NCBI GenBank assembly: GCA_002245135.1
Contig: NGBS01001178.1
Location: 86,802 to 150,801, forward strand
Reading direction: 5' to 3'
DNA from: Proteromonas lacertae
Taxonomy: Eukaryota > Sar > Bigyra > Opalinata > Proteromonadidae
Length of the DNA: 64,000 nt
The notes under the pieces were generated by a model. It ran no database searches, was not told the DNA's origin, and saw nothing but the letters and a program-made list of their open reading frames with translations. Shown one piece after another: positions 1-64,000 of this stretch. A program made the position numbers and the translations under genes. The first letter of the stretch is position 1; every line of letters begins with the position of its first letter.

Positions 1-685
1 TTGGAAAACATCCATCATTATCACATCTATACTCACAGGACTATGTATTTTTGTTACAAATGCTTGAAAAGAAGCCTATGAGAATAAATATGCATAAAAT
101 ACATATGGTATAGGTGAAAATGGTGTGATTTGAAAAGACGATAATAATACTATTGCAATGTAAATAACGATAGAAAATACATTTCAATGTATATTCAGGA
201 GGGAAAAATAAAATGGACAAAACATACCACACAAACTGGGACGATGTAAACTCTTCTATATATTTATGTATAAGTGTATATACTATATATTGAGCCTAAA
301 GCTAAATTTACAGGATTTGTCCCTGATATACCACGAATTATATTTGTAGGTGTGACAATCGTACTGTTATTAATATATCATAGATTTAATATACTATTTT
401 GATTTAATATCGTAATACAGTTTGAAAAAGTGTTCGATTTCTTCATTGTTTACTATAGTTTAATATCACAAACTTTTATACGGTATAAGTACTTGGCTAG
501 CAACAAACTATTACCACCTAATTCATCAGACATTATCGCTTGTGTTTTGGAATTCTTTCATATCGTTTCTTTTTATTGTCTCTCAAGCTATAGTCAAGCT
601 TCTCTTCATTTTTTTGAAAAGAACTTATTAGTTGTGCAATTATCTTGCAAAAATATTATATCTGTCGTATTAAGAGTAAATTGAC
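1..685. other. No confidently supported gene; possible tail of a membrane protein
   Basis: I find no recognisable gene here. On the plus strand a hydrophobic open frame runs from about 430 to 684, just after a splice-acceptor-like taatacag at 413-420. A second short open stretch follows about position 293. Both are rich in F, I, L and Y and could be exons of a membrane protein whose beginning lies left of the window. Against this, the frame ends one base before the start codon of the next gene and its composition is close to that of random AT-rich DNA. Treat this as unassigned, possibly decayed sequence. Confidence 0.25.
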
Positions 686-1817
686 ATGATATTGTTTTGT
701 GAGGCATTCTATGGAGGATCTCACCAACAATTTATTGATCTATTACATTTAGAATATTCCGATAGTGATTTGATTATTTTATCACCCAAAAAGTTCCATT
801 GGAGGATGAGGTATTAATATTCTGATAATAATCTATACTGTAAATATAGAACATCATCATATGAGTTGTCATTGATAATACCACGTGGAAAAGAGTATGA
901 TAAATTATTTGTATCATCTACTTTTAATCTATGTGAATTATTAGGTTTAAGACCAGATCTATTAAAATGTAAGAAATTTTTATACTTTCATGAAAATCAA
1001 TTAGCATATCCAAAGCAAAAGAAACAAGAAAGAGATGTTCAATTTGGTTTAAATCAAAGTTCTATCTTGTGTAGTTGCAGATCACATATTATTCAATTCA
1101 CAATACAATTTAAACTCTTTTTATGAAATGATACCAACATTTTTAAATTCTTTTCCATACAAAATTGAAGTTGACTTAATATCTTTAATGTACAAGTCAA
1201 CAGTATTATATTACCCAATACAAAAGCCAATAGTTCCTTCTACTATCAATTGTACAATAGATAAACCTATTAATATAGTGTGGCCACATAGATGGGAGCA
1301 TGACAAGAATCCCGACTCATTCTTCAAAGTTTTATATAAACTTGATGAAAAAAACATTCAATTCACCTTAACAGTAATTGGTGAAAAGTATGAAGACTCG
1401 CCTGAAATATTTACTGAAGCAAAATTGAAATTATCTAAACATATAAAACATTGGGGATATGTACAGTCAAAAGAAGATTATTGGAAGTTATTATTTGAAA
1501 GTAATGTTGCTGTTTCTACTGCTAATCATGAATTTTATGGTGTAAGTATGTTAGAGTGTTGTTTAGCTGGATGTTTTGTATTATGTCCTAATAGGTTGTC
1601 GTATCCTTTTATATTCTCCAAAGAGCATTTATATACGACTGATACTCAATTGTATAAGAAATTGAAAGATATATGTGTAAGGCCAAGTGAAATTTTGAAT
1701 GATTATAGAAAGAGTGGTTTATATGAAGATTACAAACAACAGACTGTTGAGTCTATTTCGAATTATCAATGGCAGCACTTGAAAACAAATTATGATTATC
1801 TTTTGAAGATTAATTAG
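686..1817 (+). CDS. GTDC1: tRNA-queuosine alpha-mannosyltransferase (GTDC1/QTMAN family), broken by one frameshift
   Basis: Family enzymes transfer mannose from GDP-mannose onto the queuosine of tRNA-Asp in the cytoplasm. Exon 1 is 686-810, a 39-bp intron (GTATTA...TAG) is 811-849, and exon 2 is 850-1817. Seen directly: the N-terminal FCEAFYGGSH signature and KFHWRMR; LRPDL...FLYFHENQLAYP; then, in another frame, VLSCVVADHILFNS, VWPHRWEHDKNPDSFFKVL, HWGYVQSKEDY and TANHEFYGVSMLE in the C-terminal GT-B donor half. The order matches GTDC1 throughout. The frame changes at 1056-1058 (run of three A), where one extra base is present. The C-terminal 229 residues continue in the +1 frame. Spliced length would be about 363 aa, shorter than vertebrate GTDC1 because the variable insert before the WPHRWEHD motif is missing. 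Family assignment is strong; whether the gene is functional depends on whether the shift is real. Confidence 0.9.
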
Positions 1818-1979
1818 TATTTATTCTATTTATAACTTTAGTATAACTACTTTTTTGTTTGGAAGTCTAAAAAAAGTACCTATTTTGCCTTTTAAAATTA
1901 AGGAATGGATATTGTTCGGCTTGAATGAATGAAAAAAAACTGAATGATATTTTTTAATTGAATATGTCAGAATCTCTTG

Positions 1980-3032
1980 ATGGAAACTCTTTTCTTTTGG
2001 CGCAGTGCATATTTCGTATATCCTCTTTGTTATAGTATGTTAGTAAATAAGGAAGAGGTTGACTATCTTCAAAAGTTGTACAAGATACTCATAATACAAA
2101 CGTATAATAATTCCATTCTATAAATTAGACCACATTTGCAACCAACAAATATTATAAAATCAGCCGTAGGAACGAATATAATAAATATCTCTTTAGGATC
2201 TATTTTTCGTATATATAATTTCCATTTTTTTAATACAATGATAGATGATATGACTTTTCAAGATTTTTTCTGGTATACTATGTCAATTATTTTCATGGAT
2301 ATTTCCGATATGCTTAAAATTATTCTTGCATCCTTTCAAATATCTCCATACAATCCAATATCATACATAGACCTTTTTAATTTCTTTGTAAAGATTAATT
2401 CAATAACACCAGTAATGGATACTATTTTAAGAGGATTACCACAACGAAACAAACAATTTATTATGTTTGATGAACTAATAGAAATATATAAGACAAAACC
2501 GGAATATTTTGTGTTAATAGATGATTTAAAAAAGGAATTTAAAGATTATATAGGCAATGATTTTTGTAATACAATTAAAGAAAGAATATTACATATTGAT
2601 GAAATAAAAAATTATCAAGATACACATGGGACTTATCCTTCTGAACCTTGTACATATAAATTAAAGAATATATTGCTAAAAACACCACCGAAATATAGGT
2701 ATGATTATTCAATCTCACTCTCTTTACTTCCTTCTACGATTGATAAACTATGTAGGTGTTATTGTAGTAAATATATGAAAAATTGTGGACAGAGAAGGTC
2801 GTCTATGCATCCTTTGAGGAAATCTAAGTTTATCGAAGCTTCAGCTACTGTGAATCCATTAAATCTTAAGAGAAAGAAAACTACTGTTGATAATGATAAT
2901 GTAAGTGTTCCAAGATCAAGAAGAAGCCAAATGAACCAGTCGTTCATTGAGGTGATGTCTAATACTTCTGATAGGAATTTGAATCACACTGTTCATACAA
3001 ATAGAGCATCCATAATTCCTATACAGAATTGA
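1980..3032 (+). CDS. Hypothetical protein, two exons
   Basis: I do not recognise this gene. I chose ATG 1980 because exon 1 (1980-2101) joins in frame, across a 27-bp GTATAA...TTAG intron (2102-2128), to a long open frame (2129-3032). That frame has no ATG near its start, so an upstream exon is needed. The product is about 341 aa. The N-terminal two thirds are hydrophobic to amphipathic and probably helical. The C-terminal ~100 residues are basic and Ser/Thr/Asn-rich (RSSMHPLRKSKF, LKRKKT, PRSRRSQ), looking like a disordered or nuclear-localising tail. A short Cys cluster (CRCYCSKYMKNC) lies at the junction. It sits in the same orientation between the GTDC1 and TMEM260 homologues. No function is proposed. 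Confidence 0.7.
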
Positions 3033-3144
3033 AATATACTTATTAATTTAAATAAGTGATAATGTGTATTGTTGATGTATATTTATATTTATTTAATTGA
3101 TTAATTGTGTATTTGAATGTTTTGTGTTTGTTTTAAATAAAGAG

Positions 3145-5562
3145 ATGATGAAATATTCTATAATACAAATTTGCTGTATTTTTGTGTGTATTAGGATGTA
3201 TCCTCACTTTTTTGCTTCTATCTCTTTCATTTTATCATTTATCTATTATGCAACAAATGTTTATCCTACTATAAGTGTTGGTAATCCAGGTGAATATATT
3301 ACAGCTGCTTATACTTTTGGTAATACTTATCCTCCAGGATATCCAACATATATTATGTTAGCTCAAATATTTCTATTAAATCCATATGGAAATATAGCTT
3401 GGAAACTCAATATAATGTCAGCATTTTTGTCATCTTTAGTTTCTATGTTTGTTTATTTAATTTTAGAGTTGATATATGATAAACCGTCATTTAATATGTA
3501 TAATATATATATATTATTCGTCTATTGTTAATATATAGATCAGTTTGTAATTTCACACTTTCTATGTGGTATACAATGTCACACACAGCAAAATATTATG
3601 CAGCAGTAGCAGATGTATTCTCATTAAATGCAATGTTATATACACTGTTGTTATATACATTTTTATATTCATCTAAATATCAATCAAAGTATAGTAATAA
3701 TTGGTTCTATTTAATATGTGGTTTAAGTTGTACCTGTCATCACACATTAATATTTATGGTAATTCCATTATTTGTATTTCACATATTAATCATATTTATC
3801 AATATAAATAAAGGTAATTGTTTTGATTATAAATATACAATTCAACATATTTTCAATATGTTTTTGTTCTTATTTATTGGATTATCTCCATATTTTTTCT
3901 TATTTGAATTAGATGAAAATAGACCGATCGGAAGTTGGGGAGATTTATCAACATGGAGTGGTTTTTTGAAACATATTTTAAGATATGAAATTAATAATGA
4001 ATATTATTTACCACCTAAAATTAATATAACCTCGCAGTTGTATAATTCAAATTTTTGGAAGACAGTTAATGAAAAACAATACAAATACTATATGATTCCA
4101 ATTACAACAATTATATTTATAATCTTTCTAACTATTCCATATTTATATAAAATGATAAATATATCAAATCACTTAAAACATTGGAATGAGAATAGAAAAT
4201 CATTTACATATCATTTATACTTTATTATCACCAATTCATTTTTATATTATTATTTAGTGTATAAGAATTATAAAGGTCTGGAAGGCCATTTATTTCCTAC
4301 TAATACATATCAATACTGGATGGTATTGTTTATTAATTTGTCAATATTATTATCATTCATGATAAACATTATTCTTAGTTGCTTTAGTGTATTTTGGTGG
4401 TTTATTTGTATATTTTTTTATTGTTTTATTTAGTAGATGTGGAAATTATATTATCAGCTGCTTTATTGAAATATCAATATGATAATTTCAGTTATTTTCA
4501 ATTCAGAGATCATGATTTCGCTGAGAAAACTCTGGGATTTATATATGACAAAACACTACCTAATTCTTTAATACTAATGAATGATTATCTATATTATGGA
4601 ATGTTGAGATATTATTTCTATTGCTACAGAATTGATAAAACTAAAACTTTATATTTTCCTTTACAAATGGGAATGAATTGGTATTTAGAAAGAGATGAAG
4701 AACAACCAAAACAACGAATAAGAGTACAAACAAAACAATTTCTCAAACCTAATACAAAAGGTTTGAGTATTATAACGGATAAAATTTCTAAAATGAATTT
4801 TCAGCATTATAGAGCTATATATTCTGATATTCTTACATTCTTATATACTCCTGTTATTTCAATAGTTGATAAACACAATACTTCATTGCTTTTACCTCAA
4901 CATTTGTTGTTTAGATATTTTCCAGATGATGAAACTATTTATCAAGCGAAATTATGGACTGAAACTGTTATTGAACAGTATTATACACTTAAAGATGTTA
5001 TTATTAAGTATTATCCAGCTCCAATGTATATATATATATATATATATATTTATTAAAATAAATAGATATGTTTTACCTCCTGAAGATATTCTATTATCAA
5101 AAATTTGTTTGATAATTTGAATTGTTTGATTGTTCAATTAGCTAATTTTATAGATTTAGTTGAAAATAATAGGTTTGAATATATCAATAACTTTTATACC
5201 TTAGCAATTGATTATTTCAAGTTAATTCTGCATTATGAAATACATCATCGTATTATCTGTAATTATATATTTATTTAATAGCAACACCTGGAATTATTAC
5301 AAAAATGGAAGAATATATACCTTATATGAGGAAATACTTGAAAACAGAGTTGGAACAGAGAATAAAGATATATTATTCCACAAAATTGTTTATTGATTTG
5401 AATATATGTGATAATGAAGAGAAATATGTAGAGTTTCTACTGTTATTCAAAAAATATATGACAGGATACAGGAAGAAAGATACTTTGAATTATTTGAAGG
5501 ATTTAGAGCTGTATGTTGATTACAGAGAAGCTATTGAATCACAAATTGCTGAGTATTTGTGA
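3145..5562 (+). CDS. TMEM260: TMEM260/DUF2723-family membrane glycosyltransferase, one probable frameshift
   Basis: TMEM260 proteins are ER polytopic C-type glycosyltransferases; the human enzyme O-mannosylates IPT domains of plexins and receptor tyrosine kinases. Signature seen: VGNPGEYITAAYTFGN followed by YPPGYPTYIMLAQIF in the first lumenal loop (family: GDSGELxTAA...HPPGYP), then GSWGDLSTWSGFLKHILR, and a soluble C-terminal part with LPNSLILMNDYLYYGMLRY. The usual first loop acid is Asn here (GNPGE rather than GDSGE). Introns: 3498-3538, 4387-4433 (GTGTAT donor), 5026-5065 (TA repeat), 5250-5281. The start at 3145 is the first ATG of a hydrophobic leader. After the third intron the frame fails at an A run (5099-5103). 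Conserved-looking sequence resumes in another frame and ends at 5562. An alternative acceptor (AAG at 5082-5084) would also restore frame, so error and unusual splicing cannot be separated. Confidence 0.85.
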
Positions 5563-5740
5563 GGAGTATAATATGTTGTTTATTAATTTATTTATTTTTG
5601 TTTTATATAAGTGATTTTTACAATAATACATACTTAAAAAATTCTCGCAATGGTAATTTTGATGAAAAAAGAGAAAAAAAAGAATATAATGACAAGCAAA
5701 GGCTTGTTTCAAAAGAAAATCGAAAAAGTGAAAAATTAAT

Positions 5741-7767
5741 ATGGACAACTACACTGTAATTCGATCTTTAGGTACTGGTTCTTTTGGTACTGCAGAATTA
5801 GTGAGACGTAAGTCAGATAAAGAATTTTTAGTGATAAAACGAATAATGATCGAAAATATTAAAGATTTAGAGGCAAGTGATTGTCAGAATGAAGTATATT
5901 TGATATTTATTATATATGTCCTATATAATAGGTTGAGGTACTTAAGAAACTAGATCATCCAAACATTATCAAATATTATGGTTCTTTTTACGATAAACAA
6001 AGTTTTAACATAGTAATCGAGTATGCTGATGGTGGTGATCTGTCTAATAAAATAGCTCTAGCAAAAGAAAAGAGTGAGTATAATTATCTCTATCAGTTAT
6101 ACATGTAGATATCTCCAAGAAGATGAAATTCTCTATATTTTCGCCCAAATATGTTCAGCCATCAAGACAATGCATCATAAACACATACTTCATCGAGATC
6201 TCAAAACTCAAAATATATTTTTGACTAAATCACTTATTGTAAAATTAGGTGATTTCGGCATATCAAAAATACTTACAAATACTACAGATTGTGCTAAAAC
6301 AATGATAGGCACACCATATTATATGAGTCCTGAATTATGTGAAGACACTCCTTACAATACAAAATCTGATATTTGGAGTTTGGGATGTGTTCTATATGAA
6401 ATGACTACTACAAATAGAGCGTTTAATGCGAATAATATTTGTGCAGTTGTTATGAAGATATTAAGTGGTAAATATCCACCTATTCCTGACAGATATTCAG
6501 ATGGGTTAAGATTATTAATAAGTATATATATATATATTCAACTAATTTTATTATTTATTATATTTATTTATTGTTATTAGATCGAATGTTACAATTAGAT
6601 CCAAAGAAAAGACCGTCAATCGATGAAATTGTTGCTAGTCCAATCGTCCAAAATGCTTTAACCAATTGGGGACAATTAACCCAAACCATCAAAGCCAATA
6701 ATAGAATATTCGGATCAAGATCTTCATCCTCTCCTAAACGAAGTAATAAAAAGAATTTAATAACAAGTCCATCACCAGCTAATGGCATGGGAAGAAAACA
6801 GCCATATAACCAAGTAAATGATGATCCTACAACTCCATCATCAGCATTATATTTAACACGAAGAAAAGGAGAAATAAAAGCATTTGCTGATAAGTATGTC
6901 AATCCAGAGCAAAGAGACAAGATAATGGCTGATAGAGAAAGAGTTAAATTGGAAAAAGAGAAAAAAGAAGAAGAAAAAGAATCTGAAATACTGAAAGAAA
7001 AAGAGTTAAAACAATTGGCAAGAGAAAGAAAGAAACAAATTGAATATGAAAGACAAGAGAAAGCAAAAGCATTAAAAGAGCATGATAAAGAATTCCATAA
7101 GAAAATGAAATCAGTAAAACCAACACTATCAATTTCACAATTAAAAAGAGAAGCACGAAAAAATAATAAAGTTCATTCAGCAGATGATTTTACTGTTGAA
7201 ATATGCATTCCAAATATGACAAAATCTCAAGTAGTTGAATCTAAATCTGAATCTTCATTAAATGAACCACCACCAATTGTTATTGAAAGAGATAATAATT
7301 ATAGAAATAATAATAGAAAATATTCATCTTCTGAAAGTAAATCTGATTTGAATAATGATGATATTGATACTGTTGTAATACATAAAAATTTAGTTGATGA
7401 TTATTCAACTCCATCTACACCAGATATTGGTCAATGTGATGAAGTTTATAACTGTGAAAAAGAGAATGAATTGGCTATTGAAATGAGTAAATTAAAAAAT
7501 GCAAAACCATCCACACCTGAATCTCATTCTTCTACTAATACTACTACAGCTAATAATGAAGAAGAAGAACCACTTGGAACAAAAATAGAAAAGTTAAAAA
7601 CTCAATGTGAAAAAGCCTTAGGTTTTGATTTATTTATGGAGTTATATAGATATCTGAGAGATCATACTGGTGATACATTTGCACCTGATTTTGTACCTTC
7701 TGATAAAGTGATGTATGTAAGTAGAGTGTTGAGAATAATATCCTATGAGAATGAACTGTTTAAGTAA
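5741..7767 (+). CDS. NIMA-related serine/threonine kinase (NEK)
   Basis: NEK kinases act in mitosis and in basal body and cilium control. Exons 5741-5893, 5932-6077, 6109-6521 and 6581-7767 give 632 aa; introns are 38, 31 and 59 bp. The kinase domain is N-terminal (about residues 4-255). It has a glycine loop LGTGSFG, VIKR with the catalytic Lys, HILHRDLKTQNIFL, GDFGISK, an activation loop ending GTPYYMSPE, and SDIWSLGCVLYEM. All catalytic residues are present. The HRDLK...NIFL plus GTPYYMSPE pattern is typical of NEKs. After the kinase come a Ser/Lys-rich linker, a strongly charged predicted coiled coil (roughly 300-390), a low-complexity Ser/Asn region and a conserved-looking C-terminal helical block (GFDLFMELYRYLRDHTGD). 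NEK subfamily is not resolved. The gene is intact. Confidence 0.93.
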
Positions 7768-7930
7768 AAGAAAGAATGGGTTTTAAATAAAAAATAAAAA
7801 AAGAAAGAGTATATAGATATTTTCTATTTTTGTTCTGATTTTGTTTGTGTTTTGTTTGTATTATTTAATAATTAACAGTATAAAATTTATAGTATCTTGG
7901 GTTATATTGATAAAGAAGGTGACAATTTAG
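7768..7930. other. Intergenic, AT-rich
   Basis: Downstream region of the NEK gene up to the left end of the inverted duplication. It is T-rich, with no open frame or RNA gene that I can support. The 320 bp that follow (7931-8253) are noncoding but are conserved in the opposite arm, so they probably hold the promoter of the BTB-SPRY gene. Confidence 0.5.
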
Positions 7931-10370
7931 CAGATATTACACTACAAGTTAAAATATCTATTTATATCTCTTATACATTCTATAAATATTCAACTCCATC
8001 AATAAATATTAAATATCATCTACATTATGTTTATATCACATTTCATTATCAAAAACACTAACTAACACTAAAAATTAACATTCATCATTTATATCATCAC
8101 AACATATACAATATACATTAATAAATCACAATTGAGTATTATTGTCTTTATCACACCTTCTGCAATTGAATTAAATCACATTTTAAGTTTGGGGTTATTC
8201 AAAATTTTGATAAAAATTGAATTTCGTTATTTTTGTTTTATATTTACATAAAGATGATAATAAAAGTGAATAAAGCAATAAGAGAAGAGGGGTATATTTT
8301 GTATTTATTTTTATGATAGATTATGTCGAAAATTGGTCGAAAGTGGTTTTGGTGATATAGAAGTGAAGATTAGAGATAATCGAATAATGTCAATCAAATC
8401 AATTTTAGTGAATGGAAATGAAACTGTAAAGAAACTGTTGTTAGATAGTGAGTTTGTTGGAGTTTTCGAGTTATATGAAGAAATCGAAGAAATTGGATAT
8501 TATGAGATGGAGAAATACTACAGTGGTGGTGAACTGATAATCTGTAAAGAGAGTGTATGTGAAGTGTTGATGTTTTGTTTATGTTATAGTGAAAAAGAGA
8601 TAATAAATGATTGTTATGAATTTATGAAGAATAATATAGATGATGAAGTATTAATGAAGTTAATTCATATATGTAATGTATTTGGTGGATGTTTGAGAGA
8701 GATAGAAGACTTGAAAAATATGGAAATAGAAAAGCGAGGATATAAATATTTATATAAGAATGAATATTTGTTGAGATTAGAAATGAATAATTTGATGGAG
8801 ATATTAAATATGAAAGATGTGATAATAGTGAATGAGTTATGGTTATTAAATCGATTATTCGAATGGTATAAATTCCAAAAGAATAAGAAAGAAAATAAAG
8901 AGATAGAAGATGATTTTAAACAATTGATAGAAGAAGATATTGATGGTGAAAAGATAAAAGAGAAAGAGATGGAAAAAGAGAATAAAGAAATGTTGAAAGA
9001 AATGAAAATAGAATTAAAAGAGAATGAATGTAAAAATCATATAGAAATATATTTAATAAAAGATGAGAGAATTCAAAATGTAATAATCAACAATTACAAT
9101 GAAGATAAAGATGATGAAGACTTTAATGAAGAAGAAAGAGAAATATTGGATAAAATGAAAGAAGAAGAATTGAATGATGAAATAATGTGTATATTAGAAA
9201 TGGATAATATAAAAATGACCGAAATAGTATTGATGATAATGAAATATAAAAATATGAAAAAGGAAAGTATAAATACTAAAAATATATTTAAATAGAATAT
9301 ATCTCAAATATCGAAAAGAGAAATCTATTGGAAAGATTATGTATAGAATATAATGAGAATAAAAGAAATCAAACAATGAAATGTTTATGTTTGTTTGTTG
9401 ATGATAAAAAGAATGATTCAATAATAGAAGAAGTATGTGGAAAAGAAATTCTTTATAGAATATTGAATGAAGATAATTGTCTAAACTCCAAATCTAAAGA
9501 AATATTAACAGAATATATAAAAGAGAATAAACTGAGTTTAAAAGAAGAAGAAGAAATGATAGAAATAATGAAAGATAAAGAATTATTGAAAGAATTAAAA
9601 ACAAAAGAAATCACATCATTTTCATATCCTCAATCAGAATATTTATTTGGATTAAATGAAGAAATATCAATAATTCCATCATTTGATGGAAATCGATGTG
9701 AATTTTCAATCAATCCTTCATTGCCAGATGGAATGATGATAGAAAAAGAAAATGGAATAATTAATGGAAAAATGAATAAAGAAATCAAAAATAGAGAATA
9801 TGAAATAAGTTGTAAGAATATTGTAAATGAAAAGAAATTTAAAATATCATTAGAAATTCGGATTAAATTCACAGAATTATACAAAAGTGATGGAATATCA
9901 ATCTCAAATAATGGAAAATTAATAACAAATACAATTTATGGTTTTAATCATTGTTATTTGAATTTGAAAATGGAAGATGGAGTTTATCATATCAGATATC
10001 AATTTCATCAAAATGAATATGAAGATGATTATGATTCAATTATGTTAGGATTATCAACTGATAATACATATTCTGAAGATAATATTTTTGAAGAATCAAC
10101 AACATGTAATTATAAAGCATCTTATGGTAAAAGTAGATATATTACTTATTATTGTCAAATTGGAAGAGTTGTTAATAAAAATCCTAATATCAAAAATCAT
10201 GGAGATGGTTCAATTTATGAAGTGATTGTTAATATGAATAAAAGAGAATTTTGGATAAGTCATAATAATTCATCTCCTGTTTTACTTGTTAAAGATTTAC
10301 CTACTCCATTATATCCTTATGCGGTGTTAGGTGAATATAATTCACTTGAATTATTATCAGTTTCTCATCA
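7931..10370 (+). repeat. Left arm of a 2.44-kb inverted duplication
   Basis: This stretch reads, as reverse complement, across 12668-15104. The match begins at cagatatt (7931) and ends in ctcatca just before the stop codon of the enclosed gene. The arms are 2,440 and 2,437 bp and are separated by about 2.3 kb that contains a MYB gene. They carry the whole BTB/SPRY gene plus about 320 bp of upstream sequence. Similarity is very high in the promoter and N-terminal half and drops in parts of the SPRY exon. Confidence 0.9.
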
Positions 10371-10374
10371 TTGA
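8254..10374 (+). CDS. BTB - putative Ig (He_PIG) - SPRY protein, copy A
   Basis: Exons 8254-8291, 8320-9266 and 9296-10374 give 687 aa; introns are 28 bp (GTATAT...GATAG) and 29 bp (GTATAA...AATAG). The tiny first exon supplies the ATG; without it the long frame has none. A BTB/POZ-like domain (about residues 18-115: GDIEVKIRD...IKSILVNGNE) is followed by an acidic helical BACK-like region to about 330. A putative Ig domain lies near 437-510 (FSINPSLPDGMMIEKENGIING, the PSLPxGL...GxIxG pattern). A C-terminal SPRY/B30.2 domain covers about 525-680 (IGRVVNKNPN, GDGSIYEVIV, FWISHNN). By family, BTB plus SPRY suggests a CUL3 adaptor with a recognition surface, but that is inference. The second exon has almost no stop-free competition on the minus strand and the same length as copy B. 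Confidence 0.85.
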
Positions 10375-10662
10375 AGTTAGATAATATGAAAATTTTAACA
10401 TTTACATTCTTCATAATGTGTTGTTATTAATATTAACTCAAAAACAAAGAAAACATAAATAGTTTAAATTGAAATTAAGTTTAACTATTTTTGAAATCAA
10501 GCGTTGTTTATTACGAAAAAGCAGATAAATAAATAATATAAGATAACAATTGTATGTGTATATGAGTGAGAATATAACCCTATACAATCAACATGATTAT
10601 AAAAAATGTCAAAAACTATTATTTACAGCAAATTAATCCTTTATTGGTATTTTATTATCATC

Positions 10663-12341
10663 TTACTCTTTCTTTATATCATTTATTTCTGTTACATTAT
10701 CAATTCTTTTAAAATCAGGAAATCTTTGAGAAAAAGGTAAATCAAATTGAATATTATTCTCTTCAATAGATTGAAAAAAATGTTTCAGTGAAAATAAAGG
10801 ATTTTCTAATTCATCAATGTATTTAGGTTTATAAAAATAATCAACTGATTGATATTGAACATAGGACAATTCAATACTTCCACAATCATTACTCATTGGT
10901 ATATTCATTATATTACCATTTGGATAAAAAGGTATATAATAAGGCATTCCATCATTTTGTAATTGAATATTTGATGAAATATTAGAATTAGGAGAAGGAG
11001 GAGGAGGAGGAGGAGATGGTTGTGGAATTAGAGGTGTTAATATAATTGGTTGTTGTTGTTGTTGTTGTTGTTCAACAGGTATCAAAGCAGGAAAATCATT
11101 CTGTAAGCAATCTTCCATATCTTCATGTATAGTTGGAGGTGGAGGTAACTTAATACCATACATTGCAGATGGTTCTTCCTGTTGTTGCTGCTGTAAATGT
11201 AATTCTAACATTTGTTGCTGTATTAATTGTTGTTGTTGTTGAAATTGATGTAATTGTGAATTAGATGTTTGAGATGGATTTGATTGTATATTATTATTAT
11301 TATTATTATTATTATTTACATTTGCCATATTCACTGCCAGTTGCTGTGGTTGTTGAGGAATATTTGATAAAGGAACAGGTAAAGTGTTTATTGGATTTGT
11401 TCTAATCATTGAACTAGCTGTTGGAATACAGAAAATATTATTACGACGATTGAATTTATGATTTTCTAATTTGTTATAAAGTATTATTCCTTTTCTTAAA
11501 CTATAAGGATTTAATTCATATTTCGATATTTGTGAAAATCTATTAATTTCATTTTGTATTACTTTTGTTAGAAATAATTCATTCGTTTTGTCATCTTCTT
11601 TTTCACCATCTTCTATATCTATTCTACATCCTTCATTCATTGATAATTTGAGTGAAATAGATTTTATATTCTTCAGAACATTTTTTGTTGAATTAATGAT
11701 TGGGTATAATTGCTTGGATTTCGATATTTCATCTAATATTTCTTCATTAGTATAGAATTCTCTATTAATACATTAAATATATTATTAATATATACATAGG
11801 TCCTTCATCTAGATAATTAGTTAGCTTCTTAAATCGGTTTTTAATCTGCAATTCCGATCTTCTGTTCATATTTTGTCTTATTAATCTCCACTGATTACCA
11901 TATTGTTTAGATAAATCTAATAATAATTGATCTTCCTTTTCAGTCCATGGAGCTTTATTGATTTTTGGATCAAGTTGGTTAGTAAAATGATCTCTACACT
12001 GCTTTCCTGTACGATTTGGTAGATCACTTGCTATTTCTGACCAATTTCCTTCTCCATATACTTGTATTAGTTCTAATAACTTCTTATCTTCCTCTGCTGT
12101 CCATGCGCCCTATTAAACAGTTAGTTGATAATATACCGTCTTTTTATTAGTCAATTGTATATATCTCATTTTATAATCTGTTGCTGATTTGGAAGGGTCT
12201 AAAAAATGAGGAGCGTCAGCCCAATTCTGTTTATATTCTTTTGCGTAGTTTAATAATTTCTTATTTCAATATATTTTGATAAATATATACATTATCTTCT
12301 TCTGGTGTCCATATAATCTCTCGGCTTTCTTCGCAAAACAT
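10663..12341 (-). CDS. MYB (R2R3/3R-like) transcription factor with polyQ/polyN tail
   Basis: Exons (minus) 12341-12291, 12259-12137, 12109-11796 and 11761-10663 give 528 aa. Introns are 31, 27 and 34 bp; the first uses an unusual AAG acceptor. Three SANT/MYB repeats lie at the N-terminus: IIWTPEEDNKLLNYA (degenerate first repeat), GAWTAEEDKKLLELIQVYGEGNW...RTGKQCRDHF, then APWTEKEDQLLLDLSKQYGNQWRLI...IKNRFKKL. The regularly spaced tryptophans and the GKQCR/IKNRF recognition helices support sequence-specific DNA binding. The C-terminal 350 residues are low complexity, with polyN, several polyQ and polyP tracts, as in a transactivation domain. The gene sits in the spacer between the two inverted BTB-SPRY copies and points toward copy A. 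It is intact. Confidence 0.9.
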
Positions 12342-12660
12342 AATTTAAAAATTTGGGGTATTTGAAAAGAATTTCCGAAAACCTGAAAAGAAAATTATAC
12401 ACAATTGCATAAATATATCATTCAGTTGTTTATGTAGCCCTAAAAATTGTTTTATAGCTTGCATAAAACTATAAATTTTCAGTGAAGTAGTTATTTTGCT
12501 TGTAACTCTTACATTGCGCTTTACAGCCATCTTAGAACTACAGAGGGGTATATTATCTAACTAAAGATGCAATAAACATAACAGGTTATGACAACTAGCT
12601 TAAAGATGGAAATAACCCTATAAACAAATTTGAAAATACAACATGATATAAATGATAGTA
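12342..12660. other. Gene-free spacer
   Basis: About 320 bp between the MYB start codon and the end of BTB-SPRY copy B. A 61-codon minus-strand frame is present but has no recognisable motif, and I do not call it. The stretch presumably contains the MYB promoter. Confidence 0.4.
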
Positions 12661-14781
12661 TTAATCTTGATGAGAAACTGATAATAATTCTATTGAAGTG
12701 TTTTGAACATATAATTCAGCATATGGATATAATGGAGAAGGTAAATCTTTAACAAGTAAAACAGGAGATGAATTATTATGACTTATCCAAAATTCTCTTT
12801 TATTCATATCAACAATCACTTCATAAATTGAACCATCTCCATGATTTTTGATATTTGGATTTTTATTAACAACTCTTCCAATATGACAAAATTGAGCAAT
12901 ATCTTGACTTTCACCATCCCATGCATAATAATTACATGTTGTTGATTGATTATAAATATAATTACCAGGATATGTATTATTAGTTGATAATCCTAACATC
13001 ATACTATCATATTTACTTCCATTTTGATGAAATTGATATCTGATATGATAAACTCCATCTTCCATTTTCAAATTTAAATAACAATGATTAGAACCATAAA
13101 TTGTATTTGTTATTAATTTTCCATTATTTGAGATTGATATTCCATCACTTTTGTATAATTCTGTGAATTTAATCCGAATTTCTAATGATATTTTGAATTT
13201 CTTTTCATTTACAATATTCTTACAACTTATTTCATATTCTCTCTTTTTGATTTCTTTATCTACTTTTCCATTAATTATTCCATTTTCTTTTTCTATCATC
13301 ATTCCATCTGGCAATGAAGGATTGATTGAAAATTCACATCGATTTCCATCAAATAAAGGAATTATTAAGATTTCTTCATAAACACTATATGAATATTTTG
13401 ATTGAGGATATGAAAATGATGTGATTTCTTTTGTTTTTAATTCTTTCAATAATTCTTTATCTTTCATTATTTCTATCATTTCTTCTTCTTCTTCGAAACT
13501 CGGTTTATTCTCTTTTATATATTCTATTAATATTTCTTTAGATTTGGAGTTTAGATAATTATCTTCATTCAATATTCTATAAAGAATTTCTTTTCCACAT
13601 ACTTCCTCCATTATTGAAATACTCTTTTTATCATCAATGAATAAACATAAACATTTCATTGTTCGATTTCTTTTATTCTCATTATATTCTATACATAATC
13701 TTTCCAATAGATTTCTCTTTTCCATATTTGAGATATATTCTATTTAAATATATTTTTAGTATTTATACTTTCCATTTTCACATTTTTATATTTCATTATC
13801 ATCAATACTATTTCGATCATCTTTATATTATTCATTTCTAATATACACAGTATTTCATCATTCAATTCTTCTTCTTTCATTTTATCCAATATTCTTCTTT
13901 CTTCTTCATTAAAGTCTTCTTCTTCTTTATCTTTATTGTAATTGTTGATTATTACATTTTGAATTCTCTCATCTTTTATTAAATATATTTCTATATGATT
14001 TTTACATTCATTCTCTTTTAATTCTATTTTCATTTCTTTCAACATTTCTTTATTCTCTTTTTCTATCTCTTTCTCTTTTATCCTTTCTATATCGATATCT
14101 TCTTCTATCAATTGTTTAAAATCATCTTCTATCTCTTTATTTTCTTTCTTATTCTTTTGGAATTTATACCATTCTAATAATCGATTTAATAACCATAACT
14201 CATTCACTATTATCATATCTCTCATATTTAATATCTCAATCAAATTATTCATTTCTAATCTCAACAAATATTCATTCTTATATAAATATTTATATCCTCG
14301 CTTTTCTATTTCCATATTTTTCAAGTCTTCTATCTCTCTCAAACATCCACCAAATACATTACAGATATGAATTAACTTCATTAATACTTCATCATCTATA
14401 TTATTCTTCATAAATTCATAACAATCATTTATTATCTCTTTTTCACTATAACATAAACAAAACATCAACACTTCACACACATTCTCTTTACTGATTATCA
14501 ATTCACCACCACTGTAGTATTTCTCCATCTCATAATATCCAATTTCTTCGATTTCTTCATATAACTCGAAAACTCCAACAAACTCACGATCTAACAACAG
14601 TTTCTTCACAGTTTCATTTCCATTCACTAAAATTGATTTAATTGACATTATTCGATTATCTCTAATCTTCACTTCTATATCACCAAAACCACTTTCTACC
14701 AATTTTCGACATAATCTATCATAAATATAAATATAAAATATACCCCTCTTCTCTTATTGCTTTATTCACTTTTATTATCAT
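12661..14781 (-). CDS. BTB - putative Ig (He_PIG) - SPRY protein, copy B
   Basis: Exons (minus) 14781-14744, 14715-13769 and 13739-12661 give 687 aa, exactly the length of copy A, with 28- and 29-bp introns at the same sites. Domain order is the same: BTB, acidic helical region, putative Ig, SPRY. Most differences from copy A in the first 580 residues are single conservative changes. In the SPRY domain they cluster: HQNGSKYDSM versus HQNEYEDDYDSI; the stretch after TNNTY up to the IGRVVNKN motif; and AELYVQNTSIELL versus AVLGEYNSLELL. Small indels in these loops compensate so that total length is unchanged. It is convergent with copy A. Both copies look functional, with no stops or shifts. 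Confidence 0.85.
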
Positions 14782-15104
14782 CTTTATGTAAATATAAAAC
14801 AAAAATAACGAAATTCAATTTTTATCAAAATTTTGAATAACCCCAAACTTAAAATGTGATTTAATTCAATTGCAGAAGGTGTGATAAAGACAATAATACT
14901 CAATTGTGATCTATTAATGTATATTGCATATGTTGTGATGATATAAATGATGAATGTTAATTTTTAGTGTTAGTTAGTGTTATTGATAATGAAATGTAAT
15001 ATAAACATGATGTAAATGGTGTTTAATATTTGCCGCTGGAGTTGAATATTTATAGAATGTATAAGAGATATAAATAGATATTTTAACTTGTAGTGCAATA
15101 TCTG
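12668..15104 (-). repeat. Right arm of the 2.44-kb inverted duplication
   Basis: Reverse complement of 7931-10370. The outer boundary is aatatctg at 15097-15104; outside it the flanks differ. The small introns and the upstream ~320 bp are preserved in both arms. No terminal repeats or target-site duplication typical of a transposon are evident at the arm ends, so this looks like a segmental inverted duplication. Confidence 0.9.
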
Positions 15105-16198
15105 AAAGTGATGAAGGTTATAATGGTATTAATAATGAATGCATTATTGTGTTGAAGTGTTATAGTTGAAGATGGAATATTTGTAAATTGTGATAGTATA
15201 GTTGACTTTCCAATCAATTATTTTGCATGTAGATGAGATAATAATTATTCAACATGTTATTATCATTTTATAGTTATCTAATATTTTTACTATCTTTGTT
15301 AGTTGAAGTTTTTTGAACCAACTAACAATTAAAATATCAAATTAGATGGAATTTTAGAAGAAGAAAAGAAAGAATTATCAAAACTATTCATAAATATCAT
15401 ATTTTGGTTAATCTATCAAACTTGTGTTTTAGAATGATAATATAATATCTGTTATTGTTAAACAATTATCAAAATACTGAAATTTGTCTATTCAAGGAAA
15501 TAATATTTTAGTTATATTATTAAAGTGATTATTTTCTATTGTCTTACATCTTTACATTTCATAACATTTTAACTATTTTTTGTATTAACATCACATTAAT
15601 AAAAGAAATAAATCATGTTGAATGTTCTAGATACCCTTCATCATTTGATTCAATAATTTATAGAAATTGTTTCGTTTCAAAATTCATGTTCAGTCGTTTC
15701 AGTATAGTGATCTATTTCAACCAACAAATTAACAAAATGTTTGTCTTTTGTATAAATTAATATAAATAATAAATACTATTGTTAATTCTATGTATGAATT
15801 CGAAAAATGAGTTTGATTATTTAAATCAAATGCAAAATATGTGATTTGTGATAAAATGATATCCAATATTCCAAATATCAACATGCATGTATGTGTATTT
15901 ACGTTTAAGCCTGATTTAAGTAAAGGACTATCACTTGATCCTTTAAATGGTAGAATCTTAGGTACTCTTGAAGAAGAAATCCAGCAAACATATACTGTGA
16001 CATTAATCAGATTAGATGAAAGTATAATGAGCAGTATATTAGAAGTGAATAATATAGTTTCTTAATTTAGAATAGTTTGGGATATTCCAACTTCATTATC
16101 CTGTGGAGTAAATGAATTGGGTATTATATAAGCTGATATTTATTTATACTAACACAATAAATTCAAAATAATAATAATAATAATAATATAATTCACAT
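15105..16198. other. Gene-poor region with a relic
   Basis: About 1.1 kb of AT-rich sequence between copy B and the 3' end of G6PD. Apart from the putative-Ig relic at 15841-16065 I see no coding sequence, RNA gene or clear repeat other than a short (AAT)n stretch near 16168-16190. Confidence 0.5.
15841..16065 (+). pseudogene. Relic of a putative-Ig (He_PIG) domain
   Basis: A short frame encodes FTFKPDLSKGLSLDPLNG followed by RILGTLEEEIQQTYTVTL. It has the PxLxxGLxxD..xGxIxGT..xxxxxTYxVT pattern of the putative-Ig family found in the neighbouring BTB-SPRY proteins. No upstream BTB or downstream SPRY coding sequence is joined to it. It is best read as a fragment of a former family member and not as a gene. 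Confidence 0.5.
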
Positions 16199-17856
16199 TT
16201 ATTTACTCCAACTATATTTATCACTTCGAACATAACCTATTCTTTTTATTAATTCATATCCTTCTTTTGGACCTCGACTTCCCCATTCATATTCATACAA
16301 TGGAACTTTACCTTCATCAATTTCTTTCAATATTGGAGTAAAAATTAACCAACTTCGTTGTAATTCATCAAATCGAACAAAATGACTATGATCACCTCGA
16401 ATTACATCTAATATTAATCTCTCATAGGCTTCAGGTAAACGAGTATCTTTAAATCGATCTTTCAATGTTACATCTAATTCACTCATTATTGCACTTGTTG
16501 TTAAACCAGGACTTTTCATATTCATCTTTAAATACATTGCTTCATTTGGTTGAACTCTAATCACTAATTCATTTCGATCAACTCCACCAAATAAAGAACC
16601 AGGAATATCTTTAAATTGAATTCGAACTTCAGCTTTTCGTTCATTTAATGCTTTACCACATTTCAATAAAAATGGAACTCCAGCCCATCGACGATTATTC
16701 ACATGTAATATTAATTCAGCAAATGTTGGAGTTTTTGAATCTTTTGGAACTTGTTTATCATCTTTATAACCTGGTTTATCACCTGTTTTCTTATACTATT
16801 CATTATAAATAATTAAATATATATACTTGACCTATTACTAAATCTTCTTTCTTAGCTATTTCAGTTATTTTTAATACTTTCACTTTCTCATCACGAATAT
16901 CTTCACTTTCTAATGATATTGGAGTTTCCATTGCGATTAAAGCGAATATTTGCATTAAATGATTTTGCATTACATCACGAATTATTCCATATTGATCAAA
17001 ATAACCACCTCTTCCTTCAGTTCCAATATCTTCTTTAAAGACGATTTGAACAGATCGAATATAATTATTATTCCAAATTGGTTCATACATCACATTAGCA
17101 AATCGAGTAATTAAGATGTTTTGAACCATTTCTTTACCTAAATAATGATCTATACGGTATATTTGATCTTCTGTGAATAACTTTGATAATTCATTACCTA
17201 GTTTTAATGAACTATCATAATCCTTCCCAAATGGTTTTTCGATAATTATTCTATTCCAACCTGCTTTTGCCATTAAATTCTCTATTATCAACAAATAATT
17301 GACATAAATTATACTGTTAATCCCTTCAGAAACAGGAGGAAATATTGTTGGAGGAATAGCAAAGTAGAATAATCGATTCTTCTATTAAAAAATAGACAAA
17401 ATGTTAATATACACAAGGATTTTTTATGTCAATACAATCACAGGAAGTAATATCACTTTCGAATTGTTCTACAACAGAACCTAATTTCTTATATCCTTGC
17501 TTTGCTGGGTCATAATCACCACTTACATAATCACAGTGTTCTAAGAAGGCATTAACATCCTTTGCATCACCTTCTAGATGGGGCTTTATTTTATCACGAA
17601 AAGCTTTGTTTGTCATTTCAGATCTGGCATATCCAAAGATCATACATCCTCTTGGTAAATAGTCAGTTTTATATAGGTTAAATATAGCTGGGTAGGTCTA
17701 ATTTAGTGTAATATATAAAAATACTTTGTTAATAGCTAAATTGCCTGATGCACCAAAGACTATGATAGATAATATTCCATCAAAGTCTTTATTACCTTTA
17801 CCCCATTTAGCGCAACACACTGGCTCTGTTTTTACTGCTACTGGTATTTTATTCAT
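16199..17856 (-). CDS. G6PD: Glucose-6-phosphate 1-dehydrogenase
   Basis: G6PD oxidises glucose-6-phosphate with NADP+ to 6-phosphogluconolactone, the entry step of the cytosolic oxidative pentose phosphate pathway. Exons (minus) 17856-17725, 17697-17413, 17381-17315, 17281-16827 and 16795-16199 give 511 aa; introns are 27-33 bp. Motifs: the nucleotide-binding loop VFGASGNLA (family GASGDLA, so Asp is Asn here), IIEKPFGKD, the substrate-binding and catalytic RIDHYLGKE (His near residue 207), [19 protein letters not shown] and [10 protein letters not shown]. Length and motif order match the family over the full length, so the start at 17856 is well supported. It lies next to the superoxide dismutase locus, both on the minus strand; any link in redox metabolism is inference. 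The gene is intact. Confidence 0.97.
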
Positions 17857-18037
17857 CTTGTTTAAAAAAGAAGATTTTAGAATTTTTGAGCAGTTAGTTG
17901 GATTATAATGAAGAAATACAAAGCTATGTGATGAATACTAGTAGTTTTATTAGATTTAAATAAATTTTATATCTGCAAAATTAAATAAGAGCGTTTTTCA
18001 ATCAATCACAAAAATCAATAAAATAACCATAACAAAA

Positions 18038-19218
18038 TTAATCTTCATTTAAAGAATTTGATGGTGGTAAATCATCAAAAGAATCAGGGAAGTTAAACTG
18101 ACCTGGCTGTTCAAATAATCCCAATCCATCATTAGAAGGAAGCGTATCAGGTATAAATGGTAAAGATTTTCTATTGATAAGTACATATATATATATATAT
18201 ATATATATAACTATGAATATATACAATTTCATTTCACATTTTTCAGAACATAGAGTAATTTCATCAGAGTTAATCAAAATCTTACCTTTCACATTAAGTC
18301 TTTCAATTCTTTGCTATATATATATATATATATAATAAATAATAAATATATGCATACTTTATTAAGAGAACAAGCTTGTAGAATCTGATTATTATTAAGT
18401 AAATAGTATATATAATAAGTTAAATAATCTTGATTTGTATATTTCTCATTTTGATTCTGTTGATTTAACCAATTATACAATTGAGATAGTTCATCTTTAT
18501 TCCATTGATAATTTGAGACGAAAACTAACTTGTTTCTTTTCTTAAGACATTCAAATATTTTATCTAATAAATGGTTATTCAATCTTTCATTTGGATTGTT
18601 TAATACATACTCTCTTTCGAGTGATATTAATCTGATAATGTCACTATTCTATACAAATATAATAATAATAATAATACATACATCATGATAATTAGCTCTG
18701 TTAATAGAAATTTCATACAATATATCAAAAATCAGTTTTACATCAATTTCATTCGTATTAATACTGTTTATATAAGTATATGCAATTTCTAGTGATATTT
18801 CTTTTAACAACATTAATATCATTTCTCTTTCTTTTATTCCTAATAATTCATCATTACTTAATAGTAAATTTAATCCATAAGAATAATCATTTTTTTGATC
18901 AAAGAAATAAAAGCTTAAAGATAAATATATGTAATTCTGATTGGCTGAGAAGATTGATGCAATCAAATTTGAGAATGATAATATTTCATTCTTATCATTC
19001 AATAAAGATTCTTCATATAAATGATATATCAAAATTGATGAAACTATATTGCATATAGTTGATATATCATTCTCATCTTTACAATTAGTGAAGTTTTCTA
19101 TATTTAAATATTCTGTTATATTGTTAATGTTATTCCTCTTTTCATTTATTAAGTATTTATCCAGTAATGAAGGAAGGATTGCAAACAATGAATTCTTATG
19201 CATAACTATCTCCATATT

Positions 19219-19259
<41 letters not shown>

Positions 19260-19726
19260 CTTCTCTCTTACAACAAGTAATGATGTAATTAACAAATACT
19301 TTCAATAATCTTGGTCTTAATATGTATAAATATATGGCATCATCTTTACACTTTTGCAAAAATATCTGTCTATCAATTAAACTCTAAACATAGAATTAAG
19401 TGTTAAAAATACTTTACTTACAACAATAAGACAATCACATATTTGAGTTAAAGTGTCATATTCACTGGATAAACTGAATGATTGTTGCTCACACCTATTA
19501 ATATGAATAACTGTAGAGAAATTAAATACATTAGTTCTTCTACAACTTTATTGGTTATAATATCCATAAATTCCTTTTCTGCAGCAAAATACTTCTCTAC
19601 ATCCAACGAAGAACTATAACAAAATAAATACTTCAATTACTACTTTATATCTTTACAAATAGCATGAGTCCTTAAATCGTTGGACAATGCTATAAATTCG
19701 TTAAACATTGGGGAATTTGCAATCAT
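18038..19726 (-). CDS. Hypothetical helical protein, eight exons
   Basis: I do not recognise this protein. Exons (minus) 19726-19644, 19613-19530, 19494-19422, 19383-19261, 19221-18682, 18648-18358, 18313-18225 and 18170-18038 join in frame to 471 aa. Introns: 30 (GTAGTA donor), 35, 38 (GTAAGT donor), 39, 33, 44 and 54 bp; three hold long TA repeats. The body is predicted all-alpha and rich in L, I, N and K, resembling an alpha-solenoid scaffold. The C-terminus is different: about 45 residues rich in P, D, S, G and F (FIPDTLPSNDGLGLFEQPGQ) and probably disordered. No catalytic motif, signal peptide or membrane segment is seen. Consistent splicing across seven introns argues for a real gene. 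Confidence 0.7.
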
Positions 19727-19833
19727 ATTTATCGAGATAAAGCAAAAATGTTTTTATATTAATTTGAAGGGAATCAAGCCTATATTATAAAAATCTTAAA
19801 ACATATTTAATATTTAATATAGATTTTATATAA

Positions 19834-20506
19834 TTAATGTTTTAAATTTAAGTTTGCAAAATCCCAATTTACTACATTAAACCAATCTATTATGAAAGAA
19901 ATAATGAATAATATACTTTTAATGTATTCTGGTCTTGCATTTCTGGTATCAATGTAATATGCATGTTCCCATACATCCATTGTGAGAATTGGAATACCAC
20001 ATCCACACTTAATTGGATTCATAGCATCATGTCCTTCAGTAATCATTAGTTTATTTGAATCATTTAATACTAACCATATCCAACCTGATCCAAAGTGTGC
20101 AGCACCTTTATTTGAAAATTCTGTCTTGAATTTTTCAAAATTACCAAAACTCTTTTCAATAAGTGTTCTTATTTCACCCTCTGGAATACCACCTGCTGTT
20201 GGATTCATACTCTATCATATATATGCAAAAATATACCTTCCAATAGAAGTTGTGATTAAAATGTTGAGCAGCATTGTTAAAAAGCGGACCTGATGAAGTT
20301 TTGATTATTTCTTCTAATGATTTATTCTCAATCTCTTTGAATTGCTTGAGATTGTTGTAATAAGTTTGATGATGCTTACCAAAATGGAAATTAAGTGTTT
20401 CACTTGATATGTACGGTTCAAGAGCATTCATTGCATATGGTAAAAATGGCTTTGGGATTTTTAACATTGACATAGAGAAAGAAGAATATTTCAGAATTTT
20501 AGTCAA
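19834..20506 (-). CDS. SOD: Iron superoxide dismutase
   Basis: Dismutates superoxide to O2 and H2O2. Exons (minus) 20506-20237, 20211-19917 and 19886-19834 give 205 aa. Metal ligands by alignment to the family: His41 ([11 protein letters not shown]), His85 (FNHNFYW), Asp169 and His173 (MDVWEHAYY). Gln81 in NNAAQHFNH is the position that marks Fe-type rather than Mn-type enzymes. The second intron (19887-19916) is 30 bp and stop-free in frame, so a simple ORF reading includes ten extra hydrophobic residues. Removing it restores the family C-terminus ([16 protein letters not shown]). A short Ser-rich N-terminal extension of about 14 residues could be a weak organelle-targeting sequence, but this is uncertain. 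Confidence 0.96.
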
Positions 20507-20572
20507 GCTTCAAACTTTATTATCAAGCCAAACTTAATTTTTTTTAATTATTATTTTTCTTAGTTAAATAGA

Positions 20573-21999
20573 ATGGCTGGTGAAGAAAAAAGCAAGACTG
20601 AAACACAAGAAAAGCCTGAAGGAAAAGAAAACCCAACATCACTCAACGAAGAAGAAATAGAAAACCTAAAACAACTAGTATTTACATTGAGGTTATATTA
20701 TTCCTAGAATTTAGGTCCATATGCACAGAGTATTCATGATGCAGAAGATGAGATTAAAAAAATCAAAAAAGAAGTTGATAATCTGATAGGTATAAATTAA
20801 CATAAATGGTTCACTTTTAAATATTTTATAGGTGTTAAAGAATCAGATACAGGTTTATCATTACCTAGTCAATGGGATTTACAGTCAGATAGAATGGCAT
20901 TACAAGGAGATCACCCCTTATCAGTAGCACAATGCACAAAAATCATAAACGGAAATACAGAAAAACCGATGTACATGATCACATTAAAACAAGTAGCCAA
21001 ATATGTTGTAGATTTAGACAAAACTGTAGCGCCAACAGATATTGAAGAAGGAATGAGAATAGGAGTAGAACGTTCAAAACTAACTATCAAATTACCATTA
21101 CCACCCAGTATAGATCCAACCGTTACAACTATGACAGTAGAAGATAAACCAGATGTTACTTATGATGATATTGGTGGTTGTAAAGATGCAATAGAGAAAC
21201 TAAGAGAGGTAGTTGAACTTCCTTTATTACATCCAGAAAGATTTGTCTCATTAGGTATTGATCCTCCAAAAGGTATTTTGTTATATGGCCCTCCTGGTAC
21301 TGGTAAGACATTGTCTGCTAGAGCAGTTGCTAATAGAACTGATGCTTGTTTTATTAGAGTAATTGGAAGTGAATTGGTACAGAAGTATGTTGGTGAAGGT
21401 GCAAGGATGGTGAGAGAATTGTTTCAGATGGCTCGAACTAAAAAAGCTTGTATTGTATGGATATATATATATATATAATATTATAATTATCTGAAATTTA
21501 TAATTTCTAGATATTTTTTGATGAAATTGATGCAATAGGTGGTACAAGATTTGATGATGGTGCTGGTGGTGATAATGAAGTACAAAGAACCATGTTAGAA
21601 ATAGTCAATCAACTAGATGGATTTGATGCTCGAGGAAATATCAAAGTATTAATGGCTACTAATAGACCTGATATATTAGATCCTGCATTGATGAGACCAG
21701 GCAGATTAGATCGAAAAGTTGAATTTGGTTTACCTGATATAGAAGGCAGAGCACAGATATTTAAAATCCATTGTAAGTCAATGAGCTGTGATAGAGGCAT
21801 TAGATATGAATTATTGGCAAGATTATGTCCAAATACTACTGGTGCTGAGATTAGATCAGTTTGTACTGAAGCTGGAATGTATGCTATAAGAGATAGAAGA
21901 AAGAGTATTAGTGAAAAGGACTTTTTAGAGTCAATTGAAAAAGTAATTAAAGGATATAAGCAATTCTCATCCACACCTAAGTATATGGTGTATAATTAG
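20573..21999 (+). CDS. PSMC2: 26S proteasome regulatory ATPase subunit RPT1 (PSMC2)
   Basis: One of six AAA+ ATPases of the proteasome base that unfold and translocate ubiquitinated substrates. Exons 20573-20677, 20708-20789, 20832-21454 and 21511-21999 give 432 aa; introns are 30, 42 and 56 bp. Domains: N-terminal coiled coil (about 20-60), OB domain, then the AAA+ core with Walker A GPPGTGKT (about 215-222), Walker B IFFDEIDA, the sensor-1 region MATNRPD, and RPGRLDRK with the arginine finger. RPT1-specific stretches include [23 protein letters not shown] and [18 protein letters not shown]. The C-terminus KYMVYN is close to the HbYX-like end of RPT1 that docks into the 20S ring. It is divergent from the SOD gene with only 66 bp between them. 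Intact. Confidence 0.98.
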
Positions 22000-22069
22000 A
22001 AATAATAATAAAAAGAACAAATTTATATTTTTTCTTTGAAGTTTTTGAGTGATTAACAAAATTAATTTA

Positions 22070-24157
22070 TTATTCAAATAACTTTCTATTATGAGAAGCA
22101 GGTAAATTCATTACCATATTCCTTCCATATTCGCTGTTCTGCAAGCCAGCTTGTCTCAAAGCCATAATCAATCTAAATCTTTGATCTTTAAATATTTCTT
22201 CATCATTATATCCATTTACTCTAAATATATCATATTCATTATATGGTTCAGCTGTCGAAGAGATTGTTCCTTGTTGTAAACGATTTGTATCTTTTTCAAT
22301 CTTATCAATAACAGGTTTATATGGAACAGATTCGATTAATTCTTCGATCTTTTTCTTTCTTATTTCTTCTTCTTCTTTTCTTCTCATTTCTTCAATTCTA
22401 TACAATATTAATAATATTAATATATATATATATATATACTTTCTTTCTTCCCTTTGTTTATCTAATAATTCTTTTCTATATTCAGTTCTTTCAACTAATT
22501 GTGGATATATTTCTTTTTTCTTTTGTTCTTCCAAAATTGCAATTCTTTTCATATTTTCTTCAATTATTTCATCTTCTTTTTTCTTTACTTCTTTATATTG
22601 GTCTACTTTATTCTTCTGTATAATGTTATGAAGTATTTGTTTAGATTCTTTGATTCTTTTATCTTGTTCCTCTTCTAGTTTTCTTCTTTCTTCTTCTTCT
22701 CTTCTTTCAGCTTCTTTTTCATCGTATTTTGCTTTTAGAATTGATAATTCTTTATGCTTTTCTTGCTTCTTTTGGTTTACTTCTGATTTTTCTATTTCAA
22801 ACAACATTTTTTCTTCATATTCTTTTAGAATATTCTGAATTCCATCTTTTATTGACTTTATTAATTCATTCTAATATAATATAAATTAAATATATATATA
22901 AAAATATTAACAAAATATACTATTTCTCTATTCCATTTTGTATTGGCATCTTTCATTTTAGTATCATAATAATAATACGCCATATATGTTTTATCATGAC
23001 TGATAATTTTATCAATATGATACTTCGGAAATTGAAGTTGAAATATTTCATATAAATCATTTTTATTTTTCTTTGAATATAGTTTTTCTAATTGTGTGAA
23101 TTTAATATGATCTTCCTTATTCCAATCTTCTTCAATTGATTGATTATTCTAATAAAAAAAAAAAAATAAGAGAAAAATACTGTTTTTGTATCTAATTCTG
23201 TTTTTAATTGTAATAAATTCTGAGTATGTTGATCTTGTCTCATTTTAAACACATTTCTCATTTCTTCACGATATAATAACAACTCATTTTTAGCTTTATT
23301 ACTCTTCAAAAATGATTCAAATATATCATCTATCACTTTACAATCTTCATATATTTGTTGTTGTTTATTATCAAACATACTACTATTCAATTGATTTATC
23401 TCTTCTGTTAATTCTATTTGTTCATTTTCTAACACATCTATTTTTTTATTTATATTATTTTTCATATCAGTTAGTGTTTTATATATTTCTAATTGATAAT
23501 ATTCTATTTGATCAATATCATCACATGTTTGAAGAAAACTTTTATATTCTTTCAATATCTGTTTAAGTGATAATATTTGATTATTTAATGTGATTTTATC
23601 ATCTTCTTCGTCATTTAAATATTTCTGTTGTAAGTTATATACATCTGTAGTTATATTCATTATCCTATTTATCTTGTTAGGAGATTTTCGAGGAGTTGTA
23701 ACAGGTGATTTTGGAGGTTGAATTTCAATTGGTTCAAATTCTGGTATATCTTTATTGGATTCACTTTTATAAGGTAATGGTGATGAAAATTTTGATTCCT
23801 GTGATCTGAGAGTGGTGTTTCTAGACATTAATTTTGATTTGAAGGGAGATTGCAGTTTTTTCTCTTCCAGTGTTGTGAATATTCGATCTATTGATTTTTC
23901 TAATATCTTTTTGCGTTGAAACCATTTTCCTATGTTCGTCTACCCACTGAACTCGATGTTTTCCTAGTTTACTTTCTTCTTGATGTTTTTTAACTCCCTT
24001 TTTAATATCTTTGTATTTTTTAAGAAACTTTGAGTCATCTTCACTTAGATCCCTAATTGCTTCTAATTGTTCATCTAAATCTCTATGACCTATTGCTCTA
24101 AATGGTTTCTTCTATTAATGATAATAATAATTCAAATACGTTAGTTATTCTTGACAT
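22070..24157 (-). CDS. CCDC148-like coiled-coil protein, one frameshift
   Basis: CCDC148 proteins are conserved, poorly understood coiled-coil proteins found largely in ciliated organisms. Exons (minus) 24157-24140, 24111-23181, 23148-22921, 22870-22440 and 22397-22070; introns are 28, 32, 50 and 42 bp. The strongest match is the C-terminal block around YNEYDIFRVNGYNDEE and RFRLIMALRQAGLQ. A SANT-like EDHIKFTQLEK...FPKYHIDKIISHDK region and an N-terminal KPFRAIGHRDLDEQ and HRVQWVDEH segment are also consistent. Long E/K/R/Q coiled coils lie between. Exon lengths sum to 1,936 nt, one over a multiple of three. The surplus base maps to a run of four A (minus strand) at 23925-23928, where the frame changes. 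Family call moderately strong; integrity uncertain. Confidence 0.8.
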
Positions 24158-24264
24158 AAAACGATTATTTTCAAAATTTTCTCAAACAAGTTTGATAGTT
24201 ATTTTCTTCAATATAAAGACATTTAAACATACATTCAAATAAATATTATAATATACTAGTTAAA

Positions 24265-25130
24265 TTAAATAATTACAGAATATTTTAAAGGAAGAGATGT
24301 GATTTTGTATGCTAAATCATCCAATTCAGCTTGTGTAGCAGTTGATTCATCACTATCTTTAGATTTATTCTCTTCCTATACATGTTGATTAGATAAATAT
24401 ATAAAAATACTATTTCTTTCACAGAATTACTGTAAAAATGACTAAATGCTTCAATCTCTTTTGTAGATACAAATGAAGATTGAAGATCATTCAAAATACT
24501 TGATATTTCTTGATTATTATTCTTCATTATAGAATCTAGCATTTGAGTTGGAAATGATAGAAAATTATTGAATTTTGAAGTTATTGTTTCATTGGAAGGT
24601 GTAGCAGAGGATGTTTGTAATGAATAACTATCATTATACAATCCAGGAATAGTAAATGGAATTCCATTAAAATCATTCAACAAATAATTATAAATATTGA
24701 AATATTGAATCAAATGGTGGTTTTAATTGGTATATTTGAAGTGAACATAATGGAAATGAAATTATTAATGTTGGAATTTCTATCAATTTGCTTTTTATAA
24801 CTTTATATATTGATAATTCTGATATACAAGTATGATCTATCAAAAAAAGGGAATTATGTATTTCCAATGCAAGCATATTACCTGGTTTTATATTACATCT
24901 AGATAAACAATATATTAGTGTCACATTGATACTTGAGCAGTAACAGCTGAAATTGAAAAGATGAAGGATCATTTTCTGCGGAATCATCAAAAAAGCATAC
25001 TTTATCATCGCATAGCACAGATAAACAACCTAAATATGAATAAAAACTATATACCACTGAATAATACTTGGATTAATATATCCGATCCTTTCAATGTCTG
25101 TATATCTGTGGCTAGTTTCTCAAAATATGA
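24265..25130 (-). CDS. Hypothetical protein, 5' end unresolved, one frameshift
   Basis: I do not recognise this gene. Exons read on the minus strand: 25130-25055, 25029-24933, 24898-24411 and 24375-24265, with 25-, 34- and 35-bp introns of the local GTAT...TAG type. An acceptor at 25131-25133 implies at least one upstream exon that I could not place in the 157 bp before BTF3. The frame changes near 24700 in a T-rich tract, where one base seems inserted; coding-like sequence (NYLLNDFNGIPF, TSKFNNFLSFP) continues in the next frame. The product mixes beta-rich N-terminal sequence (GSDILIQVLFSGCLSVLCDDKVCFFDD) with a Ser/Asn-rich helical C-terminal half. No motif is identified. Confidence 0.5.
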
Positions 25131-25287
25131 CTAAAGAATTCACAAATTCATGAATAAACATCACAATAAAAATTCAAAACTCAAGCCATAAACAAACTAT
25201 GAGTTGTAATAGTCCACATTCATTTAAATAGGAATGCTGAGGCTTAATTCACTCTTTTAATTTCATTAATTAAAATATCATTTCACA

Positions 25288-25872
25288 ATGAACCAAAACC
25301 CAGAAATACAAGAAAATATAAAGAAGCTCCAAGAGAAATTCCAAGGAGTATAAATACTAACCTTTTTATAAACGCATTGAATCATTTAACTTATCTTTAT
25401 ATATGAAGTTCTGCAATATTATAATTAATATAAACTATTTTTTATTTATAATTTTATATTCATGTTATAGGTTCAAATCGGTGGTAAAGGATCAGTAAGA
25501 AGAAAGCATAAGGTAGCTCATAAATCAACAACAGAAGATAAAAAAATCCAAAATCAACTTAAGAAACTTGGACTTAACCAAATTCCCAATGTTGATGATG
25601 CTATGTTTTTCATGAAAGATGGTTCAGTCATAAAGACAACCAAACCTAATGTACAAGCATCTATGCAAGGAAGCTGTTTCGTTATTAGTGGAGGAAAATC
25701 AGAGAAAAAGACCCTTGCTGATGTATTACCCGATGTTATTTCACAATTACCAGCTTCAGCACTTAAAGGAGCTGCAGCAGGATCAACCCCAGCTGCACCA
25801 GCTGCTTCAAGTGATGAAGTTCCAGAATTAGAAGAAAACTTTGATGAAGCTGCCGATGATAACAAAAAGTAA
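25288..25872 (+). CDS. BTF3: Nascent polypeptide-associated complex subunit beta (BTF3)
   Basis: Forms the NAC heterodimer with NAC-alpha at the ribosome exit tunnel and binds nascent chains. Exons 25288-25347 and 25471-25872 give 153 aa. Visible family features: KLQEKFQ before the junction; the basic ribosome-binding GGKGSVRRKHK with the RRKxKK-like motif; KKIQNQLKKLGLNQIP; the NAC domain with FFMKDGSVIKTTKPNVQAS and CFVISGG; and an acidic, Ala-rich C-terminal tail. The intron (25348-25470, 123 bp) splits the protein just before the ribosome-binding motif. It is the longest non-repeat intron in the window, two to four times the usual size. Intact. Confidence 0.96.
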
Positions 25873-26008
25873 TTAATGTATTTTCTAATAGAAGCCTCAA
25901 TAATATTCTTGTATTGTGTTGGTTAAAATTCATTTTTTAATATTTATGGGGTATGTAGTATTAATCGAAAATTTTTGATCAAAATACCCATAAATTGTTT
26001 CTTTCGTT

Positions 26009-29000
26009 ATGTTGGTTTATATTGTCTTTTTCCTTCTTTTATTCATATCTTATGCTTTAGGTCTAAGTGATCCAGATGATATATATACTATTGGTCTTTT
26101 AAGTCAAAGAAATTATGCAATAGATCAAGATATAATGAATTCTATCAAATTAGCATTTACAGAAGTTAGTTTTGGAAGAGCAATTATTTTTAAGTTTGAA
26201 GAGGATTACTATGACGATTCAAGTAAATGCGGTGAGAGAGTGGAGTATTTAATAGGTAAATCTGTATCAGTTATATTTGGTGGAATATCCCATGAATGTC
26301 TAATTCATGCAAGTAAAGCAGTAAAATATTCAAACGTTATTTTTCTAACAGCAGCATCTGGATTGGATTCAGAGTGTAATTCCAATGTAATATCATCACC
26401 CAGTTTTATAAGAAGGCTAGCGACAATAATGGCTCCTCAATTCCAAAATGTGATATTTATTGGTGAAGAGAATAATTACTATGATGAAATTAACCAAACA
26501 AATGTATAATCAATACAATCTATACAATATCTTCAACAATTCAAATTTTGATTTTATAATTTACGATTCCTGCTGAAACAGGTAGTGATATAGGTGATAA
26601 ATTGGTCAATACATTACTACCATCAGGTGGTTATTTAATATCCTTCCTAGATAACGATAAATTAAAAACCATATTTCCAGATATAAAAACCAAAATTCAA
26701 GGTAAAGAGATAAAATTAATTTGTTTCTTTCAATCTTGTAGTAATTTATACTATGAAAATCCAACATTATTTGATGGTCAGTTATTATATTCATCCTTTA
26801 TTAATGAAAGCTCTTTATTTTACGATTATTATACAACAAAATATTCAATTACAAGTGATATAATAGTTACTGAATATATGTTTAATTCATTTATGCTGGC
26901 TTTGTCATTTCGTAAAGCAGTTTCATCTACTCATTTTACACTGCCATCAATTATTCGTCCAGTTTTAAGCGGAACTCATACATTTGATGGTATTTCAATA
27001 TATATAAGTTCCAATAATATATTCGTTACAAAATATAATATTTATACAATAAAAGGTGATACAAGTACATTTATTGATTATGGAAATATGACAATATTTA
27101 ATTATATCAATCCATACTCTATATCACCATTTCTTCCTGATTATTATAAAGATGTAAAAGATTCATTATCAAATTGTGAGGGTGATATAATTATCACTAA
27201 GCCAGTCCATCATATAATCATATTACACAAAGAAATAGTGATTACATTAGCAGCTGATTATTTAGAGGCAGTTTTCTATGAATTAATTAATATTAACGTG
27301 AATGGAGGTTTATTGAATAATTATATATTACCTCACTTTCTATTGATGAATGAAAATGTATTGAAATATATGAAGTTTTATATTGAAGAATATAATGTAA
27401 AAACAATATTTGGATTTGAACCTGATTTAAAAATAAGTGAAGAATTTCATGATATCATTGATAATAATAGAGTTATGTTTTTTGTATTGTCTCCATCTAC
27501 TGGAAATCTTTGTTCACCAAATATTATGTATGTGAATACTGTCTTATATTATTCCGTTGAGTTTTTATTTTCAGTTACACCATTTATTCCAGAATATCAA
27601 TATCCAGTACATATTATAATTCAAGAAAATTTAATCAATTTGAATTATTTAAATAAAAAGATAGTTTCATTTCCATATGGATATTCTATTTATTTCATTT
27701 CTAATTGTCAAAATGTAACTGATATAATGAATAATAAAATCTTAACAGTAAAAACAAATTATACTATTTTAACATTAATGACAATTTGCCATAAGGAATT
27801 TTTTACAGCTTTGGATGTTGGAAGTGATAATATTAAAGGGGTTTTACCTATGTTTATATCATCTTATCAACAATTGATAGTATATGGAAATAAAGTATAT
27901 ATATATATATATATATTCATTAATTTTGTATAGTATGAAAGGATTTGTTTAGTAGCAAGAACCACAATGAATGATATTAAAAAGGAAGTGAGTGACTTTA
28001 TTGTTGATTCATTAACACCAATTAAACCATCAGCAGATGTAGTGATTGGAAATGAAGCGTTTTATATATGGAGAACATCAGTCACTAGTTCATCATCACT
28101 TGATCCAGAGGACTACAAACTGTATATATATATATATATATAAGTTACTATTATATTATATTTATAGTCATTTTTACGATTTTCCAGTTCATGATGAAAA
28201 TAAAATTGTATTTTCAAATTATATTTACAGTAATTTGTACTTGATACATTTCAATAAATCTGAAGAAATCATTACTCATCAATCTTTAGCTTTGAATTCT
28301 CCACAATTAGTGTATTATGATGCAAATGACAATTATAAATTATGTATTGCAAATGAAGGATGTATTTTTTTTTTTTACTTTTATTTTTTAATAGATACAA
28401 AGGTAGAAAGTGAATTAATTTGTTTAATATTAGACGATACATTAAGTTATACTGAAACATTTACAATCAGTAATATGAATTTCTATATATCATCTAAATA
28501 TGATGATTATATTATATTTTATCAGACTTATCAATGTGAATTGAGCAATATCAGTTGTATTGATTTAGCAATGAACGAATGTGTGAATATGAGAGCGAAT
28601 TATACAGTCGGTTTGTTTACTGAGGAAGTAGTGGAAAAGATTAAAATATATTTTGATAGAATTCAAGTTATTAATATATTATCATATTCGAATTATGATT
28701 GCCATGTTAATTTTACAAAAGTATAAATGATTATTATTATTTTTATTATATAGTATGGATATTCATTAACTCAATCTGTAGAATCTATAGCTAAACTATT
28801 TCATGATGAAAATATACAAGGAAGTAATACAATGTGTGTAGTTGGTCCAAATGATATGTATAATATATAATATAATAATGATAATGATAAATAGATATAC
28901 AAATAATCTTATAGATATGTTAAAGAACCATATCTACACTTCACAATTCGATATTCTATACATCAACAAAAATGACGCTAATGTAAATACAAAAATCAAT

Positions 29001-32000
29001 ACCAACTGTAAAAACTCAATATTAATTTCCACTTTATTAACAGATGATGATTATCACTTATTCAAAACACTTGCAGTAGATTCATCAATAACAGTAGTTA
29101 ATTTTAGATATATAAATCCAGGTGAAAACCATTATACACCATATTTCAAAAATCATTATTTTGTCGGCTTAATGTATGCAATGGAAAGTTCATTATATCA
29201 GCAAATACTCTCATCTTTACTAACATTCTTGAAATCTATTGAATATGAATATTACTTCCAAGTTATTCCCTCATTACCTTTATATCTCATCTCTGCTGTT
29301 CAAATGACCCAATATTTATACACTCAGAATGTTCCATTAACATTTGATTCATTTGAAGATGTTGTTACACTCTATCCTGATAAACAAATAGGTAGATATT
29401 TGAGATTATTGTTCTTTAATGGAACACATTTAAGTGAAGATTATAGATCACCCGTTTCGATTATTCATTTATCATTTTTAAGATATGATCCAAGTAGTTG
29501 GAATGAGTATTGTAGCTTTTTAATTGATGAACAAAATCCAGTAATACATGTTGAAGTTGTATTAGTTGGAGTGTTATATAACTCTATGGATGATTATTCT
29601 ACTATTTATAGTATGCTTGCAGCAGCTGAAAGTACATTTAAAGTAGAAACAGTTGAAGATACCATTGTCAAGTTAATTCCAATAAAATATGAACCAAATA
29701 ATGTTGAAGAGAAATTGAATTTATTTGTCGAAAGTTATAGTGAGAGAATTATCGCATTATTTCAAATTGATAATGATATTGATGAAGATTTAATTGTGGC
29801 ATTTTGTGAAAGAAAAGATGTACCTGTAATAAGGTTATTTACTCCATTAGAATTGGGATGTAATAATTATATGTATATAATATTTCTCTTTCTCTTTCTC
29901 TTTCTCTTTCTCTTTCTCTTTCTCTTTCTCTTTCTCTTTCTCTTTCTCTTTCTCTTTCTCTTTCTCTTTTCTCTTTCTCTTTCTCTTTCTCTTTCTCTTT
30001 CTCTTTCTCTTTCTCTTTCTCTTTCTCTTTCTCTTTCTTTCTATTATTTTTTATTTAATTATATATTTTATTTTTTGCATTAGTATTGATGCTGCTTTTA
30101 ATCCACGAAATCTTTACTATGTCTATTACTTACTTATATTAAAACAATCACATGGTGAAGTGTATATAATAACAGATGGTTCAAAATTAGCCTTTTCAAT
30201 GTTAGATCAAATGCAATCAGACTTCTCATTAATTAATTTAGACATATATACAAGTACTATTACATCAAAAAGTACAAATGATGAATTATATTTATTAATG
30301 AAAGATATAATACTGAAGTTCCCTGATGGAGGATTGATATTGTATTTATGTAATGAATGTAAAAATACAGTCGTTTTTTATGATTACATTTATACTTATT
30401 TATTGCATTTAAACGATGAAATTGACTATTTTTATCCATATTTCTTTGTCACTAATGATCCAATGTATGATTATACCTCAATATTAGATAAAAAGATATT
30501 CAAAAATATAGTATTTATATCCGATTTCTTATATGATGATAATGAAGAATTAACTAAATATTATCAATGGAAATCAACTTTGATTGGTTCAACAGGAATG
30601 AAAATTGATAGTAAAGGTATTTATGGATATTCATTATATACAATCTCTTCAATGCAATTCGTGATTCAACAAGTTATGAATATTCAAAATGGTCATTCTT
30701 CATCTACAATCGTGTGTATAAATCACCTTTAAATGATATATTATTAACCAACGATAGAGCATTATTCACTGATTCATATTTTATATCTTATAATTTAGAA
30801 AGTAATTTATTTTATGTAGCTCAAAAAGTGGGTGTTATGACTCCAAATATATTCTTAGATTATCGATATACATACTTATCTTACTGTAAAATGCAGGAAA
30901 TTGATACTTATATAATCACAATATTACATCCATTTACACCTAAAGGATTGTTTGATAAATATATTGATAATGTAATTCAATTGTATGATTATTTACAAAG
31001 TATGAATTATGAAGGTGGAATAATGGGAAAATTTGTAGAACCAATTATTGTTGATATAGGAAGTGATGAAGTTACAACAAGAAATGAATTGTTAAAGATA
31101 TTTGAAAAAGATAAAAAACCATTAACATTTGTTGGAGGTCATATATATCCAAACATACGTCAAGTTATTTCAGAGGTTTTGGTAGAAAAGAGTAATGAGA
31201 AAAACAGTTATTATTTATGGAGTATTTATGAAGTCGTAGATTTAGAATGTTTTCCAAATATATTCAACTTAAATTCAGTTTTTTATTTGAAATTTTTAAA
31301 TGCTATGAATTATATCTTAACAAAGAGAATCAATAATTTATTGTATGTTGTTTCAGGAAGAAGTAGTTTGATGGAAGTAAAATCAATAATATACAATTAC
31401 CATATCACTGCCAATCAGTTAAATACTACAATGATGATGATAATTGATTCAAGAATCGATTTACTCAATAAAATCAATAAAATAACCACTCGAAGTGAAG
31501 AAATCGGTGAAAAAGTTGGAATAATATTTGATATAGATATTGAATATAAAAAAATCATATATCCTGAAATTGATAAAAAGAATAACTTGAAAGATCAATA
31601 CTTTTGCGTAGATATCAATGTAATTAATGATTATAATAAACTTAAAGATTACAAAGAAAACACATTTTCATTCTTTTTGAACTATCATCCTGATTATCAA
31701 TTGTTATTTGCTGGAACAATTAATGGATGAAAACATTCACCCTGTTTTGTCTTATACTTCTATTTCTCCATTTACTCCAATAATTGCTTCTATTCCTTAT
31801 ATGATTGAAGAAATTGGAAATATAAGAGGAACTTTTGAAGGTGATTGGTTAGACACCATATTTGGTTATTCATTTTTATCACCTGAAGGTTATTATATAT
31901 TTAATGATAATTTATTAGTGACAAGACCTTATCGATTTGGTACATTTATGACTGTTAATGATAGAAAAATGATTGTAATGGATCATTATAATAAAGATAC

Positions 32001-35000
32001 CTCAGAACCATTTTTATATTCGATATTATACAATAATTATGGTTTAGATGCTTATATGGATAGAGATCATTGCAATTTCAATACAATGAAAGAATATTCC
32101 AATAAATATTTAGTTGTTGTAGTAACAAATGATGAACATAATATGAATAAAAAAATAAAGAATATGAATAGTAAAGATTCAAAAGATTTTACATTTGGTA
32201 TTGTAATCAGTCTATTAAAGCCACTATTTGTTGATAATATCATTGTTACTCCGTATTTCATTAAGGTAGACACAGAAACAACAACAACAGAAGAAGTTAC
32301 AGAAATTCTCAATCCAATGAAAGAAAAGATATTATCATTTGTTGGATGTCAGAATATTGACTGTATTGAAATAATTAAACCAATTTTAAATACTTGTAAA
32401 AGTGATCAAATCTTAATTACTTCTGTTGAATTCTTAAATGAATGTAATCCTCATATAGTGACAATTGGTTATCCAATCTATCAATCACTTTTACATGTTA
32501 TTGACCATTTTATGTCACTCATATTTACACAATATATTATTATTTATGATAGCACTTGTAGCTCAGAATCTTTGCAGTTTATTAAGGATTATATTACATT
32601 TTATCATAGTGTTTATGAATTGTTTGATATAAGAGATAAAAGTATAACTGAAGAGACGATTATAAATTCATTTATATCATATGAAAAAGTAGTAGTATTA
32701 GTAATTATTGATGACTCTACAAAAATAGAATATTTATATAGATATGCCAATTTTAAGCATATTATTGTGTTATATAACATATTCCCACCAAGTTCAATAT
32801 TTATTGATGACGAGATAAGTGATTTTAAGAAAATTGGTTCCACTAAAGATGGTATTTATGTATTAAACCAATTAACGTTCAAAGATTCTACAGTTGTTCA
32901 ATCTATCATAGAATTATTTAACAACGATTATAATCACTTAACAGTTACAACAAATATGATATTAGGTTATTTATCAATTCATTTCTTGGAATATATTTTT
33001 GAGACATTTTCATATTCATTATCAAGTGAAGAAAAGAATGAAAAGCAGTTCATTTCATCAGATTTTACTATTTTTGAAGTATTTCATTACTTTAGTAAAA
33101 CTCAAACAATCACAAATCCAGTGGTACTATTGCAATATAGAGATGGAGATTATAAATTAGTTCATCGATTCTCCAATTTACATATTTTCAAAAACAAATT
33201 TCCACAATTCTCCAGTAAGTACGTTGGAAGAGCATGTGATTTTCAGAATGGAGATGAGAATCATGAAACGACATTAGCAGTTAAGAAAATAGCATTATTA
33301 TTCTCTTTTGAAGGAAAATTCAAGTATTATGATATTCCAACAGTTTTAGGAATAGCTCAAATATTACATTACATTGAAAAATATGATGATAATTTCTACT
33401 TATCATCTGTAATTAATATCAAATCAGATACTTCACTATTTGAAACTGAATTTCAGAAGGTAGTTAAAGATGACAGTATAATCTTAGTAATGGTTGGATA
33501 TGTAAATCAATCTCAAACAGTCATTAAAAGAAACTTAGGAGATACTGATAAATTATTATTAATTGTATATCCATATACAGGAGTTAATTTATCTCCAAAT
33601 ATATTATATTCAAGACCAACAACAATGTCTTATTTTTATAAATTATGGGAATTCTATTCGATTGAATATACCTTTGTTCATTGTATTATAATTAGAAATA
33701 ATAAATATCACACATTTGCCAGTAATTTAGAATATACAATCAAAGATTATTGTGGAGATAATGATGATAATAGTGATGAAAAATGGATTGTTAATTATGA
33801 CATTGATTTTGATGATAATAGTGAAAAAATCAATGAAATATTTGATGAAATAAATAGCAAATATGAACATGCTTTAATCCTTGTTACTATAAACAGTGAT
33901 ATTTTGAGGACTTTAATTAAAACATTGTGTTTGAGAGGTGATAATACATATTATAAATATCAAATATACTTCATTTATTTATCTATTTTGGATTATTATG
34001 AATTTTTGAAAAACTGTGAAAATTTCAATGTTGTTAATCCTTCAATAATAAATTATCGATTATTGCAAGTTACAGATGATATAAAACACTCTGATTTGTT
34101 AGGAAAGAAAAATGATATATTAAATTATAGATCTTTTGCTCTTTTAATACATGATACATTGGATTTAGATTTTATTACTGATGATCAATATTCAAGTGCT
34201 ATTGGATTATTGTATTACAATTTAATCGATATAAGTTATCCAAATCAAAAAATAAACTCTGATTATTTCATCTATAAGCAACTAGAGACTGAAACAATAA
34301 ATGATAATGGTGAAAAAGAAGAAATATCATTTCAGTTTAGTCCATCTTTGAGATTGAAATCTCCAATCTATACAATTGATTTTAGAGATAGTAATTATGA
34401 TTTATATATATCAGAGAATTCCTTGAATATTGCTGGATATCAATTCCCTTATTATATAGAAATAGATTATTCTGAAAGTAGTTATTATAAAACATTTAAT
34501 GTAACTCCAGTTTGTATATTTACTGAATCAATCAAGAACTTTACTAAGTATGAGAAATACACATTATATGGAATATTAAATGGAATGTATCAAATCAATA
34601 GAAATGGAGGATTACAAATAACTTACTGCGTTCCACGAATATTTTCCTATAACCAATTATTAGAAATGATCAAAAATAAAGACTATGGTTATTGTAATGT
34701 TATTGTAACATTATTCCATACTTCATTGTTGTTAAATATTAAAGATGATATTGAGAATAGTAATTTATTAGCTGTTTCATTGAGAAATGATATAGGAGTA
34801 AATTGTACTAGACATATAATTCATTCAGGCTTATTACCCAATCAACTTGGAACTTTAATATATGATTTTACTGTAACTCAACATTTATATAATTTAATTG
34901 TAGTTTATAATAAAGACGATTATATTTGTAAGTTTAAAGCAGAGTTTTATAAGAATTATTTTGAGAAGAAATTCTATCGATCTGTTGAGACTTATCCTTT

Positions 35001-38000
35001 TGATTATTATGATATTGAAACGATTAAAGATATACCAACTCAAAATAGAACTAACACTTTATATGTGTTATTATTTGGTGAATTAGAGAATGATTTGGTT
35101 GATGTAAATATACTACAATCAATCAGAGAAGCAATGAATTTTGATTATAATTATGTCTATTTAGATATTTCACCAATCAACTTACCAGATAAAAAATATA
35201 ATTATTTATTATATAATACATATCAAATGTCTTCATTCTATGAAGAACTGAAAGATATGGATCACTTATATCACTATTGATGATAAGTATATTTTAGATA
35301 TAAAAGAATTTATAAATAATGCAAAAGGAAATTTAAAAGTAGATGATCCAATTAATTCTGTATTTTACATTGGTTATATTACAACTCAATTATTTCAATC
35401 AGCTGTAGAAGCAACAGGAAATGGAACGGATGTATCAACAATGTTGGATTTAGGTAAATTAACAATTGATATTCCTACAGGAACTTTGAATTTGTTAGAA
35501 AATAATTACTATTCTTATTCTATGTTTATATCAAAATATTGTGATGAAGGTATTAATAGAATTATTTATAGTATTCATGAGTTTAATGTCCCAATGCCAT
35601 TGTACGATCCTACACTTACTACATTATATGATTGCAAAATAAATCCAACAAATCCAGTGGATATCTACAAAAAGAACTTTTAAAATATCAAAGAAAATCA
35701 TTGAATTTGTATATATATTAGATTTAACAAATATTAATCAAGTTGATTCATCTTTTCATATATTATCATCTATAACAATATCTACAAGAGAATATAACAG
35801 CAAACAAAATAATTATTATATTCAAATGACTAGTAAATCATATACATCCATTGAGGAATTAGTAGAAATATTAAATTCCTTAAATCAATTGATTATAATG
35901 GTAAGTTCAAAACAAGCACTTCAATATTCTACTAAGATAGCAACAGAGTCTTTAATATTCTTTATTAATGATATGTCATCATGTCAAGAAATTACTTCGA
36001 ATTCTATTCATATTGCGATGTTGGAAGATCATTATTCTATTCCTTCTTTAGCTTATGGTTCTTCGATTGGTATTGAGAATTATTACTTGATATTTACTGA
36101 AGCAAATGAATTGTATATTATTTGTGTTTTTTTTTTAATACTTTATTATAGTTCTAAATCAATATTGGATCATTTTGTTTATGAAGGAAAATCTTTCAAT
36201 TTTACACAGATTTCATATGCCAATTTTACACCATCATGTAATGATGAATATGATATAAAAAAGTTTAGAAATTTCATTAATGCAGTTATTAATTCACAAC
36301 AGAAATGTGCATGTATATATATATTATTATTATTTTAAAATAGTTTTATTCTTTATTCAAAGTGATTGTTTCAATAAACTATACATCATATTAACAAGTT
36401 ACCCAAATGCACAAGAATATATTTCAATATTCTTATACTTTGAACAGTACAATATATTAGAGAATTATCGTTATACAAATTTCAAAATATATATTATTGG
36501 TGATTATATATCAGGTTTAATAACAGGTAGTAATTTCGAAGATGTGATAATATCCAATTCTAATAATTATCTAAGTGCAAATATTTATACATTCCACGCT
36601 TATATTTCAATTCCGTTGATAATGAATGGATTTGAATTAGCTCGAAATTATGCTGGTGGTGTAAATGCAATAACATCCAAAATATTAAGATATAGTCTGT
36701 ATAATAGTCCAAATACATTCTCATTTGGTACTTATTCTATTAATAATACAAATACACTGTCTTTTGTATTATATATTGCTCAAGTTTCAAACTTTTTCTC
36801 ATTGAATGCTGAGAGTGAAATGACACCTCAATTGTTAATGCATAATATGTTATCATATAATAGAGTTACTGAGATTAAATATTACACAGATTCATTACGA
36901 ATTGCTTGCATAGTTTTAGATGTAATTGATATGATAATTATTGTTGCATTATGTGCAGGAATCTTTGTGAATTATAAATCTGTTTTGTTTAGTAAAAGTG
37001 GTTTGGAGTTTGATATGATAATTTTAGTTGGTTCATTTGTATTGATTTTATATAATACAATTTCATTTGGAAAATCTGTTTATGAGATTTTGAATTGTGT
37101 TGTTAAATATCCAATTGTGATGATATTAAATACTTTTTACATCGCTATTTATGGTAGTAAAATACTTAAAGGTTATCATTATTATTTGAATTTCACCAAC
37201 AAATTAGTATATATATATATTATTATTATTATTATTATTATTTATATTATATTAGAATGTAATTACAACAAAAAATATATTCTTTGCAATGGGAATATTT
37301 GCAATTCCGCAAATACTATTATCAGTTTTAAATATTATTATAAGTGTATCAGAATCAACAGAAGAGTTTAGTCCATCAGATTCTGATATTTTGCAGGAGA
37401 TTTATACTATAAAGTGTAGTCATGAAGATATATTTGTGTATATATAATTATATTAATTGTATCTATTTATTTCTAAATAGTGTTTTGCAATTAATTTTAC
37501 ATGATTTAATAGTAATATTTTTGATATTAATCTCAATCAAAATTCTCAAAGTCCCAAGATTATTAAACGAACAAAAGAGAATATTAGCCTATTTGATTAT
37601 ATATATAGTATATTTCGCTATTTTACCAACACTATCTTACTTTGGAGGTGATGCTGATTTGAACTTAATCGTTTGGGAGTTAGGAATGAATGTAATTATT
37701 GTTATTGGACCATTATTGTTATTCATTCCAAAGTTTATTACAATTTATTTTGACAAAGATTTTGATGCTTATACTGGTACTCCATCTTCCTCATCTTCAA
37801 TATTGACATATTCAAAATCAAAAGGGTCAAAGAAGAAACAAACAACATCCAAAGTTTATCCAATCGAAGGAAGAACCAAAACACAACAAACAAAAACTCA
37901 TTATACACAATTGCACACAAAAACAAGTGGTGAAAATACTACAACAAATACTCGATTAACTCAAACTAGGACAAATCATAGACATAAGAGAAATCCATCG

Positions 38001-38483
38001 AATATGGTAGTTACATATATTGAAAAAGTGAGAATAGCACAAGATACAACACAACAACCATCCACTCTCTTAGAATCATTGAGTAATCAGAAGAATCCAA
38101 ATTTCAATAATAATAATAATAATAATAATAATTACCAAAGTGAAAGTGTTATTGTAAATGCTCCACCAATTTCAAAGAAGAATAGTACTTATGCAATAAA
38201 ACAACCTCTAGTAAACAACAATGCAATTAGACATAAAAGTTCTATTGAAGAATCACTTGAAAAGAGTGATAAGGTGGTGAATATGAATGGAGAAAGTAGT
38301 ATGAATAACCAAGGAATGGTGAAATTAGGTGGATCTACCTCTGCTGGTGTTGCAAATAAACTGAATATGAATAATAATAATACTTCTAATACTGGTGAAG
38401 ATTCTAATACTTTAGCTTCTCAATTACCAAGGAATAGGACTGATACATTTTTAGATGCATTCATACCTGATATAGATAGTTAA
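26009..38483 (+). CDS. Giant class C GPCR-like receptor with many tandem periplasmic-binding-like modules; several frameshifts
   Basis: A signal peptide (MLVYIVFFLLLFISYALG) opens an ectodomain of roughly 3,300 residues. It is made of repeated alpha/beta modules resembling ligand-binding periplasmic/ANF (Venus-flytrap) folds, e.g. IYTIGLLSQRNYAIDQDI...IKLAF. The C-terminus has seven hydrophobic spans in 7tm_3 style (first IACIVLDVIDMIIIVALCAG, last MNVIIVIGPLLLFIPKFITIYF), then a ~230-residue Ser/Thr/Asn/Gln-rich cytoplasmic tail. Introns: 27895-27933, 28122-28167, 28362-28394, 28721-28753, 28858-28894, 29873-30083 (hexamer repeat), 36113-36151, 36313-36343, 37207-37255, 37438-37480. The first junction (about 26510-26592) does not close in frame. 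Frame changes occur near 30715, 31720, 35270 and 35670. One uninterrupted exon frame (31708-35280) alone codes 1,190 residues. Likely role: surface chemosensing through G proteins (inference). Confidence 0.75.
29883..30036 (+). repeat. (TTTCTC)n hexanucleotide microsatellite inside an intron
   Basis: About 25 units of TTTCTC with one extra T near 29967-29970. It sits inside the 211-bp intron 29873-30083 of the giant receptor gene and explains why this intron is about five times longer than the others. A literal ORF reading gives a meaningless Leu/Phe/Ser run; splicing removes it in frame. Confidence 0.95.
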
Positions 38484-38644
38484 TTAATAATTTTATATTA
38501 TTATTGTTTTGAGAGTATTGAAATTGTGGTTTATTTTAATAATACAAAAAGAAACAATATTCTATAGAATAAAATTTCAATAAAAAACAATCATGAATAA
38601 TATGCTATTTAAAAAAAAACAAGTGGTCATTACTCATTTTTCTT

Positions 38645-39434
38645 CTAATTATTAGTTGCAACTAAAGAAGCAATCATTGAGTTTAATTCAGCCATTTGAA
38701 TTTGAATGTCTGATAATTTCTTTAAACAGTCATTTATAGTAGGACTGGAGCTTGTTGATGGACATTTTGGTACAGTACCAGTAATACTCGTTCTTCTTGA
38801 CTTTGAAGGGGAAGTAGGAGCTGATGTATCACCTGATTTTGATTGGTTAGATGAATTATCAGCAGAAAACCACCATTTGATGAATTTCTTCTTAGTAACT
38901 CCATCCTTTGGATCAACATCCATCTCATGGAATGCTTTCCATGGCTTTAATTTCAGATCTTTACACAATTTCATTAAAGATTCAGAATCTAAGTTACCAG
39001 TCTTTTTAACATCGTAGCTATCAAAGACATGATTGACATATTCTTCTTCTTCACGTGAATGCTATCATAATAAACTAAGAAAAATGATACTTGAGTACTT
39101 TGACTAAACCACCACTCGGCAAAAGCAGTGAATGTGATGACATTATCTTCAACATCAATTTCCTAAATATTATGGTGTAAATAATACTTTTAAAGCCTTC
39201 CATGGTTTAATGTTCAAATCAGTACAAATACGAGGTAAAACTTCCACATGTACCTTTGAAGTCTTTTCAGTATCATATAACAAGAAGACTTTCATCAATT
39301 GGCTCAATCCATGTTCAGAATATCTCTATTTAAAAGAATAACTAGAGTATTCTTACTTTTGATAACTTTTTGAATGGTTCAGCGTATGCTGGGCAATTTA
39401 AGATTTGACTTTGGGCACTAGTTTCTTCGCTCAT
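38645..39434 (-). CDS. Small protein with two EF-hand-like modules
   Basis: Exons (minus) 39434-39357, 39325-39188, 39162-39091 and 39061-38645 give 234 aa; introns are 31 (GTAAGA donor), 25 and 29 bp. Two homologous ~70-residue modules are visible. Each has a helix-loop-helix with an EF-hand-like segment (FLLYDTEKTSKVHVEVL; VFDSYDVKKTGNLDSESL), a LxxKPWKA motif, a partial second loop (EIDVEDN; EMDVDPKDG) and a closing aromatic WWFS. Calcium-binding loops are degenerate in the first module and better in the second (DSYDVKKTGNLD). The C-terminus is a Ser/Pro/Thr-rich linker plus a short coiled coil. It is probably a calcium-responsive adaptor; the family is not identified. Intact. Confidence 0.75.
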
Positions 39435-39627
39435 TGAAATAAAGAGAGATAAAAAATATAGAAAGTTCGAAATATTTTTAAATCATCCAATAAAATTCAA
39501 ATATTTGAAAGTGTAACTGCTGATAATCAGTTATACACATAACAAACACAATGTAACAACAACAAGAATAATAAAATAGATAAATTGAAGAAAAAAATGA
39601 ATAAACTTATCAAAAATACATAATCAT

Positions 39628-41111
39628 TTACGAATCATCTATTTCTAAACCTAAATCATCATTTTCATCCAATTGTGTATTTGGCTTAAATACATTAAAT
39701 CCATCTTCTGCTGTTGAAAATATAACATCTGGTAATTGACTGTGAAAATGTAATTCTTTGATGTGACTTTGGCCTCTATGAACAAATAATAATTGATCTG
39801 GAACATCTAAATCATTTTTATTACCTACAGATGTATCCTTTTCAAGAGATAAATCCCATAGTGTTAATTGACCATCTTCACCTGAAACACTCAATACTGT
39901 GGACTCAATTGGTGACCACTCAACAGAGGTTACTGGGCAATCATACCATTTGTAATTGGCAATAGGTTTATCGAAATGCTGTAGATCCCAAATTTTGAAG
40001 GAGCCATCATCACTACCTGATAGTAAAAATTGTGAATTAATTTTATTCCATGAAATTACATTCACATCTTTGTCGTGAGCCTTTATTGACAACATGGCTT
40101 TATTATGTTCCCTAAGATCGCCAATACCAATACATCCATCTGTAGAACATGTTGCAAATACATTACCTTCAGTAGGACTCCATTGAATATCTTCGATACT
40201 TCCCTTGTGTATATTATACGATAAAATATCAGTGGTAAAAGAACTGCCATTACTTGCAGGCATAGTATGGTATAAACAATTGCCGCAATCACCAGATAGT
40301 AAATGGCCTTGATTAACAGGTGACCAGTCTAATCCATATCCTTCAGAATGATGAGTATTAACTGTATAAATAGGTTTTAGTTTCATTGTGGATTTACCTG
40401 TGTTAGTTGTTGATGAAGTTGTTAAATTATGAAGAGGATCGTTAATATCCCAAATAAATACTTTTCCTGTATCACTCCATGTAGCTACAATTTGTGGCTT
40501 TGAATGTAATGATCTAATTCTATTCACTGATCCTTCGTGTTGAATTCCGATTGACGTTAACACTGGATCTATATCTTCATTATCATCTTCATCTTCTAAA
40601 TCATCTGCATCTCCATCATCATTCTTTGTTTTATGTAAATCACTCATATGAACAACTACAATCTTGTTATCGTTTGGATTTGCTGCTTGTGTACCTGCTA
40701 CTGCATATGCTTCTAATGGAAACTACTTTTATAACATAAATATATACTCTAGTTCTATTCACTCCAAGATTATCCTGAATTATGTCGAACGATAAACAAG
40801 ACCATTCTAATTCAAATGAATGATACATAATATATGCGCTGCTATCATATTCTAACACCTCTCCTTCTTGTAAAGGTCTTTTTGAAGGATCCCACACTTC
40901 CTATTGAATAAAACAAATGAAAATATACCACATTATTGTCAATATTCTCTTCATCTTCTTCATTCACTTCATTCTCATTCACAATAACTTCCTCTTCTTC
41001 TTCATCTTCATACAAATCTTCACATTCCATCTCATCTTCAAGATTTGGTTCTTCTTTACCATACTGCTTCTTTGCAGCATTATCTTTTGCTCCTGCACGA
41101 CGTTTTGGCAT
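39628..41111 (-). CDS. GRWD1: Glutamate-rich WD-repeat protein (GRWD1/RRB1)
   Basis: A nucleolar WD40 protein; yeast Rrb1 escorts ribosomal protein L3 in 60S assembly and human GRWD1 binds histones. Exons (minus) 41111-40929, 40900-40748 and 40722-39628 give 476 aa; introns are 28 and 25 bp. Seen: a basic N-terminus MPKRRAGAKD, a strongly acidic stretch (about 28-60), the CAF1C-type histone-binding block with EVWDPSKRPLQEGEVLEYD and CLSFDIIQDNLG, GTQAANPNDNKIVVV, then WD repeats such as DIQWSPTEGNVFATCSTDG, VISWNKINSQFLLSGSDDG and SVEWSPIESTVLSVSGEDGQLTLWD. The second intron lies right after NRTR. Length is close to the human protein (446 aa). Intact. Confidence 0.96.
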
Positions 41112-41258
41112 AATTCAATTATTGTAGGCTTGATTGTGGTTTGTCAATATTTTGGCATTACTCAAAATCTCATTATTCTTCAACTTATTATGTATATAAA
41201 ATATTAAATCTAGATGTACATGATATAAATAAATAAAAGATAAATAAAAGAAATTAAA

Positions 41259-42243
41259 TTATTTGAAAGTGAGATTTGGATCTGAAGAATTAAATACTTT
41301 ATAAATTGTTTCAGATAATGCTTTTTGTTTGGCTTTACCAAATATATTCTATTAAATAAATAAATAAAAACATAAACATACTTCCAACATTTCTTTCTTT
41401 TCTTTCTCACTATTCAACATTTCATAAGCATTATATAAACTATTCAAGGTTGGATAAACTTCAACTATTTTACACATTCTTTCTTCACTTACTCCAGGTA
41501 TTACTTTCAACATTTTCATATAACTCTGTTGATATTCAGATAAACTACCATCAGCTGCTATTTTCCTCTTTTTAACCGTTGATATTGTATCAGATGTTAA
41601 TTTATAAGGCATTTCACTCAATGTTTTAGCTATTTCTATTACATATTCTGATATTTGGGATAATCTTGATTTTTCCACTATTTCATTTCCTGTTTTTATA
41701 TAAATTGATATTTTTGTTTCGTTTAATAGAGTTGGAGTTATTTTGAATGACATTCTTTTGTGTTTTTTCATCACTTTATTCATCTCTTCATCTATTCCAT
41801 TCCAAATGTGAATTATTCTCATTTTCTTGTTATTTATCTTTGGAAATTTTAAACTAATGTAATATAATCATTTATATACTTCAATTCTTTTATTTCTTCA
41901 AGTATATCAATTTCTTTATCTAAACTATCTACTATCTCTTTTCCTTCACATATATGGATGATCAAAGGTATTTCCTCCAGTTTATCAGATTCACACTATT
42001 ATAATATCAATATTAATAATAAAAATATACATCTTCTTCTACAAGATAATTATCGATATCTTCTGCTTGCCAAGGTCTTCTTTTAAAACCAATGCAATTC
42101 TTTACATCATATTTCAATGGCTTACCAAAACAGAACTCTTTATTAGCTGTGTGTTTCAATACTGTTTCTATTTCACTTCCAATCAAATCTTTAGATAGTG
42201 ATATTATTAATTCTTTGTGATATATATCCAATCTATACGGCAT
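41259..42243 (-). CDS. EME1/MMS4-like subunit of the MUS81 structure-specific endonuclease
   Basis: Non-catalytic partner of MUS81 that cleaves branched DNA during repair and replication restart. Exons (minus) 42243-42031, 41995-41880, 41853-41382 and 41348-41259 give 296 aa; introns are 35, 26 and 33 bp. The C-terminus carries a helix-hairpin-helix pair: MLKVIPGVSEERMCKIVEVY...SLYNAYEML, then a final helix ending DPNLTFK, all like the XPF/MUS81/EME1 tail. The upstream domain has the fold-like strands IPLIIHICEGKEIVD and ISIYIKTGNEIVEKS but no ERKxxxD nuclease motif, which favours EME1 over MUS81. FAAP24 is an alternative, since it shares this architecture. The protein is short for EME1. Intact. 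Confidence 0.6.
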
Positions 42244-42383
42244 TCAGCTCAAATTTCAAATTTTAATTTTTGATCATGATCTGAGTTTATCTCAAAAACT
42301 AAAAAAATTAAAAATCTCATCAAATATATCTTATTATCAATTATAAACAATTTAAAATAAATATTTATTAACATATTATTGAC

Positions 42384-42809
42384 TCATTCAAAATAATTAC
42401 CTAGAAAACAATAAGCATTGTAGCTATTTGATAAATCAATCATTTCATATCCACATTCTTTGGTAAAATCATATTCAGTCCATTTGAAGAAGAATGACTT
42501 CATTTCCTGATATTTCAATTGATCTTCTGATTTTTCAATTTCAGAAACATCACCTAAATAATATGCTACTATTCCTAAGATGTACATAAAATTTGGCATA
42601 TTTTTCACTCTTTCGCATAACTTTTGATCCAAACACTTCTCACATAAACACATTAAAGGTTTTATGATATTATAAAATACCGATATTATCTCCTCACTCT
42701 CTGGCAGTAATGATACACTAAATTCCTCAGAAATATTTTCGATTTCTAAAAACAATTCATTAAACCCACTATTCATCTCTTCACTCTCTTTTATTGTCAT
42801 AGTTAACAT
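42384..42809 (-). CDS. Small hypothetical protein
   Basis: Single-exon frame of 141 aa starting MLTMTIKESEEM. It is acidic and helical, with four cysteines in LMCLCEKCLDQKLCERV that might bind a metal, and a hydrophobic helix FMYILGIVAYYLGDV. I do not recognise the family. It lies between the EME1-like and XPB genes, all on the minus strand, with about 140 bp on each side. The reading frame is clean and its codon use resembles the neighbours, so I accept it with modest confidence. Confidence 0.55.
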   Translation of the reverse strand: MLTMTIKESEEMNSGFNELFLEIENISEEFSVSLLPESEEIISVFYNIIKPLMCLCEKCLDQKLCERVKNMPNFMYILGIVAYYLGDVSEIEKSEDQLKYQEMKSFFFKWTEYDFTKECGYEMIDLSNSYNAYCFLGNYFE

Positions 42810-42955
42810 AATTCAACTAAATTTTACAGATAATAATAATAAAGAATGTAAAAATAAAGAAAACAAAAGTTTGGAGGGAAAAAGAAAATTATGGCGGTTT
42901 TTTATTAATGAAGATTTTTACTTCACAAATTCACTATTATAAAGAAACAAAATTT

Positions 42956-44877
42956 TCAATAGTTATTATTTATCATAAAACTACCACTTCTACCTCCTGA
43001 TAAAGCACTTGAATTAGTTTCTGTTCTTCTTACACTTGAAGTTGGATTTGAATTTGATGTTGTTGAGATATTTATTGTATTATCATTATCATTGTCATTG
43101 TCATTATTATTATTGTTTTTATCATTTTTATTTCTACTCAACTTATCTTCAATATCCAATAACAACTTCTTTATTTCTTCATTACTTTTGTATAATTTAC
43201 ATTCTTCTAATCTCTTTTCTGTCATTAAATCTTTCTTTATCTCAAAACTATAACCTTGATCCAATAAAAACTTCTGTCTTCTAGTCGCATAATACATTTC
43301 TTTTGTATAAGTTGAAACTAATGAATAGAAATAAGCATTATATCCACTCGTACAGCCTTTCTTTGGTCTTAATATTCGACCTAATCTTTGAGCTTCTTGT
43401 CTTCGAGCTGAAAAATGAGAAGCAACTTGAATCAATACTGTTGCTTGAGGTAAATCAATTGAAGTATCACCAACTCGAGATATAAATAAGGTATTTAAAT
43501 CTTTATTTTCTCGAAATGATTGAAATAAACTCTCTCTTTCTCTTTCACCTACACTTCCATCAATAAATGGTCTTTTCATTGCTAGACTGTATAATCGAAT
43601 TGCTATTATATTATCACAAAAAACTAAGATTTTATCTCCTTGTTTCTCATGATATTTCACTAAATATTCACACGCATGAATCTTGTTAGGATTCATTACA
43701 TAATAAATATTTCGATTTCTTTCATTACTTCTTATATATTGTTTATAAAACTCTTTTTCCATTTCACACCAGATTTCAACACATTGAACTTTGGATAAAA
43801 ATCCATTCTAAAAAGAAAATTATATAATAACAATATATATATAAAATACATCAGTTAATTCCATCCAATTAGCTTCATATAATTTTGGTCCAACCAAATA
43901 ATTCAAATCAGATATTAAATAACTTCTCTTACTAGAGTTGCAGTTAAACCTAACTTACAATGACATTTCATTGAACTTGTTATTCTTCGAAATGTTGATG
44001 CTGGAGCTACATGCACTTCATCTAATATTAATAAACCCCATTCTCGATTTCTCATTTCTTCTAATATCCTTTCAGTATCAGCACCTCTATGACCACTGAA
44101 ACTTAACATCGAATATGTTGTCACTAATAAAACAGCTTCATCTTTAGGTAAATCATGCTATTATCACAATTATATATGAAGATATAAATATATTTATACT
44201 TTTTCATCAGCAGTAAACTTTATTACATTATGTTGAGGTATTGTAGAAAATGTATAAAACTGTTGAACCCATTGATTTACTGAAAATGTCGCTGTACAAA
44301 CACATAAACAACTTTTCTTTATAGTTGAAGCAGCTACAATTCCTACCAATGTTTTACCAGCTCCACAAGGTAATACAACTACTCCAGATCTGCCTCTTCC
44401 ATTACCAAACATTTTACTTAACGATTTCTCTTGATATGGTCTTATATAGACTGAAGATCTTAAATCGATTGGTAAACAGGGATTTTTCTATTCAAATAAC
44501 ATTAATAATATTAATAATATATATATACTGTATCTTTTCTAAAATCATATTCATCAATCATTGGATATATATTATTACATATTTGTTTAATCTTTTCTAC
44601 TGTTTCTTGATCAGATTTTATTGGAAAACTATAATTCTTTCGAGCTTTCGCACTTTCTAATTCTTATTCTATATTTCCTATTTCACCAGCATTCTATTAT
44701 TTATAATTAACATAAAAATATACTAAATTATCTAAATTACTACTCAATTCTTTTAATGTATCACTTTCTTCAAATTCATTTGAATTTTCATTTAATTTTG
44801 CTGTATTTATTTCACTATTGTTTAGCATATCTCTTAATAGTGATGGATTACTTGATTTTTTATCAAGAATGAAAATT
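42956..44877 (-). pseudogene. ERCC3: XPB/ERCC3 DNA helicase of TFIIH, N-terminally truncated with a stop and a frameshift
   Basis: XPB is the 3'-5' SF2 helicase/translocase of TFIIH in transcription initiation and nucleotide excision repair. Exons (minus) run from about 44877 to 44724, then 44693-44529, 44487-44200, 44157-43850 and 43807-42956; introns are 30, 41, 42 and 42 bp. Motifs present: [28 protein letters not shown], Walker [51 protein letters not shown] and DQGYSF, plus an Asn/Ser-rich tail. Missing: the ~300 N-terminal residues of the family; upstream of 44877 the frame closes and no further exon is visible before the next gene at 45041. There is also an in-frame TAA (44664-44666) and a one-base shift at about 43918. 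Probably a broken copy; the full gene may be elsewhere. Confidence 0.85.
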
Positions 44878-45040
44878 TATATTTGAAGTTTTTGAAAGTA
44901 CAAAATAGATATTTCAATTAATTTCATAATAATATTAAGCATCTATGTTTAAATTTTGATTGCTTTTTTAAGCTTGATATAGTTTGTATTTAATAACTAA
45001 ACACACATCTTTGATAATTATATAATTCATTTCTTTAGTA

Positions 45041-48000
45041 ATGGAATCATCAGATTTCTTAACTTATAGCGATCTAAATAAAATTAGACTACATGAAGCT
45101 AAAGTCATAAAAGGCAAAGCTTTCTGTTATTGCTATAATCCTGTTATTTTAATTAGAGATTGCTTCATTCGTATTTACTGTGAAATGAAGAGAATAATTA
45201 TAGAGAATAAGGGATCTAAATATCAAAAATGCTTTTTAGTGTATGGCAATAACCAAATAGGTAAGACAACATTCAGCTGTTTTCTAGCATATTGTTTCAA
45301 CAAAGATAAAGATTTCAGGGAATATAATATAGTGTTTTTCTGTGATCCTGTAAAAGATACACGAATATATTATTTTCGAACAGCTTATGGTGAAATGTAT
45401 TACAAAACAACATATCTGCCAAATACAAAGAGAAAAACACTAATAATTAGTGACAATAAACCCATTAACGAAGATGACTACAGTAGTGCTGAGATAGTGA
45501 TTATGATATCTTCACCAGATGCAAAAAAATACAAAGTAATGAGTAATAAAAGAGCTCCAGTGCAATATTATATACTATCTCTCACAGAAGAGGACATTGA
45601 ATTCAGTATAAGAATAGGAAATAAGTTGAGTGAAAATAAAATATACAACTTTAAAGATGTTAGTGAAATTGATGTAAATAATCAGCATTTACCATCATAT
45701 ATACCACCATCATATAATCAAGAATATTATATATATGATACAGACAGAATAGATGTAATTCCAGAAAGAATAAAATTCAAATCAGAAGAAATAGAAAGAG
45801 AAATAATAATCAGATATTTCAACTCTCCAAAGAAATTTGTAGAGTTGTATGATATATTTGATGAAAATGAAAATGGATTTTTATTTGAAAGAATGTGTCA
45901 TATCATTTTTTCTAAATCAAAAGTTGATAAATTATCTAATAATAATGGCGAATTATATATGTCAAAGAAAATTTGTTATCATGATGATATGAGTAAATTT
46001 GTTAAATATCTTAACTCTAAGGGTAAGTATTATATTGAAAAAGATGATAGAAATGAAAATGTTAATACATTGTATGTTGATTTTAGTACAATTAAAGATT
46101 TCCCAGCAATTGATGGCTGTATTATTAATAAATTCAATATTACAGCTGTTCAAATGACCATTTCAAATGATCATCCTACTTTAGATACAATAATTGTATT
46201 TCTGAATGTATTTATATAATATAATATAATTGATTAGATGATATACAGCTATCATAAAGATAAGATGATAAAATATATATTAAATCATCCAACTATTAAT
46301 CCAACTGTTACTAATCTACTTGCTAGTCCATATCCAACAGAATCTTCATTTTATGATCTTGGTTATATACCAATTAATTTAAAGAGAAATATAATATCTG
46401 AAATGGATCAACGTAAAAGAATCCTATATGAAAGCTATGTATATTATAATATATTATTTCTATTATTATTTATAGTTCTTATTCAATGAACTTAGTTGTA
46501 GAAAAAACATAGATTCTAGTTTAATTAAAAACTATAGTGTTGAGAGACAGACTGAATTCTTGAGTATCATGGATGGCAATATGAAAAAGATAAACAAATT
46601 AGAGCTTGAATTACTCCCTAAGAGTCAGGAAGTATTGAAATGTATTAAAAATAATCAAAAACTTACACAATATCAGAACGTAACTTTATTGGAAGAACGA
46701 TTAGATGCATTAGAAACACAAGTAAGTTTTTTTCGCAACACATTTGGAAGAATTAAAAGTAAAAATAAGTACATATGATAGAAAGTTGAAAGCATTAACG
46801 AAAAAAATAGAACAATCAAAAGATGATAAGTCAGAAAATATCTCCAAAAAGCGAAAAAGGACAAATACAAAAAAAGGCACTGAGCTTATTGAAGGATACA
46901 GAATAAAAATCAGATTATTCATTTTTAAGAATCTGGCAGATAAAGTTTATATTCAATTAGATGAATCAAAAGACTCAATACAAAAGTGTGTATATGAATT
47001 ATCTATAGTAAAAACAAAATTAATTAAGCAAAGAATCAATCAGTTAAAGGCTAATGTAGAAATAATAAAAAATGGCATATCAGAACAAATAAGTAACGTA
47101 GAGGTTATATTTTCTGACCATTTGCCATCACTAGCAACATCCGAATATTTAATTTTTATAGGAATATTACAAAATGAATTAAAAACTTTTGAAAAAGAAG
47201 TAAAAGAAATTCATAATCAATTAAAAGATTTATTCAATGAAAATCAACCCAATGAACCAACTCCTGAATTAGATTATTTAGATTCGTTGTTAGAAAATGG
47301 ATTATCATATATATCAGAAAGGTTTATGGATATAATAAAATTACAAAGTAATCGTACAGAATTGCAAAGTGAATTAAAAGTATTATGTAATTTACAAGAG
47401 ACATTGAAGAGTAATATATATATAATGAATAAAGTCTTCCAATCATATTTACAATGGGATCATTATGCATTTGAAAATGATCTTCAAACACAATTAACAT
47501 ATTTCAGAACTTTCTTACAAAATTCATTTTTACAAGGTGCAACAATAACAGAAGTATTAGAAAATGAAGAAAATAATATAGAAGAAGAAGAAAGTATTAA
47601 TGAAGAAGAAAAACGGCGTAATACTGAAGATGACTCCTATAATATGGAAGAAGAAGAAAATACAGAAGAAGAAAACTCTTATAATATGGAAGAAGCTATT
47701 CAAGATTCAATAGATTTATATAATGAATTTGTTTTTTTACAACATTTATTTCAATTTATTAATATATATGATCTTGAAGAAGCAAATGAGTTAGTGAAAT
47801 GTGAAATAAATTCAAAGTTGTTACATGATCTGGATGACTATTTAATCGATGTTATATATAATGACTTAGATGATAATAAAAAAATAGAAATGAAACAAAG
47901 AATCATTGATGTATATAAAATGTATTATTATTATTACTATAGGCAATTGGCAAGGAAATTCAACCAATTTATGCTACTACCAATAATAAATTGAAAAATG

Positions 48001-49140
48001 AATTGAAAAATGAATTGGATATATGTAATCCATTATTTAAAATAGTATTTGTTACATATAAAAATGATAATGTTCAGAGTGAACTGGTAAAAGGTGATTT
48101 GAAATTTGGGATGTATAGCAATGATTTTAAAATTGAAATGATAAAAGAAATGAAAAAAACTTATAAGTGGGATATTAAATCTCCCTCAGCAAATGATGAA
48201 AATGACGAAAATCCAACAAAAAAACGAAAAATAGAATATAATGATGATAATAATACTAATAATAAAAATAAAATACCTGAAAATATCATCATATCAATAA
48301 AATCAAAAAGAATTAGATTTTCTGTTATAAAAATATCTAAAAAGAATTATTTGATAGTTCAGGATGTAAAATTCCTACAATGAAACGCTATACTGCAGGT
48401 AAGACCTTGAGATTTTCACCAAAAGAATGTTCAAATATACTTATTAATAAACCGATCAAAAAGGAAAATAAACCGGAAACAGATATAAAAGAGTTGATTA
48501 AAAAATTTAACGATAGTATTACTACTCGAGCTAATACCACTGATAGTTTAGAACAAACTTGTTCTAGATGTAATGATTTAATTCTACAGTTCAATAATTG
48601 TAGAATTGACAAATTAAAAAATAATAAACTAAGTCAGCATATCAAAGATGATATTGAAATCATGTTTAACAGAATAGATGAAAGTGTAGTACTCAATAAA
48701 AAAAATAAAAAAGTAAAGCAATTGAAAGATTTCATTAAATTAACTTTTCCTGTTGATAATAAAAGTCTAAATGTGTATATTGAAAAGTTGTTATCTGCAT
48801 TTAATTCAATAAAAGAAATTATACCAAATGTAAATAATTATTGTTTACCTTGTTCAAGTATATTTTATATCGATATATTATTCTAATAATAGAAACAAAT
48901 GCAATATGTCGAATATTTGAAGAAGCAGTAACTTTAAATGATGATAATACAATAAGTATTGGATGTTATGTTTACCAATATCCTGAAAAGAAAGTGTATA
49001 TCCGAAGTGTTTATAAAGATATATGGAATGAATTACAATATTATATTTTATTTTTCAAAATAAAAAATGATAAAAGTAAAGATGTAAATAAGATTAATAT
49101 TATTATTAAGGTTATAAATGAATTAATTGAAAAAAGATAA
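45041..49140 (+). CDS. Crinkler/RHS-type NTPase-REase protein with long coiled-coil extension; two probable frameshifts
   Basis: N-terminal P-loop NTPase: FLVYGNNQIGKTTF (Walker A, about residues 65-78), with KTLIISDNK and IVIMISSPD. A restriction-endonuclease-like domain follows: GFLFERMCHIIFS, then AIDGCII..ITAVQMTISNDHP, which is the Crinkler/RHS pattern of FE...H, D and the Q-x-T-x-S strand. Exons 45041-46207, 46238-46438 and 46476 onward; introns are 30, 37, 32 (47911-47942) and 35 bp (48858-48892). A coiled-coil and acidic region of about 800 residues continues the same reading, but the frame changes in a seven-T run (46727-46733) and near 48380. It could be one ~1,300-aa protein or two to three genes. 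By family these proteins come from mobile-element-derived nucleases used as effectors or in conflict; the role here is unknown. Confidence 0.7.
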
Positions 49141-49148
49141 TAACAAGA

Positions 49149-52100
49149 ATGCCAAAAGATATTTTCATATGTTTTAGAAAAGGTATTGATGAAATAAGCA
49201 ATTATAATGAAAAAAATATGATTCTAGAAGATTTAAACAATAGATTTTTAGCAAGAAGAATCGAAAAGGATGGAAAGGATTTTAATATAGGTAGATGTTT
49301 TAAGATTTTATTAAGAGGAAATCCAGGATGTGGTAAGACCTCCTTTATAATATTTTTGTTGAAGATGATATTTGAATTGAATGAAAGAATTAGTGATGAT
49401 GAATTACATATTAAGGCATCAATATTTAAAAATTCAGAAGAACAAACATGTAGTCAATATCGATTAGAAGGTAAACATGTAAAAGAAGTAAATGATGATG
49501 AACGTTGCGATATAGCTATATCTGATTCATATGACCTTAATAAAACAACTGCAAGCGCTTCAATTATATTATATGTTACTTCACCAGATTATAAGAATTA
49601 TAAACATTTTTATGATTCAGATATTAATAAGGCCTATTATTTTATGGATGTATTTAGTGATAAAGAAATTTTAGATTGGGAAGAAAAATGTTTATCTAGT
49701 GAATTGAGAGAATCAATAAACAAGAAAGAAAATCAATTCAATAAAAAATATGGAAATGTTCCAAGACATATTTATTATGCTTCAATATATGATAATTGTT
49801 ATGGAAAAGATTATTGGGATCAGTTATACTCAATGGGTATTAAAAGAATAATAGGTGGTCTTGGATATATGGAATTTCTAATGAAATATCTATTTCCAAG
49901 TAAATCTAAAACTGATAAAATATCCAATAGAAAAGTTACATTTGATAGTACCTTATGCCATTATATAGTGAAATATTCTATTCCATATAAAGATAAAGAT
50001 AAAACAACCAAATGTTATGATAGAATCAACGAAGATCAAATGGAATTTATATCTGATGAGGTATATGATTTTATATATTATAATATAAAACACAAAGCTG
50101 AAGAAGAAGATGTGAAAAAACTTCAAAATATTTTTGCAGATATTTATGATAAAAAATATCATCAATTATTTCAATTATTATTTGAAGAACTAATTTTTTA
50201 CAACTGTTTATATAATACAGATAAGTTACAGAGAAGCAAAGGTCGTAGTATATTATTAGAAGAAATAAAAGACGATAAATTTGAAGAGTTTAAAAAATTA
50301 TTTGATGTAGATATCTATTCTACTAAAATGAAAGGAGTATATATACTTCATTTAGCAACTCTTGAGAATAGAGAAATGATTTATTTGGTGAACAATTGTT
50401 TTATTCATATATTAAATGATGAAAGAAAAGTAGATTTTGATGATAAAATAAATGAATGTATATGTGGTTTGCACGATAAGATGAAATATTCAAAAATGTA
50501 CTATGTTGTAGTATCCAATAATTGCTCATCTGTTTCATCATCTTCTGAAACAAAAGTATCAGTTTCCCATTTTAAAGGAGAGGCAAAAATAAATAAAACA
50601 AATATTATATATTGTACATCAAAATTTGGTAATTCAGTATATGGAAATGCTTTCAATATACAAATTGGAAATGATAAAGAAGTTGAATTTAAAAAGAATA
50701 GTAATACACAGACTGCAATACTAACATCAGTATCAATACCACCATCACCACCACCACCACAACAACAATTACAATCAATTGATAATGATGGTATTTACTT
50801 TGGAACTTCTATTGATAATGTGGGTGATAAATGTGGTTTAGTGAATGAAGGTAATACTAGTTACTTGAACTCAACATTGCAATGTTTAGCTCATATCGTA
50901 CCATTACAATATTATTTCAAAAACACATACGAAGAGATATATTTTGATGAAAATGATGATAATAATACTTGCATGACAAAAGCTATCGCTCTTTTATTAA
51001 GAGATTTAGTGAAGCAAGATACTAAAAAGATAGCAATATGTCCAAAAAATGTAAAAATAGCAATAGAAAAATGTGATAGAGAATTAAGAGTTGACATACA
51101 AAAGGATGCATATGAATTACTACAGTTACTATTAAATAATCTCAATAATGAAGCCAACAAACTATTTTTAGTAGTATTTGATAATAAAATAAAATGTAAA
51201 ACAAAATTTAAACCAAAAGTACATGATTTTTTTTTTGGTTTATCAGTTAAAGTTCCTGATAATGTAAAGGATGGTGTTAAGTTAGAAAATTGTCTTAATT
51301 CTTGTAAAAAAATAATACAAACCCCCAAAATATTAATAATTCATTTGAACAGATTTGGTAATATGAATAAAGAGATACACACAGTTGTGGATATTTATGA
51401 TGTATTAGATTTAACAAGTTATGTAAAAAGTATATTAATATATATTAATATATTATATTTTAAATAGATGGAGAAAAGAAAGTATATGATTTGATAGGAA
51501 TGTCAAGTTACAGTTTCTCAATGCATCATTACATTGCTATATGTAAATCAACTCATGATAATAAATGGTTTATATTTGATGATGATGAAGTAATGAATGA
51601 ATCTGATATAGAGAATAAGAATGAGAAATATTCTGATTTTCTTCCATACATATTATTTTATCAGTTAAGAGAAGAAGGAGAAAACATGATGGATGAAGAA
51701 AATGATGATGAAGATGATGATGAAGAAGGTGATGAAAATGATGATGAAGAAGGTGATGAAAATGATGATAAAGATGAAGGTATAATATTTAAAATACCAA
51801 TAGGCGATACATGTGGTATTGAGAGAAAAGATAGTAATAATTGCTACATTAACTCCACTCTTCAATGTTTTACCCATTTAGAACCATTTCGAGATTTCTA
51901 CTTGAGAAATAAATCATTTTCTAATAATTTAGAAAATAAATTTTCTGATTTATTTCTTAACATATGTATAAAAAGTAATAATACAATAAAGCAGAATAGT
52001 AGTATATTTATAGAATTTAAAAATGCTTTAAGACCAATATTAGATATTGATCAACAACAAGATACATCGGAATTTGTAGATTTACTAATAGATAATATCA

Positions 52101-52486
52101 ATGAAATCAAAAACCTATCTTATAAAATATATGAAAAATATGAAAATTTGAATAATATTTCATTTGAAGAAATAAAACAAGTTTCAGTTATTGAGATTAG
52201 AAAATGTGGTGATGAAAAGAAAAATGCAAAAGAAAATTCAAATGAATCTCTTACACTTAATATTATTAACGAATATAAAGAATTGGCTGTGGATAATTAT
52301 ATTTATGAATTAAAAGGAATGACATGTTATTATGCTAATCATTATATTGCTATATGTAAATCAACTCAGGATAAAGAATGGTATATATTTAATGATGATA
52401 AAATAAAACCTACATCTGTAATAAAAAAGAAAAAATATTATCAGAATTTTTCCCCTAATTTATTGTTTTATCAGTTGAGGGAATGA
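49149..52486 (+). CDS. P-loop NTPase fused to two ubiquitin-specific protease (USP) domains
   Basis: Exons 49149-51429 and 51468-52486 (38-bp intron) give an intact 1,099-aa protein. The N-terminal NTPase has Walker A RGNPGCGKTSF (about 57-66), resembling the neighbouring Crinkler-type NTPase (VTSPDYKNYK versus ISSPDAKKYK). After a Pro/Gln linker, USP domain 1 shows GLVNEGNTSYLNSTLQCL (about 561-578), KDAYELLQLLLNNL, and the His box HHYIAICKSTHDNKWFIFDD (near 778). The catalytic Cys of GNTCY is Ser. After an Asp/Glu/Asn linker, domain 2 has DSNNCYINSTLQCF (Cys kept), QQQDTSEFVDLL and NHYIAICKSTQDKEWYIFND. Domain 2 could cleave ubiquitin; domain 1 may only bind it (inference). It begins 8 bp after the previous stop, unusually close for this genome. 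Confidence 0.85.
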
Positions 52487-53141
52487 AAAGAAGATGAAGA
52501 ATACTTTCATTTTATTTGAAATACACTTTCATGTATATACGAATACATCCTATAAGTGTTGTTATTAGTATAATATAAATTCATGAAATCCTCGAGTTTT
52601 ATTTTATTAAAATCTTATAATATTTGTTTAAAATCCTTGAGATTTGCTAATGTACTTCTTAAACTTCTTTAATACTTGTTTAAACTTCTCTAGTATCTTT
52701 GGCATCTTTTCAATATCCAAGAAGATGAATAAGATGCGAAAAAATTGATGTTAAGGTAATTAAAAATGGAAAAACATATAATGTTAGATATATAACTGAT
52801 TAACCAAAACAATGCTTTATACAGCCATCGTAAATTTTTTAAAAACTAAACGTATATTTGTAATATTTCGGGGCTTAAGGTTACGTTTATTACTTCAACG
52901 TAATATAAAACATCCATAATATCTTACTCCTTCATCGTTATATTGATAGTTGAGTCTTGTTGTTCCCCGTTGAGTACAACTCCCTGTTGAGCGATTAGAA
53001 ACTTTAGAAACAAACTAACTACATAATGTTATTACTCATAATGAGTTATGAAGGAATATATAGGTGGTCATATAACATATACAACTAATAGTATATAGAA
53101 AGATTGATAATAGTATGTGCTATATATAATAATAATTAACT
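52487..53141. other. Noncoding region between the USP gene and the decayed integrase
   Basis: No gene is supported. It contains a 7-bp perfect inverted repeat TTACGTT/AACGTAA (52881-52887 and 52897-52903). It also has three spaced GTTGAG words (52949, 52969, 52986) in a locally less AT-rich stretch. No tRNA cloverleaf could be folded by eye. It may hold an element boundary. Confidence 0.4.
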
Positions 53142-54720
53142 TTATAATACATATAATTCATCAGCTTTTCTTTTCATTTTTTCATTTACTTCTTTTGTAA
53201 CAGGTATTATTGTAAATGCTAAAGATGTAGTAAGTTTAATTTGAATATTAATAGTATACAATCCATATAAATCTTTAGTTTTTTTATCTTCTTTAATTAT
53301 TCCTTTCTTGTTGTTATCTGCGTAATTCTTCTTCTTGTCGGTATAGACAATTATATCACCATGTTTAGGATTGATATAAGTTATCTTCAGCTTCTTTTCT
53401 GATTCATCATGCATATTATCATTATATTCATCTCTTCTTTTACTAATGTAATCTTTTACTTGTTAGAGTTTATGTTCATTTTTAAAATATCTTTTCTGAT
53501 GTTTTCTATGTTTTTTTTCTCATCATATTTTTCTTTTCTATTTCTATTACTTCAACTTCATCGCATTCATCATCATAAAAGTATTCTTTATCATCTTCTT
53601 TAGAGCAATCACATAATTCATCATGACAAACATTACCATCATCATCACCATCAACTGTACCATTATTACCATCTTCTTCGCCATTTTCTTTTATAAATAA
53701 CTTTGGGTTTTCCTTCTTTAATTGTTTAATATCCATATAGAATAAAGATCTAGGCTTAGAATGTATTCTTCTGCACTTGTGATTGTTTATTGTTTCAATA
53801 ATTTTATCAACAAATTCAGTCCAATAAATGCCTTTATTCTATATCATGAATCCTTTTAAAGTGTTTTTCACAACTTGGTTGTAATTTTCTACATTTCCAT
53901 TCGTTTGAGGCCTATATGGTGCACTATGAACTTCTTCAATTCCATATTCATTGCATAAACTTCTCATCAAATCATTCTTGAATTCAGTACCATTATCCAT
54001 TTGAAGAATTTGAGGAGCACCAAAAATTCTGATATAATTTCTCATATTCTTCACTGTTTCTTCTTTTGTTTTTCTCTTTAATGGATATATAATTGTAAAA
54101 TTACTGTAATGATCAATCACTGTAAGAATGTAATTAAACTGTTCTTCTTCAGTAAATGTATATTTCTCATTGATTTTACTCATATTAATTAGATCACATA
54201 ACACTCTTTCGCGTGGATAGCTTGATAGTATAGGTTTTAGCAATTGTTCAACATGAACTTTCTTCAATTCTTTACATCCAGAACATGTTTTTACGAATAC
54301 ATATACCATTTCTCTGGTAATACCATAGTACTTCTTTTCATTAACCAAGTAATACAAAGGTTCAATTGTAATGTGACCATTACCTTCGTGTAATTTTTTT
54401 AGTACATCAAACGATTCTTCAGTTTTAATAACCTTCTTTCCTTAAAACAATAACTGCTTTGTCATTTCATCGTTTTTCTTTTTGGTAAAGCTTCTACAAC
54501 GATAATTATCTTCTTCTACTTCATTACTACTAGTAGAACGGCTTCTTTTGTTTCCTTTCTTTCTCTTTTCGATACTTACAGAATGACTTCTTCTGCGTTC
54601 TTTTCTCTTTTTATCGCATCTGGAAGAGATTTTTTCTTTAAACAACTTATCAAGTGCTGAATAATAAAGAGGTTTGTGATCGTCCTCAAGTACTTGATCA
54701 AGGTGTAATACTTCAGAAAA
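53142..54720 (-). pseudogene. Decayed integrase (DDE, HHCC zinc finger), three in-frame stops and one frameshift
   Basis: Reading the minus strand from about 54720, one frame shows an upstream basic region, a zinc-binding HHCC module (LHEGNGHITIEPL ... CSGCKELKK) and a retroviral-type integrase core. The core has Asp in VLCDLINMS, TVIDHYSNF, the DNGTEF motif, and RPQTNGNVENYNQ with the third acidic residue. A C-terminal part follows (YINPKHGDIIVY). All three catalytic acids are present. The frame is broken by TAA (54442-54444), TAG (53839-53841), TAA (53463-53465) and a shift in an eight-T run (53511-53518, plus strand). It resembles integrases of Ginger/KRBA2-like or LTR elements and is only distantly like the Polinton integrase at 59.6-60.7 kb. 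No reverse transcriptase is visible nearby. Confidence 0.75.
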
Positions 54721-54749
54721 CCTATATATTATGATATATATTATGAAAT

Positions 54750-56330
54750 AAATGAGAATTATATGTATATATATAGTTATAGTAATAAATATATATAGCT
54801 AATGCTTTTACTGTTATTTTTTATATAAATCATTGAATTCTAATTATGTATTGCTGAAATAAAACCTCAAAAAACAATAAATTCATACCAACTAATGTAA
54901 AATCACCTAAAGTAATACATTATCTAAATACACTTATTCACATTTATTCTTACAAACACTCCTTTTGTTTTATCTGTCAATTTCATTTGCCTTCATATTA
55001 TTCTATTCTATATTTTTTCTTATCTTCTTCACTTACAAAATATATATTTTGTTTCATAATATGTGAGATACGTTTGCAACTGAATGTGTTTAATAACTGA
55101 ATTTTCTATTTCTATTCCTTCTTTATCATTAGTTGGAAATCCACTTATTATACCATTCTCATTATTCAATGTTATATTATAATCTTCTATTTATAGAGTG
55201 ATAATAAAATACTTTAATCATATAATGATGAGGCATTCTTCCAAACTGTATTACATTTTTGTAAACTTTTTTAAACTTCTACAACATAAAATGAGAATAA
55301 TTATTTATTATATTCTGACAAATATGGATGAATTGCTTATCTTTCTTCATTAGTAGAAGTTCCAATAAAAGCTAACACTTCAGGATCATTACCCACTTAT
55401 TCAATCATTTCTTCATTATCATGTCATCATGTTGATATAACTAAACTGAAGTACTGATTATGGGAATAAAATAAATACTTGAATTATCTTAAAATGGTTT
55501 AACATTTTATTACTTCATCATTTATTTTCTTCAACTCATTCTCTAAATCTTTTTTGTTCTTTTTCATTTCTTCTTTCTCTTCTTTGGATTTATCTAGTTG
55601 TTCTTTCAATCCATTTAATTCATTCTCTAATTCATTCTGAGATTTAGATTGATGTTCTTTTAATTGAGTTATTTCTTTCTCTAATTCATCTTTGTTCTTC
55701 TGTAATTCTACATTCTATTGATTAGATTTATCTCATTCTTCTTTCAATTCATTTTCTATTTCTTCTATTTCGCTTATTCCAAATTTTTCACTTTTGTAAA
55801 TTACATCATTTTCTATCTTATTATTATCTTTGATTTTATTTTTCAATTCATTCAACTCTTTCTCTATTTATTCTTTATTCTTTTTTTAACTATTTGATGA
55901 TTCAATTTCATCAGTATATGGTTTAGATTCTTCTTTCATCTCTTTCAATTGACTTTCTAATTCGTTCTTTTCTTTCTTCATTTCATTCAACTCTTCTTTC
56001 AATTGACTTATCTCATCTTCTTTAGTATTAGAGGATTCAACTTTATGTTCATCTTCATTCTATTCGCATTATCACCTTTTATCTATAAACAATTATAACA
56101 AAATATATACATACAATTCCAAAACAGTTTCCAAATGAGCATTAAAAATTTCTTTATCATAATTATCGATAAATGAATATAATGATTGACTACCAAATTG
56201 AGAAAAATATTTTACTAACTATACATAATATTCATTCTTCTTACCAATGACTATATTCATCTATATCTACCTTTAACGCAAAATATATATATATATAAAT
56301 AAATTAATAAATAATATATAATATATAATA
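54750..56330 (-). pseudogene. Decayed coiled-coil / putative-Ig gene
   Basis: From about 56080 to 55490 the minus strand keeps one coiled-coil reading frame (NELESQLKEMKEESKP, NELENELNGLKEQLDK) for about 600 bp without an indel. That frame is cut by four in-frame stops: TAA 55886-55888, TAA 55868-55870, TGA 55733-55735, TAG 55715-55717. Upstream (56140-56220) lies a short exon-like helical piece. Downstream, near 55040-55190, is a putative-Ig fragment (NNENGIISGFPTND). These parts recall the BTB/Ig family at 8-15 kb. The gene is dead by sequence. Confidence 0.6.
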
Positions 56331-56340
56331 TATGTATAAC

Positions 56341-56445
56341 CGTAAGAATATCACTGTAGGTGGGTAAACCGTACCAACTATTCTTAGGTGCCTTCTACAG
56401 GTAAGAATAAGCGATTTGAGTGTAAATTAGCTTTTGGTACGGGTT
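56341..56445. repeat. Nested short inverted repeats, possible element terminus or regulatory structure
   Basis: CCGTACCAA (56369-56377) pairs with TTGGTACGG (56434-56442). Inside, TATTCTTA (56379-56386) pairs with TAAGAATA (56402-56409). CTGTAG (56354-56359) pairs with CTACAG (56395-56400). GTAAGAATA also occurs directly at 56342 and 56401. The stretch is clearly less AT-rich than its surroundings and lies just upstream of the first element ORF. Confidence 0.6.
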
Positions 56446-56592
56446 ATACTGGAGGAAGAGGTGAATTTAAATATCTTTATATATTTTTGTGTATGAGTAA
56501 TTTTATGGGTTAATATTTTTTCTTTTGTTTTTTGTATATAATTTCATTTAACTTTTTCTTATTGTTTTTTATCAATCATAATTTCAAAAAAA

Positions 56593-56949
56593 ATGTCAAG
56601 AATTTGGATCGCGAATGTTAATATAGAAGATAGAAGTAAGCGTGAAGATGAAGACTTTGAAAGAATCTATGCAATCATTGAAAGTGAAGTAGCTAGAATA
56701 GTAGCTCAACCATCACCACCATCATCACTTCCAGTAGTAATGTGGTATACTTCTGATACAGCTGATGAGGATGATAGAAAGTATGAAGAATGGCGTGCAA
56801 TTCATAAACCAACTAGAGTAGCACAAGCAACCATACGCCCTAGAAAATGGGTTGATCCTGAGGAAGAGCGCAGAAAAACAGAGATGTTAAAGCGTTATGG
56901 CATTGATGAAAAGAACATCATTGAAGAAAGACTAAGATTTCATAACTAA
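56593..56949 (+). CDS. Small hypothetical element protein (118 aa)
   Basis: Intron-free frame starting at ATG 56593 (MSRIWIANVNIEDRSKRED). It is charged and rich in E, R and D, with a central PSPPSSLPVV linker and a C-terminal EEERRKTEMLKRYGID helix. No known domain was recognised. It is the first ORF of the element after the inverted-repeat structure, preceded by about 120 bp of T-rich DNA. The next ORF follows after about 130 bp in the same direction. A link to the element rests on location and lack of introns. Confidence 0.6.
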   Translation: MSRIWIANVNIEDRSKREDEDFERIYAIIESEVARIVAQPSPPSSLPVVMWYTSDTADEDDRKYEEWRAIHKPTRVAQATIRPRKWVDPEEERRKTEMLKRYGIDEKNIIEERLRFHN

Positions 56950-57076
56950 TTCTTAAATCATTGGTTTTAATTGAATTTTGTTTTTTGATTGGCTGAATTG
57001 AAATAAACATAATATTACATAATTCTTTTCATTCATAAATTTCTTGCGATTTTTGAAATAATCTACATAAATTAAA

Positions 57077-57661
57077 ATGAGTGATATTCAAAACGAATTA
57101 GATGCTAATATTGAAAAACACTTACAAGAAGGTGAAATGTATGAGAATGATATGTCTGAAGTAAAATCATTAATTATTAAAGTATTTAAGGATATGTTGG
57201 ATGGTATGTATTCTGTGATTGAAGAGTATGAAGATGATCCAGAATGGAGTGAACAACCAGGTGATGATATTGATATAACAATGGAAGAAGAAGAAGTGAA
57301 GGAAGAAAAACAAAGTGAATCTAAATCTAAAAAAAGAAAGGATATAACAAAGTCAGATTCAGATTCACAAGTATGTAGTACTTGTGGTAAGAAGAAAGCT
57401 AATGATGAATTTGGTTATAAGAGTGAAGGTGTATTCTATAAATCATGTACAGAGCGTAGAAATAAGAAGAAAAGAAGATATGAAGAAGTAAAGAAAGGAT
57501 GTGATAATAGTGGAGAAGATAAGAAGAGTAAAGTAGAGAATAGTTCCACTGCCGAGGGTCGACCAAAGGTAGATATTGCTAAAGTAGAAACATCTACAAG
57601 TTCTATCCCGGGGGTAGCTACAGTAGATCTAACTACATCACCTACTTGTATAATTAATTAA
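57077..57661 (+). CDS. Hypothetical element protein with a Cys-pair motif (194 aa)
   Basis: Intron-free. The N-terminal half is acidic and helical (DMSEVKSLIIKVFKDML...). A Ser/Lys/Glu linker leads to VCSTCGKKKANDEF...YKSCTERRNKKKRRY. This is a CxxC followed by a single further Cys about 19 residues on and a basic helix, like part of a small zinc-binding or HNH-type module with bases for DNA contact. The tail is low complexity (Thr/Ser/Val). It is distinctly less AT-rich near 57540-57620 (GAGGGTCGACC). Function unknown; DNA binding is a guess. Confidence 0.6.
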   Translation: MSDIQNELDANIEKHLQEGEMYENDMSEVKSLIIKVFKDMLDGMYSVIEEYEDDPEWSEQPGDDIDITMEEEEVKEEKQSESKSKKRKDITKSDSDSQVCSTCGKKKANDEFGYKSEGVFYKSCTERRNKKKRRYEEVKKGCDNSGEDKKSKVENSSTAEGRPKVDIAKVETSTSSIPGVATVDLTTSPTCIIN

Positions 57662-57726
57662 CTTTTGGTTTTAAAATTCATTTTTATATTTCTATGCGTT
57701 TTTATATATAAATAATTTCACATAAT

Positions 57727-58110
57727 ATGCCATATAATACATCTTTAGTTATGTTAGGTGATATGAAAGATACTTTAAATGGTTTGAAACAAGAAATGTA
57801 TATTTTATTAGGTTGTGTAGTTCTATGGGTTCTATATAAATGCAAGAGAATATGTGCATGGTGTTATCATAAAGCCTGTCCTCCAGAATTAAGTGAAATA
57901 TTAGCTGAGCCAGAACCTGCTGTTCAATTAGCATTAAGAAAATCTACTATTGTTTCTGCTATTCCATTTACTTTAACACCTGAAAATAGTAGAATAAATT
58001 CTAGAAATGTTAGTGATAATGAAGATGAAGAGCAATTAGAAACAGAAATAGAAATTATTCCTATTAATAAACCTGAGATTGAAATTCAAAAACCAATCAT
58101 AAATATTTAA
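57727..58110 (+). CDS. Single-pass membrane protein of the element (127 aa)
   Basis: Intron-free. After a ~25-residue N-terminus comes one clear hydrophobic segment MYILLGCVVLWVLYK, followed by a Cys/basic patch (CKRICAWCYHKAC) typical of the inner face of a membrane and possibly palmitoylated. The C-terminal half is acidic, Ile/Glu/Asn-rich and probably disordered. Small single-span proteins of unknown function are common in Polinton-like and related viruses; a structural role is only inference. Confidence 0.6.
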   Translation: MPYNTSLVMLGDMKDTLNGLKQEMYILLGCVVLWVLYKCKRICAWCYHKACPPELSEILAEPEPAVQLALRKSTIVSAIPFTLTPENSRINSRNVSDNEDEEQLETEIEIIPINKPEIEIQKPIINI

Positions 58111-58296
58111 TTTTATATATAGTCTTTTTTTCGTATTTGATTTTGAAAGTTGTTTTTTTTTGTACCCCCTTAAAAAAATTACATAAAGAAAAACCGTTTT
58201 TTTTTCATTCAGACTTTTCTTACTCATTTTCAGTATTTTATTTTTTTCATTTTTTTACTTTAATAGAAAATTAATTATTCAATCATTCAATCAAAA

Positions 58297-59439
58297 ATGC
58301 CAGCAGACAGAGTCAAACAACCAACCAATTCAGAATTATGCTCCCAGCTTCCATTAAAGGGACAGGCTTATGAGTTCTATCAGAAAGCGAGTCGTAACAT
58401 CCAGCATTTAAAGACATTTTGCGATGAAATGTATATTCAAAGTTTGGCTTATGATGACAGCAAAAAATCAAAGAAGAAGCAAAGTCCACCACAATTCAAC
58501 TATATCGAATTAAAGAAGTCAGCTACAGCAGTTTATTATTGCTTTTCATGTAAGTTTGATAATCAGAAGTTAATTCCTATCAAACATCTAGAGACATTAG
58601 ATCAAAATGAGTATATGAATTTATACTTTAGTGACGATGAGATGAAGAGTATAGTAAAACCAAATGTAAAACCGATTAAACCTTTTATTCAACCTCAGTT
58701 AAAACAACAACAACCACAACAAGAACCACCACCACCAACTGTACCTCAAAAACCTAAAAGAGTTTATAAAAGAAGAACTGATACTGTAAAGAAACCTAAA
58801 ACAAAAGCAATTATTGATAGTGATGATGAATTAATTCATTTAAAGAAAAGAAAGATTGTTAAGGATTCTGATTTTGTTGATGAACCAATGGGTATAATTG
58901 TGAAAGATACTGAATCAAGAACATCTGCTGATGATTTATTAAGTAGCCAAAGTCCTACCTTTACACCTCCAATGTCACCAAGGTCTGATACTACACTTCT
59001 TGATGTTACTGATATTGATATTCTGGATGCTGAATTGAAGCATTTTAATGCTGAAATAACTAAAAAAGATGAAGAAAAACAAAAAGAGATAGAAGAGAAA
59101 ATTAAACATCTAGATGCAGAGAGAAAGAAACAAGAAGATGAAGAAAAAAAGAAAAAACAACAAGAAGAAGAAAGAGTTAGAAAAGTACAAGAAGAAGCAG
59201 AAAAGAAAAGAAAAGAAGAATTAGTTGTTATTAGAATGCTTCAAGAAGAAGAGAATATGAGACAACAAGAAGAGTTAAGAAAGAAATGGGTATTAGAACA
59301 AAAGAGACAAATGGAAGAAAAGATGAAAAAAGAAAACGATGAATTAGAAAAGAAAATGGAAGAAGAGTTTAAGAAGAGAATTGAAGAAGAGAAAAGAAAG
59401 AAAGCTGAAGAGTTTGAGAAGATGATGAAGATCTTATAA
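58297..59439 (+). CDS. Hypothetical element protein with long coiled coil (380 aa)
   Basis: Intron-free. The N-terminal ~115 residues look globular (LPLKGQAYEFYQKAS, ATAVYYCFSCKFDNQKLIPIKHLETL). A Pro/Gln linker, a basic patch (KPKRVYKRRTDTVKKPKTK, nuclear-localisation-like) and a Ser/Thr segment follow. The last ~130 residues are an almost unbroken E/K/R/Q coiled coil. The promoter side has long T runs (58121-58290). I do not recognise the N-terminal domain. It is convergent with the integrase gene. Confidence 0.6.
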   Translation: MPADRVKQPTNSELCSQLPLKGQAYEFYQKASRNIQHLKTFCDEMYIQSLAYDDSKKSKKKQSPPQFNYIELKKSATAVYYCFSCKFDNQKLIPIKHLETLDQNEYMNLYFSDDEMKSIVKPNVKPIKPFIQPQLKQQQPQQEPPPPTVPQKPKRVYKRRTDTVKKPKTKAIIDSDDELIHLKKRKIVKDSDFVDEPMGIIVKDTESRTSADDLLSSQSPTFTPPMSPRSDTTLLDVTDIDILDAELKHFNAEITKKDEEKQKEIEEKIKHLDAERKKQEDEEKKKKQQEEERVRKVQEEAEKKRKEELVVIRMLQEEENMRQQEELRKKWVLEQKRQMEEKMKKENDELEKKMEEEFKKRIEEEKRKKAEEFEKMMKIL

Positions 59440-59577
59440 GTATTAATATATACTTTAAATTTGTCTGGTTTATGCTTTAATCCATATACTTGAAAAAGCA
59501 CTTTGAATTCATTACTGTGATAAAAATTGGTGTTTGTTTTATATGTAAAAAATAACATAAATAAAAAACATAAAAAG

Positions 59578-60738
59578 TTATACGAAATCATTAAATAGCG
59601 AATTTTTCTTATATACTCTACCATAACTACTTTTTCTACCTTCTGGTACTGGTTGAATATCTGGTTCTATAGGTTGTGCTTCATTATTTATACTATGAAT
59701 TTGTCTTAACCTAAACTTACCATTTGTTGTAATACTATTAACTGGTACTCTTTTAATTTCATGAGATTTGAATCTATATGAACCTATATCTCTAGGATTG
59801 AATTCTTTAGGTATTGTTCCATCCAAGTTCTTAACAGAATATGAAAACGGTCCAACTTTGTGTATTTGGTATACTTTATCAGTATAATAAGTAGTTTTTT
59901 CAAGTTTGTTATCTCTACGTTCCTTTATTCTTACAAAATCATTTGGTTTAAAATGAGTATCACTTTTACGCTTCTTTAAGTTTCTAGCATGGGATTCTTT
60001 ATACAATCTATCTTGGACTTCAAAATCATTGAATACTTCATTTGGAGTTAGATTATTAAGTGCAGAATGTGGTTTTGCATTGTAATCATCTACAACAGTA
60101 TATACTATATTACACAATGATTCAATATTGTTAATTTTATCAAATTCTTCATCAGAACATGTATTAATTTTTCTATAAAACATATCTTTAATAGTTCTCA
60201 CACATCGATCCAATATTTTCATTATATTATGTTCATTACGTTCTTTAAGTATAAATCGTATATGATTTTTATTAAACAAATCTAAAAATTTCTTACCATA
60301 GATAATACCAGACTCTTCATCTGACAATATACTTCCTACAAAACGAGCGTTTTCATCCTTAGGTTGCATACCCTGATAAAACCATTTTTCAAACACTGGA
60401 TACACATCATTTTCTGATTTAGATTTAACATAATATATTCAACACTTACGACTAACAACTTCTATAATTAACAAAAATGGAACTTTTGTATTGTTGAAAA
60501 ACACCAAGTCTATCTGATATGACCCAGGCAATTTTTCAATTTCATATTTAATTCTATTCCTTTTAGTTGCAGTGATTTGATAATCTGGTTTAGACTCTAC
60601 AAGTTCACTACTAGCTTTTTTAATGTCAGTTTTTTTAAAGTTATTCTCAAGTTCATTTACAGAGAAATTAATAAAGTCTCGTTTGTTTAAATAACCATAT
60701 GTTTTGTATAACTCATTTATTTTATCTTGTAGTGACAT
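59578..60738 (-). pseudogene. Polinton-type integrase with one in-frame TGA
   Basis: An N-terminal ~65 residues precede the catalytic core: QIDLVFFNNT with the first Asp and FLLIIEVVSRKC. An in-frame TGA (60439-60441) follows, and the same frame continues (YYVKSKSENDVYPVFEKW). Then come ILSDEESGIIYGKKF with the second Asp, ILDRCVRTIKDMF at the third acidic site, YNAKPHSALNNLTPNEVF, and a chromo/SH3-like C-terminal DKVYQIHKVGPFSYSVKNLDG. The third catalytic residue is Asp here where the family has Glu (VERFNRT). Everything except the single TGA is open over 386 codons. It may be a recent nonsense mutation, a sequence error or readthrough. Confidence 0.85.
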
Positions 60739-60807
60739 TCAAAACAATATATATATAAAAATATGAATGATATATATTTAAAGAATTAATGAATTAAAAT
60801 AATTAAA

Positions 60808-61584
60808 TCATTCTTCTACCTCTCCCAAATCCTTATCACTTAAAGTGTTACCACCATTACCAAAGTTAATAACTTTAGCAGCACTAATAAAACCATTGCT
60901 AATTACTTTCTTAGCAGGGAATGGTCTACGAGTACTAATTAAATCACTATCTTCTATCTTAGTTCTCTTAATTCTTGGAGGTGAAACAAATTTGTTTTGA
61001 TTAGCTTGATCTTTCTTAATTTTCTTCTCATTACTTCTTCTAATAGCTGTAGCTAAATCAGGATTTTCATCATAACCAACAATATCACTACAAACTCTAT
61101 GATTAACAAAGTTTTGAGTACCATTACTCTTAATAGAGATTTGATTATCAACAACACTTACAGCAATTTTACTACCAACATCAACATCAGATGGAACTCT
61201 ATAGTTACTATTATCCCATATCATAATAGAATTGAAATTGTGGAAGTATTTAATACCATGTTGAGGTTCTCTACATCCTACACTAATCAAATATCCACGA
61301 ATGATTTTTTCTATAAAGTCATTCTCGTTTCTATCATAAATTTGTTTCAATACATATTTCACTTCATCAGCTGAATATGTTTCAAAATCTCTTCCATTAT
61401 TAATTACAACTTTATGATCCAAATCATGAACAAAAGTAATCAATACATATTGACTGGTTTTAGTAGGCTTAACTGTAATACTCTCAATAGTTCCTTTAAT
61501 AATCCACTTGTTGCATAACTTTGGATTTTTGTAGTAATCACTAAATTCTACATCTGTAGCTTCATAGGGTGTTTCGTTACTCAT
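60808..61584 (-). CDS. Hypothetical element protein, possible OB-fold (258 aa)
   Basis: Intron-free and intact, starting MSNETPYEATDVEF. The first ~170 residues alternate predicted strands (WIIKGTIESITV, QYVLITFVHDLDHKVVI, RGYLISVGC, SIMIWDNS, SKIAVSVVDNQISIKS), suggesting a beta-barrel such as a single-strand DNA-binding OB-fold. The C-terminal 80 residues are basic and disordered (KKIKKDQANQNKF, PPRIKRTKIED). The position beside a replication gene (PolB) and divergent transcription from it across ~145 bp would suit a replication accessory. This is inference only. Confidence 0.55.
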   Translation of the reverse strand: MSNETPYEATDVEFSDYYKNPKLCNKWIIKGTIESITVKPTKTSQYVLITFVHDLDHKVVINNGRDFETYSADEVKYVLKQIYDRNENDFIEKIIRGYLISVGCREPQHGIKYFHNFNSIMIWDNSNYRVPSDVDVGSKIAVSVVDNQISIKSNGTQNFVNHRVCSDIVGYDENPDLATAIRRSNEKKIKKDQANQNKFVSPPRIKRTKIEDSDLISTRRPFPAKKVISNGFISAAKVINFGNGGNTLSDKDLGEVEE

Positions 61585-61728
61585 TTTATATAAGGGAGAG
61601 ATGAAAATAAAAAATGATTAAAAAATGTCAAGAAAAATGAAAATGAAAATTTCTTTTTATTTTAAAGTCGACCAATCAAATTTCATATTTCCATTTTTGA
61701 TTTATTTCGCGAATTCTGTCTATATAAT

Positions 61729-64000
61729 GAGCAAGCATAAAAAGCTTTTAAAAGCATCTTTTAAACTTCTAGAACAAACTTCTAATAAAAATAAACATCA
61801 TAAGCATAAGCATCACCATCATCATAAACATAAACATACAGATGAACCACCACCAGAAGAAGCTCCAAAACGAAGATTAGCTCCATTATTTAGTACAGAT
61901 GCTATTCAAAATAAAAAAAGATACAATAATGATATACCAATAATCAGTGATACATTCTTTGGTGGATTAATGCCTTCTTCCCTACCAAAACCTAATCAAA
62001 ATCAAAGATTTAATGATAGAATACGTGATGCTAGAGAAGTTGATAAATCATCTCAAGGTGTTACTAGGAAATGGGTTTTCAATTATAACAATAGAAATTA
62101 CAGTACACCACAACAATGTTATCATGATTTTGTTAATAATAGTGATATTAAAGATATATTACATGAATTAGCTGATACTATGAATATGATAAAATTCTTC
62201 TTTATTGTACGTTCAATTTATATACCAGATGAGTCTACTGACAGTGATGATGAAGTTTCTATATTTAGTCGTAGTAGACTATGTGAAATAACAAAAATGT
62301 CTACTGTAGGTGAAATACAAACTATACTGGAGAATATATTTACACAAATATCAGAAGATGATTCAAATCATCCTCAAAGTGGTCTTACTTTTGCTAGAGT
62401 AAATACTATAGAATTATTGTAACAAAATTTAAAGTGATATGTGGAAGTAGTTTTATTGTTTTACCTGCTAAATTTCAAGGTCTTAGATGTTTAACAAATG
62501 TAAAAAATGAAGATAATGAATGCTTTAAGTGGAGTGTACTATGCTCATTATATTCTAATAATCTCCAATGTAATAAAGATAAACCTGAAAAATACAAAAT
62601 GTATGAAAAGAAACATGATTGGAGTATGTTAACATTCCCTGTTGATGCTACAGACAATGTATCTATTGATAAATTTGAAACAAAGAATCGGCTAAATGTG
62701 AATATATTTTATATTGATATTGCTAAAGATAAAGAAGAAATATTCTTACCCATTCATTTATCTAAACAAAAGAAATCTAAAAAATATAGTGTTGTAAATC
62801 TATTGCTAATAAAAAATGAAGATGGAAATTCACACTATGTGACAATAAATACCTTACCTGCTCTATTTAGAAAAATGATAGATAAAAAGAATAATACTAA
62901 TAATATATTTGTGTGTCCATATTGTCTCTTCTATACTTACGATGATGGATCCTTTAATAGTCACCAAATATATGACTGTCAAGATAAAGAGAATGTATTA
63001 AGATTATTCCCTGATAAAGATGATAAAGAAAAATCATACTTAAAATTTAGACATTGGACTCACCTCCAAACATTACCAGTTGTTATGTATTATGATACTG
63101 AAACTTATTTTGTACCATATGATAATGAATTGAATTTAAGTAGATATAAATCTATGGAAGAAATAGATAATAATGATACTAGAATAGAATTATCAAAAAC
63201 TGAGCAATCTATTATGGCTAGGCATAAGCTTTATTCCTACTGTATCTATGTAGATAGTAAAATACCAGATATAAACAGTTTTACTGTGATTAAATATAAA
63301 CAAAATGAGGATCATAATATTGAAAATGATTTTTTGTCTTGGATATATTAAATATATACGATCAAATATGTACAGTTTACAATTATAGACTAGCTAATCC
63401 TAAACCTTTTGATGGAGATGAAATAGCTAAGGATATACATAATAAAAAGAGAAAATGTGACTTTTGTGGTAAACCATTTAATTCTATTGATCATGTAAAG
63501 GTACTTCACCATGATCATTTCACAGGTCATTATATTGCTTCAATTGGTAGTAATGAGAATTAATATTGATATAAAAAAATTAAAAGTACCAATAATAGGT
63601 CATAATGCTATGAAATATGACCAGCATTTCATAGTAAAGGAATTAGCCAAATTTGCTGCAATAACTAATAGTCCACTCAATATTATACCTAATACAGATG
63701 AAAACTATAAGTGTATACAATACAAGAATTTGGTGTTTATTGACAGTTATTTATTCTTAGCAGGTTCTTTAGCAAATTAACTATGATCTAAAAATTACAG
63801 CAGAATTAAATAATACTAAGAAAGAAAAATTCAAAACAATTTATGAGAATTTTAAAGAATATAATGGACATTACCTAGATGATGAAATTATTGAAAAATA
63901 CTTACTTCAAAAATTATTTTCCATATGACATATGACATCTTTGAAGCTTTTGAAGAAAAATTTCAAAGATCTTACTATAGATGATTTTAAGTCTAAATTG
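61729..64000 (+). pseudogene. Polinton/Maverick DNA polymerase B (protein-primed type), N-terminal part, multiply frameshifted, continues past window
   Basis: The N-terminal His/Lys-rich region (about 61780-61850) and a domain around TRKWVFNYNNRNY and EITKMSTVGEIQTILENIF lead into the conserved block GSSFIVLPAKF and NEDNECFKWSVL. Next are a Cys2-His zinc site (FVCPYCLFYTYDD..H..YDC), the exonuclease I motif MYYDTETY, an HNH-like CDFCGKPF...HHDHFTGHY insert, the exonuclease II motif GHNAMKYDQHFI, and MTSLKLLKKNF. Frames change near 62415, 63338, 63565, 63775 and about 63930, so the copy is broken at least five times in 1.6 kb. I chose ATG 61729; an earlier in-frame ATG at 61625 would add 35 residues. 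Polymerase motifs A-C would lie beyond the window. Confidence 0.85.

What the first reader, a model, noticed from the sequence alone, without database searches (positions are those of the whole stretch)
49149..52486. NTPase fused to tandem ubiquitin-specific protease domains, first one with Cys to Ser
An intact 1,099-aa protein joins a Crinkler-like P-loop NTPase to two USP (C19) domains. In the first the catalytic Cys of the GNTCY box is Ser while its His box is intact. The second keeps Cys, QQD and His boxes. A paired pseudo-USP and active USP driven by an NTPase of a conflict/effector family is an architecture I do not know. It could act as an effector or as a ubiquitin-directed defence protein.
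Basis: partly seen in the sequence, partly recalled or inferred. Interest (0 to 1): 0.8.

Follow-up and report, generated by a model that had tools for sequence, protein, structure and literature searches.

The report
Double-NTPase protein carrying paired deubiquitinase domains
An unnamed eukaryotic microbe has a large multicopy gene family of proteins with two ATP-binding modules, and some copies carry ubiquitin-removing enzyme domains; in this one the first such domain has lost its key cysteine and the second still has it, which hints at a ubiquitin-directed selfish or conflict system.

Summary
The core observation holds: ORF 49149-51467 plus a 38-nt intron gives 1,099 aa with a P-loop NTPase and two USP (C19) domains; USP1 has Ser (AGT) at the catalytic Cys and keeps its His/Asp box, USP2 keeps Cys, QQD and His. 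But 49149 is not the family's start. In a 99.4%-identical sister copy the frame runs on upstream, where exons from 45041 add a second P-loop module and a coiled-coil-like part; the window copy has frame-changing differences there. In another copy both P-loops and most of a USP lie in one 1,359-aa ORF. Of 79 NTPase2 places, 68 have the first module upstream, 21 a USP downstream. Seven loci (about four lineages) share the Ser; the six placed group together in the USP tree, 94/95. Constraint on it is weak (4 of 10 pairs clearly below neutral). A shared intron links USP1 to the genome's own USP4/15-like gene. Best reading: a Crinkler/RHS-like conflict protein that captured USPs. New variant of a known kind; function untested.

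The parts
45041..46207 (+). exon 1 of the larger gene: NTPase1 (P-loop VYGNNQIGKTT) and C-terminal part ending ...FPAIDGCIINKFNITAVQMTIS
   Evidence: ORF 45041-46219; RHSP 0.018, below cut-off; 129 rows in own genome; upstream of NTPase2 in 68 of 79 places; middling STAND/AAA+ fold matches
46208..46237 (+). inferred 30-nt intron (GTATTT...TTAG)
   Evidence: read by eye; exon 1 frames of paralogues end at the same place
46238..46438 (+). inferred exon 2
   Evidence: open in frame between two inferred introns (by eye)
46439..46475 (+). inferred intron, 37 nt
   Evidence: sequence
46476..47910 (+). exon 3, coiled-coil-like part (FLFNELSCRKNI...)
   Evidence: frame opens with the same residues in C261 and similarly in several paralogues; window copy has a frame-changing difference near 46.75 kb
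47911..47942 (+). inferred intron, 32 nt
   Evidence: sequence; next frame opens as AIGKEIQPIY in C261
47943..48857 (+). exon 4, helical part
   Evidence: within one 312-aa frame in C261; window copy has a frame-changing difference near 48.35 kb
48858..48892 (+). intron, 35 nt
   Evidence: sequence; splicing by eye joins the parts in the order seen in P0002
48893..51429 (+). exon 5: end of helical part, NTPase2, Q/P-rich linker, most of USP1; window copy is out of frame upstream of 49149
   Evidence: 875-aa frame in C261; window ORF from 49149
49149..49151 (+).
49314..49343 (+). NTPase2 Walker A, RGNPGCGKTS
   Evidence: invariant in the 18 sequences aligned
50832..51429 (+). USP1, N-terminal and middle part
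   Evidence: Pfam UCH 2e-26; USP4 and USP15 are the best solved relatives
50859..50861 (+). AGT, Ser at the catalytic Cys position of USP1
51430..51467 (+). intron, 38 nt, phase 1; same position and phase in the genome's USP4/15-like gene
51468..52486 (+). exon 6: His/Asp part of USP1, acidic linker, USP2, stop
   Evidence: ORF 51491-52486; Pfam UCH 1.8e-25
51527..51529 (+). His of USP1 (HHYIAICKS)
51686..51777 (+). acidic linker made of 12/24-bp tandem repeats; sister copy diverges right after it
51785..52483 (+). USP2 (Cys 51842-51844, His 52340-52342)

Best explanation
The locus is one copy of a large family of two-module NTPase proteins: an N-terminal P-loop module (possibly STAND/AAA+-like), a coiled-coil-like part and a second P-loop module, onto whose C-terminus USP domains have been joined through Q/P-rich or acidic low-complexity linkers. 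It works like the Crinkler/RHS-type (CR) and CifB proteins, in which a mobile or conflict core picks up deubiquitinase 'guardian' or co-effector domains. USP1 was most likely captured from the genome's own USP4/15-like gene, lost its nucleophile in an ancestor of seven loci and was kept as a non-cleaving ubiquitin binder. USP2, of another USP sublineage, was joined on in this copy and supplies, or once supplied, the cleaving half. Shown here: anatomy, family, shared Ser, shared intron, weak constraint on USP1. Inferred: capture direction, ATP hydrolysis, ubiquitin binding by USP1, cleavage by USP2, and the purpose (protecting the protein from, or redirecting, ubiquitin marks).
For: Two P-loops and most of a USP in one 1,359-aa ORF in C855 (UCH 5.7e-11). 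NTPase1 module upstream of NTPase2 in 68 of 79 places, against 9 of 79 downstream and 2 of 79 on the other strand. Ser in 7 loci, all AGT; the 6 Ser rows used are one side of one branch of the USP tree, 94/95. dN/dS of Ser-USPs 0.52-0.67 in 4 of 10 pairs, with 1, 4, 6 and 20 of 2,000 neutral runs as low. Intron of the same position and phase in C158, whose best solved relative is USP4, 3.8e-71. USP-bearing and USP-less copies intermixed in the NTPase2 tree (by eye). Sister C261 is 99.4% identical up to the acidic repeat and lacks USP2. A second kind of pair, Cys first and Gly second, occurs in C216 and C821. CifB/CR precedent for gaining deubiquitinases and the guardian proposal: PMC11342252, passages.
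Against: RHSP stays below its cut-off and no Crinkler header was found. The window copy is frame-broken upstream of 49149 relative to C261: it may be decaying, or the assembly may be wrong. 6 of 10 Ser pairs are not clearly below neutral: 102, 101, 195, 221 and 419 of 2,000 runs as low for five, and C731-C1111 is above 1 (1 synonymous, 10 non-synonymous changes). In the NTPase2 tree the Ser copies are not one group (2 changes, 0% of bootstrap trees with 1). The tool warned of long branches meeting round USP2. USP2 lacks the Asn of the USP Cys box. The USP fold was not resolved. No expression data; none of the 3 relatives found outside this genome shows a USP.
Confidence: 0.45

Rival explanations
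1. An intracellular immune sensor: NTPase1 and NTPase2 act as STAND switches that sense an invader, oligomerise and present the USPs, which then strip or hold ubiquitin to change signalling or trigger cell death.
Confidence: 0.2
2. A secreted Crinkler-type effector of a parasite, with USPs acting on host ubiquitin.
For: CR proteins are described with peptidase cargo (trypsin, zincin-like, Ulp1-like; PMC5289972 passages).
Against: No Crinkler header domain found by Pfam in the N-terminal module; lifestyle of the organism unknown; secretion not tested.
Confidence: 0.12
3. Decaying multicopy debris: Ser and the frame differences are neutral wear in a dead or dying repeat family.
For: Frame-changing differences in the window copy and a frame change inside USP1 of C782; family rows with stops inside, some of which are only introns; 6 of 10 Ser pairs not clearly below neutral.
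Against: In simulation a neutral half-length branch gains 3 to 6 stops, and at most 2.7% of runs stay stop-free, while the Ser-USPs other than C782 are open; the same AGT in 7 loci with the His box kept in each of the seven; many long open frames in the family.
Confidence: 0.2

Closest known systems
CR (Crinkler-RHS-type) proteins
   Same: P-loop NTPase, modular C-termini, large families, known peptidase cargo (PMC5289972, passages)
   Different: no CR/RHSP profile above cut-off; two P-loop modules in one chain; cargo is USP (C19), which is not among the peptidases named in the passages I saw
Wolbachia CifB with DUB domains
   Same: conflict core that gained deubiquitinases, guardian proposal (PMC11342252, passages)
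   Different: CifB uses Ulp1/SMT4, OTU and PL-OTU with REase domains; here USP with NTPases, in a eukaryotic genome
USP4/USP15/USP11 deubiquitinases
   Same: USP4 and USP15 are the closest solved relatives of USP1; shared intron with the genome's own USP4/15-like gene
   Different: Cys replaced by Ser; joined to an NTPase part; shorter domain, 266 against 345 aa between the same motifs
USPs held to be inactive (USP39, USP50)
   Same: USP domain with altered catalytic residues (PMC10867860, passages)
   Different: there it is the third or fourth critical residue that the passages name; here the nucleophile, and a Cys-bearing USP follows in the same chain

Membership tests
Peptidase C19 (USP), USP1 | UCH profile above Pfam cut-off | tested here: met
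   93.5 bits against 23.9
Peptidase C19 (USP), USP1 | catalytic Cys | tested here: not met
   Ser, codon AGT; a USP by descent, not filed as an active peptidase
Peptidase C19 (USP), USP1 | catalytic His and following Asp pair | tested here: met
   HHYIAICKS...WFIFDDD aligned to USP4 and USP15
Peptidase C19 (USP), USP2 | UCH profile, Cys, QQD, His | tested here: met
   90.5 bits for the ORF that also holds the end of USP1; best stretch in USP2; alignment to human USP2
Peptidase C19 (USP), USP2 | Asn of the Cys box (oxyanion role recalled) | tested here: not met
   Lys aligned to Asn in 'RNLGNTC'
CR (Crinkler-RHS) | RHSP P-loop profile above cut-off | tested here: not met
   14.9 bits against 25 in the window module; matched by 1 of 9 module sequences at all
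CR (Crinkler-RHS) | Crinkler Ubl header | tested here: not met
   no such hit at E 1 or better in Pfam scans of the N-terminal module
CR (Crinkler-RHS) | C-terminal REase-fold domain | tested here: inconclusive
   the QMTIS ending of exon 1 resembles it from memory only; model confidence there about 30
STAND/AAA+ NTPases | fold match of NTPase1 | tested here: inconclusive
STAND/AAA+ NTPases | fold match of NTPase2 | tested here: inconclusive

The most novel reading that the evidence does not exclude
A ubiquitin trap-and-cut machine: a double-NTPase selfish or immune protein in which a dead USP, kept across a clade, holds ubiquitin chains while a second, separately acquired USP cuts them. Pairs of one Cys-bearing and one Cys-less USP are seen in two lineages in opposite order (window: Ser then Cys; C216/C821: Cys then Gly), so the pairing itself may be what is selected.
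Probability: 0.2. Interest if true: 0.82.

Novelty: new variant of a known kind. Interest (0 to 1): 0.6.

Why it matters
It would extend the idea that conflict proteins recruit deubiquitinases (Ulp1, OTU types in the passages I saw) to the USP class, with a traceable source gene in the same genome (shared intron). A dead USP shared by a clade and joined to a Cys-bearing one gives a natural test of what pseudo-deubiquitinases do. The family, with dead and live versions in one genome, is a good comparative set.

Tried and rejected
Single-mutation or sequencing-error reading of the Ser: rejected, seven loci carry it, though C261 and C782 are near-copies of the window, and C731 and C1111 of each other, so about four lineages. 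Simple tandem duplication of one USP: unlikely, USP1 and USP2 fall on two sides of a 100/99 split, with a long-branch warning; against this, their His-box DNA is 79% alike over 97 nt. NTPase1 as an unrelated neighbour gene: unlikely, given. Viral origin: a scan of viral contigs gave 3 loci, each matching 29 residues round Walker A. Relatives elsewhere: two searches of 5.8 billion proteins gave 3 relatives of NTPase2 (P0002-P0004), none with a precomputed Pfam domain; only 7,988 and 7,996 candidates were scored, and P0002 and P0003 show no UCH in a Pfam scan (P0004 not scanned). Structure: both models are weak (mean pLDDT 50.5 and 43.1; USP part under 50), Foldseek gave nothing at E 0.001 or better, so no structural claim about the USP active site is made; that no USP is in the VIA list means nothing for the same reason. 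Organism: not named. EF-1A lacks the opisthokont insertion (signature recalled), and 18S was found but not placed. Profile of NTPase1 against PDB sequences: no match at E 1. Papers: 'Crinkler' with 'deubiquitin' gave 4 papers, of which, by titles and abstract starts, only PMC11342252 bears on this; other searches. I found no described NTPase-USP fusion of this kind in those; the library holds no preprints and few subscription papers. The key CR paper (Zhang et al. 2016) is not held, so its content is taken from a review. A first simulation used a wrong frame for the third exon; one search replaced it but ran only 5 of the 10 Ser pairs, so one search ran all ten. The first USP tree had mis-spliced rows and is superseded. 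Searches stopped with an error after printing what I cite; the tblastn ran on an empty query and was redone.

Full report
Anatomy. It holds a P-loop NTPase (RGNPGCGKTS, invariant in the 18 sequences aligned), a Q/P-rich linker, USP1, an acidic linker built of 12/24-bp tandem repeats and USP2. UCH scores are 93.5 and 90.5 bits against a cut-off of 23.9.

Catalytic boxes. USP1 reads CGLVNEGNTSYLNS; Ser is aligned to the catalytic Cys of USP4 and USP15, and the HHYIAICKS...WFIFDDD box aligns to theirs. USP2 reads CGIERKDSNNCYINS with QQD and NHYIAICKS...WYIFNDD; it lacks the GNT motif and has Lys in place of the Asn of the Cys box. Both keep the residue pair after the His that PMC10867860 (passages) calls third and fourth critical residues (my reading of the letters).

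A larger gene. P0002, a relative from an unnamed public contig, continues upstream of the P-loop without a break. The matching upstream segment lies in the window at 48895-49068 but in another frame. In copies C261 (99.4% identical over window 44718-51779) and C782 the frame is open from there into the NTPase. The window copy shows four single-base frame-changing differences from C261 between about 46.7 and 49.2 kb. So the ATG at 49149 is not the family's start. Upstream lie exons with short introns (30-37 nt): a coiled-coil-like part and, at 45041-46207, another P-loop module whose exon end is shared with paralogues. By my addition the whole model has about 2,400 codons. It is partly inferred, since no transcript is available. 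In C855 the same order (P-loop 1, P-loop 2, USP) stands in one uninterrupted 1,359-aa frame, the end of the USP following behind the conserved intron; C855 lacks the C-terminal part of exon 1.

Family. The own genome (50.2 Mb, 1,181 contigs) gave 86 rows for NTPase2, 129 for the NTPase1 module and 134 for UCH; the tool calls such counts lower bounds. I merged the NTPase2 rows to 79 places (7 second pieces dropped) and typed the lists, one piece per place, into a script: 68 of 79 have the NTPase1 module within 7 kb upstream on the same strand, against 9 of 79 downstream and 2 of 79 on the other strand; 21 of 79 have a UCH piece within 2.5 kb downstream, 17 of 79 both. In the NTPase2 tree 17 of 37 rows had no USP seen; copies without a USP end 12 to 139 residues after NTPase2 in the frames read. 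By eye, USP-bearing and USP-less copies are intermixed in that tree, for example C821 beside L028 and C976 beside L027. I read this as a swappable C-terminal cargo.

The Ser state. I read 26 Cys boxes in 22 of the 24 sources given to the script, with box patterns taken from what I had already seen: 17 Cys, 7 Ser, 2 Gly. C969 was seen by eye to have Cys; C684 gave no box. Several sources are near-copies of one another. The seven Ser loci (window, C261, C782, C391, C1155, C731, C1111) all use AGT and make about four lineages. In the USP tree (21 rows, 6 of them Ser; C782 left out because its frame changes within USP1) they are one side of one branch, support 94/95. In that tree C991 and C354 entered without their last exon and C1178 and C897 with extra C-terminal residues. 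In the NTPase2 tree the seven Ser copies are not one group (2 changes; 0% of bootstrap trees with 1), which fits later cargo exchange but also a less simple history.

Constraint. Pairwise dN/dS (NG86) of the Ser domains, window and four other Ser loci, ten pairs: C1155-C1111 0.52, C1155-C731 0.56, W-C1155 0.64, W-C391 0.67, W-C1111 0.75, W-C731 0.76, C1111-C391 0.79, C731-C391 0.79, C1155-C391 0.85, C731-C1111 2.5 (11 changes only) (pairs with C261 repeat those with the window). Of 2,000 neutral runs at AT-rich composition, 1, 4, 6, 20, 102, 101, 195, 221, 419 and 1,281 were as low. So four of ten pairs are clearly below neutral, and the pairs are not independent. NTPase2 gives 0.40-0.60 for the pairs among the window, C1155, C731 and C1111 other than C731-C1111, which is 1.97. 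A neutral half-length branch would gain 3 to 6 stops. Constraint on the Ser-USP is thus likely but weak; base frequencies and kappa 2 are my assumptions.

Provenance. USP1's best solved relatives are USP4 and USP15, and so are those of the genome's own USP gene on C158 (USP4, 3.8e-71). That gene and USP1 share an intron at the same codon and phase, with five residues between the split codon and YDLIG. The script looked for an intron at just that place and found it in 11 of the 13 rows tried, C158 among them (C991 and C354 not), which did not fix the phase, found the same introns in 9 of 13 copies tried. In USP2 and the other rows of its side the frame runs through this place without an intron. 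That side is split from USP1's by a 100/99 branch, with a warning that long branches meet there. Two acquisitions are thus more likely than a duplication. The sister copy C261 lacks USP2 and diverges just behind the acidic repeat, which suggests that the repeat was the junction.

Pairs. C216 and C821, close copies of each other, carry two USPs in one frame; there the first has Cys and the second has Gly at the aligned position (ungapped alignment by eye), with the His box kept in both. C991 has a second box with Cys, but its frame stops right after; C976 has a weak second match. With so few pairs the pattern 'one with, one without Cys' is a lead only.

Mechanism. CifB proteins of Wolbachia, whose nuclease domains are traced to elements akin to CR effectors, repeatedly gained Ulp1, OTU and PL-OTU deubiquitinases, for which a guardian or co-effector role is proposed (PMC11342252, passages). 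CR proteins are listed with trypsin, zincin-like and Ulp1-like peptidases (PMC5289972, passages). Our protein fits that pattern with a USP as cargo. USP1, without its nucleophile but with the rest of the box, most likely binds ubiquitin without cutting. Cys mutants of USP54 lost cleavage (PMC12037411, passages), though that paper also shows that 'inactive' labels can be wrong. USP2 may cut. Which target, and whether the gain is self-protection, defence or attack, is open.

Noticed in passing
window 53839-54357 (-): Integrase core (rve, 1e-14) of a retroelement about 1.4 kb downstream of the gene.
   Followed up: no
window 44432-44857; C261:12909-13334 and 5695-5834: Sequence upstream of the window copy matches sequence downstream of the C261 copy at 98.4%; about 140 bp of it also lies upstream of C261, as if both came from a tandem array.
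   Followed up: partly
C363:7194-28940: Four NTPase2 copies about 6.8 kb apart, a tandem array; the last has many stops.
   Followed up: no
L069 (C969): A USP2-like domain (50% identical to USP2) follows a different N-terminal part with FDYGYY-like stretches.
   Followed up: no
L053, L068 (C630, C685): A distant NTPase2 (30% identical in C630) with a single USP2-type domain, and an NTPase1 match upstream.
   Followed up: no
window 51525-51621 and 52338-52434: His-box DNA of USP1 and USP2 is 79% alike although the domains are otherwise far apart; gene conversion is possible.
   Followed up: no
window 42959-43762 (-): C-terminal helicase part of XPB/ERCC3 (2.2e-85) next to the locus: an ordinary housekeeping neighbour.
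   Followed up: no
L064: 18S rRNA with an unusual stretch (GGTAATACCATCATTAC) where most eukaryotes read GGTAATTCCAGC (comparison recalled).
   Followed up: no
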